A stretch of 64,000 nucleotides of DNA from Bacteroidota bacterium (GTDB taxonomy: Bacteria; Bacteroidota; Bacteroidia; Bacteroidales; UBA12481). The position numbers and the translations under genes were made by a program. Under the pieces are notes generated by a model. That model was not told the origin of the DNA. It did not search any database and saw only the letters and a list, made by a program, of their open reading frames with translations. Of the stretch, positions 1-64,000 are shown in pieces; positions within the stretch are counted from its first letter, which is position 1, and each line of letters begins with the position of its first letter. The stretch is taken from positions 62,001 to 126,000 of the forward strand of contig JABHCC010000095.1 of NCBI GenBank assembly GCA_018669475.1. Reading direction: 5' to 3'.

Positions 1-707
1 CTAAGTCCTGTTTCATCAGCATGAGCGACCTGACTTTCGACCACTTTTGTCTTTATTTGCTCTTCACTTTCCTCAAGTGCCTGATAACATCGCTCTGTAG
101 CTGAGTAAACCGTTGATTCATTGATGGAGTACCCAAATAAATCACCGAATAGCAATTGTATCTTCTTGAAGGGCAGTTTAAAATGAACGTTCAGCAATAC
201 AGCGTAGGCCTTTACTCCATGACCATATTGGGCAGGAGCATTAACGCCTTTAGGTGCAACACCTTTATGAACTATGCCACACTCCGGACATTTGGCCTTA
301 TATATCTGATATTCCGTAATCTCTAATTTGGGTTTGGGTATGTCAAAAACCTGACGGGCTTCAGAAAAAACCAATTCATCTTCGCTAAAGGTATGTCCGC
401 AATCACAGTAATCAGGATCACAGTAAATAGTTTCATCAGGGTTTTCTACTTGTTGCAGGGTACGACCCTTATGCCCCTTTTGGACACCTTGCTTTCCCTT
501 TTTCAATTTGGGGAGCGCCGGTTTCTTCCTGTATCCATCACTCGAGGGGGGCTTGCTACTATTATTACTATTGCTGTTTAGGCGTGACTCAAGTTCAGCT
601 ATTCGCTCTTTTAATGCATTATTTTCCTGACGAAGGTTTATATTATCTTCCTCGTAGGATTCCAAACGTTGAACACGTAAAGTCAATTCTCGGCTCTTTT
701 GTTCCAT
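1..707 (-). CDS. IS66-family transposase (TnpC), C-terminus beyond left edge
   Basis: Catalyses transposition of an IS66-type element. The protein starts with a coiled coil (about residues 1-45), then the linker SNNSSKPPSSDG typical of IS66, a zinc-finger-like region (CDCGHTF and CPECG) and the first catalytic block ending HADETG, where the window cuts it off. The first ATG is at 707; a TTG at 776 would add 23 coiled-coil residues, so the start is uncertain. No TnpA or TnpB reading frame lies upstream (to the right), which fits the single-gene ISBst12-like subgroup or a remnant. Family assignment is secure; activity cannot be judged without the rest. Confidence 0.9.
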   Translation of the reverse strand, partial: MEQKSRELTLRVQRLESYEEDNINLRQENNALKERIAELESRLNSNSNNSSKPPSSDGYRKKPALPKLKKGKQGVQKGHKGRTLQQVENPDETIYCDPDYCDCGHTFSEDELVFSEARQVFDIPKPKLEITEYQIYKAKCPECGIVHKGVAPKGVNAPAQYGHGVKAYAVLLNVHFKLPFKKIQLLFGDLFGYSINESTVYSATERCYQALEESEEQIKTKVVESQVAHADETGL

Positions 708-1291
708 TTGAACTTGACGATTTAACAGAAACTCTATTTTCCTTGTAAGCTCGGATATGATTTGATCTGTGCCCAACTCTTTTTTTTCAAAGTTACACCT
801 ATCATATCCTGAATATCAAATTATTAAAGATGTATTTATGAAGAGATACAAGCTGCAATTGTCAACAACTACAGAATATTTTGTATTTTGAAATCGAGCC
901 GACAGAAGCGGTTCACAAACTGTTGAAAACTGCAAAAATAATCGGATTTTAATTACCAGCTAAACAGGTGCGTATTCTATATGAATTATCCGCAAACAGT
1001 GGGTTAGTTCATATAGAATATTTATCCGCACTAACACCTTGACTATCAATGGCTTACTAGTACTTTTTGTCTCCATATATTTTGAAGGCAAGTACAATCA
1101 AAACGCAACATATTGACTACGTGGATTTTATGGCTTCTAGAACCAAGCAATTGTTTTAGATCAGTATTAGCATAAGAAATCTCAGTAAAAGGACTAACTG
1201 AACTGCTTACTTGTGTTTGTTATTTACGCACAGTGTGCCTTGGCTATTTTGCAATAATTTTATTGCGGAATTTAGGTCATACTTGATATTA
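708..1291. other. Intergenic region between IS66 transposase and small secreted protein
   Basis: AT-rich stretch of about 580 bp with no convincing gene. It should contain the outer end of the IS66 element, but I could not define the terminal repeat. It holds a 13-bp inverted repeat at 973-1020 (listed separately) and a short AT-rich hairpin at 1251-1266 (stem GCAATAA, loop TT) without a T-run. Short reading frames around 838-950 show no recognisable protein. Confidence 0.5.
973..1020. repeat. 13-bp perfect inverted repeat
   Basis: TATTCTATATGAA (973-985) is exactly complementary to TTCATATAGAATA (1008-1020), separated by 22 bp. GTGCG (968-972) and CGCAC (1027-1031) extend the symmetry after a gap, and TTATCCGCA occurs in direct orientation inside the loop and after the right arm. 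It lies in the gene-poor gap beside the IS66 transposase. It could be an IS or MITE end, or an operator; no function can be assigned. Confidence 0.6.
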
Positions 1292-1777
1292 TTAGTATGA
1301 CAATGACAATACACCCAATAATATCAGGCCAAAAGCTGCTCCCGCCCCTGTGATGGTACCTACAATACAACCTGAAATGGCTTTATTTCTTTGCTGTGGA
1401 GATAGTTCATTGTTGACAATCAATATGTATAAACCTCCGGTAAGGCCTCCTGCAAGGCCTCCCCAAAGAGGTCCAATCAAACAGCCAGCAATAAATGAGG
1501 TTCCACCAGCTATTCCCAAAGCTGGGCCAAAATAGGATTTTTCTTGATTCATGAAACTGGATGCAATTAATGACACCTCTGGATTTGATAAACTGCCGTT
1601 AGTCACTAAACTATTAAAACTTGCACCTGAATTACTATTGACTAATAACTCCAATTTGTTTAAATCGGCCAGCTGCTTGTCAAGGTCGACCTTGCTATAT
1701 GAAAAGTAAGCCGCATCTTGGCTGTAAAGACTCATAATTGCAGAAAGAGCCAATGTTATTGAAAATATCTTCTTCAT
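1292..1777 (-). CDS. Small secreted/membrane glycine-rich protein, unknown function
   Basis: About 161 residues from the ATG at 1777, chosen because it begins a clear signal peptide (MKKIFSITLALSAIMSLYSQ); an upstream in-frame ATG at 1843 would bury it. After a short polar region (YFSYSKVDLDKQLADLNKLE) comes a glycine-zipper-like hydrophobic stretch (GCLIGPLWGGLAGGLTGG) and a second hydrophobic segment with GCIVGTITGAGAA. It resembles the protein at 3525-3948 in the FSY start, the GC-x-GP motif and the K-x-I-x-GCIV motif, so the two are probably diverged paralogues now split by the IS481-like element. Function unknown; glycine zippers suggest membrane association. Confidence 0.75.
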   Translation of the reverse strand: MKKIFSITLALSAIMSLYSQDAAYFSYSKVDLDKQLADLNKLELLVNSNSGASFNSLVTNGSLSNPEVSLIASSFMNQEKSYFGPALGIAGGTSFIAGCLIGPLWGGLAGGLTGGLYILIVNNELSPQQRNKAISGCIVGTITGAGAAFGLILLGVLSLSY

Positions 1778-1984
1778 TGATAATGCTATTATTTGCAGTG
1801 TTTGAAATGAACCCAAATTACAATTAATATATATTGTTTGCAACTCGGATGAGTGTTTGCGTAGATTAAGTTAGTGGTTATTATGAAATCTTGTCTCTTT
1901 ATGTGGTTTTTAACAGCACACTCCCATGTTGAAATCTCGAATATTTGATCAAACAGATTGGCACTCTTATACGCTATCTGACAT

Positions 1985-2004
1985 ATAGCAGGACATCGTT
2001 TACA
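1985..2004 (-). repeat. Left copy of IS-associated 20-bp repeat
   Basis: Inverted relative of the repeats at 3215, 3274 and 3311 (17/20 match to the last). Lies 49 bp before the transposase start. Likely transposase-binding or terminal sequence. Confidence 0.6.
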
Positions 2005-2053
2005 AAATTACATAAATAGTTCTTTGACAATATGATATAGCTTCGTTCAAAAA

Positions 2054-3208
2054 ATGAGCGAAGTGACCAAAAGACAAGCTGCAATTGAGCTTTATTGCCA
2101 TGAGAAGAAATCTATAACTGAGATTTCCGTGCATCTTGGGCGCTCAAGGCAATGGGTTTATAAATGGATCCAGCGATATGAAGAAGGAAGCGCTACCTGG
2201 TTTGAAGAGAAAAGTAGGCGACCTATAGTTTCATCATCTAAGATTCCGGAAGCTACTGAGCAGTCAATCATTCGGACTCGAAAGAGTCTGGAGAATAACC
2301 CCTGTTCGCAAACAGGGGCGATCAGTATTCAATATGCACTTCGGGATCTCAAGGAACCTATTCCTTCCATTTGGACCATTAACAGGGTAATAAAGCGTAA
2401 TGGACTAACTCGAAAGACTGCTAAGTATGTATCCAAAGGTCATGAGTATCCGAAGCATTTCCCTGATACTCAACAAATGGACTTAATCGGGCCATGCTAT
2501 CTGGGAGCGGGAAAGAGGTTCTATGGCATCAGTATAATAAACGAACTTTCTCACGCTGCCAAGACTTATCCCAAGCCAAATAAAAGCTCTATTTGCATTG
2601 CTCAATCACTGGTAGATTATTGGAAGGAGTTTGGGTTTTCAGATGCACTTCAGATGGATAATGAACTAAGCTTTCGAGGCAGCAACCGTCATCCCAGAAG
2701 CCTGGGGATTGTTCTTCGATTGGCTCTATCTTTTCATGTGGTTCCGGTGTTTATTCCGATTAAGGAACCCTGGAGAAATGGTATAGTAGAGCGATACAAC
2801 CAGACCTACGAACGACATGTTCTGAAGTCGGTTTATTGTCAAAACATGGAGGAACTTTGTGTGGCTTCGGATGAATTTGCCTCATTCCATTATGCCAATC
2901 ACCGCTATTCATCGCAGAGCAATCGTACTCCTGCGCAGATGGAGCTGATAAATGGCAAGAGGACAACTCAGGATCTAGAATATGTGCTTCCTGATCGAAT
3001 ACCATTGGAGGAAGGCGTTATCCTTTTCATCCGGTTTATAAGATCCAATCAGAAACTGACAATACTCGGATCATCCTTTAAGGTGCATAGGGATCTAATA
3101 TACAGCTATATTACAGCTGAGCTGATCATCCATAGGCACACTCTTGTCATCAGAAGAGACCAGAATATTTATCACGTAATTCACTTTCCAATGCCTGTCG
3201 ATTGGTAA
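2054..3208 (+). CDS. IS481-like DDE transposase
   Basis: 384-residue transposase. The N-terminus carries a helix-turn-helix (about residues 7-45, ITEISVHLGRSRQWVYKW) and a second HTH-like region (ISIQYALRD). The rve integrase core begins at about residue 135, with catalytic acidic residues in QQMDLIGP, LQMDNELSF and NGIVERYNQ; an IS481-type C-terminal extension follows. The frame is intact, so the enzyme may be active. A short CTTCG/CGAAG inverted repeat spans the start codon. The gene separates two related small secreted-protein genes. Confidence 0.9.
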   Translation: MSEVTKRQAAIELYCHEKKSITEISVHLGRSRQWVYKWIQRYEEGSATWFEEKSRRPIVSSSKIPEATEQSIIRTRKSLENNPCSQTGAISIQYALRDLKEPIPSIWTINRVIKRNGLTRKTAKYVSKGHEYPKHFPDTQQMDLIGPCYLGAGKRFYGISIINELSHAAKTYPKPNKSSICIAQSLVDYWKEFGFSDALQMDNELSFRGSNRHPRSLGIVLRLALSFHVVPVFIPIKEPWRNGIVERYNQTYERHVLKSVYCQNMEELCVASDEFASFHYANHRYSSQSNRTPAQMELINGKRTTQDLEYVLPDRIPLEEGVILFIRFIRSNQKLTILGSSFKVHRDLIYSYITAELIIHRHTLVIRRDQNIYHVIHFPMPVDW

Positions 3209-3214
3209 TCAATA

Positions 3215-3234
3215 TGTCAACGAACTCATGCTAT
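3215..3234 (+). repeat. IS-associated repeat, copy A
   Basis: TGTCAACGAACTCATGCTAT, six bases after the transposase stop codon. Same orientation as copies B and C. Confidence 0.6.
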
Positions 3235-3254
3235 TTGTTGATCCTTAAAAAACG

Positions 3255-3268
3255 CCCTGCTAGCAGGG
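3255..3268. repeat. 14-bp perfect palindrome
   Basis: CCCTGCTAGCAGGG lies between copies A and B of the IS repeat, preceded by an A-run. There is no T-run after it, so it is not a classical terminator on the plus strand; the A-run would give a short T-run on the minus strand. Confidence 0.6.
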
Positions 3269-3273
3269 ATAAG

Positions 3274-3290
3274 TGTCAACGATGTATGCT
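3274..3290 (+). repeat. IS-associated repeat, copy B
   Basis: TGTCAACGATGTATGCT; identical to copy C apart from one missing T. Confidence 0.6.
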
Positions 3291-3310
3291 ACAGTTTTAT
3301 ATTATTTTTG

Positions 3311-3330
3311 TGTCAACGATGTTATGCTAT
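3311..3330 (+). repeat. IS-associated repeat, copy C (probable right end)
   Basis: TGTCAACGATGTTATGCTAT; the outermost copy and the best inverted match to the left copy at 1985-2004. Confidence 0.6.
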
Positions 3331-3524
3331 TTTACAGCTATCTCCTAAAGCTAATCTCAGATCTTTCCTCAATTCTGTGATACTGAATAATTTCTCTGTA
3401 AAACCATACAATAAAGTAAAAAATCTTATCCACCATTAAATAATTTAATAATTAATTAGAAGAGTCTGACAAGATTAACAAACAAATTTTATATATTTCG
3501 TAATTAAACTAATCCCTGTTCACA

Positions 3525-3948
3525 ATGAAGAAACTGATTTTATTAGCTGGTGCATTTAATTATAATGGCTGGCACAACAATGGCCGGAGAGGCCGATTTA
3601 TTTAGCTATGACCACGAAAGTATGGCTATTGAAATGGCTGCACTTGACAATCTCGAAGAGTTTGTCACAGAAAATCCTAGCGTGAGTCTTTCTGAAATGC
3701 TGGCATCTGATAATGAGCTGGCTTCTAATATGGCTGAAACCAATGCTTTTTATGGTTTTGACCTGATGAATGACCGGGCGCTTGGAATTGGTGGTTTCTG
3801 GTGGGGATGCTGCCTGGGACCAGTAGGTGTTGTAATCGTATGGCTTGTAGCTGACGATCCAGGTGAAACCAAGAAATCAATTTTTGGATGCATTGTCAGT
3901 AGTTTACTAGGTGGAGGTAGTAGTCTATACTATAACTATAGCTACTAG
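3525..3948 (+). pseudogene. Small secreted glycine-rich protein with frameshift in its signal peptide
   Basis: From the ATG at 3525 the frame reads MKKLILLAGAF, a normal signal-peptide start, then runs out of frame to a stop near 3605. Deleting one T of the TTT at 3554-3556 restores MKKLILLAGALIIMAGTTMAG followed by EADLFSYDHES and the rest of the protein to 3948. The downstream frame alone could start at a GTG (3550) but with only part of the signal. The body (about 130 aa) has WWGCCLGPVG and K-x-x-IFGCIV motifs shared with the gene at 1292-1777. Either a real single-base insertion or a sequencing error. The body shows no further damage. Confidence 0.65.
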
Positions 3949-3967
3949 GAAAATTACCCATACATGA

Positions 3968-3999
3968 AACAACCTGTTGGCTTCCATCAGGTTGTTTTT
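3968..3999 (+). terminator. Rho-independent terminator
   Basis: Stem AACAACCTG (3968-3976) / CAGGTTGTT (3988-3996) followed by T's, 20 bp after the small secreted-protein gene. Confidence 0.8.
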
Positions 4000-4027
4000 A
4001 GTATAGATCTGTTGGTATACAAAAAGT

Positions 4028-4720
4028 ATGTTTATGAGAAATATCTGTCGGCTGCTTATTCTTATCTTTTTCTTTACTCCAGTATGTTTGCAAGCTCAGC
4101 AGTTTTTCAGGATCAGGGCTGATGTTTCTGTAAAGACAAAGCTTAGCTCTGGTGACCAAAGTCTGACCATGGGGAAGATCTACTATGACAGAAACGAAAA
4201 AAAAATCATTTACGATCTTACCTTCCCTGAAAAGAACATTCTCGTAACAGCTGACACAATAACTTATCGTATTGTCGACAACCAGATAATACAAAGATCT
4301 TTTAGTCCGTCAATAGTTGAATTTTCGGTATTTCACCTTGCCCTTAGCAGTCATCTTCCGGAGTTTGGTCTCAAGCGAACTCAATATGAAATTTCAAAGG
4401 TGGCAAAAGAAGGTCAAATGGTGATTACCACCTGGACTCCTCCTGATAAACTTGCTGAGGATTTAGGAAATATTTTGATCTCTGTTGTAGACAGAAAACT
4501 ATATGCTGTTGTTTTTTTATCTCCTGATGGATCGGTAAAAAGCAAACAGTTTTTCGAAGATTATATTGAAAGGGATGGCCTTGCTTTTCCGGGTAAAATA
4601 GTGGAAATAAGCTATTCTCCGGAAGGGGAAAATTACCAGATCATGAGTTTTAAAAACCTCGTAGTGGATGAATTGGAAAACAATCACATGTATTCTTTTT
4701 CTGTGGACGGGCTTCGTTAG
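4028..4720 (+). CDS. LolA-like outer-membrane lipoprotein carrier protein
   Basis: Probably a periplasmic chaperone-like protein of the LolA fold that binds acylated cargo between the membranes. The 230-residue product opens with a signal peptide (ICRLLILIFFFTPVCLQAQ); ATGs at 4028 and 4034 are both possible. The body is a run of alternating beta strands with the LolA-like element MGKIYYDRNEKKIIYDLTFP. Its 3' end overlaps the next gene (yidD) by 53 bp, so the two are co-transcribed and likely translationally coupled. The assignment rests on overall pattern and is less certain than that of its neighbours. Confidence 0.6.
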   Translation: MFMRNICRLLILIFFFTPVCLQAQQFFRIRADVSVKTKLSSGDQSLTMGKIYYDRNEKKIIYDLTFPEKNILVTADTITYRIVDNQIIQRSFSPSIVEFSVFHLALSSHLPEFGLKRTQYEISKVAKEGQMVITTWTPPDKLAEDLGNILISVVDRKLYAVVFLSPDGSVKSKQFFEDYIERDGLAFPGKIVEISYSPEGENYQIMSFKNLVVDELENNHMYSFSVDGLR

Positions 4721-5072
4721 TCTGGGCCACGGTCAGGAAAAAAAAGATTTTTCAAGATTAATGAAGCTCTACCCTGTAGAATCTGAACAAGAATTGATTC
4801 AGACAAAAGCAGATTGGAGCAATGAAGTTATGTTAATAATGTCAGTTGGATTCAATGTGTACAAGAAATACATTTCTTCACAGGATGCAATGAATTGTTC
4901 GTTTTACCCTTCCTGTTCATCATATGCTCTTCAAACCATTCAGAATAATGGATTTTTGGGAATTTTTGATGCCATTGACCGATTGACCCGTTGTAATGGA
5001 TTCTCTCCTGAGAAATACCATACTCATCCTGAAACTCACAGATATTATGATCCGGTTCGTAAAACTCATTAG
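4668..5072 (+). CDS. yidD: YidD-family protein with N-terminal signal peptide
   Basis: YidD normally is a short (70-90 aa) peripheral inner-membrane factor that assists YidC/Sec insertion. Here a complete YidD domain occupies about residues 54-130: FNVYKKYISS, the cysteine motif NCSFYPSCSSYA and CNGFSPEK...YDPV. It is preceded by a hydrophobic signal-like segment (TITCILFLWTGFVSLGHGQ) and a roughly 30-residue spacer, giving 134 aa. The gene starts inside the lolA-like gene and overlaps the next gene by 26 bp. It is not in the usual rpmH-rnpA-yidD-yidC setting. If the signal is cleaved, the domain would face the periplasm, unlike classical YidD. Confidence 0.85.
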   Translation: MNWKTITCILFLWTGFVSLGHGQEKKDFSRLMKLYPVESEQELIQTKADWSNEVMLIMSVGFNVYKKYISSQDAMNCSFYPSCSSYALQTIQNNGFLGIFDAIDRLTRCNGFSPEKYHTHPETHRYYDPVRKTH

Positions 5073-5883
5073 TATTATTCTTGGAATTTTTTTGTACGCT
5101 CATCCGGGCTATGCTCAAGATTTGTACAACAAAGAAAATTCTAAAGCTTTTGCTCAATATCTGCTGAGGAGTCAACAATTCCATCTGGCAAGTATCGAAT
5201 TAGAGCGTGTCAACTTCATGGAGCCTGATAATAAACATACCAGGTATCAGCTCGTTATGGCTTATCGCAAGGCCAATGAATTACAAAGCGGAATTAGCAA
5301 AATTGAAAAATGGTATCCTCAGGGCAACCCTGACAGTACGCTTGTCAGAGAATGGGTCAGACTGTTACTTTTGAATCATGAATTTCCGAGAATCCAAAGC
5401 TATTTGACAAAACCATCAGTAATACCTCAGGCGGAGATTGGATATTATCAATTGGCTGCAGCTATGCTATACGGGGATTATTCGAAAGCAGCTGAGTACC
5501 TAAGTGATAACCAGAAATCAAATTACCCTGGACAACAGAACCTGTCTGTTCTTTTAAAACAACAGCAATCAACTAAATACAAGCACTCTGGATTGGCTTT
5601 GGGTTTATCAGCTGTGATACCCGGATTGGGTAAAGTTTATTCAAAAGACTGGAAAGATGGTTTGATTACCCTCCTTTTTATTGCAACTAATACCTGGCAG
5701 GCCTACAGAGGATTCTCCAAGGATGGTATAACAAGCGTATACGGATGGATTTTCGGCACGATGGCTGTTGGATTCTATGGATCCAATCTTTATGGTAGCT
5801 GGAAATCGGCAAGTGATTATAATTTGCGTCTCAACAATGAACTCCATCATGAAATTGAAGCTGCTGTATATAATCGGTTTTAG
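5047..5883 (+). CDS. Exported TPR protein with C-terminal PGLG membrane domain
   Basis: About 278 residues from the ATG at 5047, chosen because it precedes a signal peptide (FVKLISIILGIFLYAHPGYAQ); an in-frame ATG at 4996 is inside yidD. Residues 30-180 are helical repeats (FAQYLLRSQQFHLASIELE) typical of TPR proteins. The C-terminus carries LSAVIPGLGKVYSKDWKDG and hydrophobic segments, an arrangement shared with the next gene (LSAILPGLGQFY), so the two look like diverged duplicates. It overlaps yidD by 26 bp and the next gene by 35 bp. Function unknown; the context suggests an envelope role. Confidence 0.7.
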   Translation: MIRFVKLISIILGIFLYAHPGYAQDLYNKENSKAFAQYLLRSQQFHLASIELERVNFMEPDNKHTRYQLVMAYRKANELQSGISKIEKWYPQGNPDSTLVREWVRLLLLNHEFPRIQSYLTKPSVIPQAEIGYYQLAAAMLYGDYSKAAEYLSDNQKSNYPGQQNLSVLLKQQQSTKYKHSGLALGLSAVIPGLGKVYSKDWKDGLITLLFIATNTWQAYRGFSKDGITSVYGWIFGTMAVGFYGSNLYGSWKSASDYNLRLNNELHHEIEAAVYNRF

Positions 5884-6700
5884 TTTACTGATCAGCTCTT
5901 ACTTAGCTGGCCAGGACATTAATCAAACCAGGCAGTTAGCTGATCATTATTACTCGCTGAACAACTATAATCAGGCATTGCATTCCTATCAGAGGGTTGC
6001 CTTTTTTTCCCGTCCGAATGCTGACGCTGAGATCTTATCCCGAATTGCTTACTGCTTCTATTCAGGGGGTGATTTTGTGAGAGCACTGGAGTATTTTGAT
6101 CATGCCTATTTTGCAGAATCTGACCCTGAGTTGAAAACGGAATACCTTTTCCAAAAAGTAATGACTTATTTAGAGACAAAGAATTATCATTTTGCTCTGA
6201 TGGAATTGTTTAGTCAGGACTTTGAATCGAATAGTCCGCAGCATTTTAGAAAAGAATTACTTCTGGGGGCCAGCTATTTTGGGCTTGAGGACTATACAGA
6301 AGCCGGACGGCATCTGCACGAGGCCATTCCATCTGAGAATAAGGAAGCCAGAGATAAAATCAGTCTTATTTTCTCAAATGAAAAAAGTTTTAGTCGCCCG
6401 AATCCCAAGACTGCCTTGATTTTAAGTGCAATTCTCCCGGGATTGGGACAATTCTATGCCCATGATGCAGCAGGTGGAATAAACTCATTTTTACTTACGG
6501 GTACACTTCTAGGGGTATATGCCTATCTGACAACCCGCCTCCACCCGATTGATGCCATTCTAACAATTTTACCCTGGTTTCAGAGATATTATCAGGGGGG
6601 ATTTGATCATGCTGAAATGACTGCAGAAAAAGAACGGGAGAAAAGAAGAAATATGATTTTTCAGGAGGCCATCAATATCATTTCACAATCAGAGAAATGA
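5849..6700 (+). CDS. Exported TPR protein with C-terminal PGLG membrane domain (second copy)
   Basis: About 283 residues from the ATG at 5849 (signal peptide MKLKLLYIIGFSLLISSYLA); another ATG lies 12 bp upstream. Contains TPR-like helices (ADHYYSLNNYNQALHSYQRV, FVRALEYFDHAYF) up to about residue 180, then LSAILPGLGQFYAHDAAGG and two hydrophobic segments, as in the preceding gene. It overlaps that gene by 35 bp and the next by ATGA. The PGLGQ-x-Y segment is common in small membrane domains (TM2/DUF5683-like); no function can be assigned. Confidence 0.7.
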   Translation: MKLKLLYIIGFSLLISSYLAGQDINQTRQLADHYYSLNNYNQALHSYQRVAFFSRPNADAEILSRIAYCFYSGGDFVRALEYFDHAYFAESDPELKTEYLFQKVMTYLETKNYHFALMELFSQDFESNSPQHFRKELLLGASYFGLEDYTEAGRHLHEAIPSENKEARDKISLIFSNEKSFSRPNPKTALILSAILPGLGQFYAHDAAGGINSFLLTGTLLGVYAYLTTRLHPIDAILTILPWFQRYYQGGFDHAEMTAEKEREKRRNMIFQEAINIISQSEK

Positions 6701-7626
6701 TATCACTGCTAAAACTGCTCCCCCGTGTGAAATTCATTATTGCTGTTATTATATTCAGTAATACAGGTTTTCATCTGCATTCTCAACCTGAGCCACCTCC
6801 TATAATCGACTTTTTTCAATCGCTTTATCACTATCAATTCCCTAAAGCCTCAAAACAGCTCGCATCTATTGGGAAAAATTATCCTAACACAGACTATTAT
6901 TCCCTTTCTCAAGCTAATTATTATTGGTGGAAGTTCATTTCGGGTGAACAAAATCATCTGGTTGAACAGAGTCTTCACGAAAGTTTGGAAAGGATTATTC
7001 AGAGATATTCCAACAGGGATCCGGAAAGCCTCAGTGCTGACGAACTGTTTGCCATTGTACATGCTTTTGCCTATCAAAGCAGGCTGGCCATTCATCATAA
7101 AAGGCGAATAAAAGCATTGCGAAATCTCAACAAAATATACCCTTATCTAAAAATCATTCTTGAAAACCCCGAACGAAATGATAAGATTCGTTTTCTGGCT
7201 GGCCTGTATCACTACATCGCTGCTGTAACATATGAGGAGTATCCTTTCGCACGTCCTTTTCTCCGATTGGTACCTGATGCTAATAAGGAATATGGCTACC
7301 AGTTGCTTGAGAAAGCTGCCCAAAGTGAACACCCTCTGATCAGGACAGAAGCAATATACTTCATAATGAAAATTAATCTTGAGATGTCAGGTCAGTACAA
7401 ATTGGCTGAATTCTGGTCACAACAACTCATCAGAGAATATCCTGACAATCTTATTTACCTTATGTATCACCTCCATGTGTTGACAAAATCAGGACAAGCA
7501 CATAAAGCCGTGCAAACACTGGCTGACATCAAGAATAAGACTTATACAATAAAGGGCTTGACACAATTACAGCGTTTACATGTTTTAAAGGAATCTTTAG
7601 ACTATCTGATGAAAAATAAGAAATAA
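6697..7626 (+). CDS. Exported TPR-like helical protein, unknown
   Basis: 309 residues with an N-terminal hydrophobic export signal (FIIAVIIFSNTGFHLHSQ) and an all-helical body resembling TPR/SEL repeats (YYSLSQANYYWWKFISGE; YKLAEFWSQQLIREYPDN). The start overlaps the stop of the preceding gene (ATGA), which marks it as the last gene of the lolA-like/yidD/TPR run. I do not recognise a specific family. Confidence 0.7.
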   Translation: MISLLKLLPRVKFIIAVIIFSNTGFHLHSQPEPPPIIDFFQSLYHYQFPKASKQLASIGKNYPNTDYYSLSQANYYWWKFISGEQNHLVEQSLHESLERIIQRYSNRDPESLSADELFAIVHAFAYQSRLAIHHKRRIKALRNLNKIYPYLKIILENPERNDKIRFLAGLYHYIAAVTYEEYPFARPFLRLVPDANKEYGYQLLEKAAQSEHPLIRTEAIYFIMKINLEMSGQYKLAEFWSQQLIREYPDNLIYLMYHLHVLTKSGQAHKAVQTLADIKNKTYTIKGLTQLQRLHVLKESLDYLMKNKK

Positions 7627-7685
7627 TCTGTTATATTTTTCCATTCGCCTACCCTTTTCCCATATATATCCATATAAAACATTGT

Positions 7686-8801
7686 ATGGAACAAAATACG
7701 AAAGTTCATCAACTGGCTCTGGCATTAGTAACTGGGGTTGGCACCAGTATTGCACGAAATCTAATCAGATTAACCGGATCAGTATCTGGCATATTCAGAG
7801 AAAATGCTAATGCCTTAGTTAAAATCCCCGGTATTACTGAACGCGTTATAAAACAGATGAGTGACGGTGGAATTATTCGCCGGGCAGAAGAAGAGATTCG
7901 CTTCATGGAAAAAGAAAAGATACGTATGTTATTCTTTACTGATCCGGAATATCCTGAACTTCTAAAATTTTGCCAGGATGCTCCCCTTGTTCTGTTTGTT
8001 AAAGGTAATCTACCTCAGAGCATGCCTCATTCTCTAAGTGTAATCGGCACCAGAAATCCCAGTAGTCGGGGCAGACAACTCACCCGGGACTGGGTTGGCA
8101 GTTTGGCTAAATCACACAATAATTTGCATATTATTAGCGGACTTGCTTATGGAATTGATATCACAGGGCATGAGGCAGCATTAGAGAATAAGTTAATAAC
8201 ACTTGCAGTTTTGGGTCATGGATTCCACACTTTATACCCAAGCGTTCATCGAGCTGCTGCTGAACGGATACTTGAGAAAGGGGCTCTGATCACTGATTTC
8301 TTCAGTTATAATCGCAGAGAACCAAAGAATTTTATTCGAAGAAATCGAATTATCGCTGGTATCAGTGAGGCCACTCTGGTAATAGAATCAGCATTCAAAG
8401 GAGGTGCAATGGCTACAGCAGAAATGGCTAATTCTTACGACAGAGAAGTTTTCACAGTGCCGGGCAGGCCTGGAGATGAAACATCAGTTGGCTGTAATTA
8501 TTTAATAAGAAGCCATCAGGCAATACTGGTGAACTCACCCGATGATATTCCTTTCCAACTCAATTGGCAAACGACCAATAAGATAGCTTTTACTAATCAA
8601 CAAAAACACCTGTCCACAAAGCATGATCTGACAGAAACACAGCAAAGAATTATTGATTCCCTGAGTTTAGAAGCTCTTAGTTTGGATGAATTGAGTTATC
8701 AATTAAAACTTCTTCCTGCACAGCTGACAGGAGAATTACTTACACTTGAGTTTACAGGCTTGGTAGAAGTCGCTCCAGGCAAGAGGTTCAAGCTCCTGTA
8801 G
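7686..8801 (+). CDS. dprA: DNA processing protein DprA/Smf
   Basis: Binds incoming single-stranded DNA and loads RecA during natural transformation. 371 aa, the usual size. An N-terminal helix-hairpin region (GVGTSIARNL, VKIPGITERV) is followed by the Rossmann-like DprA core: IGTRNPSSRG at 120-129, SGLAYGIDITGH at 151-162, FIRRNRIIAGIS at 217-228 and GGAMATAEMA at 239-248. A C-terminal winged-helix region (about 305-371) is present. It stands 59 bp after the TPR gene with its own short leader. Family assignment is secure; whether the strain is transformable is unknown. Confidence 0.96.
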   Translation: MEQNTKVHQLALALVTGVGTSIARNLIRLTGSVSGIFRENANALVKIPGITERVIKQMSDGGIIRRAEEEIRFMEKEKIRMLFFTDPEYPELLKFCQDAPLVLFVKGNLPQSMPHSLSVIGTRNPSSRGRQLTRDWVGSLAKSHNNLHIISGLAYGIDITGHEAALENKLITLAVLGHGFHTLYPSVHRAAAERILEKGALITDFFSYNRREPKNFIRRNRIIAGISEATLVIESAFKGGAMATAEMANSYDREVFTVPGRPGDETSVGCNYLIRSHQAILVNSPDDIPFQLNWQTTNKIAFTNQQKHLSTKHDLTETQQRIIDSLSLEALSLDELSYQLKLLPAQLTGELLTLEFTGLVEVAPGKRFKLL

Positions 8802-8956
8802 TATTGTCGTATCTTTTTGATTTTCTGATAATTATATATAATTTCTTAAAAAACCATAAACTGATGATTGTTATTGTTTTGTTAGGAAAAAAAACATATA
8901 ATTACCAGGAATTAATGACACAACAACTTAAGTAATAAACCAAAAAAAACATTTAA

Positions 8957-10297
<1,341 letters not shown>

Positions 10298-10320
10298 AAC
10301 CTTCTCATTTCAACATAAAA

Positions 10321-10349
10321 AAGAGGCGCATTCCCTGCGCCTCTTTTTC
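10321..10349 (+). terminator. Rho-independent terminator of gdhA
   Basis: Stem AGAGGCGCA / TGCGCCTCT with loop TTCCC followed by TTTTTCT. Confidence 0.93.
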
Positions 10350-10355
10350 TATTTA

Positions 10356-10363
10356 TATATTTG
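10356..10363 (+). promoter_or_regulatory. Putative Bacteroidota -7 element (TATATTTG) before tatD
   Basis: Matches TAnnTTTG, directly after the gdhA terminator and 12 bp before the tatD start. The position where a -33 TTG should lie is inside the terminator and does not match. Confidence 0.4.
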
Positions 10364-10374
10364 CAAAAAAAACA

Positions 10375-11139
10375 ATGCACCTGATCGACACACATTGCCA
10401 TCTCTTTTTACCTGAATTTGATGATGACCGGGATGAGATGATACAACGTGCCCTGTCAAACAAAGTGGAAGGTTTCATACTTCCAAACGTTGACAGTAGT
10501 ACTACTCCGGCTCTCACAAAGCTCTGCTCTGAGTACCCGGCCATGATGTTCCCACTGATGGGCTTGCACCCGACCTCAGTTGAAGATGATTACAAAAACG
10601 AATTGGCTCAGGTTGAGCTCTTACTTGAGCAAAACAAGTACTTCGGTATCGGAGAGATTGGAATCGATTTATATTGGGATCAGAGTTTTAAAGACGAACA
10701 GGAAGATGCCTTCAGAACACAGCTTAAATGGGCTCAGCTCTTAGACCTGCCTGTTGTAATTCATATTCGTGACAGTTTCACAGAGACGGTCAGGATCATT
10801 GAATCAGTTGGTGGCAATTTTAAGGGGATTTTTCACTGCTTTACCGGTAGCCTGGAAGAAGCAAATATTGCTATCGATCTTGGTTTTCATCTCGGCATTG
10901 GTGGAGTGCTAACTTTTAAAAACTCACAATTGGATCAGGTTGTTTCACAGCTTGATTTATCTAAACTAGTGGTAGAGACAGATTCTCCTTATCTGGCCCC
11001 TGCTCCTAAAAGAGGGAAAAGAAATGAATCGGCTTATCTCGCTTATACAGTGAAGAAACTTGCTGATATATTTAATCTCCACACAAGTCAAATTGCTGAG
11101 AGAACTACATCAAATGCTCAGAAAATTTTCGCAATTTAA
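10375..11139 (+). CDS. tatD: TatD-family metal-dependent deoxyribonuclease
   Basis: Cytoplasmic metal-dependent hydrolase of the TatD/YcfH group (DNase activity in characterised members). 254 aa TIM-barrel. Metal ligands are visible in the N-terminal DTHCHL, in GEIGIDLYWD, in VVIHIRDS, in IFHCFTGS and in VETDSPYLAP. It begins a two-gene unit with the asparaginase gene 14 bp downstream. Whether it is TatD or the related YcfH/YjjV subtype cannot be decided from motifs alone. Confidence 0.93.
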   Translation: MHLIDTHCHLFLPEFDDDRDEMIQRALSNKVEGFILPNVDSSTTPALTKLCSEYPAMMFPLMGLHPTSVEDDYKNELAQVELLLEQNKYFGIGEIGIDLYWDQSFKDEQEDAFRTQLKWAQLLDLPVVIHIRDSFTETVRIIESVGGNFKGIFHCFTGSLEEANIAIDLGFHLGIGGVLTFKNSQLDQVVSQLDLSKLVVETDSPYLAPAPKRGKRNESAYLAYTVKKLADIFNLHTSQIAERTTSNAQKIFAI

Positions 11140-11153
11140 AGGTCATTAATTGT

Positions 11154-12188
11154 ATGCAGAAATCCGGAACAACAATCCTTCTGATCTACACTGGTGGCAC
11201 CATTGGAATGATCAACCAACCTGGGTCCGAAGCCCTGGCCCCGGTTGATTTTAATGAAATATCGAGTCAGCTCCCTGAATTAAAACGATTTGAATGCAAA
11301 ATTGATACTCTGGCCTTTGATCCAATAAGAGATTCATCTAATGCGGATCCTGCATTCTGGTCTCAACTGGCAGAAATTATTCAGAAGCATTATTATCATT
11401 ATGATGGGTTTGTGGTTTTACATGGCACTGACACAATGGCTTATACGGCAAGTGCTCTGAGTTTCATGCTCGAAAATCTTGACAAGCCAGTTATTCTCAC
11501 TGGCTCTCAGCTTCCAATTGGTGTTTTGAGAACCGACGGAAAGGAAAACCTGCTTACCGCTATTGAAATTGCATCAGACATTAAAAATGGTCAACCGGTA
11601 GTGCCTGAAGTTTGTATTTTTTTTCAAAACAGTCTTTTTCGTGGAAACCGTACCACCAAACACAGTGCTGAGTATTTTCATGCCTTCAGATCTTATAATT
11701 ATCCAAGCCTTGCTGAAACAGGAGTTCATATAAATTATAATTTTAAGGCAATTCAATACCCGGCTAATAAACGTCCCCTCTCGATTCACACAAAACTTGA
11801 GCTTAGGGTTGGTCTGCTAAAGGTTTTTCCGGGGATGTCAAAGGAATGGATCCAAAGTTGTTTGCATGCCCCAGAATTAAAAGGTTTAGTTCTGGAGACA
11901 TATGGATCAGGAAATGCACCAACCAGTAAGTGGTTTCTTGAAGAATTAGAGGAGGCTATTGCCAGAGGTTTAGTAATTGTAAATGTAACTCAATGTCAGG
12001 CAGGCAGTGTAGAACCCGGCAAATATGAAACGAGTCGACTCATTCACGAATTAGGAGTCGTTAACGGAAGGGACATGACTACTGAAAGCGCACTCACAAA
12101 GTTAATGTTTCTCCTCGGGAAAGGCTTGGATACAGCTGAATTGGGCATATATATGAATCGTTCACTGTGTGGGGAAATTAGCTTGTGA
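11154..12188 (+). CDS. ansA: Type I (cytoplasmic) L-asparaginase
   Basis: Hydrolyses L-asparagine to aspartate and ammonium. 344 aa without a signal peptide, as expected for the cytoplasmic type I enzyme. The two catalytic threonine motifs are TGGTIGM at 13-19 and HGTDTMAYT at 90-98, followed by KPVILTGSQLP. It follows tatD by 14 bp and probably shares its transcript. Confidence 0.95.
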   Translation: MQKSGTTILLIYTGGTIGMINQPGSEALAPVDFNEISSQLPELKRFECKIDTLAFDPIRDSSNADPAFWSQLAEIIQKHYYHYDGFVVLHGTDTMAYTASALSFMLENLDKPVILTGSQLPIGVLRTDGKENLLTAIEIASDIKNGQPVVPEVCIFFQNSLFRGNRTTKHSAEYFHAFRSYNYPSLAETGVHINYNFKAIQYPANKRPLSIHTKLELRVGLLKVFPGMSKEWIQSCLHAPELKGLVLETYGSGNAPTSKWFLEELEEAIARGLVIVNVTQCQAGSVEPGKYETSRLIHELGVVNGRDMTTESALTKLMFLLGKGLDTAELGIYMNRSLCGEISL

Positions 12189-12233
12189 CATGGTGCTTAG
12201 TTTTATTTTTTTTTGTAATTTGCGCCGTATTTT

Positions 12234-12323
12234 GGAGAGGTGGCCGAGTGGTCGAAGGCGCACGCCTGGAAAGCGTGTATACTAAGCGAATTGGTATCGA
12301 GGGTTCGAATCCCTCTCTCTCCG
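12234..12323 (+). tRNA. tRNA-Ser (anticodon GGA)
   Basis: Acceptor stem GGAGAGG pairs with TCTCTCC; anticodon stem-loop CACGC-CTGGAAA-GCGTG gives anticodon GGA; a long variable arm (class II) is present; the T-arm is CGAGG-GTTCGAAT-CCCTC. Discriminator G at 12323. CCA is not encoded. An AT-rich TAATTTG upstream may be its promoter. Confidence 0.97.
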
Positions 12324-12398
12324 CAGAATTTATAAATAAATATTAATAACGAAAAACATCGAACACGGACAAGATTACTAACTAACTGATTTACTATC

Positions 12399-13220
12399 AT
12401 GAAAAAATTATTTGCTTTCATAGCTGTTCTTGGGATGCTTTCGATTGGAGCATCATTCAATGTAGCCATGGCCCAGGAAGAACCAACGAGTCCTGCTGAC
12501 ACTACTGCCACTGACACAACATTGATTGAACAAGCTGTTATTGAAGAGGTTGTTACAGAACCCGCTGTTGCCGAACCTGAGGATCAAACTATGCACCAGA
12601 TTCTCAAGCAGAAGTTCATCGAAGGGAACGCTGCATTTATGGGTATTGTAATTCTTGCATTAGTGATGGGTTTAGCCATTGCAATTGAAAGAATTATTTA
12701 TCTGAGTATGGCAACCACAAACTCGAAAAAACTACTCGCAAAAATTGAAGCTGCTCTTGAAGAAGGCGGTGTTGAAGCTGCTAAAGAAGTATGCCGCAAT
12801 ACTCGCGGACCAATTGCCAGTATCTTCTACCAAGGCCTGGAACGCTATGGTGAAGGACTCGATTTTGTTGAGAAATCTATTATCTCTTACGGAAGTGTTC
12901 AGATGGGACTCCTCGAAAAAGGACTTACATGGATTTCACTTTTTATTTCTATTGCACCTATGCTTGGTTTCATGGGAACAGTAATTGGTATGATTGCCGC
13001 ATTTGACTCTATTCAGCAAGCTGGTGAAATTTCAGCTACTCTGGTAGCCGGTGGTATCAAGGTTGCTTTGATTACAACTGTAACAGGTTTGATCGTTGCG
13101 ATGATCCTCCAGTTGTTCTACAACTACTGTCTGACTAAGATTGATTCCATCACTAATGACATGGAAGATTCATCAATCTCATTCATGGATATGCTTATCA
13201 AATTTCAGCACGCCAAGTAA
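12399..13220 (+). CDS. exbB: MotA/TolQ/ExbB-family proton channel protein
   Basis: Inner-membrane proton channel subunit that energises TonB-dependent outer-membrane transport together with ExbD. 273 aa. A signal-like N-terminus (LFAFIAVLGMLSIGASFNVAMAQ) precedes a roughly 45-residue Pro/Thr/Glu-rich periplasmic stretch, then TM about 76-100 (MGIVILALVMGLAIAIERII) and two conserved C-terminal TMs (WISLFISIAPMLGFMGTVIG, GIKVALITTVTGLIVAMILQ). First gene of a four-gene operon with two exbD genes. Confidence 0.93.
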   Translation: MKKLFAFIAVLGMLSIGASFNVAMAQEEPTSPADTTATDTTLIEQAVIEEVVTEPAVAEPEDQTMHQILKQKFIEGNAAFMGIVILALVMGLAIAIERIIYLSMATTNSKKLLAKIEAALEEGGVEAAKEVCRNTRGPIASIFYQGLERYGEGLDFVEKSIISYGSVQMGLLEKGLTWISLFISIAPMLGFMGTVIGMIAAFDSIQQAGEISATLVAGGIKVALITTVTGLIVAMILQLFYNYCLTKIDSITNDMEDSSISFMDMLIKFQHAK

Positions 13221-13244
13221 ACTTCTTCTAAGGAGATATTTATT

Positions 13245-13718
13245 ATGAACAAAGGAATAGCAAAAACAATAGGACAAGTATTTTACTGGCTCCTTCTGGC
13301 TGTTTCCATTCTTGTAATCGTTTTATTCTACGTTAAGAATGGAGGCATCAATCCAGATGATCCATGGCACAAACAAATAAGTGAATTTGGCTCAATACTG
13401 AATGTATATCTGATTTGGGCCTATATTCTTGTTGGACTAGCCGTATTCTTTACGGTGGTTTTCCCTCTGGGCAACATGATTGTTAACCCCAAAAGTGGAT
13501 TGAAAACACTAGCTTCTTTGGCTGTTTTAGCCGTACTACTTTTCGTTGGTTATTCATTAGCTGACGATACAATTTTGCAATTACCAGGCTATGACGGATC
13601 AGATAACATCCCAGAGCGACTCAAACTTGCCGGGATGGGCATCTATATGATGTATTTTACTCTGGCTGGTGCAATACTTGCCATGGTGTATTCATCCATA
13701 AGCAAATTATTTAAATAA
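13245..13718 (+). CDS. Four-TM membrane protein of the Exb operon
   Basis: 157 aa with four predicted membrane segments (about 10-33, 50-73, 87-105 and 130-152) and a polar loop with DPWHKQISEF. No enzyme motif. It sits 24 bp after exbB and 42 bp before exbD, a position I associate with Bacteroidota Exb operons; it may be an accessory subunit of the complex. The start has a good ribosome-binding site (AAGGAGAT). Confidence 0.75.
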   Translation: MNKGIAKTIGQVFYWLLLAVSILVIVLFYVKNGGINPDDPWHKQISEFGSILNVYLIWAYILVGLAVFFTVVFPLGNMIVNPKSGLKTLASLAVLAVLLFVGYSLADDTILQLPGYDGSDNIPERLKLAGMGIYMMYFTLAGAILAMVYSSISKLFK

Positions 13719-13760
13719 TCTGGCAGGCAGTTAGCTGTCTGGCAATTAAACCAGAATTCT

Positions 13761-14336
13761 ATGGCAAGAAAGAATAGAAATGTACCAGAGATCAACCAAT
13801 CATCATTAGCAGATATTGCTTTTATGCTGCTGATTTTCTTCCTGGTAACAACAACCATGGATGTTGACTCTGGTATCTACCGGAAATTACCTGCATGGGT
13901 GAACGAAGATCAAAAACCGCCGGATATTAATGAAAGGAATGTTTTTGTAGTAGGTATCAATCTGAACAATGAACTGTTCGTTGAAGGAGCCTATGCAACC
14001 ATTCCTGAACTTAAGGATCGGGTAAAGGAATTTATCATCAATCCTTTGCAAAAAGACGACCTCTCTGAGAAAGAAACAAAATTCATTGAGGGGCTGGGTG
14101 ACTACGATAAATCCAAAGGTGTTGTCTCTCTCACAAATGACAGGGGGACAGACTACGGGTCATATATCAGAGTGCAGAATGAGCTTGTTGCAGCTTTTAA
14201 TGAGTTGCGAGACGAGTTTTGTTATGCGCAATTTGGAATGAAGTTCAAGGCTTTAAGTGTTGAATTACAGGAAGCCGTAAGATTGGCTATTCCAACTGCA
14301 ATTTCTGAGGCTGAACCAGTTGAAATTAAAAGATAA
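13761..14336 (+). CDS. exbD: ExbD/TolR biopolymer transport protein (first copy)
   Basis: Periplasm-facing partner of ExbB with one N-terminal membrane helix: SSLADIAFMLLIFFLVTTTM at about 14-33 contains the conserved proton-path aspartate in ADIAF. 191 aa, longer than typical ExbD (about 140), because of an extended periplasmic region. Followed after 11 bp by a second exbD with its own GGAGG. Confidence 0.93.
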   Translation: MARKNRNVPEINQSSLADIAFMLLIFFLVTTTMDVDSGIYRKLPAWVNEDQKPPDINERNVFVVGINLNNELFVEGAYATIPELKDRVKEFIINPLQKDDLSEKETKFIEGLGDYDKSKGVVSLTNDRGTDYGSYIRVQNELVAAFNELRDEFCYAQFGMKFKALSVELQEAVRLAIPTAISEAEPVEIKR

Positions 14337-14347
14337 GGAGGACCAAT

Positions 14348-14833
14348 ATGTCAAGATTCTCAAGAAAAGGTAAATCAAAAGGTGTTCCCCCAATATCAAC
14401 AGCTTCTCTGCCGGATATTGTATTTATGTTGCTTTTCTTCTTCATGGTATCAACTACAATGAAGGAAACAGAAGTTATCGTTAAGTATACATTACCGGAG
14501 GCAACTGAAACAGTAAAACTGGAAAAGAAATCTCTCGTAAGTTATATTTATGTTGGATCACCAAGACTCCAACATCAGGCACTATACGGAACAGATTCTA
14601 AAATCCAGCTGGACGACAGTTTTAAGAATGTGAATGATATCCAGGATTACATCGCTTCAGAAAGGGAAAAGCGTGACGAAAAAGAACGTCCGAAAATGAC
14701 CGTTTCACTAAAAGCTGATGAAAAAACCAAGATGGGACTGGTTCAGGAAATAAAAACTGAACTAAGAAAAGCAAGCGCACTTAAACTTAATTACTCTTCA
14801 AAGAAGAGAGTAGTAGATAGCAGATTTAATTAA
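14348..14833 (+). CDS. exbD: ExbD/TolR biopolymer transport protein (second copy)
   Basis: 161 aa. The N-terminal helix contains the key aspartate in LPDIVFMLLFFFMVSTTM, and the periplasmic domain ends LRKASALKLNYSSKKR. Paired exbD genes are usual in Bacteroidota Exb loci. The ribosome-binding site AAGGAGG lies just upstream. Last gene of the operon, closed by the terminator at 14851. Confidence 0.93.
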   Translation: MSRFSRKGKSKGVPPISTASLPDIVFMLLFFFMVSTTMKETEVIVKYTLPEATETVKLEKKSLVSYIYVGSPRLQHQALYGTDSKIQLDDSFKNVNDIQDYIASEREKRDEKERPKMTVSLKADEKTKMGLVQEIKTELRKASALKLNYSSKKRVVDSRFN

Positions 14834-14850
14834 GAAAAGAAGGATGAAAA

Positions 14851-14880
14851 AAAAGGGGCTTCAAATGAAGCCCCTTTTTT
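14851..14880 (+). terminator. Rho-independent terminator of the Exb operon
   Basis: Stem GGGGCTTC (14855-14862) / GAAGCCCC (14867-14874), loop AAAT, followed by nine T's. The A-run on the other side could let it stop minus-strand transcripts from tatC too. Confidence 0.93.
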
Positions 14881-14883
14881 TTT

Positions 14884-14930
14884 CGGGAATCGGGAATCGG
14901 GAATCGGGAATCGGGAATCGGGAATCGGGA
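14884..14930. repeat. 7-bp tandem repeat array (CGGGAAT x6)
   Basis: Six exact units of CGGGAAT followed by CGGGATC. The sequence up to the tatC stop (14931-14985) is GC-rich, with heptad-like units such as CGGACCC, CGGACTT and CGTCCTA. It contains TCGGACCCCGGACTTCG (14967-14983), which occurs inverted in the array at 19084. Confidence 0.95.
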
Positions 14931-14985
14931 TCGTGACGCCTATCGTGACGTCTGGAACTATGAACTTCGGACCCCGGACTTCGTC

Positions 14986-15822
14986 CTAGTCCTCCCCCTC
15001 GTCTCTTGCTATCCTTTGCCTTTCTATCCGGCCGGAGATAAGAATACTAACTTCATAGAGAACGATAAGAGGTATACACACTAAGAATTGACTGATTATA
15101 TCCGGAGGAGTTATAATCCCCGACAGTATTAGAAAAACTACAATGGCATGCTTGCGGTAATTGCGCAGAAAATCGGGAGTCACAATGCCAACCTTTGACA
15201 GGAAGTAAATCAATACAGGTAACTCAAATACTAGTCCTGTTGACAGAGTTACTGAAGTAACCGAACGGATGTAAGATCTCAGATTAATCTGATTCTCCAC
15301 CTGCTCACTTACTGAATAACCTCCAAGAAAGTTTATTGTAAGTGGAATAATGACAAAAAAACCAAACAGAATACCCAATATAAATAATGCGGATGTGAAA
15401 AAAACCATTCCCTTTGAGTATTTTCTTTCTTTATCCTTGAGAGCTGGCAGAACAAACCTGTAAATCTCAAAAAAGATATAAGGTGATGAGAGAATGAGGC
15501 CTCCAAAAAATGAGATAATCAGATGGATTTTAAATTGACCAGCCAAATCAATGTTGATAATCTCCAGGGGAGTAGTATTCAAACAAAGCTTGTCGGTATT
15601 CATTGCTTTGCTCAGTCGACAAAACAACTCATTGGTAAAAAACTCAGGATTTTTAGGTGCAAAAAGAACATAATTAAATATTATGTCTTTCAAAAGGAAT
15701 GCTACAATAGCAAATACTAACACTGATGCCAATGATCGCAAGATATGCCCCCGTAGCACTGCTAAATGCTCGAGAAAATTCATATCATTTGCCTCTTCTG
15801 ATGTTTTCTTTTTCCTTGCCAC
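14986..15822 (-). CDS. tatC: Twin-arginine translocase subunit TatC
   Basis: Inner-membrane receptor for twin-arginine signal peptides. 278 aa with an N-terminal cytoplasmic segment (NFLEHLAVLRGHILRSL) and six membrane helices; diagnostic stretches are SPYIFFEIYRFVLPAL and VFELPVLIYFLSKVGI. Upstream is tatA (50 bp away), so the pair forms a tat operon. The coding end (ARDEGED) abuts a GC-rich heptad-repeat area, so the C-terminal residues may have been shaped by repeat growth. Confidence 0.96.
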   Translation of the reverse strand: MARKKKTSEEANDMNFLEHLAVLRGHILRSLASVLVFAIVAFLLKDIIFNYVLFAPKNPEFFTNELFCRLSKAMNTDKLCLNTTPLEIINIDLAGQFKIHLIISFFGGLILSSPYIFFEIYRFVLPALKDKERKYSKGMVFFTSALFILGILFGFFVIIPLTINFLGGYSVSEQVENQINLRSYIRSVTSVTLSTGLVFELPVLIYFLSKVGIVTPDFLRNYRKHAIVVFLILSGIITPPDIISQFLVCIPLIVLYEVSILISGRIERQRIARDEGED

Positions 15823-15871
15823 TTGCGCCTCTGACTAGGTACCCTGATAAAGGTACAACCGGGTATGAGAA

Positions 15872-16078
15872 TTACTTCTCTTCTTCGGATTTGGGTTCTT
15901 TACTTTTAGTTTCTTCAGAAATCTCCTTTGAAGAATTCTTAAACTCCTTTATTCCTTTCCCCAACCCTTTCATCAGCTCAGGAATTTTGCGTCCACCAAA
16001 GAGCAAGACAATAGCCAATAATATTAATAACCACTCTTGTCCGCCCAGAAATCCTGCTATAGTAGATATCATAACCAT
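15872..16078 (-). CDS. tatA: Twin-arginine translocase subunit TatA/TatE
   Basis: 68 aa: one N-terminal membrane helix ([20 protein letters not shown]) with the [16 protein letters not shown] amphipathic helix typical of TatA, then a charged Lys/Glu tail. Starts are possible at the ATG at 16078 or two codons later. Forms the Tat pore with TatC, encoded 50 bp downstream. Confidence 0.95.
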
Positions 16079-16183
16079 ACTGTATTGTTATCTGAATAAT
16101 TTCGAAGAGCAAATGTAAAACAATTTCTTCATTTTATCCTGCCGTACATTAAATTCTTTGTTTGTGTCAACACTCTGTTATTG

Positions 16184-16214
16184 TTGGAATTCCTTAACAG
16201 TTTTCATACTTTCG
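16184..16214 (+). promoter_or_regulatory. Putative leuS promoter
   Basis: TTG (16184-16186), 20-bp spacer, then TACTTTCG (16207-16214), one base off TAnnTTTG, 66 bp before the leuS start. Confidence 0.5.
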
Positions 16215-16279
16215 CGAAGAATTTTGACCCTCCTCTGTACTTTAGCATTATTCAAAGGGAGGAAATTGAGCAGAAAGCA

Positions 16280-19063
16280 ATGGAATACAATTTTAAAAAG
16301 ATTGAACAAAAATGGCAGGAATACTGGAAAACTAACAAAACTTTCCAGGTTCAGGCTGACTCTGAAAGACCTAAGTTTTATGTATTGGATATGTTTCCTT
16401 ACCCATCTGGTGCCGGATTGCATGTTGGACATCCACTAGGGTATATTGCATCAGACATTTTCACCCGCTATAAACGTCAGAATGGATTTAATGTACTCCA
16501 TCCAATGGGTTATGATGCCTTCGGATTACCTGCTGAGCAGTATGCAATCCAAACAGGTCAGCATCCGGCAGTAACAACTGATCGCAATATTAAACGCTAT
16601 CGTGAACAACTTGACAAGATTGGTTTTGCATATGACTGGTCAAGGGAAGTAAGGACTTGTGATCCTGGATATTATCACTGGACACAATGGACTTTCATTA
16701 AAATGTTCAATTCTTTCTATAACAAGAAAACCCGAAAAGCTGAAGGCATTGATCTGCTGGTCAATCATTTTGAGATATCCGGCACTCAAAACCTCGAAGC
16801 GGCATGTACTGAAGAAATGGATTTCTCAGCTTCAGATTGGAAAGGATACTCGGAAAAAGAGCAGCAACTGCTACTTCTAAATTATCGTTTGGCTTATCTG
16901 GCTGAAACTATGGTCAACTGGTGTTCGGCCCTGGGTACTGTTCTGGCCAATGATGAAGTAAAAGAAGGTCTGTCAGTTCGTGGTGGATATCCTGTTGAGC
17001 AGAGACAGATGAAACAGTGGTTACTAAGAGTTTCTGCCTATTCTGAAAGATTGCTTGATGGTTTAAACACAATTGAATGGACAGAATCGCTGACAGAAAT
17101 TCAGAAGAACTGGATTGGTCGCTCTGAAGGAGCCAATATGCTCTTCCCTGTTAAGGATCACGATTTTACCATCGAAGTATTCACCACTCGTGCTGATACT
17201 ATTTTTGGCGCCAGCTTTATGGTACTGGCACCCGAATCAGAGTTGGTTGACACATTAACTACTCCTGAGCAAAGAAATGCAGTTGATGAATATATTGAAC
17301 AGACAAAAAAACGTACTGAACGAGAGCGACTGGCTGAGGTTAAAAGAATTAGTGGTGTATTTTCAGGAAATTATGCCATAAATCCTTTTACCCGTGAAGA
17401 AATCCCAATTTGGATCAGTGATTATGTCCTGGCCGGATATGGCACTGGTGCAATAATGGCTGTACCAGCACATGATAGTCGTGACTTTGCTTTTGCTAAG
17501 CATTTTGGATTAAAAATAGTCCAGGTTGTTGTTCAGCCTGGTGATAGTGAATCTGATCCTGCCGGATGGGATGACTCCTTCGATGCAAAAGAAGGCATCA
17601 TGGTGAACTCAGATTTCCTGAATGGATTATCAGTGTCAGATGCAATTGAAAAAACAAAACAAGAAGTTGAGAAACGGGATCTTGGTCAGATAAAAGTTAA
17701 CTATCGTCTTCGTGATGCAATTTTCAGTAGGCAAAGATATTGGGGAGAGCCCTTTCCTGTTTACTTTAAAGATGGCGTTCCTTATGTTATGGATGAAGAC
17801 CAGCTTCCTCTTGAACTGCCGGATGTTGACAAATACCTGCCTACTGAAAAGGGCGAGCCTCCTTTGGGTAGAGCCAATAACTGGTCAACCAGGGACGGAT
17901 ATCCTATTGAGTTAAGTACCATGCCGGGTTTTGCAGGATCATCAGCCTATTATTTGAGGTATATGGATCCCTGGAATAAAAAAGCACTGGTGTCGAAAGA
18001 AGCCAACTCTTACTGGCGGGATGTTGATCTTTATATAGGAGGAACCGAGCACGCAACCGGCCACCTCATCTATTCAAGGTTCTGGAATAAATTCCTCTAC
18101 GATCTGGGATACGTTTGTAAAGATGAACCATTCAGAAAGTTGATCAATCAGGGAATGATCCAGGGGAGGTCGAGCTTCGTTTACAGGATAAAGGATACCA
18201 ATACTTATGTATCAAAAGGCATAAAGAAGCAACACAAAACTACAGCTATTCATATTGATATCAATCTTGTAAATAATGACATTCTGGATATTGACGCTTT
18301 TAAGAAGTCAAATCCGGAGTATAATAATGCTGAATTTCTCCTTGAAGATGACAAATATATCTGCGGATGGGCGCTTGAGAAAATGTCAAAATCAATGTTC
18401 AATGTAGTGAACCCTGATGACATCATTGAAACATACGGAACTGATACTCTGCGTCTTTATGAAATGTTTCTGGGCCCCCTCGAGCAATCAAAACCGTGGG
18501 ACACTCATGGCATTGATGGCGTTTTTAAATTTCTCAGGAAACTATGGCGTCTGTTTCATCAGAACAATGAAGAATTCTCAATCTCTTCGGCTGATCCTAC
18601 TTTGGCTGAGCTCAAGGTAGTTCATAAAACCATTAAAAAAGTATCAGACGATATTGAGCGTTTCTCTTTCAATACATCTGTTAGTGCATTTATGATTTGT
18701 GTAAATGAACTGACAGATCTGAAATGCAATAATAAGACCATTCTTGAATCATTGCTTGTATTGCTTTCACCATTTGCACCCCATATTGCAGAAGAGTTAT
18801 GGCAGGCACTTGGCCAAACTGAAAGTATAGCTGATGCACAATGGCCCTCTTTAAATGAAGACTATCTTAAAGAAGATCAAATTGAATATCCGGTTTCCTT
18901 TAATGGAAAAATGCGATTCAAAATTGAACTTCCAGCAGATATGCCTAAGGAAGATATTGAGAAAGCAGTTATGGCACACGAAACGGCAAAAAAATGGCTG
19001 GACGGCAAGGCTCCGAAGAAAATAATAGTAGTTCCGAAGAGAATTATTAATGTAGTTATTTAG
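16280..19063 (+). CDS. leuS: Leucyl-tRNA synthetase
   Basis: Attaches leucine to tRNA-Leu in the cytoplasm. 927 aa from the ATG at 16280, where the conserved N-terminus [16 protein letters not shown] begins; an upstream in-frame ATG at 16181 gives no homologous sequence. The HIGH motif is HVGH at 48-51 and the KMSKS motif is at 701-705. The editing domain lies between, and an insertion (about residues 635-695) precedes KMSKS. It stands alone between the tat genes and the lipoprotein pair. A GC-rich hairpin and heptad array follow the stop within 3 bp. Confidence 0.98.
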
Positions 19064-19066
19064 GAT

Positions 19067-19083
19067 CCCGGCCTTTGGCCGGG
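19067..19083. other. Strong GC-rich hairpin after leuS
   Basis: CCCGGCC-TTT-GGCCGGG, three bases after the leuS stop, without a T-run. May end transcription or be the founding end of the adjacent repeat array. Confidence 0.7.
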
Positions 19084-19209
19084 GTCCGGGGTCCGAAGTC
19101 CGAAGTCCGAAGTCCGGGGTCCGATGTCCGAAGTCCAGGGTCCGCTATCCCCTGTCCCCAGTCCCCAGTCCGAGGTGTTAGGTTTTAGGTTTTGGTTTGT
19201 GGGTTTTGA
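19084..19209. repeat. Degenerate 7-bp tandem repeat array (18 units)
   Basis: Strict 7-bp periodicity for about 126 bp. Units drift from GTCCGGG/GTCCGAA through GTCCCCA and GTCCGAG to GTTTTAG/GTTTTGG. Its CGAAGTCCGGGGTCCGA (19108-19124) is the exact reverse complement of 14967-14983 next to the first array. Confidence 0.93.
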
Positions 19210-19255
19210 TCTTAATCATTACCTTTAGGTGTCCCCCTTTTCTTAAGTATATTCC

Positions 19256-20317
19256 ATGAAGATACCTGGCATTCTCCTGGGCTTAATTTTGGTTTTCCTT
19301 TTTGGGGCTTGCGAAACTGATCCTGACATTTATATACCGGGCAAACCCATACCTGTTATTTATGCGGTGTTTGACGACCATGAAACCACCCACTATATCC
19401 TGATAACCAAAACATTTGGTGCACAAAAAAGTCCGGCTGATTTTGGTTTTAATCACGACTCCCTGTATTGGGACAGCCTCGATATAGAGGTCAGTCTGAA
19501 AGAGAAATTCACTAATAGTTGGATTCATATTAAACCTGAGAAAGTAATAGGTACTAATAAGGATTCAGGATTCTTCCTTTATCCCGGTAATGAGTATTAT
19601 AAATTTGACCGGGTAATTATGGATACTCCGGCTCACTGGGAATATCCGCCAGTTTATTCAATAGATAGTATAACGATTCGGGTATCAATTCCCGGTTATG
19701 ACGATGCATTCTGTTCTCATAAGCGAATTGACTCCATTAGAATCGTTTCTCCGCGCTACGATCAGAAATATTTGTTTTTGGCACCCAATTCTCCACTTCT
19801 GTTTAATTGGGACTGGTTTGGAAACGGGCCTCAACAAGATCCCAACATCAGACCACATGCCTGGAATGAAATTGATGTGAATTTTGAGATTATTGAGGAA
19901 TTAGAGGATGGGTCCAGATCAAAATGGATCACAATCCAGAATACTCTCTATTTGAAGGAGCATGAGAAATACAGGCAGATGAACATCACATATGAAGAAT
20001 TCATAAGAGAGCTTTTACTACAACTAGAGCCGGATCCCAAAGTTATTCGCCGAAAACTTGGTATTGTAAAAATGCATATTGCAGGTGGGGATGAACCAAT
20101 GAAAAATTACATGAAATTCTATTTCGGTCATTCAGACTACAACACCCTGAGTTATACCAATATTCAAAATGCGTTTGGATTCTTTGGCACCAGTACTCAT
20201 TATTACAAAGACAGTATGAGATTCGATTACGAAACCCGTCAGATACTGGTAAATGAAAACCGACTGAAGAAAATCAAATTATCACTCTGGACTAATCCTC
20301 AGGCAGAGGGCAAGTAA
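19256..20317 (+). CDS. Predicted lipoprotein, DUF4249-like, first tandem copy
   Basis: 353 aa with a lipoprotein signal ending at the lipobox LFGAC (cysteine about residue 19). The mature start DPDIYIPGKPIPVIYAVFDD and the following TKTFGA closely match the next gene (EPDIYIPSKPQPVIHAIFDD, TKTFGA). They align along nearly their whole length, e.g. MNITYEEFIRE/LNVTYEEFIRE and DSMRFDYETRQ in both. Tandem duplicates 10 bp apart. The order resembles DUF4249 outer-membrane lipoproteins that often accompany TonB-dependent receptors, but no receptor gene is next to them. Function unknown. Confidence 0.75.
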   Translation: MKIPGILLGLILVFLFGACETDPDIYIPGKPIPVIYAVFDDHETTHYILITKTFGAQKSPADFGFNHDSLYWDSLDIEVSLKEKFTNSWIHIKPEKVIGTNKDSGFFLYPGNEYYKFDRVIMDTPAHWEYPPVYSIDSITIRVSIPGYDDAFCSHKRIDSIRIVSPRYDQKYLFLAPNSPLLFNWDWFGNGPQQDPNIRPHAWNEIDVNFEIIEELEDGSRSKWITIQNTLYLKEHEKYRQMNITYEEFIRELLLQLEPDPKVIRRKLGIVKMHIAGGDEPMKNYMKFYFGHSDYNTLSYTNIQNAFGFFGTSTHYYKDSMRFDYETRQILVNENRLKKIKLSLWTNPQAEGK

Positions 20318-20327
20318 ATCTAATAAA

Positions 20328-21365
20328 ATGAAGATAGCAATCTACTCTTTGGTTTTGGGCTTTGCTCTTTTGCTTAGCAGCTGTGAAACCGAACCAGATA
20401 TTTATATACCATCTAAGCCACAACCGGTTATTCATGCTATTTTTGATGATCATGATTCTATCCATTATATATTGGTAACCAAGACATTTGGAGCCGCAAA
20501 AAGCTCTCAGGATTTCAGATCTATTTATGACTCAATCTATTTTGACGAAGTGAATGTTGAGGTTATGCTAAAAGAGCAATTTACAGATAGTTGGATTCCA
20601 ATTATACCGGAGAGAGTTTTTGCAACGGGAAAAGAAGCTGGATTATTTCATTATCCTGATCAGGAGTATTTTTGCTTCAACAGGATTATTCTTGACACAC
20701 CTTCCCATCCCCTGCTTCGAACAACCTACTCTATTGATTCCATTTCTGTTCGTGTTTCCATACCGGGGTATGAGGATGCCTATTGCCTGGTCAAACGGAT
20801 TGACTCAGTTGATATTGTTGCACCATTGTTCGATCAAACATACTTATATTTAGTGCCTTCTTCTCCCTTATTGTTTATTTGGAGCGGTCATGCCCATGCC
20901 TGGAGCGAATTTGATGTAGAATTCGAATTTATTGAAGAACTTGAAACAGGATACAGGTCGAAATGGGTAGTCATTCAGAATACGCAATATGACGAATCTG
21001 CTTTTTCTCAATACCGCCAATTGAATGTCACCTATGAGGAGTTTATCCGTGAAGTACTATTGCAAATTGATAATGATCCGGCAGTAATACGAAGATATAT
21101 CGGATACGTTAAGATGCACATTGTTGGAGGTGATCAACCCATGGTTGAATACATGAAATATTTCAATGGTTACACTGACTATAATGAACAAGGATACACA
21201 AACATCACAAATGGTCTGGGTGTCATTGCTACTTCCACACGTTTTTCAAAAGACTCCATGCGTTTTGATTATGAAACCCGGCAGACGCTGATCAATGAAA
21301 ACCGGCTTAAAAAATTAAGAATCTGCAAATGGAGTAGTCCGGAAGAAGCACTATATTTACCGTAA
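20328..21365 (+). CDS. Predicted lipoprotein, DUF4249-like, second tandem copy
   Basis: 345 aa with lipobox LLSSC. Clear paralogue of the preceding gene; it lacks the roughly 10-residue NWDWFGNGPQQDP-type insertion of the first copy. Separated from it by 10 bp and from the PHP phosphoesterase gene by 17 bp, so all three are probably co-transcribed. Confidence 0.75.
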   Translation: MKIAIYSLVLGFALLLSSCETEPDIYIPSKPQPVIHAIFDDHDSIHYILVTKTFGAAKSSQDFRSIYDSIYFDEVNVEVMLKEQFTDSWIPIIPERVFATGKEAGLFHYPDQEYFCFNRIILDTPSHPLLRTTYSIDSISVRVSIPGYEDAYCLVKRIDSVDIVAPLFDQTYLYLVPSSPLLFIWSGHAHAWSEFDVEFEFIEELETGYRSKWVVIQNTQYDESAFSQYRQLNVTYEEFIREVLLQIDNDPAVIRRYIGYVKMHIVGGDQPMVEYMKYFNGYTDYNEQGYTNITNGLGVIATSTRFSKDSMRFDYETRQTLINENRLKKLRICKWSSPEEALYLP

Positions 21366-21382
21366 ACCTATATACCGTAAAT

Positions 21383-22495
21383 ATGAAAAATACACGTTTA
21401 ATTCTAATCACATTATTTGTAAGCCTGTATTGCCTCCCTGCTGAAGCGCAGCGCAAAGAAATCAGCATTCCTGATATCCCTTCTTACCTGACCCTTAAGT
21501 GTGATTTTCATATGCATACGGTTTTTTCTGATGGAACGGTTTGGCCAAATATCAGAGTTCTTGAAGCATGGCAGGAAGGTCTTGATGCAATATCTATCAC
21601 AGATCATATTGAGTACCGGCCACATAAAAAGGACATTCAGGCCGATCATAACCGCTCATATGATCTGGCTGTTGGTGCAGCCTCAGCTGCGGGTATCATA
21701 CTTATTAAAGGATCAGAGATTACACGATCCAATCCTGAAGGACATTATAATGCATTATTCCTCGAAGACTCCAATCCTCTTGACACGCCAGACTTTTTTG
21801 ATGCAATACAAGCTGCTATTGATCAGGATGCATTTGTGATTTGGAATCATCCGGGATGGAGTCAGCCAAATAAAATTCCTGTTTGGTATGATATCCAGAC
21901 TCAATTATATGAAAAAGGATGGATACATGGGATGGAAATTGTGAATTCAAGTTCATATTATCCTTTGGCTTTTACCTGGTGTAATGAAAAGGAAATCCCA
22001 ATTCTTGCATGTTCTGATGTTCATAATTTGATTCCGGCTAAAAACCTTATTGAAAGGGGTTCACATAGAGCCATGACTTTAGTCTTTGCTAAAGAAAAAA
22101 CAAAAGAATCAATAAGGGAAGCTATGTTTGCTGGTAGAACAGCTGCCTATTTTGGCAATAATATCTACGGAAAATCTGAGTTTTTAAAACCTATTTTTTG
22201 TGCATCAGTAGCTGTTGAAGCACTTTCTCCTCTTAAAGATACCAAGTCAATTCGTATTCAAATGACCAATGAGTCTGACCTTGACTATGAGCTGGTTAAT
22301 CAGGAATATCCAGATGGTTTTTCGGGTCCGGAAATAATTAAACTGCCAGCTCATCATTCAATTATCATCAGCTTTAAGAATAAAGAAGCAGTAAAATCCT
22401 GGGCAAAAATTAAGATTCTTTTTGCAGTTTCTAATTTATTGCTTGCTCCTGAAGAAAGCTTAATAATTAATCTTCCCGGATTGAACAACTATTAG
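21383..22495 (+). CDS. Exported PHP-domain phosphoesterase (Sb-PDE-like)
   Basis: 370 aa with a signal peptide (MKNTRLILITLFVSLYCLPA). The PHP metal-binding motifs are visible: CDFHMHTVFSDG near residue 36, ISITDHIEY, KGSEITR, WNHPGW and ACSDVHN. The closest family I recall is the Sb-PDE phosphodiesterases. It is predicted to act outside the inner membrane on a phosphoester substrate that cannot be named from sequence. Follows the two lipoprotein genes by 17 bp. Confidence 0.85.
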   Translation: MKNTRLILITLFVSLYCLPAEAQRKEISIPDIPSYLTLKCDFHMHTVFSDGTVWPNIRVLEAWQEGLDAISITDHIEYRPHKKDIQADHNRSYDLAVGAASAAGIILIKGSEITRSNPEGHYNALFLEDSNPLDTPDFFDAIQAAIDQDAFVIWNHPGWSQPNKIPVWYDIQTQLYEKGWIHGMEIVNSSSYYPLAFTWCNEKEIPILACSDVHNLIPAKNLIERGSHRAMTLVFAKEKTKESIREAMFAGRTAAYFGNNIYGKSEFLKPIFCASVAVEALSPLKDTKSIRIQMTNESDLDYELVNQEYPDGFSGPEIIKLPAHHSIIISFKNKEAVKSWAKIKILFAVSNLLLAPEESLIINLPGLNNY

Positions 22496-22567
22496 TTAAA
22501 AACTTCCCGACCATTTGGATCAGCGCTACAATTAAAACTCTATTTTTATGCCTAAAGAGCATAGAGT

Positions 22568-23830
22568 GTGGATAAAAAGTACTTCATAGGAGCAACAGTA
22601 TTACTATTAGTAAGCCTGGGGATGATATTTGGGCTGAGTCGCATAAATGATGGTTCTGAACCTGAATCCCCTGAAGAAATTGAGCTCTTACCTGAGGTTT
22701 TGCCAATCACTTATCAATATGGTATTGTCATTGATTCATTCAGGATGGAGGAATCTGTAGTTAGCAGAAATCAGAATTTATCCACTATTCTTTTAGAGCG
22801 GGGAATCAGCTACAGCCAAATTGATGAACTCGCACGTAAATCAAAATCTATATTTGATGTAAGAAAGATAAAGGCAGGTAAGAACTGTGTTTTTTTCTGG
22901 TCGCAAGATTCCGCCAGTGTTCTTAAGTACCTGGTATATGAAAAAAATCTGGAAGAGTATATTGTATATAGCTTTGGAGACTCTGTTCAGGTTTTTGCCG
23001 GACAGAAAGATATCAGTCTTGAAAACCGGCATGTGAGTGGTACCATTAACAGCAGTCCCTGGAATGCCATGGTTGATCTTGGTGTTTCAACGAAACTAGC
23101 AATTGAACTGGAAGAGATTTATGCCTGGACTATTAATTTCTTCAGAATTCAGAAAGGCGATGAGTTTAGTATTGTGTATACTGTTCGGATGTTGGAAGGC
23201 CAGGCAATCGGTGTTAATGAAGTTTTGGCCTGTTCATTTAAGCGAGGACAACAGGACAATTATGCTTTCAGATTTCAACAGAATAACATTTTCAGCTATT
23301 ATGACGAACAGGGTCAGAGTCTTCGACGGGCTTTTCGTAAAGCCCCTTTACGATCATATAGCAGAATAAGCAGCAAGTTCTCGAAAAGTCGATTTCATCC
23401 GGTTCTGAGGGTTTACCGTCCACATTCCGGAGTTGACTATGCTGCTCCTACAGGTACAGCAATCATTGCCATTGGTGATGGCAGGGTAGTAAAAAAAGGC
23501 AGGGATAAAGCTGCAGGCAATTACCTCAGAATTGAGCACAACAGCGTTTATCAATCAGGTTATAATCACATGTCAAGTTTTGGAAAGGGAATTAAGGTTG
23601 GAGCATATGTAAAACAGGGTCAGGAAATTGGATATGTAGGAAGCACTGGCTATGCAACTGGTCCGCACCTGGATTTCAGAATGTACAAAAACGGACAGGC
23701 TGTTGATCCTCTCAAGATAAAATCCCCTCCTGTTGAGCCGGTTTTAGACAGCCTTAGGTCGGAGTTTGACATGACGGCCACTGAATACATCCGGCAGTTA
23801 GAGAATCTTGAGCCTGATTCTCAGATTTGA
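22568..23830 (+). CDS. M23 family peptidoglycan DD-metallopeptidase
   Basis: 420 aa beginning at a GTG (22568), with an N-terminal membrane anchor (YFIGATVLLLVSLGMIFGLS). A long middle region precedes the C-terminal LytM/M23 domain: zinc ligands lie in HSGVDYAAPTGT and GPHLDFRMY, with YNHMSSFG between. Predicted to cut peptide cross-links of the cell wall in the periplasm, or to act as a regulator of amidases. Its 3' end overlaps that of the convergent purN by 10 bp. Confidence 0.92.
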   Translation: MDKKYFIGATVLLLVSLGMIFGLSRINDGSEPESPEEIELLPEVLPITYQYGIVIDSFRMEESVVSRNQNLSTILLERGISYSQIDELARKSKSIFDVRKIKAGKNCVFFWSQDSASVLKYLVYEKNLEEYIVYSFGDSVQVFAGQKDISLENRHVSGTINSSPWNAMVDLGVSTKLAIELEEIYAWTINFFRIQKGDEFSIVYTVRMLEGQAIGVNEVLACSFKRGQQDNYAFRFQQNNIFSYYDEQGQSLRRAFRKAPLRSYSRISSKFSKSRFHPVLRVYRPHSGVDYAAPTGTAIIAIGDGRVVKKGRDKAAGNYLRIEHNSVYQSGYNHMSSFGKGIKVGAYVKQGQEIGYVGSTGYATGPHLDFRMYKNGQAVDPLKIKSPPVEPVLDSLRSEFDMTATEYIRQLENLEPDSQI

Positions 23831-24390
23831 TCCAGGTATTTTTCTATTGTGGGAGGGAAGTGTTGATATTCAAGTTTATGAATACGTGTGGCAAGATCAG
23901 TCGGGGTATCATCCGGCAGGACAGGACAATTAGCCTGAAATAGAATGCTGCCTTTATCGTATTCCCTATCAATTATATGTATTGTGATGCCAGATTTTTC
24001 ATCCTGATTTTCAATTACCGCCTCATGAACTCTACTCCCATACATCCCTTTTCCGCCATAAGCAGGTAGAAGAGCCGGATGTATATTTACAATTCGATCG
24101 GGATAGGCATCCAACAGATTCTGTGGAACAAGCCAAAGAAATCCGGCGAGAATTATGAGATCGACTTTTTTCTCGTGCAGATGCTCCAAAATGGCAGAAC
24201 TATTATAGAATTCTTCACGATTGAAGACTAAAACCGGAACTTTGTGCTTATTAGCTCGTTTAAGAACGAAAGCATCAGGTTTATTGCTCAAAATCAGGAT
24301 GATCTCAGCCTTTAGAGACTGTTTAAAATATCGGATGATATTTTCGGCGTTTGTGCCTGAACCTGAAGCAAATACGGCTAATCTTTTCAT
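23821..24390 (-). CDS. purN: Phosphoribosylglycinamide formyltransferase
   Basis: Third step of purine synthesis: transfers formyl from 10-formyl-THF to GAR. 189 aa, the usual size. Motifs: FASGSGTN at 8-14, NIHPALLPAYGGKGMYG with the catalytic Asn and His, and IHIIDREYDKGSILFQ with the catalytic Asp. A well-matched promoter lies upstream at 24426-24456. Its last codons overlap the convergent peptidase gene. Confidence 0.97.
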   Translation of the reverse strand: MKRLAVFASGSGTNAENIIRYFKQSLKAEIILILSNKPDAFVLKRANKHKVPVLVFNREEFYNSSAILEHLHEKKVDLIILAGFLWLVPQNLLDAYPDRIVNIHPALLPAYGGKGMYGSRVHEAVIENQDEKSGITIHIIDREYDKGSILFQANCPVLPDDTPTDLATRIHKLEYQHFPPTIEKYLDQI

Positions 24391-24425
24391 TGACTGATGA
24401 TTACAAGATGAAACAAAAAAATTTG

Positions 24426-24456
24426 CAAATATATATTAAGCATGCTATATTGTCAA
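24426..24456 (-). promoter_or_regulatory. Bacteroidota-type promoter of purN
   Basis: Read on the minus strand: TTG (24456-24454), 20-bp spacer, TATATTTG (24433-24426), a full match to TTG-N-TAnnTTTG; 36 bp before the purN start. Confidence 0.75.
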
Positions 24457-24593
24457 ATATTAGGTGTTTTTTTCCACAGGTGGGTAAAAAATAGTCTTTT
24501 TTTTTGATTCTTAGCTGTATTAGTGCTTTATTTGCATCGGCAAAATTATAAAATTCTACTACTTAAATTATTATTAATTAAAAGATTAAAGCT

Positions 24594-24830
24594 ATGTCAG
24601 ACATTGAATCCAGAGTTAAAGCGATTATCGTAGACAAGCTTGGTGTTGATGAGTCAGAAGTTACTCAAGAATCAAGTTTCACCAATGATCTGGGAGCAGA
24701 TTCCCTTGATACCGTTGAGTTGATCATGGAATTCGAAAAAGAGTTTAACCTGGCAATTCCAGACGATCAAGCTGAAACCATCGGAACCGTTGGTGACGCA
24801 GTTAAGTATGTTGAAAACAACGTAGAGTAA
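24594..24830 (+). CDS. acpP: Acyl carrier protein
   Basis: Carries growing acyl chains on 4'-phosphopantetheine during fatty acid and lipid A synthesis. 78 aa, strongly acidic; the modified serine is S37 in [12 protein letters not shown]. Followed by fabF 26 bp downstream, the standard order in this phylum. Confidence 0.98.
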
Positions 24831-24856
24831 ATTTACCCATTAATCGGGATTGGAAT

Positions 24857-26104
24857 ATGGATTTAAAACGGGTTGTTGTAACGGGTCTTGGAGCCTTGAC
24901 CCCTATTGGGAACACTGTTAAGGAGTTTAAGCAAGCATTGTTTGAAGGTGTGAGCGGGGCCGATACAATAACCCGTTTTGATCCTTCTAATTTCAAAACA
25001 AAGTTTGCTTGTGAGTTAAAGGGCTATGACCCTCTTGATTATTTTGAGCGTAAAGAAGCGCGCAGACTGGACATTTATGCTCAGTATGCTTTAATTACTT
25101 CTGAGGAAGCGGTAAAAGATGCCGGATTGGTTCCTGAAGAATTAGATGTTGACAGGATTGGAGTAATAATGTCATCTGGAATTGGTGGATTACACACTTT
25201 TGAACAGGAGATTATTGGTTTTACAGAAAACAATTTTGTTCCTCGGTTCAATCCCTTCTTTATTCCAAAAATGATCTCTGATATAGCGAGTGGACATGTT
25301 TCGATGCGGTACGGGTTTCGTGGACCCAATTACGGTACCGTAGCTGCCTGCGCTACTGCTACCATGTCAATAGCAAATGCTTTCGACCATATTCGTCTTG
25401 GGCGTGCTAATGTTATGGTTGTTGGTGGTTCAGAAGGATCTGTTACCAGAGTTGGTGTGGGAGGTTTTAATGCCATGCACGCTATTTCAACGCGTAATGA
25501 TGATCCTAAAACTGCCTCAAGGCCATTTGATGTTGATCGTGATGGATTTGTGATGGGCGAAGGTGCCGCTACACTTATTCTGGAAGAATACGAACACGCC
25601 AAGGCAAGAGGTGCAAAAATTTACTGCGAAGTGGCCGGAGCCGGACTATCGGCTGACGCTTATCATCTTACTGCACCACATCCAGAAGGTTTGGGTGCTG
25701 CAAACGTGATGCGATTTGCACTTGAAGATGCAAACTTGAAACCTGAAGACATTGATTATATAAATGTTCATGGTACTTCAACTCCCTTAGGTGATATTGC
25801 CGAGCCTCTTGCAATTAAAAAGGTATTTGGTGATCATGCCTATGATTTAAGCATTAGTTCAACAAAATCGATGCACGGACACCTTTTAGGTGCTGCTGGA
25901 GCTGTTGAATCAATCGCCTCTATCTTTGCTATTACTGACAACCGGATTCCCCCAACTATTAATCAGTTTAATCTGGATCCCAAAATTGATTCTAAACTTG
26001 ATTTTACTTTTAATAAGGCGAAGGACAGGGAAGTCAGAGCTGCACTTAGTAATACCTTCGGTTTTGGTGGACATAATGGTTCCATCATTTTCAAGAAATC
26101 GTAG
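24857..26104 (+). CDS. fabF: Beta-ketoacyl-ACP synthase II
   Basis: Elongates acyl-ACP by condensation with malonyl-ACP. 415 aa. Catalytic triad in AACATATMS (Cys165), VHGTSTPLGD (His) and KSMHGHLLGAAG (His). Lies between acpP and rnc, with 11 bp to the latter. Confidence 0.98.
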   Translation: MDLKRVVVTGLGALTPIGNTVKEFKQALFEGVSGADTITRFDPSNFKTKFACELKGYDPLDYFERKEARRLDIYAQYALITSEEAVKDAGLVPEELDVDRIGVIMSSGIGGLHTFEQEIIGFTENNFVPRFNPFFIPKMISDIASGHVSMRYGFRGPNYGTVAACATATMSIANAFDHIRLGRANVMVVGGSEGSVTRVGVGGFNAMHAISTRNDDPKTASRPFDVDRDGFVMGEGAATLILEEYEHAKARGAKIYCEVAGAGLSADAYHLTAPHPEGLGAANVMRFALEDANLKPEDIDYINVHGTSTPLGDIAEPLAIKKVFGDHAYDLSISSTKSMHGHLLGAAGAVESIASIFAITDNRIPPTINQFNLDPKIDSKLDFTFNKAKDREVRAALSNTFGFGGHNGSIIFKKS

Positions 26105-26115
26105 ATCAATAATTT

Positions 26116-26835
26116 GTGACGGGTTTTTTCCGTTTTTTGTATCAGTTTATTAGTTCCTCTGATCGGGTTTTCATTCGAAAACTGGTCAAAGTACTTGGGT
26201 TTGTCCCTGGAAACCTGGAGTTGTATCGGCTTGCCCTGATACACAAATCCACTGCTCTTGTAGACGAAGATAGCTTCTCAATAAATAATGAAAGACTTGA
26301 ATTTCTTGGTGATGCCATATTAGGCTCAGTCATTGGCGAATACCTGTATGTCCATTATCCCAAACAAAAAGAAGGTTTTCTGACCAAAATGCGGTCGAAG
26401 ATGGTTAATGGAGAAATGTTGGGAGAGCTTGCGCTGAATATCGGCCTTGATAAAATATTACAGAACAATGTCATTAACCAATTAAGTCTCCGCCATATTT
26501 CAGGTGATGCTTTTGAAGCCCTGATAGGAGCAATTTACCTTGATAAAGGTTATCGCATCTGCAAGCGCTTTATTCTCAGAAGAGTTATTAAAAAATACCT
26601 GGATATTTCAGAGCTTGAGAAGCTAGAGACAAATTATAAAAGCCAATTAATCGAGTGGTCTCAAAAGAACAGAAAAGAAGTAACTTTCTATACTGATGTA
26701 GAGCCCTATGACCCTACACAGTTCATTTCATATGTTAGCATCGGTGATCAGCTATTCGGATCAGGAACGGGTCCTACAAAAAAGGAGGCTGAACAAAAAG
26801 CTGCTCTTGAGACTATAAACGAAATTAAATCCTGA
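26116..26835 (+). CDS. rnc: Ribonuclease III
   Basis: Cleaves double-stranded RNA in rRNA processing. 239 aa from a GTG at 26116. The signature NERLEFLGDAILGSVIGEYL, the second acidic block GDAFEALIGAIYLD and a C-terminal double-strand RNA-binding domain (SQLIEWSQKN to GPTKKEAEQKAA) are all present. Follows fabF by 11 bp. Confidence 0.97.
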   Translation: MTGFFRFLYQFISSSDRVFIRKLVKVLGFVPGNLELYRLALIHKSTALVDEDSFSINNERLEFLGDAILGSVIGEYLYVHYPKQKEGFLTKMRSKMVNGEMLGELALNIGLDKILQNNVINQLSLRHISGDAFEALIGAIYLDKGYRICKRFILRRVIKKYLDISELEKLETNYKSQLIEWSQKNRKEVTFYTDVEPYDPTQFISYVSIGDQLFGSGTGPTKKEAEQKAALETINEIKS

Positions 26836-26837
26836 GT

Positions 26838-27254
26838 ATGTCGGCTCAAAAGAAGTTTACCTTATCAGCTCAAGAACAGGATTCCTTATTATTGCTGGGA
26901 ATTATTTCGGATGAGAAAGAATACAAGATTTGTTGGCATCTCAACAAAATATTGGGTGTACAGCTTAAAAAATCATCTGATTTTCAATGGATGAACAAAC
27001 AAATGCAAAGCAGTCAGGCATTCCCTTGCTATAGAGATCATATTGCCAACGGGAAATCAATTCATTTGATACGGAATCTTTCAGCTGAGCATATTCAGAT
27101 CTATTCTTTTCAGCTTTTCGATTACCTGTTTGTCATACCTCCTGAGCATAAGTTATTTCAAAATAGTGATGTTATTACACAATTAAGAAACTCCAACTTA
27201 ATCAGAGGCGTTTACCAGTTGGATGCCTCCACACTTATAGAATGGCTTGGTTAG
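26838..27254 (+). CDS. IPExxxVDY-family protein
   Basis: 138 aa, no signal peptide. Position directly after acpP-fabF-rnc (2 bp gap) and the features KICWHLNKILGVQL and YSFQLFDYLFVIPPEHK match the Bacteroidota-specific IPExxxVDY family, whose role is unknown. Assignment rests more on conserved gene order than on sequence. Confidence 0.75.
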   Translation: MSAQKKFTLSAQEQDSLLLLGIISDEKEYKICWHLNKILGVQLKKSSDFQWMNKQMQSSQAFPCYRDHIANGKSIHLIRNLSAEHIQIYSFQLFDYLFVIPPEHKLFQNSDVITQLRNSNLIRGVYQLDASTLIEWLG

Positions 27255-27260
27255 GAACAA

Positions 27261-27291
27261 AAAAGAGAGTCCTGCTGTTTAGCAGGACTCT
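27261..27291 (-). terminator. Rho-independent terminator for the minus-strand secreted protein
   Basis: Stem AGAGTCCTGCT / AGCAGGACTCT with loop of four. On the minus strand it is followed by a T-run, on the plus strand it is not, so it serves the gene at 27315-28319. Confidence 0.85.
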
Positions 27292-27314
27292 AACCAAAAC
27301 CAAAACTATGAAAA

Positions 27315-28319
27315 CTACTTGAACTCAAACTCTCCTATAATCTCCTTATCTCCTTGTGTTACTTTAACGGTATAAAAACCCGTTTCATTGTATTCAAGTG
27401 GTAATTCTTTCAAATACCTTCCATAGAAATTCTTCACCTTTTTCTTATACAGGCGTTTTCCTTCGCCATCAAATACCTCAACCAGAATGGGGTCAAGCTC
27501 ATCAGAATTAAATTCAAGTCTGTAATCTCCCCCATCGACTTTTCTCAGTTCAATCTGTCCTTTTTTACTCTTCTGGCTTGACATGAAAAACTTTGGACTT
27601 ATTTCACCATCAGAAAGTATATCTACCTTTATGTTCTCATCCTTTCCACTAATCCATACCATATCTTCCTTTCCTTCGACAATCTTAACAGCTCCGCTAT
27701 CTCCATGAAAGAAAGCATTTCCTTCTTTGACAAGAAATTTTCCCTTTTTTGATTTCATCTTTGCATGATCATGATCCTCATCAAAATAGATATCAAAGCT
27801 TTCTGAATGATCTCCATCACCCTTTTTTATTACATAAACTTCATTCTCTCCTCCATCTTTCAACACTTTTGTGCTTATTGAATAGAAATTCTCATGTCCA
27901 TGTTTATCTCCATCACCGAAAGATTTGATCTCAACATGATGCTCACAGTCCTCATCACCTTCACAATCCTCATCATGATCACAATCAGCAGCTGTACCAC
28001 CAATAATCTTCATTTTAATATCCTTATGCTTAACTCCGTCCTCATCACTGTAAACAAAACCAAAGCTCTCATTATTTTTAGCATCAACCCACTTCATTTC
28101 CACCTCATCACCTGAGAACTTTTTAATCAGTTTTTGAATTTTTTCTTTGTCAACATCACCGTCAAAACTGAAAGTACTGTCAACCACTACCTTACCGTCA
28201 TTAACAATTTTAATTACAACATTGGACTTTGATTCGCTCTTTTCCTGGGCAAAAGTCATGCCTGTCATGACAAGGATTGCCAGGAGCATCCAAAAAGATT
28301 TCAATAATAATTTTTTCAT
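27315..28319 (-). CDS. Exported acidic His/Asp/Cys-rich protein, unknown
   Basis: 334 aa with a signal peptide (LLKSFWMLLAILVMTGMTFAQ). The middle is extremely Asp/Glu/His-rich; DCDHDEDCEGDEDCEHHVE (about 113-131) has four cysteines and three histidines in a pattern that could bind metal. The last 80 residues form a beta-rich domain (LVEVFDGEGKRLYKKKVKNF, GFYTVKVTQGDKEIIGEFEF) resembling a secreted-protein C-terminal sandwich. Divergent from the histidine kinase gene with 130 bp between. Function unknown; metal binding is inference. Confidence 0.7.
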   Translation of the reverse strand: MKKLLLKSFWMLLAILVMTGMTFAQEKSESKSNVVIKIVNDGKVVVDSTFSFDGDVDKEKIQKLIKKFSGDEVEMKWVDAKNNESFGFVYSDEDGVKHKDIKMKIIGGTAADCDHDEDCEGDEDCEHHVEIKSFGDGDKHGHENFYSISTKVLKDGGENEVYVIKKGDGDHSESFDIYFDEDHDHAKMKSKKGKFLVKEGNAFFHGDSGAVKIVEGKEDMVWISGKDENIKVDILSDGEISPKFFMSSQKSKKGQIELRKVDGGDYRLEFNSDELDPILVEVFDGEGKRLYKKKVKNFYGRYLKELPLEYNETGFYTVKVTQGDKEIIGEFEFK

Positions 28320-28436
28320 GGTACTAAGATTTAATGTGACTTGCTAATAATTCAATTTCAAAAGTATAGCCGTATCAGGTTAATCCGTATTAAGCATTGT
28401 TAATGATTGTTAAGTTATTTCCTGACAGGCTTTTGC

Positions 28437-28444
28437 TATATTTG
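28437..28444 (+). promoter_or_regulatory. Putative -7 element (TATATTTG) of the kinase operon
   Basis: Full match to TAnnTTTG only 5 bp before the ATG at 28450. If used, the mRNA would be leaderless or nearly so. No TTG at the correct -33 distance. Confidence 0.4.
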
Positions 28445-28449
28445 CTTAT

Positions 28450-30039
28450 ATGAGTAGAAAGAATATTTGGTTTCTTGCATTATTCTCAGCGATAGCCCTG
28501 ACTGCCCTGATTGTGGTTCAACTCGTTTGGATACGTGATGCAGTAGAAGTTCAGGAAAAACAGTTTGATCAACTCATATCACAAACGATGACCAAGATCA
28601 TCAATCAGCTTGAAGAATATGAAACCATCCGTTTTTTAGAAGAGGAGCTCGTGAACGATGGTTTTTCCAGTAATTCAGGCATCCCCGGCCCATTAGTAAA
28701 TGAAGAAACGGGTGTTAGAAGAAAAAGCTATGGACTTGGAATCGAAGACGACAGTATGTTCATTCTTGATAATGATTATCTCTACTCATCCAGGCTTCAA
28801 ATGGATCGTCTTGCAGGCGATGCAATGGTTTTCCTGCCGGATACTTCGCAGTACGATCTGGAAGGAAGTCTGAGTCATACTCGATCAATAATCTCCCAGT
28901 CTGACCTGATCGATAATTATGATCAATTGTACTCAAACAGAAGGGTATATGTCGAAAGAGTTTTTAACAAGATGGTAAAATATGATCAGAGTATTGAACA
29001 ACGACTTCCGAAATTAATGCTGGATACAGTTGTTTATGATCAGGTAAAGCAATTACAGTTGGGTTTAAATTATGAATATGGTGTTAAAACAGAGGCACCA
29101 GCTTACACACTCATGTCCCCCGGATTTAATCCTTCAACAGAGGAAAAGACCTATACAAGCTGGTTATATCCCGAGGATATGATTAAAACCCCGAACTTTC
29201 TGATATTATACTTCCCCGGACAGAAGAACTATATATTCAGATCAGTAAGTTTCCTGGCTGCAACTTCACTTTTCTTAACACTAATTTTACTAATTGTCTC
29301 TTTTATTGCTATATATGTGATTGTCAAACAAAAAAAGCTGTCTGAAATAAAAAATGATTTTGTCAGTAATATGACGCATGAGCTTAAAACCCCGATCTCA
29401 ACAATATCATTAGCCTCTCAAATGTTGTCGGATCCTAAGATTAAAACTGACACAAAAAACCTAACACATATTTCACATCTGATAAGTGAGGAAAGTAAAC
29501 GTCTGGGATTGCAGGTGGAAAAAGTATTACAGATGTCTATTTTTGATCAGGGAAAAATGAGCCTGAAGATTCAGACCATTGATCCTGACCAACTTATCCG
29601 ACAGGTTATTGATAAACTTGAATTACAGCTGAAGCAACGTGAAGCCAATGTAGTTCTTAATCTGGATGCTGGTGGTATTAGTTTACAAGGAGATAACCTT
29701 CATCTGACTAATGTAATCTTCAACTTAATGGATAATGCATTGAAGTATTCTATGCATAAACCTGAAATAGAAATTTACAGTAAAGCCGTTAAACGGGGGG
29801 TTAAGATTCGGATTATAGATAATGGAATAGGCATGAGTAAAGATGAACACAGGCGTGCATTCGAAAAATTTTACCGTGTTCCTACTGGTAATTTGCATAA
29901 TGTTAAAGGTTTCGGACTAGGTTTGAGTTATGTGAAAAAAGTCGTTGATGAACATGAGGGCCGGATAACAATATATAGTGAATTGAACAAAGGTTCCGAA
30001 TTTCAAGTATTTTTACCTTTTAAGTTGGAAAAACACTGA
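28450..30039 (+). CDS. Membrane sensor histidine kinase (RprX-like)
   Basis: 529 aa. TM1 at about 6-26 (LFSAIALTALIVVQLVW), a periplasmic sensor of about 240 residues, TM2 at about 270-295 (LFLTLILLIVSFIAIYVIV). The HisKA domain carries the phosphorylated His310 in MTHELKTP; the ATPase has NLMDNALKYS, DNGIGMS and GFGLGLSYVK. No HAMP or PAS domain seen. The response regulator follows 2 bp downstream. The large periplasmic domain and the divergent secreted acidic protein suggest an envelope or metal signal (inference). Confidence 0.93.
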   Translation: MSRKNIWFLALFSAIALTALIVVQLVWIRDAVEVQEKQFDQLISQTMTKIINQLEEYETIRFLEEELVNDGFSSNSGIPGPLVNEETGVRRKSYGLGIEDDSMFILDNDYLYSSRLQMDRLAGDAMVFLPDTSQYDLEGSLSHTRSIISQSDLIDNYDQLYSNRRVYVERVFNKMVKYDQSIEQRLPKLMLDTVVYDQVKQLQLGLNYEYGVKTEAPAYTLMSPGFNPSTEEKTYTSWLYPEDMIKTPNFLILYFPGQKNYIFRSVSFLAATSLFLTLILLIVSFIAIYVIVKQKKLSEIKNDFVSNMTHELKTPISTISLASQMLSDPKIKTDTKNLTHISHLISEESKRLGLQVEKVLQMSIFDQGKMSLKIQTIDPDQLIRQVIDKLELQLKQREANVVLNLDAGGISLQGDNLHLTNVIFNLMDNALKYSMHKPEIEIYSKAVKRGVKIRIIDNGIGMSKDEHRRAFEKFYRVPTGNLHNVKGFGLGLSYVKKVVDEHEGRITIYSELNKGSEFQVFLPFKLEKH

Positions 30040-30041
30040 AT

Positions 30042-30722
30042 ATGGAGAAAACGAGAGTTTTACTTGTCGAAGACGATATGAATCTGGGCAGCCTCCTCAA
30101 GGAGTATTTGATGGCCCGTGGATATGATGTTGACCTCCAAAAAAATGGAGCTAAAGGTCTGAATGCATTCAGGCGGGAGCACTTTGATATCTGCATTCTG
30201 GATGTTATGATGCCGGTAAAAGATGGATTCACACTGGCCAAAGATATTCGAATTATGGATAATGATGTTCCTATCATTTTTCTAACCGCAAAGTCGATGA
30301 AAACCGATATTCTGGAGGGTTTTAATATTGGAGCCGATGATTATATAACGAAACCTTTCAGCATGGAGGAGTTACTCATGCGAATTGAGGCAATTATTCG
30401 TCGTACGACAAAGACATCCACACAAGAAGTATATATCTTAGGCAATCTGACTTTTGACTCGAATAAGCAAATACTTTCTGGCAAGAAGACCAATACCAAG
30501 CTCACTACAAAAGAGTCTGATTTACTCAAATTATTATGTCAGCACAGCAATCAGATTTTAGAGAGAAACTACGCATTAAAGGCTATCTGGAAGGACGATA
30601 ATTACTTTAATGCCAGGAGCATGGATGTTTATATCACTAAATTAAGGAAACATCTTCAGGATGTAGAAGATGTTCAGATTATCAATGTTCATGGAAAGGG
30701 ATATAAGCTATTGAAAGAATAG
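30042..30722 (+). CDS. OmpR-family response regulator (RprY-like)
   Basis: 226 aa. Receiver domain with DD at 11-12, phosphoacceptor Asp54 in CILDVMMPVKDGF and the conserved Lys in YITKPFSMEE; C-terminal winged-helix DNA-binding domain (TTKESDLLKLLCQHSNQ, MDVYITKLRKHL). Two bp after its kinase gene. Convergent with lepA, only 9 bp apart. Confidence 0.95.
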   Translation: MEKTRVLLVEDDMNLGSLLKEYLMARGYDVDLQKNGAKGLNAFRREHFDICILDVMMPVKDGFTLAKDIRIMDNDVPIIFLTAKSMKTDILEGFNIGADDYITKPFSMEELLMRIEAIIRRTTKTSTQEVYILGNLTFDSNKQILSGKKTNTKLTTKESDLLKLLCQHSNQILERNYALKAIWKDDNYFNARSMDVYITKLRKHLQDVEDVQIINVHGKGYKLLKE

Positions 30723-30731
30723 CATACTAAG

Positions 30732-32519
30732 TTAATCCAGCTTCAGAACTGCCATAAAGGCATTTTGGGGAACCTCAACATTACCTACTTGTTTCATCTT
30801 TTTCTTACCTTTTTTCTGCTTTTCCAACAATTTTCTCTTTCGGGTAATATCCCCTCCATAGCATTTTGCTGTCACATCTTTTCTAAAGGCTTTGATGGTT
30901 TCTCTTGCAACAATTTTCCCTCCAATTGCTGCCTGAATGGCAATATCAAATTGTTGACGTGGGATGAGATCCTTAAGCTTAACACACATTCGTCTGCCGA
31001 AAGTATGGGCATTATCGAAGTGAATAAGGGTTGATAAGGCATCCACCATTTCACCGTTAAGAAGGATATCCAGACGTACCAATTTTGCAGGATTAAAGCT
31101 TGATTGGTGGTAGTCAAAAGAAGCATATCCTTTCGAAATAGATTTCAGTTTATCGTAAAAGTCAAATACAATTTCTGCCAGTGGCATTTCAAATGTAAGC
31201 TCTACCCTGTCGGTTGTAAGATAATGTTGAGAAATCAATTCCCCTCTTTTATCCATACAGAGCTTCATGATATGCCCTATATAATCGGGCTGAGTGATAA
31301 TCTGAGCAGTAATATATGGTTCTTCTATTCTTTCGATCAGTGTCACATCTGGCAATCCTGATGGATTATAAACTTGTTCAAGTGCACCTGCCTTTGTGTA
31401 TACATTGTATGATACGTTGGGAACTGTTGAAATAACATTCATTTCAAACTCCCGGTCAAGTCTTTCCTGAACAATTTCCATATGCAACATACCAAGAAAT
31501 CCACAGCGAAAACCAAATCCCAAAGCAGCTGATGATTCTGGCTCATATGTAAGAGAAGCATCATTAAGGACAAGTTTCTCAAGTGATGACCTGAGGTTTT
31601 CATAGTCATCGCTGTCTATTGGGTAAAGGCCGGCAAAAACCATCGGTTTGACATTCTCAAATCCAGCAATGGCAGAATCGCAGGCTCTGTCTACATGAGT
31701 AATGGTATCACCGACTTTAACTTCGGTAGAGGTTTTTATCCCTGAGATAATATATCCAACATCTCCTGTTTTCAAGACCTCTCTTGGTTCGAGCCCCAGA
31801 CGCAAGACACCAATCTCGTCGGCATGGTATTTCTTTTCTGTATTGAAAAACTTTACATGGTCACCTTTATGTATCTCACCACTCATTACCTTGAAATAAG
31901 CAATTACCCCCCGGTATGAATTGAATAATGAGTCAAAAATCAATCCCTGCAGTGGTGCTTCCGGATCTCCGCTTGGAGGAGGGACTTTTTCCACTACCCT
32001 CTTAAGTATAGAATCTACACCAAGGCCTGTTTTACCACTTGCTTCTATAATATCTTCAGGCTCACATCCTGTCAGGTCAGTAATCTGATCTCTGACTTCT
32101 TCAGGCATAGCATTATCCAGATCCATTTTATTCATCACCGGAATAATTTCCAGATCATGCTCCAGTGCCAGATACAGATTTGAAATCGTTTGTGCCTGAA
32201 TTCCCTGAGCGGCATCAATAATTAACAATGCTCCGTCACAGGCGGCAATAGATCTCGATACTTCATATGAGAAGTCTACATGACCAGGAGTATCAATAAG
32301 ATTTAGCTGATAAACCTCACCTTCATGCTTATAGCTCATTTGGATCGCATGACTCTTAATGGTTATCCCTCTTTCCCTCTCAAGATCCATATTATCAAGA
32401 ACCTGTTCCTGTAATTGTCTGCCCGACACCGTGTCCGTTATCTCAAGCATACGATCAGCCAGGGTACTTTTCCCGTGGTCAATATGCGCTATAATGCAAA
32501 AATTTCTAAAATGCTTCAT
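30732..32519 (-). CDS. lepA: Elongation factor 4 (LepA)
   Basis: Ribosome-bound GTPase that back-translocates or remodels stalled ribosomes. 595 aa from the ATG at 32519 ([19 protein letters not shown]), the normal start and size; an ATG eight codons upstream is less likely. GTPase motifs [17 protein letters not shown] and NKMDLDNA are present, as is the LepA C-terminal domain ([20 protein letters not shown]). A CAAAGATA (reverse TATCTTTG) at 32539-32546 may be its -7 element. Confidence 0.98.
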
Positions 32520-32578
32520 ACTCTCTCCTGAAATCAGCCGCAAAGATAGTAAAAGTCATCGGTCTTCATCTTCAGATC

Positions 32579-33019
32579 TCAGTCTTCAGACTTACTTTTC
32601 ACTGCTATTCCGGATATTTCAACAATAGCATTCAATGGCAGGCGACCAATCTGTACTGCTGCTCTGGCAGGAAACTTTTTGTTTGGGAAAAATTTGGCAT
32701 AGACTTTATTAATGGCTCCATAATTATCCATATCTGTCATATAGATATTGACCATTACCAGATCTTCATGAGTCATGCCATGTTTCTTAAGTAATACACC
32801 CAGATTTTTCATGCACTGCTCTGTCGCCTTTTTGATGTCATCCTTAATCATCACGCCTGTTTCAGGAACAATTGGAATCTGGCCTGACAGGTAAAGAGTC
32901 CCATTCACCATAACCGAGGGTGAATATGGTGCTACTGGTTTTGGTGCTGCTTCATCCTGTGCTTTCACTGTAAAGGCTACAAAAAGCAAAAACAAGAAAC
33001 TAAGTATATTCGTTTTCAT
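32579..33019 (-). CDS. RidA-family protein with signal peptide
   Basis: RidA proteins deaminate reactive enamine/imine intermediates; the catalytic arginine is in AVQIGRLPLNAIVEI-type sequence, here FPARAAVQIGRLPLNA. The RidA fold is complete (GTLYLSGQIPIVPETG, VNIYMTDMDNYGAINKVY). From the ATG at 33019 a signal peptide (NILSFLFLLFVAFTVKAQ) precedes it, so the 146-residue protein is predicted to be periplasmic rather than cytoplasmic. Starts 11 bp after the upstream T9SS gene. Confidence 0.9.
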   Translation of the reverse strand: MKTNILSFLFLLFVAFTVKAQDEAAPKPVAPYSPSVMVNGTLYLSGQIPIVPETGVMIKDDIKKATEQCMKNLGVLLKKHGMTHEDLVMVNIYMTDMDNYGAINKVYAKFFPNKKFPARAAVQIGRLPLNAIVEISGIAVKSKSED

Positions 33020-33029
33020 TGTACTTGGG

Positions 33030-34349
33030 TTAGTGGATTTGTACCATCTCATTATACAGATATCTTCCATTGGTATCCTGAATATGAAGAATATAAACTC
33101 CAGCTGGAAGTTGATTTACCGGAATATTTATTTGCTGCGTGCCAGTTCTAATGCTATACGATTCAGTGAATGATCTTTGACCTGTCATATTAAGAATACT
33201 AACATTCACTTTTTTCTCTCCTCCCGGATTATTGGCTTTAATAAAAAGCATTTCATTTGCAGGATTTGGGAAGGAATTAATATTAAGGCTTTCTTCACTT
33301 GTAATTAAAACTCCTGCACTATGAAAATTACTGAACACTTCTTTCAAAGTATTTTTCCAATCATCAGTTTGATTCACATTCTGATAGGCTGCTTCTGAAG
33401 AAGTGAACAACTGGGAAATTCTTTGGATAAGATTTGTACCATCGTAGATCAGCAGATAGCGATTACCCATATAAGGCTCCCAGCCACCAGTGTAGAATTC
33501 CAAAAGGTAGAGTATTTGGTTACCATGAATATCATATTCATAACTAGATCGTCCGCTGGGCACCCATTCATTATTAGCATTGGAATAAGTTGTCAGATAA
33601 TAGGAATTATATTCGCCTGTTGTTTCAATCATCTTAGAAGTTTGGGTCCAGGATCCATTAATATAGTTGTAACCTAATTGCTCGATACTACCATCACCAT
33701 AGGTATACTCAACCTTCAAATTAAGAACCCACTGACCACTGTTCCATACTTCCATTATGAAAGTGCTGGCTTTATCTGATCCTTCAGGATAGGTATAAAC
33801 ATATCTTTGCATGTTTACCCATTCCAGGCCTGGTCTTTTTACGGAAATGATCATCTCAACAGTCAGCCCACCCTCCTTTTGAACAGTATAGGCCATTCCA
33901 TCCTGGAGCACCCAAACACCATCAATCCAGGTATCGAAAGTATAGCCCAGGTAATCGCCATCTTCATTCATACTATCAATAGTACGTGTTTGATTTTGCC
34001 ATTGCATATCAATCCATGTTTGAGTGATAGTCTGAGTTAGCCAACCCTGGTCGTTGTATGAAAATAATTGGCGGGTTTTTCCACTGGAATCATTTCGTTC
34101 TATCTGAGTTGGTAATCCTTCAATAGAATATTCAGTATCTTCTGTGGCATACGGCATCCAGGCATCCGCCCAAAAGGCCTCCTCCATATGTTGGGGAAAA
34201 CTTCCGAGAACACCTGCTTTGAGGCCTGAAGAATTTTCATGATTATCATGGGCTAAGTTTACCGGATTCTTCAAATCCTGTGCATTAAGTGACATGCTTA
34301 AAAAACACATAAAACACGCACATGCAACAAGAGCTTTTTTAATCATCAT
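33030..34349 (-). CDS. Secreted protein with T9SS type A sorting domain
   Basis: 439 aa. Signal peptide (ALVACACFMCFLSMSLNAQ), then a repeat region of beta-rich YD-like segments (SYNDQGWLTQT, YEYDIHGNQILYLLEF). The C-terminal domain of about 80 residues is typical of T9SS cargo: INSFPNPANEMLFIK, VSILNMTGQ and LPAGVYILHIQDTNGR. Start is one of two adjacent ATGs. Likely exported to the cell surface by the system that includes SprA. Confidence 0.88.
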   Translation of the reverse strand: MMIKKALVACACFMCFLSMSLNAQDLKNPVNLAHDNHENSSGLKAGVLGSFPQHMEEAFWADAWMPYATEDTEYSIEGLPTQIERNDSSGKTRQLFSYNDQGWLTQTITQTWIDMQWQNQTRTIDSMNEDGDYLGYTFDTWIDGVWVLQDGMAYTVQKEGGLTVEMIISVKRPGLEWVNMQRYVYTYPEGSDKASTFIMEVWNSGQWVLNLKVEYTYGDGSIEQLGYNYINGSWTQTSKMIETTGEYNSYYLTTYSNANNEWVPSGRSSYEYDIHGNQILYLLEFYTGGWEPYMGNRYLLIYDGTNLIQRISQLFTSSEAAYQNVNQTDDWKNTLKEVFSNFHSAGVLITSEESLNINSFPNPANEMLFIKANNPGGEKKVNVSILNMTGQRSFTESYSIRTGTQQINIPVNQLPAGVYILHIQDTNGRYLYNEMVQIH

Positions 34350-34378
34350 ATACTATTTTTAAGGTATTATAAAGGTAC

Positions 34379-34418
34379 AAAAAAAGGATCCCCGAAAATA
34401 TATCGAGAATCCTTTTTT
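34379..34418 (-). terminator. Rho-independent terminator after groEL
   Basis: A-rich/T-rich stem AAAAAAGGAT / ATCCTTTTTT with an inner CGA/TCG pair; on the minus strand a T-run follows. 23 bp past the groEL stop. Confidence 0.7.
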
Positions 34419-34440
34419 GTGGTAGAATATTTATTCAATA

Positions 34441-36102
<1,662 letters not shown>

Positions 36103-36116
36103 TTATAGAATTATAA

Positions 36117-36395
36117 TTAAATAACTGCGAGAATGTCAGACTGACGCATAATCAGGTAATCCTGGTCTTCAAACTGCAGCTCAGTTCCGGAATATTTTCC
36201 ATAAAGTACAGTGTCACCAGCCTTAACTTCCATCTCAACATCTTTAGTTCCCGAGCCAACGGCAACTACTTTTCCTTTTTGAGGTTTTTCCTGGGCCGAA
36301 TCAGGAATAAAAATTCCACCAGTAGTTTTTACTTCAGCCTCCTGAGGTTCTACTAATACCCTGTCTCCTAAAGGTTTTACATTAATCGTAGCCAT
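36117..36395 (-). CDS. groES: Co-chaperonin GroES (10 kDa)
   Basis: 92 aa lid of the GroEL chamber: [12 protein letters not shown] at the N-terminus, a mobile loop with [16 protein letters not shown] and [13 protein letters not shown]. First gene of the groESL operon. No CIRCE element was found in the roughly 150 bp upstream. Confidence 0.98.
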
Positions 36396-36542
36396 TTTAC
36401 AATATTGTTTATTAGGTTTGAATTATTACGAATTATCTATTTCGAGTTTATCTTGTCATAATCTGTGCCAAACAGCAAGTTTCTGGTTTTTGGCTCTCAC
36501 AAAGGACAATTTTTCACCCCGTACTGCGTTTTTGACAGGGTT

Positions 36543-36575
36543 AAAAAAAAACCGTTGGCAAATCCCAACGGTTTT
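36543..36575 (-). terminator. Rho-independent terminator after secG
   Basis: Stem AACCGTTGG / CCAACGGTT, loop of six; on the minus strand followed by nine T's. Separates the secG unit from groESL. Confidence 0.9.
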
Positions 36576-36622
36576 AAATAATATTCTTAACAAGCAATCA
36601 GTCCAAAAACCTTAATCCGGGT

Positions 36623-36982
36623 TTATTCCTGGCCGCCAGTTCCATCAGGTCCTGCTGTAGGATTCTGAGGAAGGCTGCTTGGAAATTCGGGGATTTGAGA
36701 AGGATCAACAGCATTTCTGATTTGCTCTTCAATGGCAGATCGATTACCAACCTCTACATCCCGGGGAATTGTCATACTGGCAACTAAACTCAACACCAAC
36801 AGCGCAATCGCTAAAATCCATGTTGATTTTTCCAGAAAGTCGGTAGTCTTACGAACACCCATCATCTGGTTTGATGAAGAAAAGTTTGAGGCAAGTCCAC
36901 CACCTTTTGAGTTCTGAACTAAAACTATCAGGGTGAGAAGAACACCAACAACAACTATAAAGACTGAAACAAAGACATACAT
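36623..36982 (-). CDS. secG: Preprotein translocase subunit SecG
   Basis: 119 aa: first TM (VSVFIVVVGVLLTLIVLVQ), the diagnostic NSKGGGLASNF loop, second TM (ILAIALLVLSLVASM) and a Pro-rich C-terminal tail longer than in E. coli SecG. Auxiliary subunit of the SecYEG channel. Ends an operon of a sigma-54 activator, lptE, a TPR protein and secG. Confidence 0.96.
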   Translation of the reverse strand: MYVFVSVFIVVVGVLLTLIVLVQNSKGGGLASNFSSSNQMMGVRKTTDFLEKSTWILAIALLVLSLVASMTIPRDVEVGNRSAIEEQIRNAVDPSQIPEFPSSLPQNPTAGPDGTGGQE

Positions 36983-36990
36983 GGTGTGAG

Positions 36991-38271
36991 CTATTGATTA
37001 TTAATTAATTCCTTGATTTTTTCAATTTGAGATGCAAAGTAAATACTTTTTTCGGGATATTTCAAACTTAATTTCTCGTAAGCCTGTATAGCTTTGTAAT
37101 AATAGCCCTGACGAACATATATTTCCGCAAGTGTCTCTGTCATAAATGACTCATCATCCATTAAGCTTTCCAGAGAAACATCGCTCCCTGTTGATACTGA
37201 TCCTTCACTGGCCCGTGGCATTTTGGGATCTTTTTGCATAAAGGCATCCAGCAAATCCTGCCCTTTTCGTGGAACTGTAACAGATTCAGGCTTAGGGGAT
37301 TTTGGTGAAGTATCTGGAATATCGGGCTTTTCAATAACATCTTCTTGCTGAGTGAAGGCCTGTGGAGGATGCGGCTTTACTTTGTGTTGCAAAGGATCAA
37401 CCTTCAGAAATTGCTGAATCAGATCAAAAGATGTAATGTGCTGTACTGGTTGGGATTCTTCTTCAAGTCCACCCTCTTCAGACATCCGAGGTGTGCGGTT
37501 TTCAAATTCAAATTCCAGCAAATCAGCATTTCCTCCGGCAGGAAAATCAAATAGCAAGAGGTCAATATCGGCTATCGGAACAAATTTTTCCAGTTGATTT
37601 AAATAATTTGACTTGCTGTACATCTTTTGCTGTCCTGATTTATCAGGTTCAGATGGCAATGACTCTTCTTTTGGCTCGTCGAGAAGTTCAAAAATCTTTT
37701 CTTGCTCCTGTTTTTCAGGCTCATCAAATACTGACAGCTTTTCAGCTTCCTTTTCCTCCGTCATCTCCTGTTCAACTGGAACAGGTTCAGGTACTAGCTC
37801 ATCTTGCTCTGCAAGCGGTTCAGATATTTGATCAACACTCTCAGAAACCGGTTCATTAGTTTGCTCCGGAGTTTCAGGTGCTTGCTCAATTGTGGGCTGT
37901 GTTGATTCAGAAACAGCATCCATCCTCATCCGAATCTCATCAAGCTCCCTACGTATATCTGCCTCATCAGGTAAAACGCTAACTTCAACAGTCGGTTCAT
38001 CAATGGAAACAAATGTATCACTGTCCTGACGCTTTCGGGCGGGCAAGTTGAGTAAGTCATACAGAACCTTACGATTACTCATATAAGCAGCAGTAAGCTT
38101 TAGTTGCTTATTAAAACGGATATTCTCCTGATTCTGAAGGTTTTTCAGATACAGTAACTGTCCTGACTGAAAATAGGGGTACTCGCTGATCAATTCCTCC
38201 AAATGCTTAAGTGAAGTAAGATCCAGATTTTCAGGATGACGCAAATATGTATTGAAGGTTTCGCGATTCAT
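36991..38271 (-). CDS. TPR protein with long acidic linker, unknown
   Basis: 426 aa, no signal peptide. N-terminal helical domain (1-100, LEELISEYPYFQSGQLLYLK), then about 230 residues rich in Glu, Pro and Gln (probably unstructured), then a C-terminal TPR (ETLAEIYVRQGYYYKAIQAY). Found between lptE and secG with gaps of 6 and 8 bp, so it is probably a conserved partner in this operon. No known function. Confidence 0.75.
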   Translation of the reverse strand: MNRETFNTYLRHPENLDLTSLKHLEELISEYPYFQSGQLLYLKNLQNQENIRFNKQLKLTAAYMSNRKVLYDLLNLPARKRQDSDTFVSIDEPTVEVSVLPDEADIRRELDEIRMRMDAVSESTQPTIEQAPETPEQTNEPVSESVDQISEPLAEQDELVPEPVPVEQEMTEEKEAEKLSVFDEPEKQEQEKIFELLDEPKEESLPSEPDKSGQQKMYSKSNYLNQLEKFVPIADIDLLLFDFPAGGNADLLEFEFENRTPRMSEEGGLEEESQPVQHITSFDLIQQFLKVDPLQHKVKPHPPQAFTQQEDVIEKPDIPDTSPKSPKPESVTVPRKGQDLLDAFMQKDPKMPRASEGSVSTGSDVSLESLMDDESFMTETLAEIYVRQGYYYKAIQAYEKLSLKYPEKSIYFASQIEKIKELINNQ

Positions 38272-38277
38272 AAAATA

Positions 38278-38793
38278 TTACCAGTTCACAACGGCTTTAT
38301 TAAAAATATCCTCTATGATGTTCTCCAGAATCTCAGGAACCAGCTCTCCCTCAACAGCATCCAGACTATTCTGACTATCATAGTCAGCATAATGCCTGAA
38401 TGTATATTCAAAACTCTTAGATGGATCGACTTCATTAATAAAGTTGACCTTTATTCTTATAGTAAATCTGTTTAATGCTGCAGTTTCATCTCCTGTAATT
38501 GCTGCCGGATCAGTTGAATACCCCACGATCTCCCCTTCAAAATTCAAATCTCCGCCATCTGTTACCATTTCAAGAGAGGTTTGAGATATGAATTTATCTT
38601 TCAGAGCTTCAGTAAATTCCTGACTCAAAGTAGGGTTCACAATATCAGCCCTGTTTTGAAAATACTGAACTGAAATAGTCTTCTCTGTAGTTAAAGATGC
38701 TCCAGTCATAGAGTACCTGACTTTACAAGCGGATATCAGGCACAAACTCAACACCAGCACCACAACAAGATATTTTTTGCTTCTATTATTCAA
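38278..38793 (-). CDS. lptE: LptE-like LPS-assembly lipoprotein
   Basis: Predicted outer-membrane lipoprotein plugging the LPS translocon LptD. About 171 aa if it starts at the TTG at 38793, which gives a proper lipoprotein signal (KKYLVVVLVLSLCLISAC); the in-frame ATG at 38871 would put 26 extra residues before it and lies deep inside the upstream gene. The mature part starts KVRYSMTGASLTTEKTISVQ, typical of the Bacteroidota LptE group. The TTG overlaps the upstream stop by 8 bp, suggesting translational coupling. Confidence 0.85.
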   Translation of the reverse strand: MNNRSKKYLVVVLVLSLCLISACKVRYSMTGASLTTEKTISVQYFQNRADIVNPTLSQEFTEALKDKFISQTSLEMVTDGGDLNFEGEIVGYSTDPAAITGDETAALNRFTIRIKVNFINEVDPSKSFEYTFRHYADYDSQNSLDAVEGELVPEILENIIEDIFNKAVVNW

Positions 38794-40021
38794 GACTATA
38801 TTCTTTAATTTTTCTATACAATGTTCTTTCACTAATACCAAGATCCTGAGCTGCCAATTTACGTTTACCATTATGCTTTTTTAAGGCCTTAATTATTAAC
38901 TCAACCTCTTTATCGACAAGGGATAGTGATTCTTCCACTATTTCTTCAGTGTCTTCAATGGCTGACTCATCAACCCGATTGACATGAACTACCGGATTCG
39001 ACATGACAGGAGCCTCAATTCTGGTTTCATCCTCATCATACAGTTTCCTTACCAGCTGAGTTTGATCATCATCAAGCTCAACCCCATCCACTCCCTTACT
39101 AGTCAACTCATTAACCAATTTCTTCAGATCGTTAACATCCCTTTTCATATCAAACAAGATCTGATATAAAATCTCTCTTTCTGAGCCGAAGCTACTCTCG
39201 GTTTCACGTTTTTTGTACAGAGCCGGCAAACTTGGATTACTCTCTTCGGGCAGATACATTTTGATTCTCTCTGCTGTCAACAGTCTTTCCTGCTCAATAA
39301 TAGATATTTGCTCTGTGATATTTTTTAATTGCCTGACATTCCCCCGCCACATATAACTCTCGAGTACCATCTGAGCCTTTTCATCAAGCCTCAAAACCGG
39401 CATACGGTATTTTTCAGCAAAATCATGAGCGAATTTCCTAAACAACAAATATATATCTTCCTTTCTTTCTCTGAGAGGGACAACAAATATCGGTACAGTA
39501 TTAAGACGATAATACAAATCTTCTCTGAATTTACCTGCCTGCACAGCATCTTGTACATCTACATTTGTCGCAGCAACAAGACGAATATCTGTTTTTTGAA
39601 CTTTTGACGAACCTACTCTGATAAATTCACCTGTTTCTAGCACCCGTAAAAGTCGCACCTGGGTTGACAATGGCAATTCTCCTATCTCATCAAGAAAAAT
39701 GGTGCCCCCGTTTGCAACCTCAAAATATCCCTTTCTCGCTTCATAGGCACCGGTAAAAGCACCTTTTTCATGACCGAATAATTCTGAATCAATAGTTCCT
39801 TCTGGTATGGCACCACAGTTGACAGCGATATAAGGTCCGTGTTTTCGCGAACTAAATTGATGTACAATCTGCGGAAATCGCTCTTTACCTGAACCGCTTT
39901 CTCCTGCGATTAGAACTGACAAGTCAGTTGGTGCAACCTGAATAGCTATCTCGATCGCTCTGTTTAAAGCCTGGGCATTTCCAATTATCTCAAATCGTTG
40001 CTTAACATTTATTAAATCCAT
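38786..40021 (-). CDS. Sigma-54-dependent activator without receiver domain
   Basis: 411 aa. The AAA+ domain starts almost at the N-terminus: Walker A GESGSGKE at 40-47, the sigma-54-contact loop GAFTGA at 87-92, Walker B GGTIFLDEIGEL at about 105-116, and the arginine-finger region REDLYYRLN. A linker of about 110 residues leads to a C-terminal Fis-type HTH (KLAAQDLGISERTLYRKI). There is no N-terminal REC, GAF or PAS sensor, so activity must be controlled by another route. Heads the lptE-TPR-secG run. Confidence 0.95.
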   Translation of the reverse strand: MDLINVKQRFEIIGNAQALNRAIEIAIQVAPTDLSVLIAGESGSGKERFPQIVHQFSSRKHGPYIAVNCGAIPEGTIDSELFGHEKGAFTGAYEARKGYFEVANGGTIFLDEIGELPLSTQVRLLRVLETGEFIRVGSSKVQKTDIRLVAATNVDVQDAVQAGKFREDLYYRLNTVPIFVVPLRERKEDIYLLFRKFAHDFAEKYRMPVLRLDEKAQMVLESYMWRGNVRQLKNITEQISIIEQERLLTAERIKMYLPEESNPSLPALYKKRETESSFGSEREILYQILFDMKRDVNDLKKLVNELTSKGVDGVELDDDQTQLVRKLYDEDETRIEAPVMSNPVVHVNRVDESAIEDTEEIVEESLSLVDKEVELIIKALKKHNGKRKLAAQDLGISERTLYRKIKEYSLE

Positions 40022-40060
40022 AATCCCGTAAATTTACAACTTATTCCCGTTTTTTCTATC

Positions 40061-40088
40061 TTGCAGCATATAGTAGCATGTAATTTTG
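40061..40088 (+). promoter_or_regulatory. Putative kdsB promoter
   Basis: TTG (40061-40063), 17-bp spacer, TAATTTTG (40081-40088), a full match to the Bacteroidota core; only 9 bp before the kdsB start. Confidence 0.6.
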
Positions 40089-40096
40089 TCAGACGA

Positions 40097-40837
40097 ATGA
40101 AATCCCGAATTATTGTACTAATACCCGCTCGTTTTGAGTCTGTCCGATTCCCGGGAAAAGCTCTTGCTGATATAATGGGCAAGCCCATGATAATACATGT
40201 TCTTGAAAATGCCTTGAAAGCCTTTGAAGATGTCTTTGTTGCTACTGACGATGAGCGCATTGAGAAAATAGTGAAGTCTGCAGGCGGACAAGCCATTTTG
40301 ACAGGCACACATCACCAGAGTGGAACAGAGCGCTGTGCTGAAGCCATTAGTCTTTGCGGTATTGAGCTTGATAGTGATACAATAATAATTAATCTACAGG
40401 GGGATGAACCTCTGTTACCATCATCTGTTATCAAAGAGCTTGCTGAATTATTCAAGCAGCCTGATGTACAAATTGCGAGCCTGGTTCATCCGATAGTTAA
40501 CCCCGATTATATCAGTAACCCAAATCGTGTTAAAGTTGTACTGGATAATTATCACAAGGCCTTGTATTTCAGTCGCTCTCCAATACCATATTCAGTAAAT
40601 AAACCTTCTGAAAGCAGATCTACTATCATGTATCAGCATTTAGGAATATACGGCTACCGGCTCAGAGCTTTGCAAGAAATAGTAAAACTTGAACCGGGTC
40701 AGCTCGAAATGAGTGAATCACTTGAACAACTGCGCTGGCTTGAGAACGGTTTCACAATCCATTGTGGAATAACTGATTACCATGGCTTCGGGATTGACAC
40801 CCCTGAGGATCTTGAAAGACTAAAACTTACCTTATAA
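40097..40837 (+). CDS. kdsB: 3-deoxy-manno-octulosonate cytidylyltransferase
   Basis: Activates Kdo as CMP-Kdo for the LPS inner core. 246 aa from the ATG at 40097 (MKSRIIVLIPARFESVRFPG); an upstream ATG at 40061 would include the promoter. Motifs: IPARFESVRFPGKAL, VATDDERI and NLQGDEPLL. Divergent from the sigma-54 activator and 12 bp before the sulfatase gene. Confidence 0.97.
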   Translation: MKSRIIVLIPARFESVRFPGKALADIMGKPMIIHVLENALKAFEDVFVATDDERIEKIVKSAGGQAILTGTHHQSGTERCAEAISLCGIELDSDTIIINLQGDEPLLPSSVIKELAELFKQPDVQIASLVHPIVNPDYISNPNRVKVVLDNYHKALYFSRSPIPYSVNKPSESRSTIMYQHLGIYGYRLRALQEIVKLEPGQLEMSESLEQLRWLENGFTIHCGITDYHGFGIDTPEDLERLKLTL

Positions 40838-40849
40838 GACTAAAACAAG

Positions 40850-42424
40850 ATGAGATTAATTAAAATTTTGTTCTCCTGTATTGCAATACTTACAATGACC
40901 TGGGGATGTGTGGATTCAATCACTGATAATCCACCCAATATCCTCTTCATTATGTCTGATGATCATGCATACCAGGCCATCAGTGCCTACGACCATCCAA
41001 TAGCGAGGCTGGCTCCAACGCCGCAGATCGATCGTATTGCGGAAGAAGGAATGATTTTCCATAACATGTATGTTGCTAACTCCATTTGTGGGCCAAGCCG
41101 GGCATGTATTATTACAGGAAAATTCAGTCATATAAACGGGTTTAAGAATAATGGAAATAAATTTAATCCCGACCAACCCACCTTTCCGAAGATTTTACAA
41201 GCCAATGGCTACCAAACAGCAGTCGTAGGCAAATGGCATCTCAAATCGCAACCCACAGGATTCGATTATTGGCAGGTTTTACCCGGTCAGGGACATTATT
41301 ATAATCCTGATTTCCTCCTGCCGGATGATACTGTGCGAATTGAAGGATATGTGACCGATATTATCACTGATCTGGCTCTTGACTGGCTTGAGGAAAAACG
41401 CGATGATTCAAAGCCTTTTATGCTGATGTACCAGCATAAGGCACCCCATCGCGAATGGTTGCCGGGTGAAAAATATCTGGATCTGTATCATGATATTGCA
41501 TTTCCTGAGCCTGAAAACCTTTTCGACAATCATGAAAATATGGGCACCGCAGCAAAGGAGGCAGAAATGCTGATTAGTGATCATATGGCTCTTAGCAGTG
41601 ATAATAAAATCCTCCCGGATGTAGTCCTGGAAAAAGGATTTGAGCCTTTCTTACAATGGTATCACAATGCCTATCATAATAATCTTAATCGGATGACTCC
41701 TGAACAAAGGGCTAACTGGGAAGCAGTATATGCCCCAATAACTGAGGAGTTTAAAAACAACAATCTTGAAGGAGATGACCTTACACGTTGGAAATTCCAA
41801 CGTTACATGCAAGATTACCTTGCCTGCATAAAATCAGTAGATGATAATGTGGGTCGAATGCTGGATTATCTTGAAGAAAATGGTCTGGACCAAAATACGA
41901 TAGTTGTTTATACATCAGATCAGGGCTTTTATCTGGGAGAACATGGTTGGTTCGATAAGCGTTTCATGTATGAAGAATCTTTCAGAACACCCTTGCTGAT
42001 TAAGTATCCACCAAAGATCTCTGCAGGAAGTTCCACAACATTGCTTGCACAGAATATAGATTTTGCCCCAACTTTCCTTGAGTTGGCCGGGGTAGAAATT
42101 CCGGATGATATTCAGGGAATATCAATGAACCCTCTATTTGAAGCTGACGGACAGCCTGATCAATGGCGCACAGCTTTATATTATCATTATTATGAATTCC
42201 CAAGCATCCATCAGGCCAAGCGTCATTATGGCATCAGAACCGAACGATATAAATTAATCCATTTTTATCAGGACATCAATGAATGGGAGCTTTATGACCT
42301 GGAAAAAGATCCGGCAGAAATGAATAATTTAATAAATCAGCCAGATTACACTGACATTCAGGCTAATATGCACCAGCAACTTGATAGTTTAAGGCTGTTG
42401 TTTAAAGAGGATCCTGAATATTAA
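40850..42424 (+). CDS. Lipoprotein sulfatase (Cys-type, S1 family)
   Basis: Predicted to remove sulfate esters from sulfated glycans or similar substrates at the cell envelope. 524 aa with a lipoprotein-like signal ending TWGC (Cys20). Metal site NILFIMSDDHA at 30-40; the formylglycine motif is C80-G-P-S-R84-A in SICGPSRACIITGK, so it needs an anSME maturase (not in this window). Further active-site segments VGKWHLKS and YTSDQGFYLGEHGWFDKR are present. Its 3' end overlaps the convergent GSCFA gene by 23 bp. Confidence 0.93.
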   Translation: MRLIKILFSCIAILTMTWGCVDSITDNPPNILFIMSDDHAYQAISAYDHPIARLAPTPQIDRIAEEGMIFHNMYVANSICGPSRACIITGKFSHINGFKNNGNKFNPDQPTFPKILQANGYQTAVVGKWHLKSQPTGFDYWQVLPGQGHYYNPDFLLPDDTVRIEGYVTDIITDLALDWLEEKRDDSKPFMLMYQHKAPHREWLPGEKYLDLYHDIAFPEPENLFDNHENMGTAAKEAEMLISDHMALSSDNKILPDVVLEKGFEPFLQWYHNAYHNNLNRMTPEQRANWEAVYAPITEEFKNNNLEGDDLTRWKFQRYMQDYLACIKSVDDNVGRMLDYLEENGLDQNTIVVYTSDQGFYLGEHGWFDKRFMYEESFRTPLLIKYPPKISAGSSTTLLAQNIDFAPTFLELAGVEIPDDIQGISMNPLFEADGQPDQWRTALYYHYYEFPSIHQAKRHYGIRTERYKLIHFYQDINEWELYDLEKDPAEMNNLINQPDYTDIQANMHQQLDSLRLLFKEDPEY

Positions 42425-43379
42425 ACTCACCCATCTCAAGTTCCGGATACTCTTTTTGAAGTTGTTCGGCTTTGTTTTTCAGCTTTGTGAGAAAATCCTG
42501 ATACTCCTCTGTATCAGGATTACGAGGTCGGTGATTCCTGGATTTTTGTAATTTTTCGATTTTCTTATTGAGATTCAGAGTTTCTTCTCCCAAATAGGTT
42601 TCTTCAAATTTCCTCCATGTATAACTAATTCCTGCCATGCCCGGATGTAATAAATCCTGATCGTAAAAACGATAATCGCGAAGATCATCCATGAAGATTT
42701 CATATGCCGGAAAATAACTTATCTGATCGAAATCTTTGACCAATTCAGATACAGCTAGAATTAGTGTGGCTTTGCTAATTTGGTTTCCATTAGGGCCATC
42801 CTTCCAGTACCTGACCGGACTTACAGTAAAAACCAGTTTAAGATCGGGATTAATATGAAGAAGGTCTTGTACAATACGAGTGTATATTCTAACAATATCA
42901 CCCACCCTGAGTAATTGGTTTTGGAATTCTCCAGCTGGTACCTGATGACAATTGGAAACTACCCGGCCGGTTTTTAAATAATGGTAAACCCTTGCAGTTC
43001 CAAGTGTTATAAACAGGCGTGAAGTTTTTCTAATTTTTTCTGATGATTCCAGAAGCTGCATATTGATACGATCCAATACCTCAACGGGATCTGAGCCGGA
43101 GAAACGGCTATGGTGATCGAAAGAGTGCCAGAGTCCCTGATAAACGAACAGATCGTCAAGCTTGTATGGTTCACCATTAATAAGTCGTTGAAGGCCTCCG
43201 GCTATTGATACCGGATTGAATAATACTCCAAATGGATTCAGATCAATTTGAAAGAAGCGTTCTTTAAGCCTGGTACCAATATGCTCGGCAAAACAAGATC
43301 CTATCATTAAAGTCTGATCATTATGCATGAGGCTCCAGCCTGGTCGCTCAGGTGAAATCTCAGTCCTGAAGTCTTTCAT
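42402..43379 (-). CDS. GSCFA-domain protein
   Basis: 325 aa. N-terminal signature MIGSCFAEHIGTRLKERFFQ is that of the GSCFA family, an SGNH-hydrolase-like group; LVFTVSPVRYWKDG and the late DLLHPGMAGISYTWRKF fit the same fold, with the serine in GSC and a C-terminal Asp/His. Cytoplasmic by lack of a signal peptide. Follows the beta-helix gene by 5 bp. Substrate unknown. Confidence 0.9.
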   Translation of the reverse strand: MKDFRTEISPERPGWSLMHNDQTLMIGSCFAEHIGTRLKERFFQIDLNPFGVLFNPVSIAGGLQRLINGEPYKLDDLFVYQGLWHSFDHHSRFSGSDPVEVLDRINMQLLESSEKIRKTSRLFITLGTARVYHYLKTGRVVSNCHQVPAGEFQNQLLRVGDIVRIYTRIVQDLLHINPDLKLVFTVSPVRYWKDGPNGNQISKATLILAVSELVKDFDQISYFPAYEIFMDDLRDYRFYDQDLLHPGMAGISYTWRKFEETYLGEETLNLNKKIEKLQKSRNHRPRNPDTEEYQDFLTKLKNKAEQLQKEYPELEMGEFNIQDPL

Positions 43380-43384
43380 ATCTG

Positions 43385-45046
43385 CTAATGTACAACAAGC
43401 TTTTTACTTTGAACCCACTTCGAACCTGAAATAATGCAAAAATATATCCCATCCGGGAGTTTATAAAAATCAAGATGATGCCTACCTGGTGAATAGTTCT
43501 GCATAGAAATGTTTCGCACCATTTGCCCGGCTGAATTGAGAATATTTATTTGCAAATCCATTTTCGTGTCATTAGCAAAGATAATCCTGACATATCCATT
43601 ACCAGGGTTCTGAACCTTTACATCAAGCTGTGGACTATTATTTGTGTCAGCTGGTAGTCCCTCGGAAAAATCATATTCATAAGCTCCAATATCATAGTTA
43701 TTCCCAATGGGTCGAATATTCCCATCAAAATCGAAATCCAGGCCTGGCTGATCATTAAGATCACGTCCTGCATCTATATATTGAGAGTTTTCCATAAGGT
43801 GGTAATCATCCGTGGAGTGGCTAACAAAATGTGGTAGCAAAAGAGAGCGCAAAACAGCATTTGCAGCCATTTTTATCAATGGATTATCCCTTGGCATAAA
43901 GATGAACGCATCTGGCCCCTCCCTGGAGGTATTATCATTCTCATAAACCTCATAAGCTCCTGGATCCACCAATAGATTATTGTATAGTTTGACTTCAAAG
44001 TCTACTGTTTCGCTTATTCGGATACAGTCGCTTTTGGGTTGAATAATAGTGTTACTGAACACTCCGTAGAAAGTTTTATTATGCTGGGTTTTATCATTAA
44101 GATAAATTCCATATTCCCGTTTTGTGGGATCATCAGGAAAATATCTTTTTGCCGGACGCACAATTACATTATTGAACACCCGGGTACCTCCGTCACCAAA
44201 AACAAGAATCCCTGTAGCATAACAGTCTTCTATCCAATTATTAAAACAATCAGCCCGGGTACCTCCCCCAATAATAATTCCACTCATTTGGCTTGATGTC
44301 ATATCAGATGAACAGTCGATCAAGCTGTTATTATAGATCTGGCAATCCATTACTGCTGAACTAACCTGAATTCCGTCCCATTTTGTACGCTCAACAAGAT
44401 TATTATAAATCTTAACCCCCTCAAGAACTGACGGGTATATAAGTCCACAATCACCAGACTCACTACCATGAAATGCAGTACTTCCAATATAGAGGCCCTC
44501 GCCTCCTGTATCATAAATATGACAATGATGAATATGGGTATTCCTTTGTACAAATGCACCTCTGTATGTTTCTGGCTCCCCACATACAGCCTCGGTCTTT
44601 GCTACAATTCCGGCAAAGCCGGTATTTGATATTCTGATATGATCAATTTCAACATAAGAACTGAGATCTTTAACACTCACCCCTACGCTACTCGGGTGAT
44701 CCAGGTCTGAAATTTGTATCCCGTAGACATCCTCCTGTCCCTGAAAACCTGAAAGACGAACATGGGTACAGTTCCTTATACTGACTCCGTAAGATGATGA
44801 TCCACTTATTCGAACAATACCCTCATCAGACGGAACAAAAATCACGGGCTTTTCAGCAGTACCGTGCAAGTTTTTTATTATCAGAGCCCCTCGACTACCT
44901 GTTTCAATATACACGGTATCTCCGGGATCGACATCTGAATAGCTGCCCTCTCCATTTGCGACATCATTATTAAGTTCGATAACATACTGAGCCTGTGCTG
45001 AAAACGTGAAACTCAGAAAAAACATGAAGAGTACTCTTAAGATCAT
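43385..45046 (-). CDS. Secreted parallel beta-helix protein with T9SS sorting domain
   Basis: 553 aa with a signal peptide (RVLFMFFLSFTFSAQA). The body is a right-handed beta-helix with repeated rungs (TKWDGIQVSSAVMDCQIYNN, IIIGGGTRADCFNNWIED), the fold of polysaccharide lyases and glycan-binding proteins. The linker DFDFDGNIRPIGNNYDIGAYE is a conserved signature after such helices. The C-terminal 75 residues (DLQINILNSAGQMV, LPDGIYFCIISGSKW) are a T9SS type A sorting signal. Probably acts on or binds extracellular glycans; substrate unknown. Confidence 0.9.
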   Translation of the reverse strand: MILRVLFMFFLSFTFSAQAQYVIELNNDVANGEGSYSDVDPGDTVYIETGSRGALIIKNLHGTAEKPVIFVPSDEGIVRISGSSSYGVSIRNCTHVRLSGFQGQEDVYGIQISDLDHPSSVGVSVKDLSSYVEIDHIRISNTGFAGIVAKTEAVCGEPETYRGAFVQRNTHIHHCHIYDTGGEGLYIGSTAFHGSESGDCGLIYPSVLEGVKIYNNLVERTKWDGIQVSSAVMDCQIYNNSLIDCSSDMTSSQMSGIIIGGGTRADCFNNWIEDCYATGILVFGDGGTRVFNNVIVRPAKRYFPDDPTKREYGIYLNDKTQHNKTFYGVFSNTIIQPKSDCIRISETVDFEVKLYNNLLVDPGAYEVYENDNTSREGPDAFIFMPRDNPLIKMAANAVLRSLLLPHFVSHSTDDYHLMENSQYIDAGRDLNDQPGLDFDFDGNIRPIGNNYDIGAYEYDFSEGLPADTNNSPQLDVKVQNPGNGYVRIIFANDTKMDLQINILNSAGQMVRNISMQNYSPGRHHLDFYKLPDGIYFCIISGSKWVQSKKLVVH

Positions 45047-45104
45047 AAGGTAAAACTACAAATATGTGTTTAAAACAAAGCTATGGAATAAGCTTATTGA
45101 CAAA

Positions 45105-46025
45105 CTAAAGCTTGAATATCTCCTGATTCCGTCTCAAACCTTCCACACCGGTCCTCTTTAGTGCTGTTCCCTGTATAAGTGCAGATAATTCTTCCTCCTC
45201 ACATTGTTCTGTTAACAGATTTTTGAGGTTCAGAATCTGCTGCTGTGGTTTGAATGCATCAATCGCAGTGAAGTCTGGAGTTTTATTCCATGGGCAAACT
45301 TCCTGGCAAATATCACAGCCGAAAATCCAATCATCCCATTGCCCGTGAAAACCCTGAGGTATTTGTCCGCCCAGCTCTATTGTAAGGTAGGAAATACATT
45401 TTCTTGCATCCAGTAAGCCATCTCCCAACAGGGCCTGCGTTGGACAAGCATCAATGCATTTAGTACAACTTCCACATCTGTTTTTCACTTCGACCTGCTC
45501 ATGCTCAAGTTCCAGGTCTGTAAATATCTCAACAAGAAAAAACCAGCTTCCCTCCATATTTCTGATAAAACAGCCATTCTTCCCCTGCCATCCTAATCCG
45601 GCACGCTGTGCCCATTCACGCTCCATCACAGGAGCAGAGTCGACAAAGACACGGGCCTGAATACTACCAATTTCCTCCTCCATCCAACGAATTAGCAGTT
45701 TTCCCTTTTTTCTCAGAACTTTATGATAATCTTTTCCAAGAGCATACCTGCTTATGCCACATCCATCCTGATAGCTCTCAGGATAATAATTTACCAGCAA
45801 AGAAATCACAGTTTTTGTACCAGGTTCAAGCTCAGACGGATTTAGGCGTTTCTCGAAATTATTACCCAACCATTTCATTTCGCCATTATAGCCTGCTGTA
45901 AGCCAGTCACCAAAAGGTTTTTCAAGCGCATTTAGACGCTCTGCTTTGGAGAATCCAATTTCAGAAAAACCTAATTCGATGGCTTTTCGCCTGATTGATT
46001 CTGCATATGGATGCCTGGTTTTAAT
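45105..46025 (-). CDS. queG: Epoxyqueuosine reductase QueG, without a canonical start codon
   Basis: Last step of queuosine tRNA modification; cobalamin and two 4Fe-4S clusters. Cluster motifs: CGSCTKCIDACP and CDICQEVCPWN; GLGWQGKNGCFI is also typical. The first ATG (45878) gives only 257 aa and loses the conserved N-terminus, which is present in frame upstream (SIRRKAIELGFSEIGFSKAE, WLTAGYNGEMKWLGNNFEKR). That frame is open back to the stop codon of the preceding gene at 46038 but contains no ATG, GTG or TTG; an ATT at 46025 would give 306 aa, the family size. The start given here is an inference. Lies directly behind the suf genes. Confidence 0.85.
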   Translation of the reverse strand: MKTRHPYAESIRRKAIELGFSEIGFSKAERLNALEKPFGDWLTAGYNGEMKWLGNNFEKRLNPSELEPGTKTVISLLVNYYPESYQDGCGISRYALGKDYHKVLRKKGKLLIRWMEEEIGSIQARVFVDSAPVMEREWAQRAGLGWQGKNGCFIRNMEGSWFFLVEIFTDLELEHEQVEVKNRCGSCTKCIDACPTQALLGDGLLDARKCISYLTIELGGQIPQGFHGQWDDWIFGCDICQEVCPWNKTPDFTAIDAFKPQQQILNLKNLLTEQCEEEELSALIQGTALKRTGVEGLRRNQEIFKL

Positions 46026-46037
46026 ATCCGGTAGGTT

Positions 46038-46340
46038 TTACAGAAAGCCTAACTCCAGTTTTGCTTCCTCTGTCATCAGTTCACGTGTCCAGGGAGGGCT
46101 GAAAGTAAGATTCACATCTACTTCCTTAACTCCTTCAACTGAGGCAACTTTTTGATTTACCTCCGCAAGAATATCATCAGCCATCGGACAACCGGGGGCT
46201 GTGAGGGTCATAGTAATTTTCGCTTTCCCGTCTTCATCGACAAATATTTCATATATCAATCCGAGATCATAAATATTCACCGGTATCTCCGGGTCGAAGA
46301 TCGTTTTAATAACTTTGAGTATTTGAACTTCAATTTGCAT
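46038..46340 (-). CDS. DUF59/MIP18-family Fe-S assembly protein (SufT-like)
   Basis: 100 aa: DPEIPVNIYDLGLIYEI at about 17-33 and the cysteine motif TAPGCPMAD are the family signatures. In suf operons this protein assists maturation of Fe-S enzymes. It follows sufE by 2 bp. Its stop codon is in the same frame as the downstream queG coding sequence, with no stop between. Confidence 0.93.
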   Translation of the reverse strand: MQIEVQILKVIKTIFDPEIPVNIYDLGLIYEIFVDEDGKAKITMTLTAPGCPMADDILAEVNQKVASVEGVKEVDVNLTFSPPWTRELMTEEAKLELGFL

Positions 46341-46342
46341 AA

Positions 46343-46768
46343 CTAGTTTGAACTTTTTGTTTTGTAAGCCAAGGCATAATAACGCATTTGCTTCAGCATA
46401 GATACCAATCCGTTAGATCGCGTCGGAGAAAGATGCTCCTTCAGTCCGATAGTATCAATAAACTCTAAATCAGCATTCAATATTTCATCCGGTGTACTCT
46501 CGTTCAGGACGCGAATGAGAAGGGCGGCAATTCCTTTAGTTATTATTGCATCTGAATCAGCTGAATAATTAATCTTGCCACTCTGAAATTCAGCCTGGAG
46601 CCATACTCTTGACTGACACCCCTGAATCAGATACTGATCGGTCTTACAAGTGGTATCAAGTGCTGGAATATCACGTCCCATCTCGATCAGATAATTATAC
46701 TTATCCATCCATTCATCAAGATCAGAGAATTCCTCAATAACTTCCAGCTCCCTTTCGTGTATTGTCAT
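46343..46768 (-). CDS. sufE: Sulfur acceptor SufE
   Basis: Takes persulfide sulfur from SufS and passes it to SufBCD. 141 aa from the ATG at 46768, which matches the family length; an upstream ATG at 46885 would overlap sufS heavily. The acceptor is Cys51 in LIQGCQSRVWL. Lies 10 bp after sufS. Confidence 0.95.
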   Translation of the reverse strand: MTIHERELEVIEEFSDLDEWMDKYNYLIEMGRDIPALDTTCKTDQYLIQGCQSRVWLQAEFQSGKINYSADSDAIITKGIAALLIRVLNESTPDEILNADLEFIDTIGLKEHLSPTRSNGLVSMLKQMRYYALAYKTKSSN

Positions 46769-46778
46769 ATCAAACTTT

Positions 46779-48002
46779 TTAACCAAACATCTCCTGTACC
46801 GTATTGATTCCTTCAACGAAACGGTCAACTTCTTCTTTGGTATTATAGAAACACATAGATGCTCTGATTGTTCCGTCAATCCCAAAATGCTCCATTAATG
46901 GCATGGCGCAGTGGGTGCCGGTACGAATTGCAATTCCCAGTTTATCCAGGACCATCCCGGCATCATATGGATGGATATTTTCAAGTAGGAAAGAGAAAAT
47001 GGGGTGTTTCATCTTACTATCACCAAAAATCCGGATTCCGGGGATAGATCTTAAAGCATTCCCTGCATAATCGTTCAGAGCGATTTCATATGCATCAATA
47101 TGATCAAGACCAATATGTTCTATATACTCGAGGGCAGCTCCTAATGCGATTGCTCCGACATAATTTGTAGTCCCGGCTTCAAATTTAAAAGGCAGGACAT
47201 TAAAGCTTGTTCCCGAAAAGCTAACTCTGTCAATCATATCACCACCACCCTGATATGGTGGCATAGCCTCCAGCCATTTCTCCTTGCCATACAAAACTCC
47301 AATACCAGTTGGCCCATATACTTTATGTCCGGAGAAAACATAGAAATCACAATCCATCTCCTGAACATTGATTTGACCATGCTGAATAGACTGAGCTCCA
47401 TCAATCAGAACGGGGATATTTTTTTCATGTGCCTGCCGGATGATTTCATTAACCGGATTAATCACCCCCATTGCATTTGACACCTGAGTGACTGCAATCA
47501 GACGAGTCCTTTCAGTCAGAAGAATGGGGAGCTGATCCATTTGTAACTCACCAATATCATTCACTGGCAGAACTTTTAATCTGGCTTTTTTTCTGTCACA
47601 CAGGAGTTGCCATGGCACGATATTGGAATGGTGCTCCATGGCACTTACTAAAACCTCATCTCCCTCTTCGATAAATGCCTCCCCGAAAGATGTGGCTACC
47701 AGGTTTATTGAAGCTGTCGCCCCGGCGGTAAAAATTATTTCGCGTGAATTATTTGCATGAACAAACCTTCGGACAGTTTCCCTGGCCCCTTCATAAGCCT
47801 CTGTCATCTTGCCGCTTAAATAATTTACCGACCTGTGAATAGAGCTGTTTTGATTCCTGTATAAGTTATCAATCGTATCAATAACCTGCACGGGCTTCTG
47901 GGTTGTTGCTGCGTTATCAAAATACACAAGTCTTGTTTTGTTGACCTGGGCTTTCAGGAGGGGAAAATCCTCCCGGATGGTATCAATAGGGAAATCATTC
48001 AT
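46779..48002 (-). CDS. sufS: Cysteine desulfurase SufS
   Basis: PLP enzyme that releases sulfur from cysteine for cluster building. 407 aa from the ATG at 48002 (MNDFPIDTIREDFPLL). PLP lysine in FSGHKVYGPTGIGVLYG, catalytic Cys364 in GTHCAMPLM, and YFDNAATTQKP near the N-terminus. Ten bp after sufD. Confidence 0.97.
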   Translation of the reverse strand: MNDFPIDTIREDFPLLKAQVNKTRLVYFDNAATTQKPVQVIDTIDNLYRNQNSSIHRSVNYLSGKMTEAYEGARETVRRFVHANNSREIIFTAGATASINLVATSFGEAFIEEGDEVLVSAMEHHSNIVPWQLLCDRKKARLKVLPVNDIGELQMDQLPILLTERTRLIAVTQVSNAMGVINPVNEIIRQAHEKNIPVLIDGAQSIQHGQINVQEMDCDFYVFSGHKVYGPTGIGVLYGKEKWLEAMPPYQGGGDMIDRVSFSGTSFNVLPFKFEAGTTNYVGAIALGAALEYIEHIGLDHIDAYEIALNDYAGNALRSIPGIRIFGDSKMKHPIFSFLLENIHPYDAGMVLDKLGIAIRTGTHCAMPLMEHFGIDGTIRASMCFYNTKEEVDRFVEGINTVQEMFG

Positions 48003-48012
48003 AATAGTTTGT

Positions 48013-49380
48013 TTACTGACAGTGTAAAGAACAACTATTGCAACGGCTGAGCTCACCCCTCAGTCTTTTCTCAACCAGATCATCAAGTCGATCACGCAAT
48101 GGTGATATTGTTACTTTCTTAAGAATCTCATGTCCGAAAGCATACATTAACAATAATCTGGACTCTCTGCATGATATTCCTCGTGATTGCATGTAAAATA
48201 AAGCATTTTCATCTAATTGCCCAACAGTTGCTCCATGACTGCATTTTACGTCATCAGCATAAATTTCAAGAATTGGTTTGGTTTTCATACGAGCCTCATC
48301 AGTAAGACAGATATTATTATTAGTTTGATAGGCCGTTGTTCTCTGCGCTTCTTGTCGAACTAAAATTTTACCTGCGAAAACCCCGGTTGCTTTATCATCC
48401 AAAATACCTTTATAATTCTGATTACTTGTGCAATCAGCTACAGCATGATCAATAAAAGTATAGCTGTCGACATGCTGATTCTGATCGGCAAGAAACAGGC
48501 CGAGAGTATTATTATCAGCTCCTTTGCCGTTCAATTTAGCATATACATTATTCCTGATTAGTCCTCCATGAAGCGTTACAGTATTGAAATTCACATGGCT
48601 GTCTCTTTCCTGATGAAAATGCGTAGTTGCCACTTGTTGTGAATCGTTGTGCTCATTTTGCACCTTATAAAACTCAACATGGGCATTGGCTCCAACGAAA
48701 ACCTCAGTCACTGCATTGGTCAGGAACTTATTTCCTGAAAGAGTATGGTCACACACAACTACAACAGCCTGGGCTCCTTCTTCGACGATTACCAGATTTC
48801 GATGCTGAACAAAAAGATCTTCCGGACTAAGAAGTAAATTAACAATTTGAACTGCCTGATTAGACCCTGCATTCTTTGGCACATAAATGAATGTTCCATC
48901 CTGAGCGAAAGCTGTGTTTAAGGCTAGTAAGCCATCAGTTCTAAAATCCACATACTTACCATAATGCTCTTTTACCAGGTCGGGATATTTCTGTGCAGCT
49001 ACAGCCATGCTGCCAATAATCATTCCATTATCCAGGGTTTGCAGCTGATTCTGGTTTTCATAGTACCAGCCATTAACCAACAGAACCACTTCAGTATCCA
49101 GATCAGGTATATCACAATGGAATAAATCTTCAACTGAAAATAAGATCTTTTTTGGTTCAATATATTTCCTGAAAGGCATCAGGAAAGATTTTCCAATATT
49201 GGTATACTTATAATTCTCTTGTTTCTGGTCAGGTATACCTAATTCTCTGAAGACCTCCATCGCCTCAGGCCTGTATGCATTAATAAGCGAACTCGAAGAG
49301 GCCATTAATCTGTCACGACTGCTAAAATACCAATCTGACAGTTCTGTGCTAATTTTTTTATTTTCTGTAGCTACATCCAT
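48013..49380 (-). CDS. sufD: Fe-S assembly scaffold component SufD
   Basis: 455 aa beta-helix partner of SufB and SufC. Diagnostic C-terminal block DDVKCSHGATVGQLDENALFY followed by SRGISCRESR. The N-terminal 150 residues are more variable, as usual. Sits 11 bp after sufC. Confidence 0.96.
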   Translation of the reverse strand: MDVATENKKISTELSDWYFSSRDRLMASSSSLINAYRPEAMEVFRELGIPDQKQENYKYTNIGKSFLMPFRKYIEPKKILFSVEDLFHCDIPDLDTEVVLLVNGWYYENQNQLQTLDNGMIIGSMAVAAQKYPDLVKEHYGKYVDFRTDGLLALNTAFAQDGTFIYVPKNAGSNQAVQIVNLLLSPEDLFVQHRNLVIVEEGAQAVVVVCDHTLSGNKFLTNAVTEVFVGANAHVEFYKVQNEHNDSQQVATTHFHQERDSHVNFNTVTLHGGLIRNNVYAKLNGKGADNNTLGLFLADQNQHVDSYTFIDHAVADCTSNQNYKGILDDKATGVFAGKILVRQEAQRTTAYQTNNNICLTDEARMKTKPILEIYADDVKCSHGATVGQLDENALFYMQSRGISCRESRLLLMYAFGHEILKKVTISPLRDRLDDLVEKRLRGELSRCNSCSLHCQ

Positions 49381-49391
49381 CCCCTATTCTC

Positions 49392-50138
49392 TTAAAATTG
49401 TTCTTTAATCCAGTCATACCCCTTCTCTTCAAGCTCAAGGGCGAGTTCTTTTGTTCCTGAGGTGACGATGCGTCCGTCATATAAAACATGTACAAAATCA
49501 GGAACAATATAATCGAGCAGTCTCTGGTAATGAGTAATTACCACGGTTGCATTATGCTCATTTTTGAGCATATTAACTCCTTGAGCAACTGTTTTAAGTG
49601 CATCTATATCCAAACCTGAATCTGTTTCGTCAAGGATTGACAGTTCAGGCTCAAGCATAGCCATCTGAAAAATTTCATTTCGCTTTTTCTCACCACCTGA
49701 AAAGCCCTCATTCACAGATCGGTTAGTAAGTCCTGAGTCAATTTCTACCAGGGCTTTCTTTTCACGCATAATTTTCAGAAAGTCTGATGATTTTATTGGC
49801 TCCTGATCAAAATATTTTCGCTTTTCATTCAAGGCCGTACGCATGAAATTCACCATAGAAACTCCGGGGATTTCAACGGGATACTGAAACCCCAGAAATA
49901 TCCCTTCATGAGCTCTGTTTTCAGGAGCCATGTCCAGAAGATCTTTACCATTATACTCAACTGAGCCTTCAGTAACTTTGAAAATCTCTCTTCCGGCCAG
50001 TACAGCTGCAAGAGTGCTTTTACCTGATCCGTTCGGCCCCATTATAGCATGAACTTCCCCGGCATTTACCTCCAGATTGATTCCTTTCAGTATCTCTTTA
50101 CCCTCTATCAGAGCATGCAAATTTCTTATCTTTAACAT
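49392..50138 (-). CDS. sufC: Fe-S assembly ATPase SufC
   Basis: ABC-type ATPase of the SufBCD scaffold. 248 aa: Walker A GPNGSGKST at about 35-43, signature FSGGEKKRNE, Walker B LSILDETDSGLD and switch His in VVITHYQR. Between sufB (34 bp) and sufD (11 bp). Confidence 0.98.
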   Translation of the reverse strand: MLKIRNLHALIEGKEILKGINLEVNAGEVHAIMGPNGSGKSTLAAVLAGREIFKVTEGSVEYNGKDLLDMAPENRAHEGIFLGFQYPVEIPGVSMVNFMRTALNEKRKYFDQEPIKSSDFLKIMREKKALVEIDSGLTNRSVNEGFSGGEKKRNEIFQMAMLEPELSILDETDSGLDIDALKTVAQGVNMLKNEHNATVVITHYQRLLDYIVPDFVHVLYDGRIVTSGTKELALELEEKGYDWIKEQF

Positions 50139-50172
50139 ATTATAGTTCTTCCTTATTCTTAATTCTAAATCT

Positions 50173-51621
50173 CTATCCTACGCTACCCTCCAGGGTAATT
50201 TGCAACAGTTTCTGTGCTTCAACTGCAAATTCCATGGGTAATTTATTTAATACTTCTTTTGTATAACCATTTACTATTAATCCGATAGCATTTTCAGTAT
50301 CGATTCCACGCTGATTGCAATAGAATATCTGATCTTCACCAATTTTGGATGTTGTTGCTTCATGTTCCACAATTGCGGTACTATTATCTACTTCCAGATA
50401 AGGAAATGTATGTGCACCGCATTGATCTCCCAACAATAATGAGTCACATTGTGAAAAATTTCTGGCTGATTCAGCATTTTTCGAAACCTTGACTAATCCT
50501 CTGTAGCTATTCTGACTTTTTCCGGCTGAAATACCTTTCGATACAATAATTGATTTAGTGTTTTTACCAATGTGAATCATTTTGGTTCCGGTATCAGCCT
50601 GCTGATAATTATTCGTAACAGCCACGCTAAAGAATTCTCCTACAGAACTATTACCTCTAAGAATGCAGCTAGGATATTTCCAGGTTATAGCTGACCCGGT
50701 TTCAACCTGAGTCCAGGAAATCTTACTATGGTCTCCCATGCACAATCCGCGCTTAGTAACAAAATTGAATATACCCCCTTTGCCCTCTTTGTCTCCGGGA
50801 TACCAGTTCTGCACAGTGGAATATTTGACTTCTGCATTTTTCATTGCAACAATCTCAACGATAGCTGCATGCAGCTGGTTTTCATCACGCTGCGGAGCTG
50901 TGCATCCCTCCAGGTAGCTTACATATGAATCATCATCCGCAATTAGAAGTGTTCGTTCAAACTGCCCTGTATTAGCTGCATTAATCCTGAAATAGGTTGA
51001 CAACTCCATCGGGCACCGTACTCCCTTGGGAATATAGCAAAATGAGCCATCACTAAACACGGCAGAATTCAAAGCCGCAAAGTAATTATCGCGATAAGGT
51101 ACAACTGACCCCATGTATTTCTTCACAAGATCAGGATGCTCCCTTACTGCCTGACTGAAACTGCAGAATACGATACCCAGATCTGCCAGGTTATCCTGGA
51201 AGGTAGTTTTTACCGATACACTATCCATTACTGCGTCAACGGCAACTCCTGAGAGTCTTTTCTGCTCTTCAAGCGGAATGCCCAGTTTATCAAAAGTTTC
51301 GAGTAATTGTGGATCCACTTCATCCAGGCTTTCAAGATCAGCCTTTTGTTTGGGAGCTGCATAATAGATTACATCCTGGAAATCTATTTTCGGAATTTTC
51401 AAATGAGCCCATTCAGGCATTTTAAGGCCCAGCCAATAACGATATGCTTTCAGCCTGAAGTCGAGCATCCAACCAGGCTCTTCTTTTTTCTTTGAAATCA
51501 AGCGAACAACATCCTCACTGAGCCCTTTGGGAATTACATCATTCTCAATATCGGTAACAAAACCATATTTATACTCACTTTGTGTTACTTCACTTAAAAT
51601 CTTATCCTGATCCTTTGCCAT
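50173..51621 (-). CDS. sufB: Fe-S assembly scaffold SufB
   Basis: 482 aa; main scaffold on which Fe-S clusters are built. Conserved blocks: [39 protein letters not shown] and [20 protein letters not shown]. First gene of the suf operon (sufBCDSE-DUF59-queG). A promoter element and a 23-bp inverted repeat lie 24-51 bp upstream. Confidence 0.98.
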
Positions 51622-51644
51622 ACAATTTTAATTCTATTAGGGCA

Positions 51645-51652
51645 CAAATCTA
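51645..51652 (-). promoter_or_regulatory. Putative -7 element of the suf operon
   Basis: Minus-strand TAGATTTG (51652-51645) matches TAnnTTTG, 24 bp before the sufB ATG. The nearest TTTG upstream is 24 bp away, slightly too far, so -33 recognition may be weak and regulated. Confidence 0.55.
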
Positions 51653-51672
51653 TTTAGACTTTTTCTAAATAG
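51650..51672. promoter_or_regulatory. Probable operator of the suf operon
   Basis: Perfect inverted repeat CTATTTAGA-N5-TCTAAATAG. It overlaps the -7 element and fills the spacer of the sufB promoter, where a bound repressor would block RNA polymerase. The size and symmetry suit a dimeric winged-helix regulator such as an iron- or cluster-sensing protein; the identity is unknown. Confidence 0.7.
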
Positions 51673-51718
51673 AAAACAAAAGTACAAAAACCGACAATAT
51701 TAATCCCAATAGAAATAC

Positions 51719-51726
51719 TAATTTTG
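51719..51726 (+). promoter_or_regulatory. Putative -7 element of thiL
   Basis: TAATTTTG matches TAnnTTTG, 22 bp before the thiL start; no clear -33 TTG. Confidence 0.45.
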
Positions 51727-51748
51727 CCATGTTCCAAACCTAAAAATT

Positions 51749-52792
51749 ATGACAAAAAAAATATCTGAAAAGACAATTAAGGATCTGGGTGAATTTGGAT
51801 TGATAAAACACCTGACTCAGGATGTTGTTATCAGACAGAACAGTACACGTAAAGGAATTGGTGATGATGCGGCGGTGATTGACCACGGAAACAATGAAAC
51901 GATTGTCACAACAGACCTCCTGCTTGAAGGGGTTCATTTCGACTTAACTTATGTTCCTTTAAAACACTTAGGTTATAAAGCTGTTATTGTTAACCTTTCG
52001 GATGTTTTTGCAATGAATGCTGTGCCCTTGCAGATTACTGTTAGTATAGGAGTCTCCTCAAAGATAAGTGTTGCCGCTCTTGATGAGTTGTACTCCGGGA
52101 TAAAACTGGCCTGCAACATGTACGATATTGATTTGGTAGGAGGCGACACCTCGGCCAGCTTCAATGGCTTAACAATAAGTATCACAGCTCTCGGGATGGC
52201 TACTCCGGGTTCAGTTGTTTACCGAAACGGAGCAAAGAAAAATGATTTAGTTTGCGCCAGTGGTCACCTTGGTGGCGCGTATATGGGTTTGTTACTATTG
52301 CAAAGAGAGAAGAAATTATTTGAGCAAGATCCATCCCAGCAACCTCAGTTAGATGATTACCAACATCTTCTTGAGAGGCAGCTCAAGCCCGAAGCACGTC
52401 GTGATATTATTACTCAATTACGTGAGATTGAAGTTAAACCCACTTCAATGATTGATATTTCAGATGGTTTATCCTCTGATCTTCTGCACATCTGTGATGC
52501 ATCAAAACTGGGGTGCAAGCTTTTTGCCAATAAGATACCAGTCCATCCGGCCACCGACAAGCTTTCTACTGAGATGGGAATGAGCCCCTTAGTAGCTGCT
52601 TTGAATGGTGGAGAAGATTATGAATTACTTTTTACAATTGCAATGGAGGACTTTGAGAAGGTCCAAAATATGCAGCAAGTAACGGTTATCGGACACATGA
52701 CTGACAATAGTGAAGGTACTCATATGATATTAGACGATGATTCAGCTATACCATTGGTAGCTCAAGGATGGCAGGCTCAGGAAGGATTATAG
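51749..52792 (+). CDS. thiL: Thiamine-monophosphate kinase
   Basis: Converts thiamine monophosphate to the diphosphate cofactor with ATP. 347 aa of the AIR-synthase/ThiL fold. Motifs: GIGDDAAVID near residue 36, TTDLLLEGVHFDL, VGGDTSASFNG, DISDGLSSDL and ALNGGEDYELLFT. Divergent from sufB and convergent with lpxA (20 bp between stops). Confidence 0.96.
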   Translation: MTKKISEKTIKDLGEFGLIKHLTQDVVIRQNSTRKGIGDDAAVIDHGNNETIVTTDLLLEGVHFDLTYVPLKHLGYKAVIVNLSDVFAMNAVPLQITVSIGVSSKISVAALDELYSGIKLACNMYDIDLVGGDTSASFNGLTISITALGMATPGSVVYRNGAKKNDLVCASGHLGGAYMGLLLLQREKKLFEQDPSQQPQLDDYQHLLERQLKPEARRDIITQLREIEVKPTSMIDISDGLSSDLLHICDASKLGCKLFANKIPVHPATDKLSTEMGMSPLVAALNGGEDYELLFTIAMEDFEKVQNMQQVTVIGHMTDNSEGTHMILDDDSAIPLVAQGWQAQEGL

Positions 52793-52812
52793 GAAACAAG
52801 ACAGTTTTTAAA

Positions 52813-53583
52813 CTACGATCCTATTATTCCTCTTTTTGATGACTCAACAAATTCAATAAGTGTTTTAATTTCAGGGATAAGTTTCAATTCATCATTAATC
52901 TTCTCAATTGCCAGTGAATTGTTTAGTCCACTGCTATAAATAATGCGATAAGCTTCCTGCACAAGGCGGATATTTTCGGAGGGAAAACCACGCCTTCTGA
53001 GGCCGATTGTATTAATGCCGGCATATTTGGTTGGATTTCTCCCTGCTGTAACAAAAGGGGGTATATCCATTCCAACCATTGCCCCTCCCTGAATAAAGGC
53101 ATGGGTTCCAATTCTAACAAACTGATGTACACCAACCATTCCTCCCAGGTAGGCATAATCATCAATTTCCACCTCTCCGGCCAGGCCCACATTATTAACC
53201 AGGATTACATGGTTGCCCAGAATACAGTCGTGTGCTACATGGCAATAAGCCATAATCAGACAGCTCTTTCCAATAACTGTTTCACCTTTGGCAGCAGTTC
53301 CCTTGTTTACTGTTACACATTCGCGAATCGTTGTTCCATCACCAATATGAGCTAAAGTCTCTTCCCCTTTATACTTCATATCCTGAGGATCTGCTGACAC
53401 TACAGCACCAGGGAAAATTCTGCAATTAGCCCCAATTCGGGCACCATCCATTATGGAAACATTCGGACCGATCCAGGTTCCTGCACCTATTTCAACGTTT
53501 CCAGATATTGAAACGAATGAATCAATCTTTACATTCTTTGCAATTTTGGCATCCGGATGGACGTCGGTAAGATTGCTAATCAT
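52813..53583 (-). CDS. lpxA: UDP-N-acetylglucosamine acyltransferase LpxA
   Basis: First step of lipid A synthesis: transfers 3-hydroxyacyl from ACP to UDP-GlcNAc. 256 aa left-handed beta-helix with hexapeptide repeats; the catalytic histidine is in MAYCHVAHDCILGNHV, and GGMVGVHQFVRIG and GLRRRGF are diagnostic. Follows lpxC-fabZ by 8 bp. Confidence 0.97.
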   Translation of the reverse strand: MISNLTDVHPDAKIAKNVKIDSFVSISGNVEIGAGTWIGPNVSIMDGARIGANCRIFPGAVVSADPQDMKYKGEETLAHIGDGTTIRECVTVNKGTAAKGETVIGKSCLIMAYCHVAHDCILGNHVILVNNVGLAGEVEIDDYAYLGGMVGVHQFVRIGTHAFIQGGAMVGMDIPPFVTAGRNPTKYAGINTIGLRRRGFPSENIRLVQEAYRIIYSSGLNNSLAIEKINDELKLIPEIKTLIEFVESSKRGIIGS

Positions 53584-53591
53584 TATCAGTA

Positions 53592-54986
53592 TTATTTATT
53601 CTTGACTATTTGTGCCATCATTACGCCCTCAGTAACAACCTGATTACCTACGAAAGCCTGACCTCGCATTTTGGCAATTCCTCTTCGGATAGGTTCTAAT
53701 AATTCAAGCTTCAGAACCAAAGTATCTCCTGGCACAACTTTCCTCTTAAATTTCACACTATCAATTTTCAGAAAATAGGTACTATATAATGCAGGATCAT
53801 CAACACTACCTAATACCAGAATTCCGCCACATTGAGCCATTGCCTCTACAATAAGCACACCGGGCATCACAGGTTCATCAGGAAAATGGCCAGCAAAGAA
53901 TGGCTCATTCATGGTGACATTCTTTGCCCCAATCACCATTTCCTCAGACAATTCCAGTACTCTGTCCACTAAAAGAAAGGGTGCACGATGAGGCAGCAAC
54001 TTCATAATATCATTAATATCAAGAAGGGGAACCTTATTAGGATCAATGCTTGGCGCAATGTTACGGTTCCGCTCTTTAATAATTTCTTGCTTCACCAATT
54101 TAGCAAACTCAACATTTGCATGATGACCAGGACGAGTTGCAATTATTTTTCCTTTTATTGGCATTCCTATCAGAGTTAGATCTCCTATTAAATCCAGGAG
54201 TTTATGTCTGGCCGGTTCATTTGAATAATATAACTTGGTGTTACTTAAAACTCCTTGAGGCCTTACCTGTACTCTTGGCTTATTGAAAAGGTCAGCCACT
54301 CTGTCCAGCTCATCCTGAGAGACCTCACGATCCAGGATTACAATAGCATTATCAAGGCTACCTCCTTTAATCAGATTACTCTCCCATAGTATTTCAAGCT
54401 CTCTGAAGAACACAAAAGTCCGGGCAGGGGAAATCTGATCCTCAAAATCGTCCATTTTTGAAATCGATGCATATTGGTTTCCCAGCACTACGCTATGGTA
54501 ATCTATCATTACACTGAGAGAGTAATCATCTGCAGGCAGGGCCAATATTTCAATTTCGTTTTTCTCATCAGTATAAATGATGGGCTGAGATATTTCAAAC
54601 ACCTCCTGTTCAGCATCCTGCACAAGTACACCAACTGTATTGAAAGCATCAATATACGGTCTTGCTGAACCATCAAGAATTGGCATTTCATGTCCGTTTA
54701 TCTCAATAAGAATATTGGATATACCCTTTCCGGTAATTGCGCTTAAAGCATGCTCAATGGTACTGATCTTTACACCATCCTTTTCAATTGTTGTACTCCG
54801 GGCAGTTTCAGTCACAAAATCAACTCTGGCCTTAACTGTTGGTTGCCCATCCATATCAATCCTTTGGAAAACAATCCCATGACCCTCAGGAGCAGGTAAA
54901 AAATGCACCTGTACCTTAGCTCCGGAATGTAATCCGGTACCTGAAATTGTCACAGCTTTACCTATAGTTTTTTGAAAAATTGTCAT
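53592..54986 (-). CDS. lpxC/fabZ: Bifunctional UDP-3-O-acyl-GlcNAc deacetylase / 3-hydroxyacyl-ACP dehydratase
   Basis: 464 aa fusion of LpxC (about 1-305), the committed zinc-dependent deacetylase of lipid A synthesis, and FabZ (about 320-464), a fatty acid dehydratase. LpxC zinc ligands: His79 in STIEHALSA and the His/Asp pair in HKLLDLIGDL. FabZ catalytic residues: His in FFAGHFPDEPVMPG and Glu in VEAMAQCGG. The fusion is known and common in Bacteroidota; it couples two enzymes competing for 3-hydroxyacyl-ACP. Minus-strand TAAATTTG at 55016-55009 may be a promoter element. Confidence 0.98.
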   Translation of the reverse strand: MTIFQKTIGKAVTISGTGLHSGAKVQVHFLPAPEGHGIVFQRIDMDGQPTVKARVDFVTETARSTTIEKDGVKISTIEHALSAITGKGISNILIEINGHEMPILDGSARPYIDAFNTVGVLVQDAEQEVFEISQPIIYTDEKNEIEILALPADDYSLSVMIDYHSVVLGNQYASISKMDDFEDQISPARTFVFFRELEILWESNLIKGGSLDNAIVILDREVSQDELDRVADLFNKPRVQVRPQGVLSNTKLYYSNEPARHKLLDLIGDLTLIGMPIKGKIIATRPGHHANVEFAKLVKQEIIKERNRNIAPSIDPNKVPLLDINDIMKLLPHRAPFLLVDRVLELSEEMVIGAKNVTMNEPFFAGHFPDEPVMPGVLIVEAMAQCGGILVLGSVDDPALYSTYFLKIDSVKFKRKVVPGDTLVLKLELLEPIRRGIAKMRGQAFVGNQVVTEGVMMAQIVKNK

Positions 54987-55040
54987 TCAATTGGAATTAA
55001 GGGTTGTGCAAATTTATGATTTTACCGAGAAGTAAAAAAT

Positions 55041-56084
55041 CTATTCCAAACTACCGGTTTTGTAGTTCTTTATTTCTTCTTCCAAATGCCTGATCCGATC
55101 ATAAAGCTCAGGCAATTTTCTGAATAAAACATAAGATCTTTGGTATGGCATTACCTCGAAACAGGGTGAACCCTGGTAGGCCACTCCTTCACGGGTAAGT
55201 GACTGTCCAACACCTGACTGAGCTGCAATTCTTGTCTTGTCTGCAATTTGTATATGCCCAATTATCCCTACCTGCCCTCCAATCATACAATTCCGGCCAA
55301 TCTTAGTAGAACCGGAAACGCCTGTTTGAGCCGCTATAATTGTATCCTCACCGATTTCCACATTATGGGCAATTTGAATTAGATTATCAAGCTTTACACC
55401 TTTTCTAATAATAGTTGAACCAATAGTTGCACGGTCGATTGTTGAGTTTGAACCGATTTCAACCTGATCTTCCAGGATCACATTTCCCACCTGTGGTACT
55501 TTTGCATAATCACTCCCAACAGAAGGAGCAAATCCAAAACCATCACCACCAATTACTACTCCGGAGTGCAAAATACATTTTGAACCTATTTCGGAGTTAT
55601 GATGAATTTTAGCTCCTGAATATATCACCGTTTCATCACCAATGCTAACATTTTCACTTATGTAGGTGTTGGGAAATATCAGGACATTATCACCAATTAC
55701 AGTATTCTTACCGATGTAGGAAAAAGCTCCGACATATACATCCTTCCCAAGTTTTGCTTCAGGGGAAACATAACAAGGCTGTTCTAAACCACGGCGGTCG
55801 GGTGTTTGTTCAACTAGAGTTAATAATTTTGCCAATGCTCCATATGGATCTTTAACCTTTATCAGAGTGGAGCTCACTGAATTTGTGAGTGTTAGATTTT
55901 CGCTCACTAAAACAACAGAGGCCTGGGTTTTAAATAAGTGAGGCAAATATTTATTATTGGCCAGGAAACTCAATGTGCCTGGCTTTCCATCTTCTATTCG
56001 GGAAATATCAGAAACCTCAACATTCGGATCTCCATGCACGGTTCCTCCAAGGATTTCAGCAATACGTTGGGCAGTAAATTTCAT
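55041..56084 (-). CDS. lpxD: UDP-3-O-acylglucosamine N-acyltransferase LpxD
   Basis: Third step of lipid A synthesis. 347 aa: N-terminal uridine-binding domain (FTAQRIAEILGGTVHGDPN), a hexapeptide beta-helix with the catalytic histidine in QIAHNVEIG, and a C-terminal helix. First gene of the lpxD-lpxC/fabZ-lpxA run. The promoter core ends 5 bp before the ATG, so the transcript may be leaderless. Confidence 0.97.
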   Translation of the reverse strand: MKFTAQRIAEILGGTVHGDPNVEVSDISRIEDGKPGTLSFLANNKYLPHLFKTQASVVLVSENLTLTNSVSSTLIKVKDPYGALAKLLTLVEQTPDRRGLEQPCYVSPEAKLGKDVYVGAFSYIGKNTVIGDNVLIFPNTYISENVSIGDETVIYSGAKIHHNSEIGSKCILHSGVVIGGDGFGFAPSVGSDYAKVPQVGNVILEDQVEIGSNSTIDRATIGSTIIRKGVKLDNLIQIAHNVEIGEDTIIAAQTGVSGSTKIGRNCMIGGQVGIIGHIQIADKTRIAAQSGVGQSLTREGVAYQGSPCFEVMPYQRSYVLFRKLPELYDRIRHLEEEIKNYKTGSLE

Positions 56085-56089
56085 AAAGA

Positions 56090-56119
56090 CAAAGATACCT
56101 TCGAATAAGGTTTAATCAA
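56090..56119 (-). promoter_or_regulatory. Bacteroidota-type promoter of lpxD
   Basis: Minus strand: TTG (56119-56117), 19-bp spacer, TATCTTTG (56097-56090), an ideal match. Transcription would start within a few bases of the lpxD ATG at 56084. Confidence 0.75.
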
Positions 56120-56130
56120 TAATTTTCGGG

Positions 56131-57384
56131 TTAAAATTTTCCTGTATATTCTTTCGGGAAACAAAGAAAGTATTTGTTATCAGCTTTTGAAAGTAATGAC
56201 GGATTAATAATATTAGATGCCTCTGATAATTCTGTCAGGTTCCCTGTATTTTCATACAACATCACCTGATCACTTTCCTCATTATAAGCTGAATTTGAAA
56301 TGTTATCAGAAAAAACCAGATATCCCACTAATGATTGATCCAGTTTTTCATCGCGCATGACAATATTCCTGATAAAATCAATCCTGTCGGATGAAAAAGG
56401 AGTATCCTGTATTAGAATAGCAGGCAATTTACGATTCAAAAGCCCATCTGCGAGCCTTGATAATATTAAATCATTACAACATGACCATTCTTTAAGAGAC
56501 GAAACAATGTCAGTGTCGTCTAATCGGGCAAAAGCATCAAGTAATTCTTTGGTAGTGGAAAACCCACTGTTGGCTCTATTCGAAAAAAGAAATCTTGCCA
56601 ATGCGGGAGAGGAAGAAACATCCATCCCCAAATCAGCCATTTCCCTGGCCCTATCCAGTGTTTTTACTAACATCTGTTCAGCGGCGATGACAGTTTTATG
56701 AAGATAAACCTGCCAATACATTAGTCTTCTTGAGATTAGGAACTTTTCAATTGAATAAATTCCCTTGCGATCTACAACCAACTGATCATCAACCACTCTA
56801 AGCATTTTAATAATTCGCTCCGACCCAATCACACCTTCAGTGACTCCTGTGAAGTAGCTATCTCTCCTCAAATAATCGAGGCGATCCATATCAAGCTGAC
56901 TGGAAACCAGCTGACGAAGGAATTTTTTAGGATGTTCTCCCTTAAAAATCGCCAGAGCAGTATCAAGCTGACCTCCAAATTGATTGTTGAGTTCTTCCAT
57001 ATAAAGTAAGGACAACTTTTCATGGCTCATGTCACTGATGAATACATGCTCAAGAGTGTGAGAGAAGGGAGCATGCCCAACATCGTGAAGTAAAATCGCC
57101 AGTAATGCACCAAGCCAATCATCATGTGATAATTCGCATCCTTTTTGCTGAATCACTTCCAGGGCTGAGTTCATAAGATACACAGCACCCAGGGCATGCT
57201 GAAAGCGTGAATGAACGGCGCCCGGGTAAACATAATTTGTTAAACCCAATTGCCTGACCCTTCGAAGCCTTTGAAAATAAGGATGTTCAATAATGTCAAA
57301 AACCAGTTCATCGGGAATACTAATAAATCCGTATACCGGATCATTGATAATCTTTCGCTTGTTATGATAATAACTGCCCTTCAT
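56131..57384 (-). CDS. HD-domain phosphohydrolase (dGTPase/SAMHD1-like)
   Basis: 417 aa from the ATG at 57384 (MKGSYYHNKRKIINDPVYG), the conserved start; an ATG 11 codons upstream lies in the promoter. HD metal ligands: HSRFQHALG, LLHDVGHAPFSHTLEH and SSQLDMDRLDYLRRDSYFTG. Related to deoxynucleotide triphosphohydrolases; cytoplasmic. Substrate not established for this bacterial branch. Lies 46 bp upstream of lpxD. Confidence 0.92.
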   Translation of the reverse strand: MKGSYYHNKRKIINDPVYGFISIPDELVFDIIEHPYFQRLRRVRQLGLTNYVYPGAVHSRFQHALGAVYLMNSALEVIQQKGCELSHDDWLGALLAILLHDVGHAPFSHTLEHVFISDMSHEKLSLLYMEELNNQFGGQLDTALAIFKGEHPKKFLRQLVSSQLDMDRLDYLRRDSYFTGVTEGVIGSERIIKMLRVVDDQLVVDRKGIYSIEKFLISRRLMYWQVYLHKTVIAAEQMLVKTLDRAREMADLGMDVSSSPALARFLFSNRANSGFSTTKELLDAFARLDDTDIVSSLKEWSCCNDLILSRLADGLLNRKLPAILIQDTPFSSDRIDFIRNIVMRDEKLDQSLVGYLVFSDNISNSAYNEESDQVMLYENTGNLTELSEASNIINPSLLSKADNKYFLCFPKEYTGKF

Positions 57385-57414
57385 TTTCCAAACTGAATTC
57401 CATTGTGCATATGT

Positions 57415-57446
57415 CAAAAGTACATAATATTAGTAACTTGTATCAA
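57415..57446 (-). promoter_or_regulatory. Putative promoter of the HD-domain gene
   Basis: Minus strand: TTG (57446-57444), 21-bp spacer, TACTTTTG (57422-57415); 31 bp before the start at 57384. Confidence 0.55.
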
Positions 57447-57488
57447 GCCCTTTAACAACTGGCATCTAAGCTAATATAATGCATGGTA

Positions 57489-57519
57489 TTTTGTTCTTAC
57501 CAATAATACTGTATCTTTG
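57489..57519 (+). promoter_or_regulatory. Bacteroidota-type promoter of rimP-nusA-infB
   Basis: TTTTG (57489-57493), 18-bp spacer, TATCTTTG (57512-57519): full match to both core elements. 64 bp before rimP. Confidence 0.75.
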
Positions 57520-57546
57520 CAGGCGCAAGTGGGAATTTGGCATTTT

Positions 57547-57570
57547 AGGGGACGGCAGTCCCCTATTTTT
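57547..57570 (+). promoter_or_regulatory. Terminator-like hairpin in the rimP leader
   Basis: Stem AGGGGAC / GTCCCCT with tetraloop GGCA, followed by ATTTTT, between the promoter and the rimP start. It looks like an intrinsic terminator and may act as an attenuator of the rimP-nusA-infB operon. Confidence 0.65.
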
Positions 57571-57583
57571 AAATTAAGCTTTT

Positions 57584-58048
57584 GTGATTGACAGTAAGAA
57601 AATAGAAGAAATCATTTCTGAGCAGGTTACAGGGTCTGATATTTTTATTGTAGATATTCAAGTCAAACCAGGCAATCTGATTCAGGTTTTCCTTGATCAT
57701 CCTGAAGGTATAACAATAGAAGCTTGTGTGGAATATAGCAGATTAATTGAATCGAATCTGGATCGTGAGAAAGAAGATTTTGAGCTAAGAGTTTCTTCTC
57801 CGGGATTAAATCAGTCATTTAAAGTTATTGAGCAATATTATAAAAATATTGGAAGATCAATCAAGGTAGTTACAATTGAAGGAGACAAACTCAGAGGCGT
57901 TTTGACAACTGTGAATAAGACAGGTGTTGAGATGGACACAGAGCATAAAGTAAACAACCCTGAAGGTAAAAAGAAGAAAATTGAGATACAGTCCAGGCAA
58001 TTGGACTATACGGATATTAAAAGCGCAATAGTCAACATCGAGTTTTAA
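57584..58048 (+). CDS. rimP: Ribosome maturation factor RimP
   Basis: Assists 30S subunit assembly. 154 aa from a GTG at 57584. Typical segments: VFLDHPEGITIEACVEYSR, LRVSSPGLNQSFKV and the C-terminal SH3-like part ending in IKSAIVNIEF. First gene of rimP-nusA-infB; nusA follows 17 bp downstream. Confidence 0.96.
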   Translation: MIDSKKIEEIISEQVTGSDIFIVDIQVKPGNLIQVFLDHPEGITIEACVEYSRLIESNLDREKEDFELRVSSPGLNQSFKVIEQYYKNIGRSIKVVTIEGDKLRGVLTTVNKTGVEMDTEHKVNNPEGKKKKIEIQSRQLDYTDIKSAIVNIEF

Positions 58049-58065
58049 GGAAAAATCTGGAAGCA

Positions 58066-59301
58066 ATGGAAAATGTGAATATGATAGATACCTTTTCAGA
58101 GTTCAGAGAACTGAAAAGCATAGACCGAGCCACCATGATGAGTGTGCTAGAGGATGTATTCCGTAGTCTGTTGGTTAAAAAGTATGGCACTGATGAAAAC
58201 TACGATGTAATCATTAATGTTGATAAAGGTGATTTTGAAATCTGGCGAAATCGGGAAGTTGTAGAAGATGGAAATGTTGAAGATTCTAATTTGGAAATAT
58301 CCCTGACTAATGCCAAAAAAATTGAAGATGATTACGAAGTAGGTGAAGAAGTTACAGATGAGGTAAAATTAGAGGATTTTGGACGAAGGATGATTCTGGC
58401 TTTACGGCAAAACCTTACTTCCAGGATTCTGGAGTTGGAAAAGGATCACATATATAATAAGTACAAAGACATTATCGGTGACATCATTACAGGAGAGGTA
58501 TATCAGGTTTGGAATCGCGAGATTCTACTTCTGGATGATGAGGGGAATGAGTTAATTCTACCAAAGCCTGAGCAGATACCTTCAGATTATTTCAGAAAAG
58601 GTGACAATGTTCGTGCAATAGTAATTAAGGTTGACATGAAGAATAACAATCCCTTAATTCTTGTTTCGAGAACCACACCAATATTTCTGCAAAGGCTGTT
58701 TGAATTGGAGGTTCCTGAGATATTCGATGGATTAATTACCATTAAGAACATTGTCAGAATCCCTGGTGAGAGAGCAAAAGTTGCAGTTGAATCATATGAT
58801 GAACGTATTGATCCTGTTGGAGCCTGCGTAGGGATGAAAGGGTCGAGGATTCATGGTATTGTCAGGGAGTTGAAGAATGAAAATATTGATGTAATCAATT
58901 TTACGAATAATATTCAGCTGTTCATACAGCGAGCATTAAGCCCTGCAAAGATTTCTTCTATCAAGCTGAATGAAGAAGGCTTGCGAGCTGATGTATTCCT
59001 TAAGCCCGAAGAAGTATCCCTGGCTATTGGTAAAGGGGGTTTAAATATTAAACTTGCCAGTATGCTTACCGGATATGAAATTGATGTTTATCGTGACATT
59101 GACGAAGACGAAGAAGATATTGATCTGGAAGAATTTGCAGATGAGATTGAGAGCTGGATATTAGATGAGATTAAGGCTATTGGATGTGACACAGCCAAAA
59201 GCGTTATAGATTTACCTGTTACCGAACTGGTAAAAAGGACTGATCTGGAAGAGGAAACTGTCAGAGACGTACTGAAAATCCTTCGGGCAGAATTTGAATA
59301 A
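58066..59301 (+). CDS. nusA: Transcription termination/antitermination factor NusA
   Basis: 411 aa. N-terminal RNA polymerase-binding domain (1-130), S1 domain (about 135-200), two KH domains (ACVGMKGSRIHGIVRELKNE; VSLAIGKGGLNIKLASMLTG) and an acidic C-terminus with a helical repeat (VIDLPVTELVKRTDLEEETV). Modulates pausing and termination. 56 bp before infB. Confidence 0.97.
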   Translation: MENVNMIDTFSEFRELKSIDRATMMSVLEDVFRSLLVKKYGTDENYDVIINVDKGDFEIWRNREVVEDGNVEDSNLEISLTNAKKIEDDYEVGEEVTDEVKLEDFGRRMILALRQNLTSRILELEKDHIYNKYKDIIGDIITGEVYQVWNREILLLDDEGNELILPKPEQIPSDYFRKGDNVRAIVIKVDMKNNNPLILVSRTTPIFLQRLFELEVPEIFDGLITIKNIVRIPGERAKVAVESYDERIDPVGACVGMKGSRIHGIVRELKNENIDVINFTNNIQLFIQRALSPAKISSIKLNEEGLRADVFLKPEEVSLAIGKGGLNIKLASMLTGYEIDVYRDIDEDEEDIDLEEFADEIESWILDEIKAIGCDTAKSVIDLPVTELVKRTDLEEETVRDVLKILRAEFE

Positions 59302-59357
59302 TGTAGAAATGTCTGATTAATCAGGACATTGAAGAGACAATAAAGTTAGGTTGATAT

Positions 59358-62300
59358 ATGGCCAAAGTTAAACGACTAAGTAGAGTAGCAAGAGATTGCA
59401 ATGTTGGGATTCAAACTATTGTTGAGTTTCTTGGCAAGAAAGGGATTGACATTGAGAACAATCCAAACTCTAAAATAGCAGAGGAGGCATTGGCACTTGT
59501 CATGGAAGCTTTCCAGCAAGACCAGTCAGCAAAGCGAGAAGCTGAGCGTTTTACTCAGGAGCATAGACAGGAATCCAGTACTGCCATTTCTATTAACGAA
59601 GCTAAAGCAGAAGCTGAATCTGAAGCCAATACAGATGAATCCGAGCAAGTTGAAGAAGTTCTTCTTATTCAAGACTCTGGTGAATCAGCAACAATCGTTG
59701 AACCAGCAGAGGTCATTGCTCCAAAGCCAGTAGAAAAACCAAAAGAAGAGCCTGCACCTCCTGTTTCTCAGCCTGAAACTATCGCTGAGCCATCCGAAGT
59801 AAAAGAAACAGTTGAACCCAAGGACGCTAAACAAAAAACTGTTAAGAAAATTGAAACGGATAATGCTGCTGAGAAGAAAGTAGAAAAGGAACAAGCTGAA
59901 GCAAAAAAAGAAGATCAGTCAAGTCCGCAAGAAATCACATCGAAAGAAAAGGATGAACCTGTTGTTGTGGAGAAAGTAGTTGCTCAGGAAAAACCTAAAG
60001 AGAAACTTGAAAGGAAACCTGAGGCGAAACATGAGGAAAAGCCCGAAGAAGAAAAACAAACTGAGCCAGCAAAAATAATTGAAAAGAAGCCAGTTGAAGT
60101 GGAAGCTGCTGAAGAGAAAATCACATTGGACACAAAAGCTGAAGCTAGTGAAGTTTCTCAGGCTGAGAAAGTGAAAGAGAAGGGTGTTAGTAAAGAGGAA
60201 AAACATATAGAAACAGTTACTCCAAAAAAAGACATCAAAGTTGTTGGAAAGATTGACATTGATATGTTAAATCAGAAAACACGACCAGACAAAAAGAAGT
60301 TTGCTAAAGACTCCCACAAAAAGCCTTCACAGGACACAAAGAAAACAAACGAGTCAAAGTCTCCAAGTCAGGAAAAACCACAAAAGAAGACCGATCCAGT
60401 AAATAAGCAAGTCGAAATTCCGGCCAAAGAAACCGAGAAGAAAACTCCTGAGAAAGTTATTGAAACTCCGGCAAAAGCCGCTGGCAGGATACCACGTGAA
60501 TCAGATGAGGTAGATATCAAAACCAAGGTTGAAAAATTATCTGGCCCAACAGTTATTGGCAAAATTGTATTGCCCGTTGATCCCCCAAAAAAGAAGACTC
60601 CTGCCGCTTCCTCAAGTGACGGTCCGAATAAGAAAAAGAAGCGTAAAAGAATTCGAAAGGATCGTGTAAATGTCAGTGGTCAGCAGGGCGGAAAACCAGG
60701 TGGCAAACCTGGCGGAAAACCAGGTGGCAAACCTGGCGGACAAGCTGGAGGCCAAGCTGGAGGCCAAGCTGGAGGCCAAAACCAGCAAGGGCAAAATAAA
60801 AGTAAAGCAAGACCCAAAAGACGACCAATCAAACCCGAGGTTTCTGAAGAAGATGTACAAAAACAGATTAAGGATACATTAGCCCGTCTTACATCAAAAG
60901 GAAAGTCAAAAGGGTCAAAACATCGTCGAACCAAGCGTGAAGCACAAAAGCAAACTGCTGAGCAAGAAGCTATACAGAAGGAACTTGAACCGCAGGTTAT
61001 TCAGGTTACTGAATTTGTAACTGCCAATGAATTAGCCACCTTACTCGACATTCCGATCAATAGTGTTATCGGAACCTGTATGAACCTTGGCTTGTTTGTA
61101 TCTATAAATCAGCGCTTAGATGCTGAAACAATATCTATGGTTGCTGATGAATACAATCACAAGGTTGAATTTATCAGTATTGAAGTTCAGGAAGCCATTG
61201 AAACATCTCAGGACTCTGAAGAGGACTTGATTCCACGCCCTCCTATTGTTACCGTGATGGGACATGTTGACCATGGAAAGACTTCATTGCTTGACTACGT
61301 ACGACATGCAAATGTGATTGCTGGTGAAGCTGGAGGTATAACACAGCATATTGGTGCTTACAAAGTAATTCTTGAAAGTGGGAAGCCTATAACTTTCCTC
61401 GACACTCCGGGTCACGAAGCGTTTACTGCAATGAGAGCCCGTGGAGCTCAGGTAACCGATATTGCAATTATAGTTGTTTCAGCCGATGATGCGGTTATGC
61501 CTCAGACAGTTGAGGCAATTAACCATGCATCAGCAGCTGGCGTACCAATAGTTTTTGCTATCAATAAAATTGATAAGGAAGGAGCAAATCCTGAGAAAAT
61601 CAAGGAAGAGCTGGCGAATATGAATTACATGGTTGAAGCTTGGGGTGGCAAGTATCAATCTCACGATATATCTGCTAAACAAGGGCTTGGGATTGATGAG
61701 CTCCTTGAAAAAGTTCTACTCGAAGCAGAAATGCTCGACATGAAAGCTAATCCAAACAAAGCCGCGACAGGATCTGTAATAGAATCATCGTTGGATAAGG
61801 GAAGAGGTTATATTACAACCATTCTGGTTCAAGCTGGCACCTTGAAGGTTGGTGATATTTTGGTAGCCGGAAGCTTTTTTGGAAAAGTCAAAGCCATGTT
61901 TAATGAAAGAGGAAAACCAGTGAAAAAAGCAGGGCCTTCTGAACCAGTTCTGGTTCTTGGACTTGATGGTGCACCTCAGGCCGGAGATGTTTTTAATGTA
62001 TTAAGTTCTGAGCGTGAAGCCAGGGAGATATCCACTAAAAGGGAACAACTTCAAAGGGAGCAGGATATTCGAACTCAAAAACATATCACACTTGATGAAA
62101 TTGGTCGTCGGATTGCCATTGGCAATTTCCAGGAGTTGAATGTTATTGTAAAAGGTGATGTGGATGGTTCAATTGAAGCTCTGTCTGATTCACTGATCAA
62201 ACTGTCAACTGAAGAGATCCAGGTTAATATTAAACATAAGGCAGTGGGACAAATTTCAGAAAGTGATATTCTTCTGGCTGCTGCTTCTGATGCTGTGATT

Positions 62301-62744
62301 ATTGGGTTCCAGGTACGTCCCTCATTGGTCGCAAGAAAACTTGCTGAAAAAGAAGGCGTTGACATTCGTTTGTATAGCATTATTTATGATGCAATCAACG
62401 AATTGAAAGATGCTATGGAAGGAATGTTGAGTCCTGAAATTAAAGAGGAGATTACAGGTACACTGGAAATTCTTGAAACTTTCAGGATTACGAAAGTTGG
62501 GACCATTGCCGGATGTATTGTCAGAGATGGTAAAGTTTTCCGTAATTCCACAGTTCGGATTATCCGTGATGGTATTGTTGTATATGACGGGAGATTAGGT
62601 TCTCTTAAACGATTCAAGGATGATGCCAAAGAGGTTGTTACAGGCTTGGAGTGCGGTTTGAATATAGAAAACTTCAATGATATTAAAGAAGGTGATATGA
62701 TCGAAGCCTATACAAAAAGAGAGGTCAAAAAGAAATTAAAATAA
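59358..62744 (+). CDS. infB: Translation initiation factor IF-2
   Basis: Brings initiator tRNA to the 30S subunit. 1128 aa, long for the family because of a roughly 480-residue Lys/Glu/Pro-rich linker (about 60-540) between the first IF2_N module ([20 protein letters not shown]) and the second ([18 protein letters not shown]). The linker contains a Gly-Lys-Pro/Gly-Gln-Ala minisatellite. The GTPase domain starts near residue 630: [28 protein letters not shown] and NKID. Domains II-IV follow to KREVKKKLK. Ends the operon. Confidence 0.98.
60687..60782 (+). repeat. 12/24-bp coding minisatellite in infB
   Basis: Two exact 24-bp units (60687-60710, 60711-60734) encode GGKPGGKP; then GGCGGACAAGCT, two exact GGAGGCCAAGCT units and a diverged unit encode GGQA repeats. 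All units are multiples of 12 bp, so copy-number change keeps the frame. Confidence 0.9.
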
Positions 62745-62758
62745 GATTTCCCGAAAGT

Positions 62759-62790
62759 AAAAAGGCCGAATTATTCATTCAGCCTTTTTA
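62759..62790. terminator. Bidirectional terminator between infB and gcvH
   Basis: 13-bp stem AAAAAGGCCGAAT / ATTCAGCCTTTTT with one mismatch and a five-base loop; T-runs on both strands. Confidence 0.88.
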
Positions 62791-62809
62791 TTAATAAACA
62801 TCTCGTTTA

Positions 62810-63187
62810 TTATCCCAACAATTCTTTATAAGCTGTTGCATCGAGAAGGTCATCCAGCTCTGATGGCTTGGATATTTTAACCTTGATCATCCAGCCCTCT
62901 CCGAATGCATCTTTATTTACAAGTTCGGGAGTATCCTCCAGTTGAGAATTAAATTCCAGCACTTCACCGGAAACTGGCATGTAGAGCTCTTCGACAGCCT
63001 TTACGGCCTCGACATTTCCAAAAGCTTCTCCTTTGTCAAGTTCTTCACCCTCAGTCTCAACCTCAACAAATACAATATCCCCAAGGTTTGACTGAGCATA
63101 ATCCGTAACTCCTATATAGGCTTCATCACCCTCAACCCTGATCCACTCGTGATCTGGTGAGTACTTTAAGTTTTCAGGTACGTTCAT
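62810..63187 (-). CDS. gcvH: Glycine cleavage system H protein
   Basis: 125 aa lipoyl-carrying shuttle of the glycine cleavage complex. The lipoylated lysine is in FGNVEAVKAVEELYMPVSGE; N-terminal YSPDHEWIRVEGDEAYIG and GDIVFVEV are typical. Other gcv genes are not in the window. Minus-strand TACCTTTG (63225-63218) may be its -7 element; it follows the sprA stop by about 50 bp. Confidence 0.97.
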   Translation of the reverse strand: MNVPENLKYSPDHEWIRVEGDEAYIGVTDYAQSNLGDIVFVEVETEGEELDKGEAFGNVEAVKAVEELYMPVSGEVLEFNSQLEDTPELVNKDAFGEGWMIKVKISKPSELDDLLDATAYKELLG

Positions 63188-63238
63188 TTGATAGTCTGAT
63201 TATTTGATTTAGTGAACCAAAGGTATTAAAAAAACAAA

Positions 63239-64000
63239 TTAATTTGCCAGAGTAAATCTTAGATTAAATCCAAATTTTGTATTAGATGTAGGATACGATA
63301 ACTGAATGAATGGTCTGTTGATATTCTGATCGTAAAACAAACGAAGATTAAAACGTGAACTCAAAACATAATCTGCTGTAAACTTAAGCGTAACAGCCCT
63401 TTGTCCTGAGGTTAGCTTATCAATATCCTCCTCAAGTTTTCTCATGATCATTCTGTTGTCTCTAATCTCTATATCAGCTCTGAGATTAAGGTCAGACTGG
63501 AAACTTCTCTTATTTCCCCCTGTTTTTATGGTGATCGGAACTTCCTGAAAACGATAACTAAGTCCGATAACATATGATTCTGACTTGTTCTCCATCAACT
63601 GGTTATTATTGAAACTCAGAGTCATACTTCTGGTTTTCTTATATTCCAGTCTGGTTGTTAATGTATTGGTCAGCTGCATATCCAGGCTTAGAAAGGGGGA
63701 GAACTGCTCATTAATTGAAACTCCGCCAATTTCTTTATCCGGGAGGAAATTCATTTGTAAATCCCGAATATAGTTCAATCCATCTATCTCCTCCGGATTA
63801 TAAAATAAGTTTGTAGCAAAAGAACCAACGCTGTATGTACTCCTGTAACTATGGCGAAGCTGCATTGATTTCACATACTTCTTGAAAAATGGTATCTTAT
63901 CAAGTCCATTATATGAGATAGTCCAGTTTGGCAACATATTGAATACAGATGGCATTGCATTAAGGCTGATAGTCTCAGGATCTTTTCCCGCATAGGCAGC
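63239..64000 (-). CDS. sprA: T9SS/gliding motility outer-membrane protein SprA, C-terminal part
   Basis: SprA forms the giant outer-membrane translocon of the type IX secretion system (over 2300 aa in characterised members). Only the last 253 residues are here; the frame is open to the window edge (AYAGKDPETISLNAMPS at the boundary). LPNWTISYNGLDKIPFF, RHSYRSTYSVGSF and the final TSNTKFGFNLRFTL match the SprA C-terminus. Its presence agrees with the two proteins bearing T9SS sorting domains in this window. Confidence 0.9.
   Translation of the reverse strand, partial: AAYAGKDPETISLNAMPSVFNMLPNWTISYNGLDKIPFFKKYVKSMQLRHSYRSTYSVGSFATNLFYNPEEIDGLNYIRDLQMNFLPDKEIGGVSINEQFSPFLSLDMQLTNTLTTRLEYKKTRSMTLSFNNNQLMENKSESYVIGLSYRFQEVPITIKTGGNKRSFQSDLNLRADIEIRDNRMIMRKLEEDIDKLTSGQRAVTLKFTADYVLSSRFNLRLFYDQNINRPFIQLSYPTSNTKFGFNLRFTLAN

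Follow-up and report, generated by a model that had tools for sequence, protein, structure and literature searches.

The 23-bp palindrome at the sufB promoter of the 64,000-nt stretch of DNA analyzed here (hereafter, the window) is very probably a Fur box in its Bacteroidota spelling, judging from sequence comparison. This reading draws on a 17-of-19-letter match to the Fur box of Riemerella anatipestifer, as given in the available part of the report on that organism (PMC5609570), on conservation of the site upstream of sufB, on the iron genes that neighbor the same site elsewhere, and on a Fur protein encoded in the genome. The Fur box is an operator type already known, and what is added is a Bacteroidota-type site at suf genes.

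The palindrome is composed of the arms CTATTTAGA and TCTAAATAG around the spacer CTTTT (N5), with both 9-bp arms perfect, and lies between sufB (minus strand) and thiL (plus strand), 28 bp upstream of the sufB ATG (Table 1). Its core comprises 19 bp at 51652-51670 with a central T at 51661, and the box contains the 7-1-7 palindrome TTAGACT-T-TTTCTAA. The first-pass annotation had described a perfect palindrome with 9-bp arms and an N5 spacer at the suf promoter, and this is indeed present; the start given there, 51645, takes in the octamer TAGATTTG. A whole-genome string search recovered the exact palindrome as a single copy in the 5.56-Mb genome, and with up to three mismatches it matched once in the window, compared with 0.03 matches expected from dinucleotide shuffles. 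At the same tolerance, the whole genome held five matching places versus nine for a reversed control pattern, and thus is not rich in the palindrome; nor was the loose box core enriched there (19 matches versus 59 for the control). In the window (60% AT), 20 inverted repeats have perfect 9-bp arms 3-10 bases apart, two of them with a spacer of 5, so symmetry alone is weak evidence. Of an earlier argument from symmetry and position, an iron-dependent operator for a dimeric repressor of Fe-S assembly is supported, through conservation. The palindrome is real and conserved, and is raised above chance by its conservation upstream of sufB.

Table 1. Features of the suf-thiL region, in window coordinates.
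Feature	Position	Strand	Remark
Fur box (predicted operator) CTATTTAGACTTTTTCTAAATAG	51650..51672		conserved at sufB and iron genes; 17/19 letters of the published box, as available
Likely sufB -7 element TACTTTTG	51677..51684	-	4 bp upstream of box; conserved offset
Alternative family-specific -7-like octamer TAGATTTG	51645..51652	-	3-bp overlap with left arm
Candidate -33 element TTGG	51706..51709	-	21 bp upstream of TACTTTTG; weak
thiL -7-like octamer TAATTTTG	51719-51726	+	octamer match
sufB, first gene of presumed operon	50173..51621	-	NCBIfam sufB equivalog above cut-off
sufC	49392..50138	-	TIGR01978 above cut-off
sufD	48013..49380	-	TIGR01981 above cut-off
sufS	46779..48056	-	TIGR01979 above cut-off
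sufE (ORF)	46343..46885	-	best model SufE, under its cut-off
SUF-associated DUF59/SufT-like protein	46038..46340	-	TIGR02945, 134.8 bits vs cut-off 143.4
thiL, divergent	51749..52792	+	TIGR01379 above cut-off

Conservation was assessed in 88 sufB upstream stretches obtained from 80 named sufB loci, with titles including Bacteroidales, Cytophagales, and Chitinophagaceae, and from the family genomes; two stretches (L063, L088) were left out as too short, the window's own gene (L005) is part of the set, and L010 and L032 are a single record counted twice. At least 14 of the 16 consensus letters were present in 31/88 sufB upstreams, compared with 0/1760 Markov shuffles. A box matrix trained on 30 of the sufB sites (consensus TTATTTAGAATnATTCTAAATAA) reached at least 14 bits in 42/88 upstreams, 30 of these sites being the training set. 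Box density was 2.09 per kb in sufB upstreams versus 0.006 per kb elsewhere in the same loci (~350-fold), the remainder of these loci holding four sites in 666 kb. The other 46 of the 88 upstreams lacked a box at 14 bits, among them those of loci titled Bacteroides, Paludibacter, and Dysgonomonas. A search for the motif in the genome and in related sufB promoters had been suggested at the outset, and it is this search that returned the one exact genome copy and the 42 box-bearing upstreams. Loss of the motif upstream of sufB in relatives, named beforehand as part of the evidence that would count against an operator, was not what was found within the family: sufB was present in 10/12 family genomes, and the box lay upstream in all 10, with the N5 spacer in nine and N4 in one. 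The exception is genome G006, where the suf box (L007, G006:C243) occurs ~34 bp before sufB and its spacer is one base shorter (4, not 5).

The position of the box relative to promoter-like octamers is also conserved. In 30 of the 42 box-bearing sufB loci, a TAnnTTTG begins at offset -13 to -10 relative to the box, such that the box starts 2-5 bp past the octamer, whereas ~0.5 loci in all would be expected by chance from the frequency of TAnnTTTG elsewhere; outside the window's family, the octamer holds this offset in 20/32 box-bearing loci. In the window, the corresponding octamer is TACTTTTG. The first-pass annotation had instead named TAGATTTG as the -7 element of sufB; this octamer exists and shares 3 bp with the left arm, but its place (offset +20) is filled in only 8/42 sufB loci, every one of the window's family and with L010 and L032 representing one record counted twice, compared with the 30/42 that carry the TACTTTTG-type octamer. 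From these counts, TACTTTTG is likelier than TAGATTTG to be the -7 element of sufB, and TAGATTTG may be a second, family-specific promoter. Farther upstream, TTGG is a weak candidate for a -33 element under the Bacteroidota promoter consensus. With TACTTTTG as the -7 element, the box would lie over the predicted sufB transcription start, where a bound protein could block the promoter. On the other side, the -7-like octamer of thiL is located beyond the box, placing the box upstream of the predicted thiL promoter, and thiL is therefore probably not directly repressed. At the feoAB fusion gene, the box is upstream of the TAnnTTTG in 8/10 family genomes, the two starts being 32-34 bp apart. Either placement would be compatible with iron-loaded Fur repressing by simple steric hindrance, and the resulting promoter map (box just past TAnnTTTG at sufB, upstream of TAnnTTTG at feoAB) is usable for annotating other genomes.

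The same geometry bears on whether the palindrome is an RNA hairpin or a chance inverted repeat. A transcription start at TACTTTTG would put the box in the 5′ leader, and 20 comparable repeats occur in the window; however, in the 8/10 family genomes in which the feoAB box precedes TAnnTTTG it would be untranscribed, and letters are conserved in the sufB boxes, not pairing alone, making a hairpin or chance origin extremely improbable. Rfam models gave no match above gathering scores between 45000 and 58000 of the window, and an RNA hairpin was set aside on this result and the feoAB geometry.

To identify other genes preceded by the box, the family genomes were scanned with a box model derived from those at sufB, scoring 150 candidates per genome. 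Among these candidates, a box of 15.6-27.5 bits was located before the feoAB fusion gene in 10/12 family genomes, including the window's own, in which the two top-scoring boxes of the 150 were those at sufB and feoAB. The FeoAB proteins share 51-100% identity with the own-genome protein, which contains Pfam FeoA and FeoB_N domains. The same box therefore occurs at an iron acquisition gene both in the genome and in its family. In two family genomes, a box was additionally recovered 22 bp before the gene for a Fe/Mn superoxide dismutase (L301, L304; domains checked in L301), and in three, a box of 25.5-28.6 bits preceded a hemerythrin/DUF438/PAS protein (L310, L291, L297; domains checked in L310). 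A lower-scoring box of the own genome (19.1 bits; L295, G000:C214:244896-244918) precedes a gene whose product fuses a NapC/NirT-type cytochrome with a formylglycine-enzyme-like protein.

Across the phylum, the exact core was recovered from 82/392 genomes, compared with five for a reversed control. Neighboring genes were tallied for 70 sites among the matches listed, with some near-duplicates passed over; many of the 70 come from related genomes, and the hemA and sufS sites chiefly from one family. Among the matches listed, 43/70 sites had iron-related neighbors and 27 had other or unassigned ones: HemA (12), SufS (8), Fur (7), Fe-type solute-binding protein (4), SufB (3, with SufA first in L143), imelysin (2), FbpB-like permease (2), cytochrome c (2), and Rrf2, Nfu, and FeoAB (1 each). 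Fe-type and FbpB-like are designations used here, Pfam assigning these proteins to general ABC families. By gene content, this set looks like an iron regulon. The first-pass annotation had guessed at a lineage-specific iron or redox sensor; an iron-responsive dimeric repressor is retained from that guess, but not its restriction to one lineage, as the box marks feoAB, hemA, fur, and iron-transport-like genes, and the new sensor is replaced by a known one. The 12 loci in which the box precedes hemA (glutamyl-tRNA reductase; L126, L130, L132, L135, L138, L140, L142, L153, L155, L157, L158, L162) have a divergent gene on the far side of the box, encoding an AraC-family regulator in L126, the one checked. 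A Fur-type box at hemA suggests iron control of heme synthesis.

Comparison with described operators separates the box from some and aligns it with others. SufR sites are of the CAAC-N6-GTTG type, and the sufB box does not read like these. It was also said at first to be unlike known Fur sites, which proved incorrect: the 19-bp R. anatipestifer Fur box ATTTAGAATTATTCTAAAT, predicted from Fur-regulated promoters and supported by gel shifts on four of them in the available part of PMC5609570, is identical to the window 19-mer ATTTAGACTTTTTCTAAAT at 17/19 letters. The window box likewise conforms to the 7-1-7 pattern TTAGAAT-N-ATTCTAA with ATT/AAT flanks. At rhuB of R. anatipestifer, Fur binds the near-identical box ATTTAGAATTATCCTAAAT and requires Fe2+ (PMC10986502, as available), and at rhuH a Fur-box mutant is derepressed (PMC11967795, as available); the accessible portion of another Riemerella paper gives an E. 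coli-type consensus instead (PMC7976709). The R. anatipestifer sites resemble the window box in their letters and in lying near a start codon, but they occur at outer-membrane receptors and other genes, and the iron response of sufB there is independent of fur (available parts of PMC5609570 and PMC10986502). Specifically, the 11 Fur boxes tabulated for that organism, several of them poor fits to the consensus, do not include sufB in the part of the source available, and table 3 reports a low-iron rise of sufB of 1.85 without fur versus 1.87 with it, apparently in log2 units (PMC5609570). Since that response is equal without fur, suf control by Fur is not established in the phylum literature examined, so far as the available text extends. 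In the accessible part of PMC10117729, iron-bound Fur inhibits Suf expression in E. coli and low iron raises it, as proposed here; E. coli differs in employing IscR and OxyR as well, in having the Isc system, and in the spelling of the Fur box, GATAATGATAATCATTATC (cited in the available part of PMC5609570). PgFur of Porphyromonas gingivalis is a Fur-family protein from the same phylum, but belongs to a divergent subfamily and bound neither iron nor the E. coli Fur box (PMC6613475, as available). Motif strings sought in the open-access literature matched PMC5609570 only, and no earlier account of Fur control of suf in Bacteroidota was found among open-access titles and abstract openings; the available main text of a B. 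thetaiotaomicron network paper (PMC12596196) does not contain Fur, suf, iron, or Fe-S as whole words.

Profile searches of the own genome identified three Fur-family proteins and one Rrf2 protein. Fur is represented by P0001 (G000:C68:40385-40828), with 99.4 bits to PF01475 versus a cut-off of 23.1; it fell short of every NCBIfam equivalog cut-off (80 bits where 220 are required, at best), and its closest solved relative is B. subtilis PerR. In the alignment, P0001 has Glu in place of the B. subtilis PerR Asp in ..VDF.., a residue that bears on the distinction between Fur and PerR, and contains both Cys pairs. Orthologs of P0001 were present in 10/12 family genomes at 68-100% identity (the G003 copy with an in-frame stop) and were the sole PF01475 protein found in nine, of which seven have the suf box and seven the feoAB box. 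P0001 is the likeliest reader of the box on the grounds of this distribution. The profile search found no P0001 ortholog in two genomes with boxes at both sufB and feoAB, G002 (81% complete) and G006 (rated 100%), each in ~400 contigs. The sole Fur-family protein found in G006 is PerR-like (L201), and this case may reflect a change of reader at the operator or else a gap in the assembly.

The Fur-family proteins other than P0001 raise the alternative that a PerR-like paralog (L203 or L204) reads the box, in which case suf would answer peroxide and not iron. PerR senses peroxide, and the Bacillus PerR box, TTATAATNATTATAA, is a 7-1-7 palindrome with TTA-AAT halves, an architecture that the box core shares. 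Both paralogs have PerR as their best NCBIfam model, below its cut-off, and carry Asp at the position of the P0001 Glu; hemA and fur, which are PerR targets in Bacillus, and superoxide dismutase are box neighbors, and G006 combines boxes with a PerR-like protein alone despite its rated completeness. PerR-type reading is nevertheless improbable: the sites here include feoAB and iron-transport-like genes, which sets them apart from Bacillus PerR (catalase and ahpC were outside the search), most genomes in which the P0001 ortholog is the only Fur-family protein carry the boxes (7/9 at each gene), and the R. anatipestifer gel shifts used Fur (available parts of PMC5609570 and PMC10986502).

Repressors of two further families were weighed against Fur. 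The ends TTTAG/CTAAA had first suggested DtxR, as sites of the DtxR family can be AT-rich palindromes with TTAG/CTAA ends, which the box fits. A search for the C-terminal domain Fe_dep_repr_C (PF02742) only gave zero matches in the own genome (G000; 95.4% complete), whereas 11/14 control genomes were matched; with no such domain and with fur genes as neighbors, DtxR was dropped, and binding by a DtxR/MntR-family repressor is left with almost vanishing probability. An Rrf2/IscR-type Fe-S sensor could be supplied by the single Rrf2 protein of the genome (L205), which has three spaced cysteines, and in one phylum locus an Rrf2 gene is itself preceded by the box. Against this, L205 scored above the Rrf2 superfamily cut-off alone and none of the specific ones listed, the box occurs at iron-uptake genes in many genomes, and it nearly equals a Fur-bound sequence (PMC5609570, as available); control by an Rrf2 protein is very improbable. 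In the locus concerned (L146), the box at 1501-1521 precedes the gene for the Rrf2 (IscR-like) regulator at 1554-1949; if this box acts, Fe-S regulation there would come under Fur.

Under the Fur box reading, the directly observed elements (the site with its symmetry and conservation, its position next to a conserved -7-like octamer, the iron genes that it accompanies, and a Fur protein in the genome) would be connected as follows. When iron is sufficient, a metal-loaded dimer of P0001 would bind the 7-1-7 palindrome, metal-dependent binding having been reported for R. anatipestifer promoters only. Bound at the box, which begins 4 bp past TACTTTTG, Fur would cover the putative sufB transcription start and keep RNA polymerase off. 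As iron falls, Fur would lose its metal and leave the box, and sufBCDSE(T) would be derepressed together with feoAB. This provides a concrete predicted Fur box for a large, mostly uncultured group of Bacteroidota, and suggests that the Fur regulon of this group takes in Fe-S assembly besides iron import. An unlikely, though conceivable, elaboration is that one Fur-family protein reading a Fur/PerR-intermediate box governs iron uptake, hemA, and suf/Nfu as an iron and redox regulator in single-paralog genomes, with a second box reader where fur is dispensable (Riemerella) or seemingly absent (G006).

The own fur gene is preceded by a weaker box of 12.9 bits, 2 bp before the ATG, and the fur boxes of the own genus are both weak (12.9 and 14.9 bits). 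In the window's class, 4/83 fur upstreams had a box at 8 bits or more versus 1.1% in shuffles, a count that leaves out the own-genome site because the stretch was 1 bp short (it was scored separately). The 83 upstreams comprise 70 loci (among 111 genomes with a match) and 13/14 from the family search, with the own fur counted two times (as L192 and L206) and the divergent paralogs L201, L203, and L204 among them. Autoregulation of fur as a general rule was not upheld in the class.

The suf genes downstream of the box are presumed to form one operon. Family models identified no regulator among the run of sufB, sufC, sufD, sufS, sufE, and the SUF-associated gene. The longest sufE ORF (46343-46885 of the window) has a TTG start within sufS, and the true start is probably further downstream.
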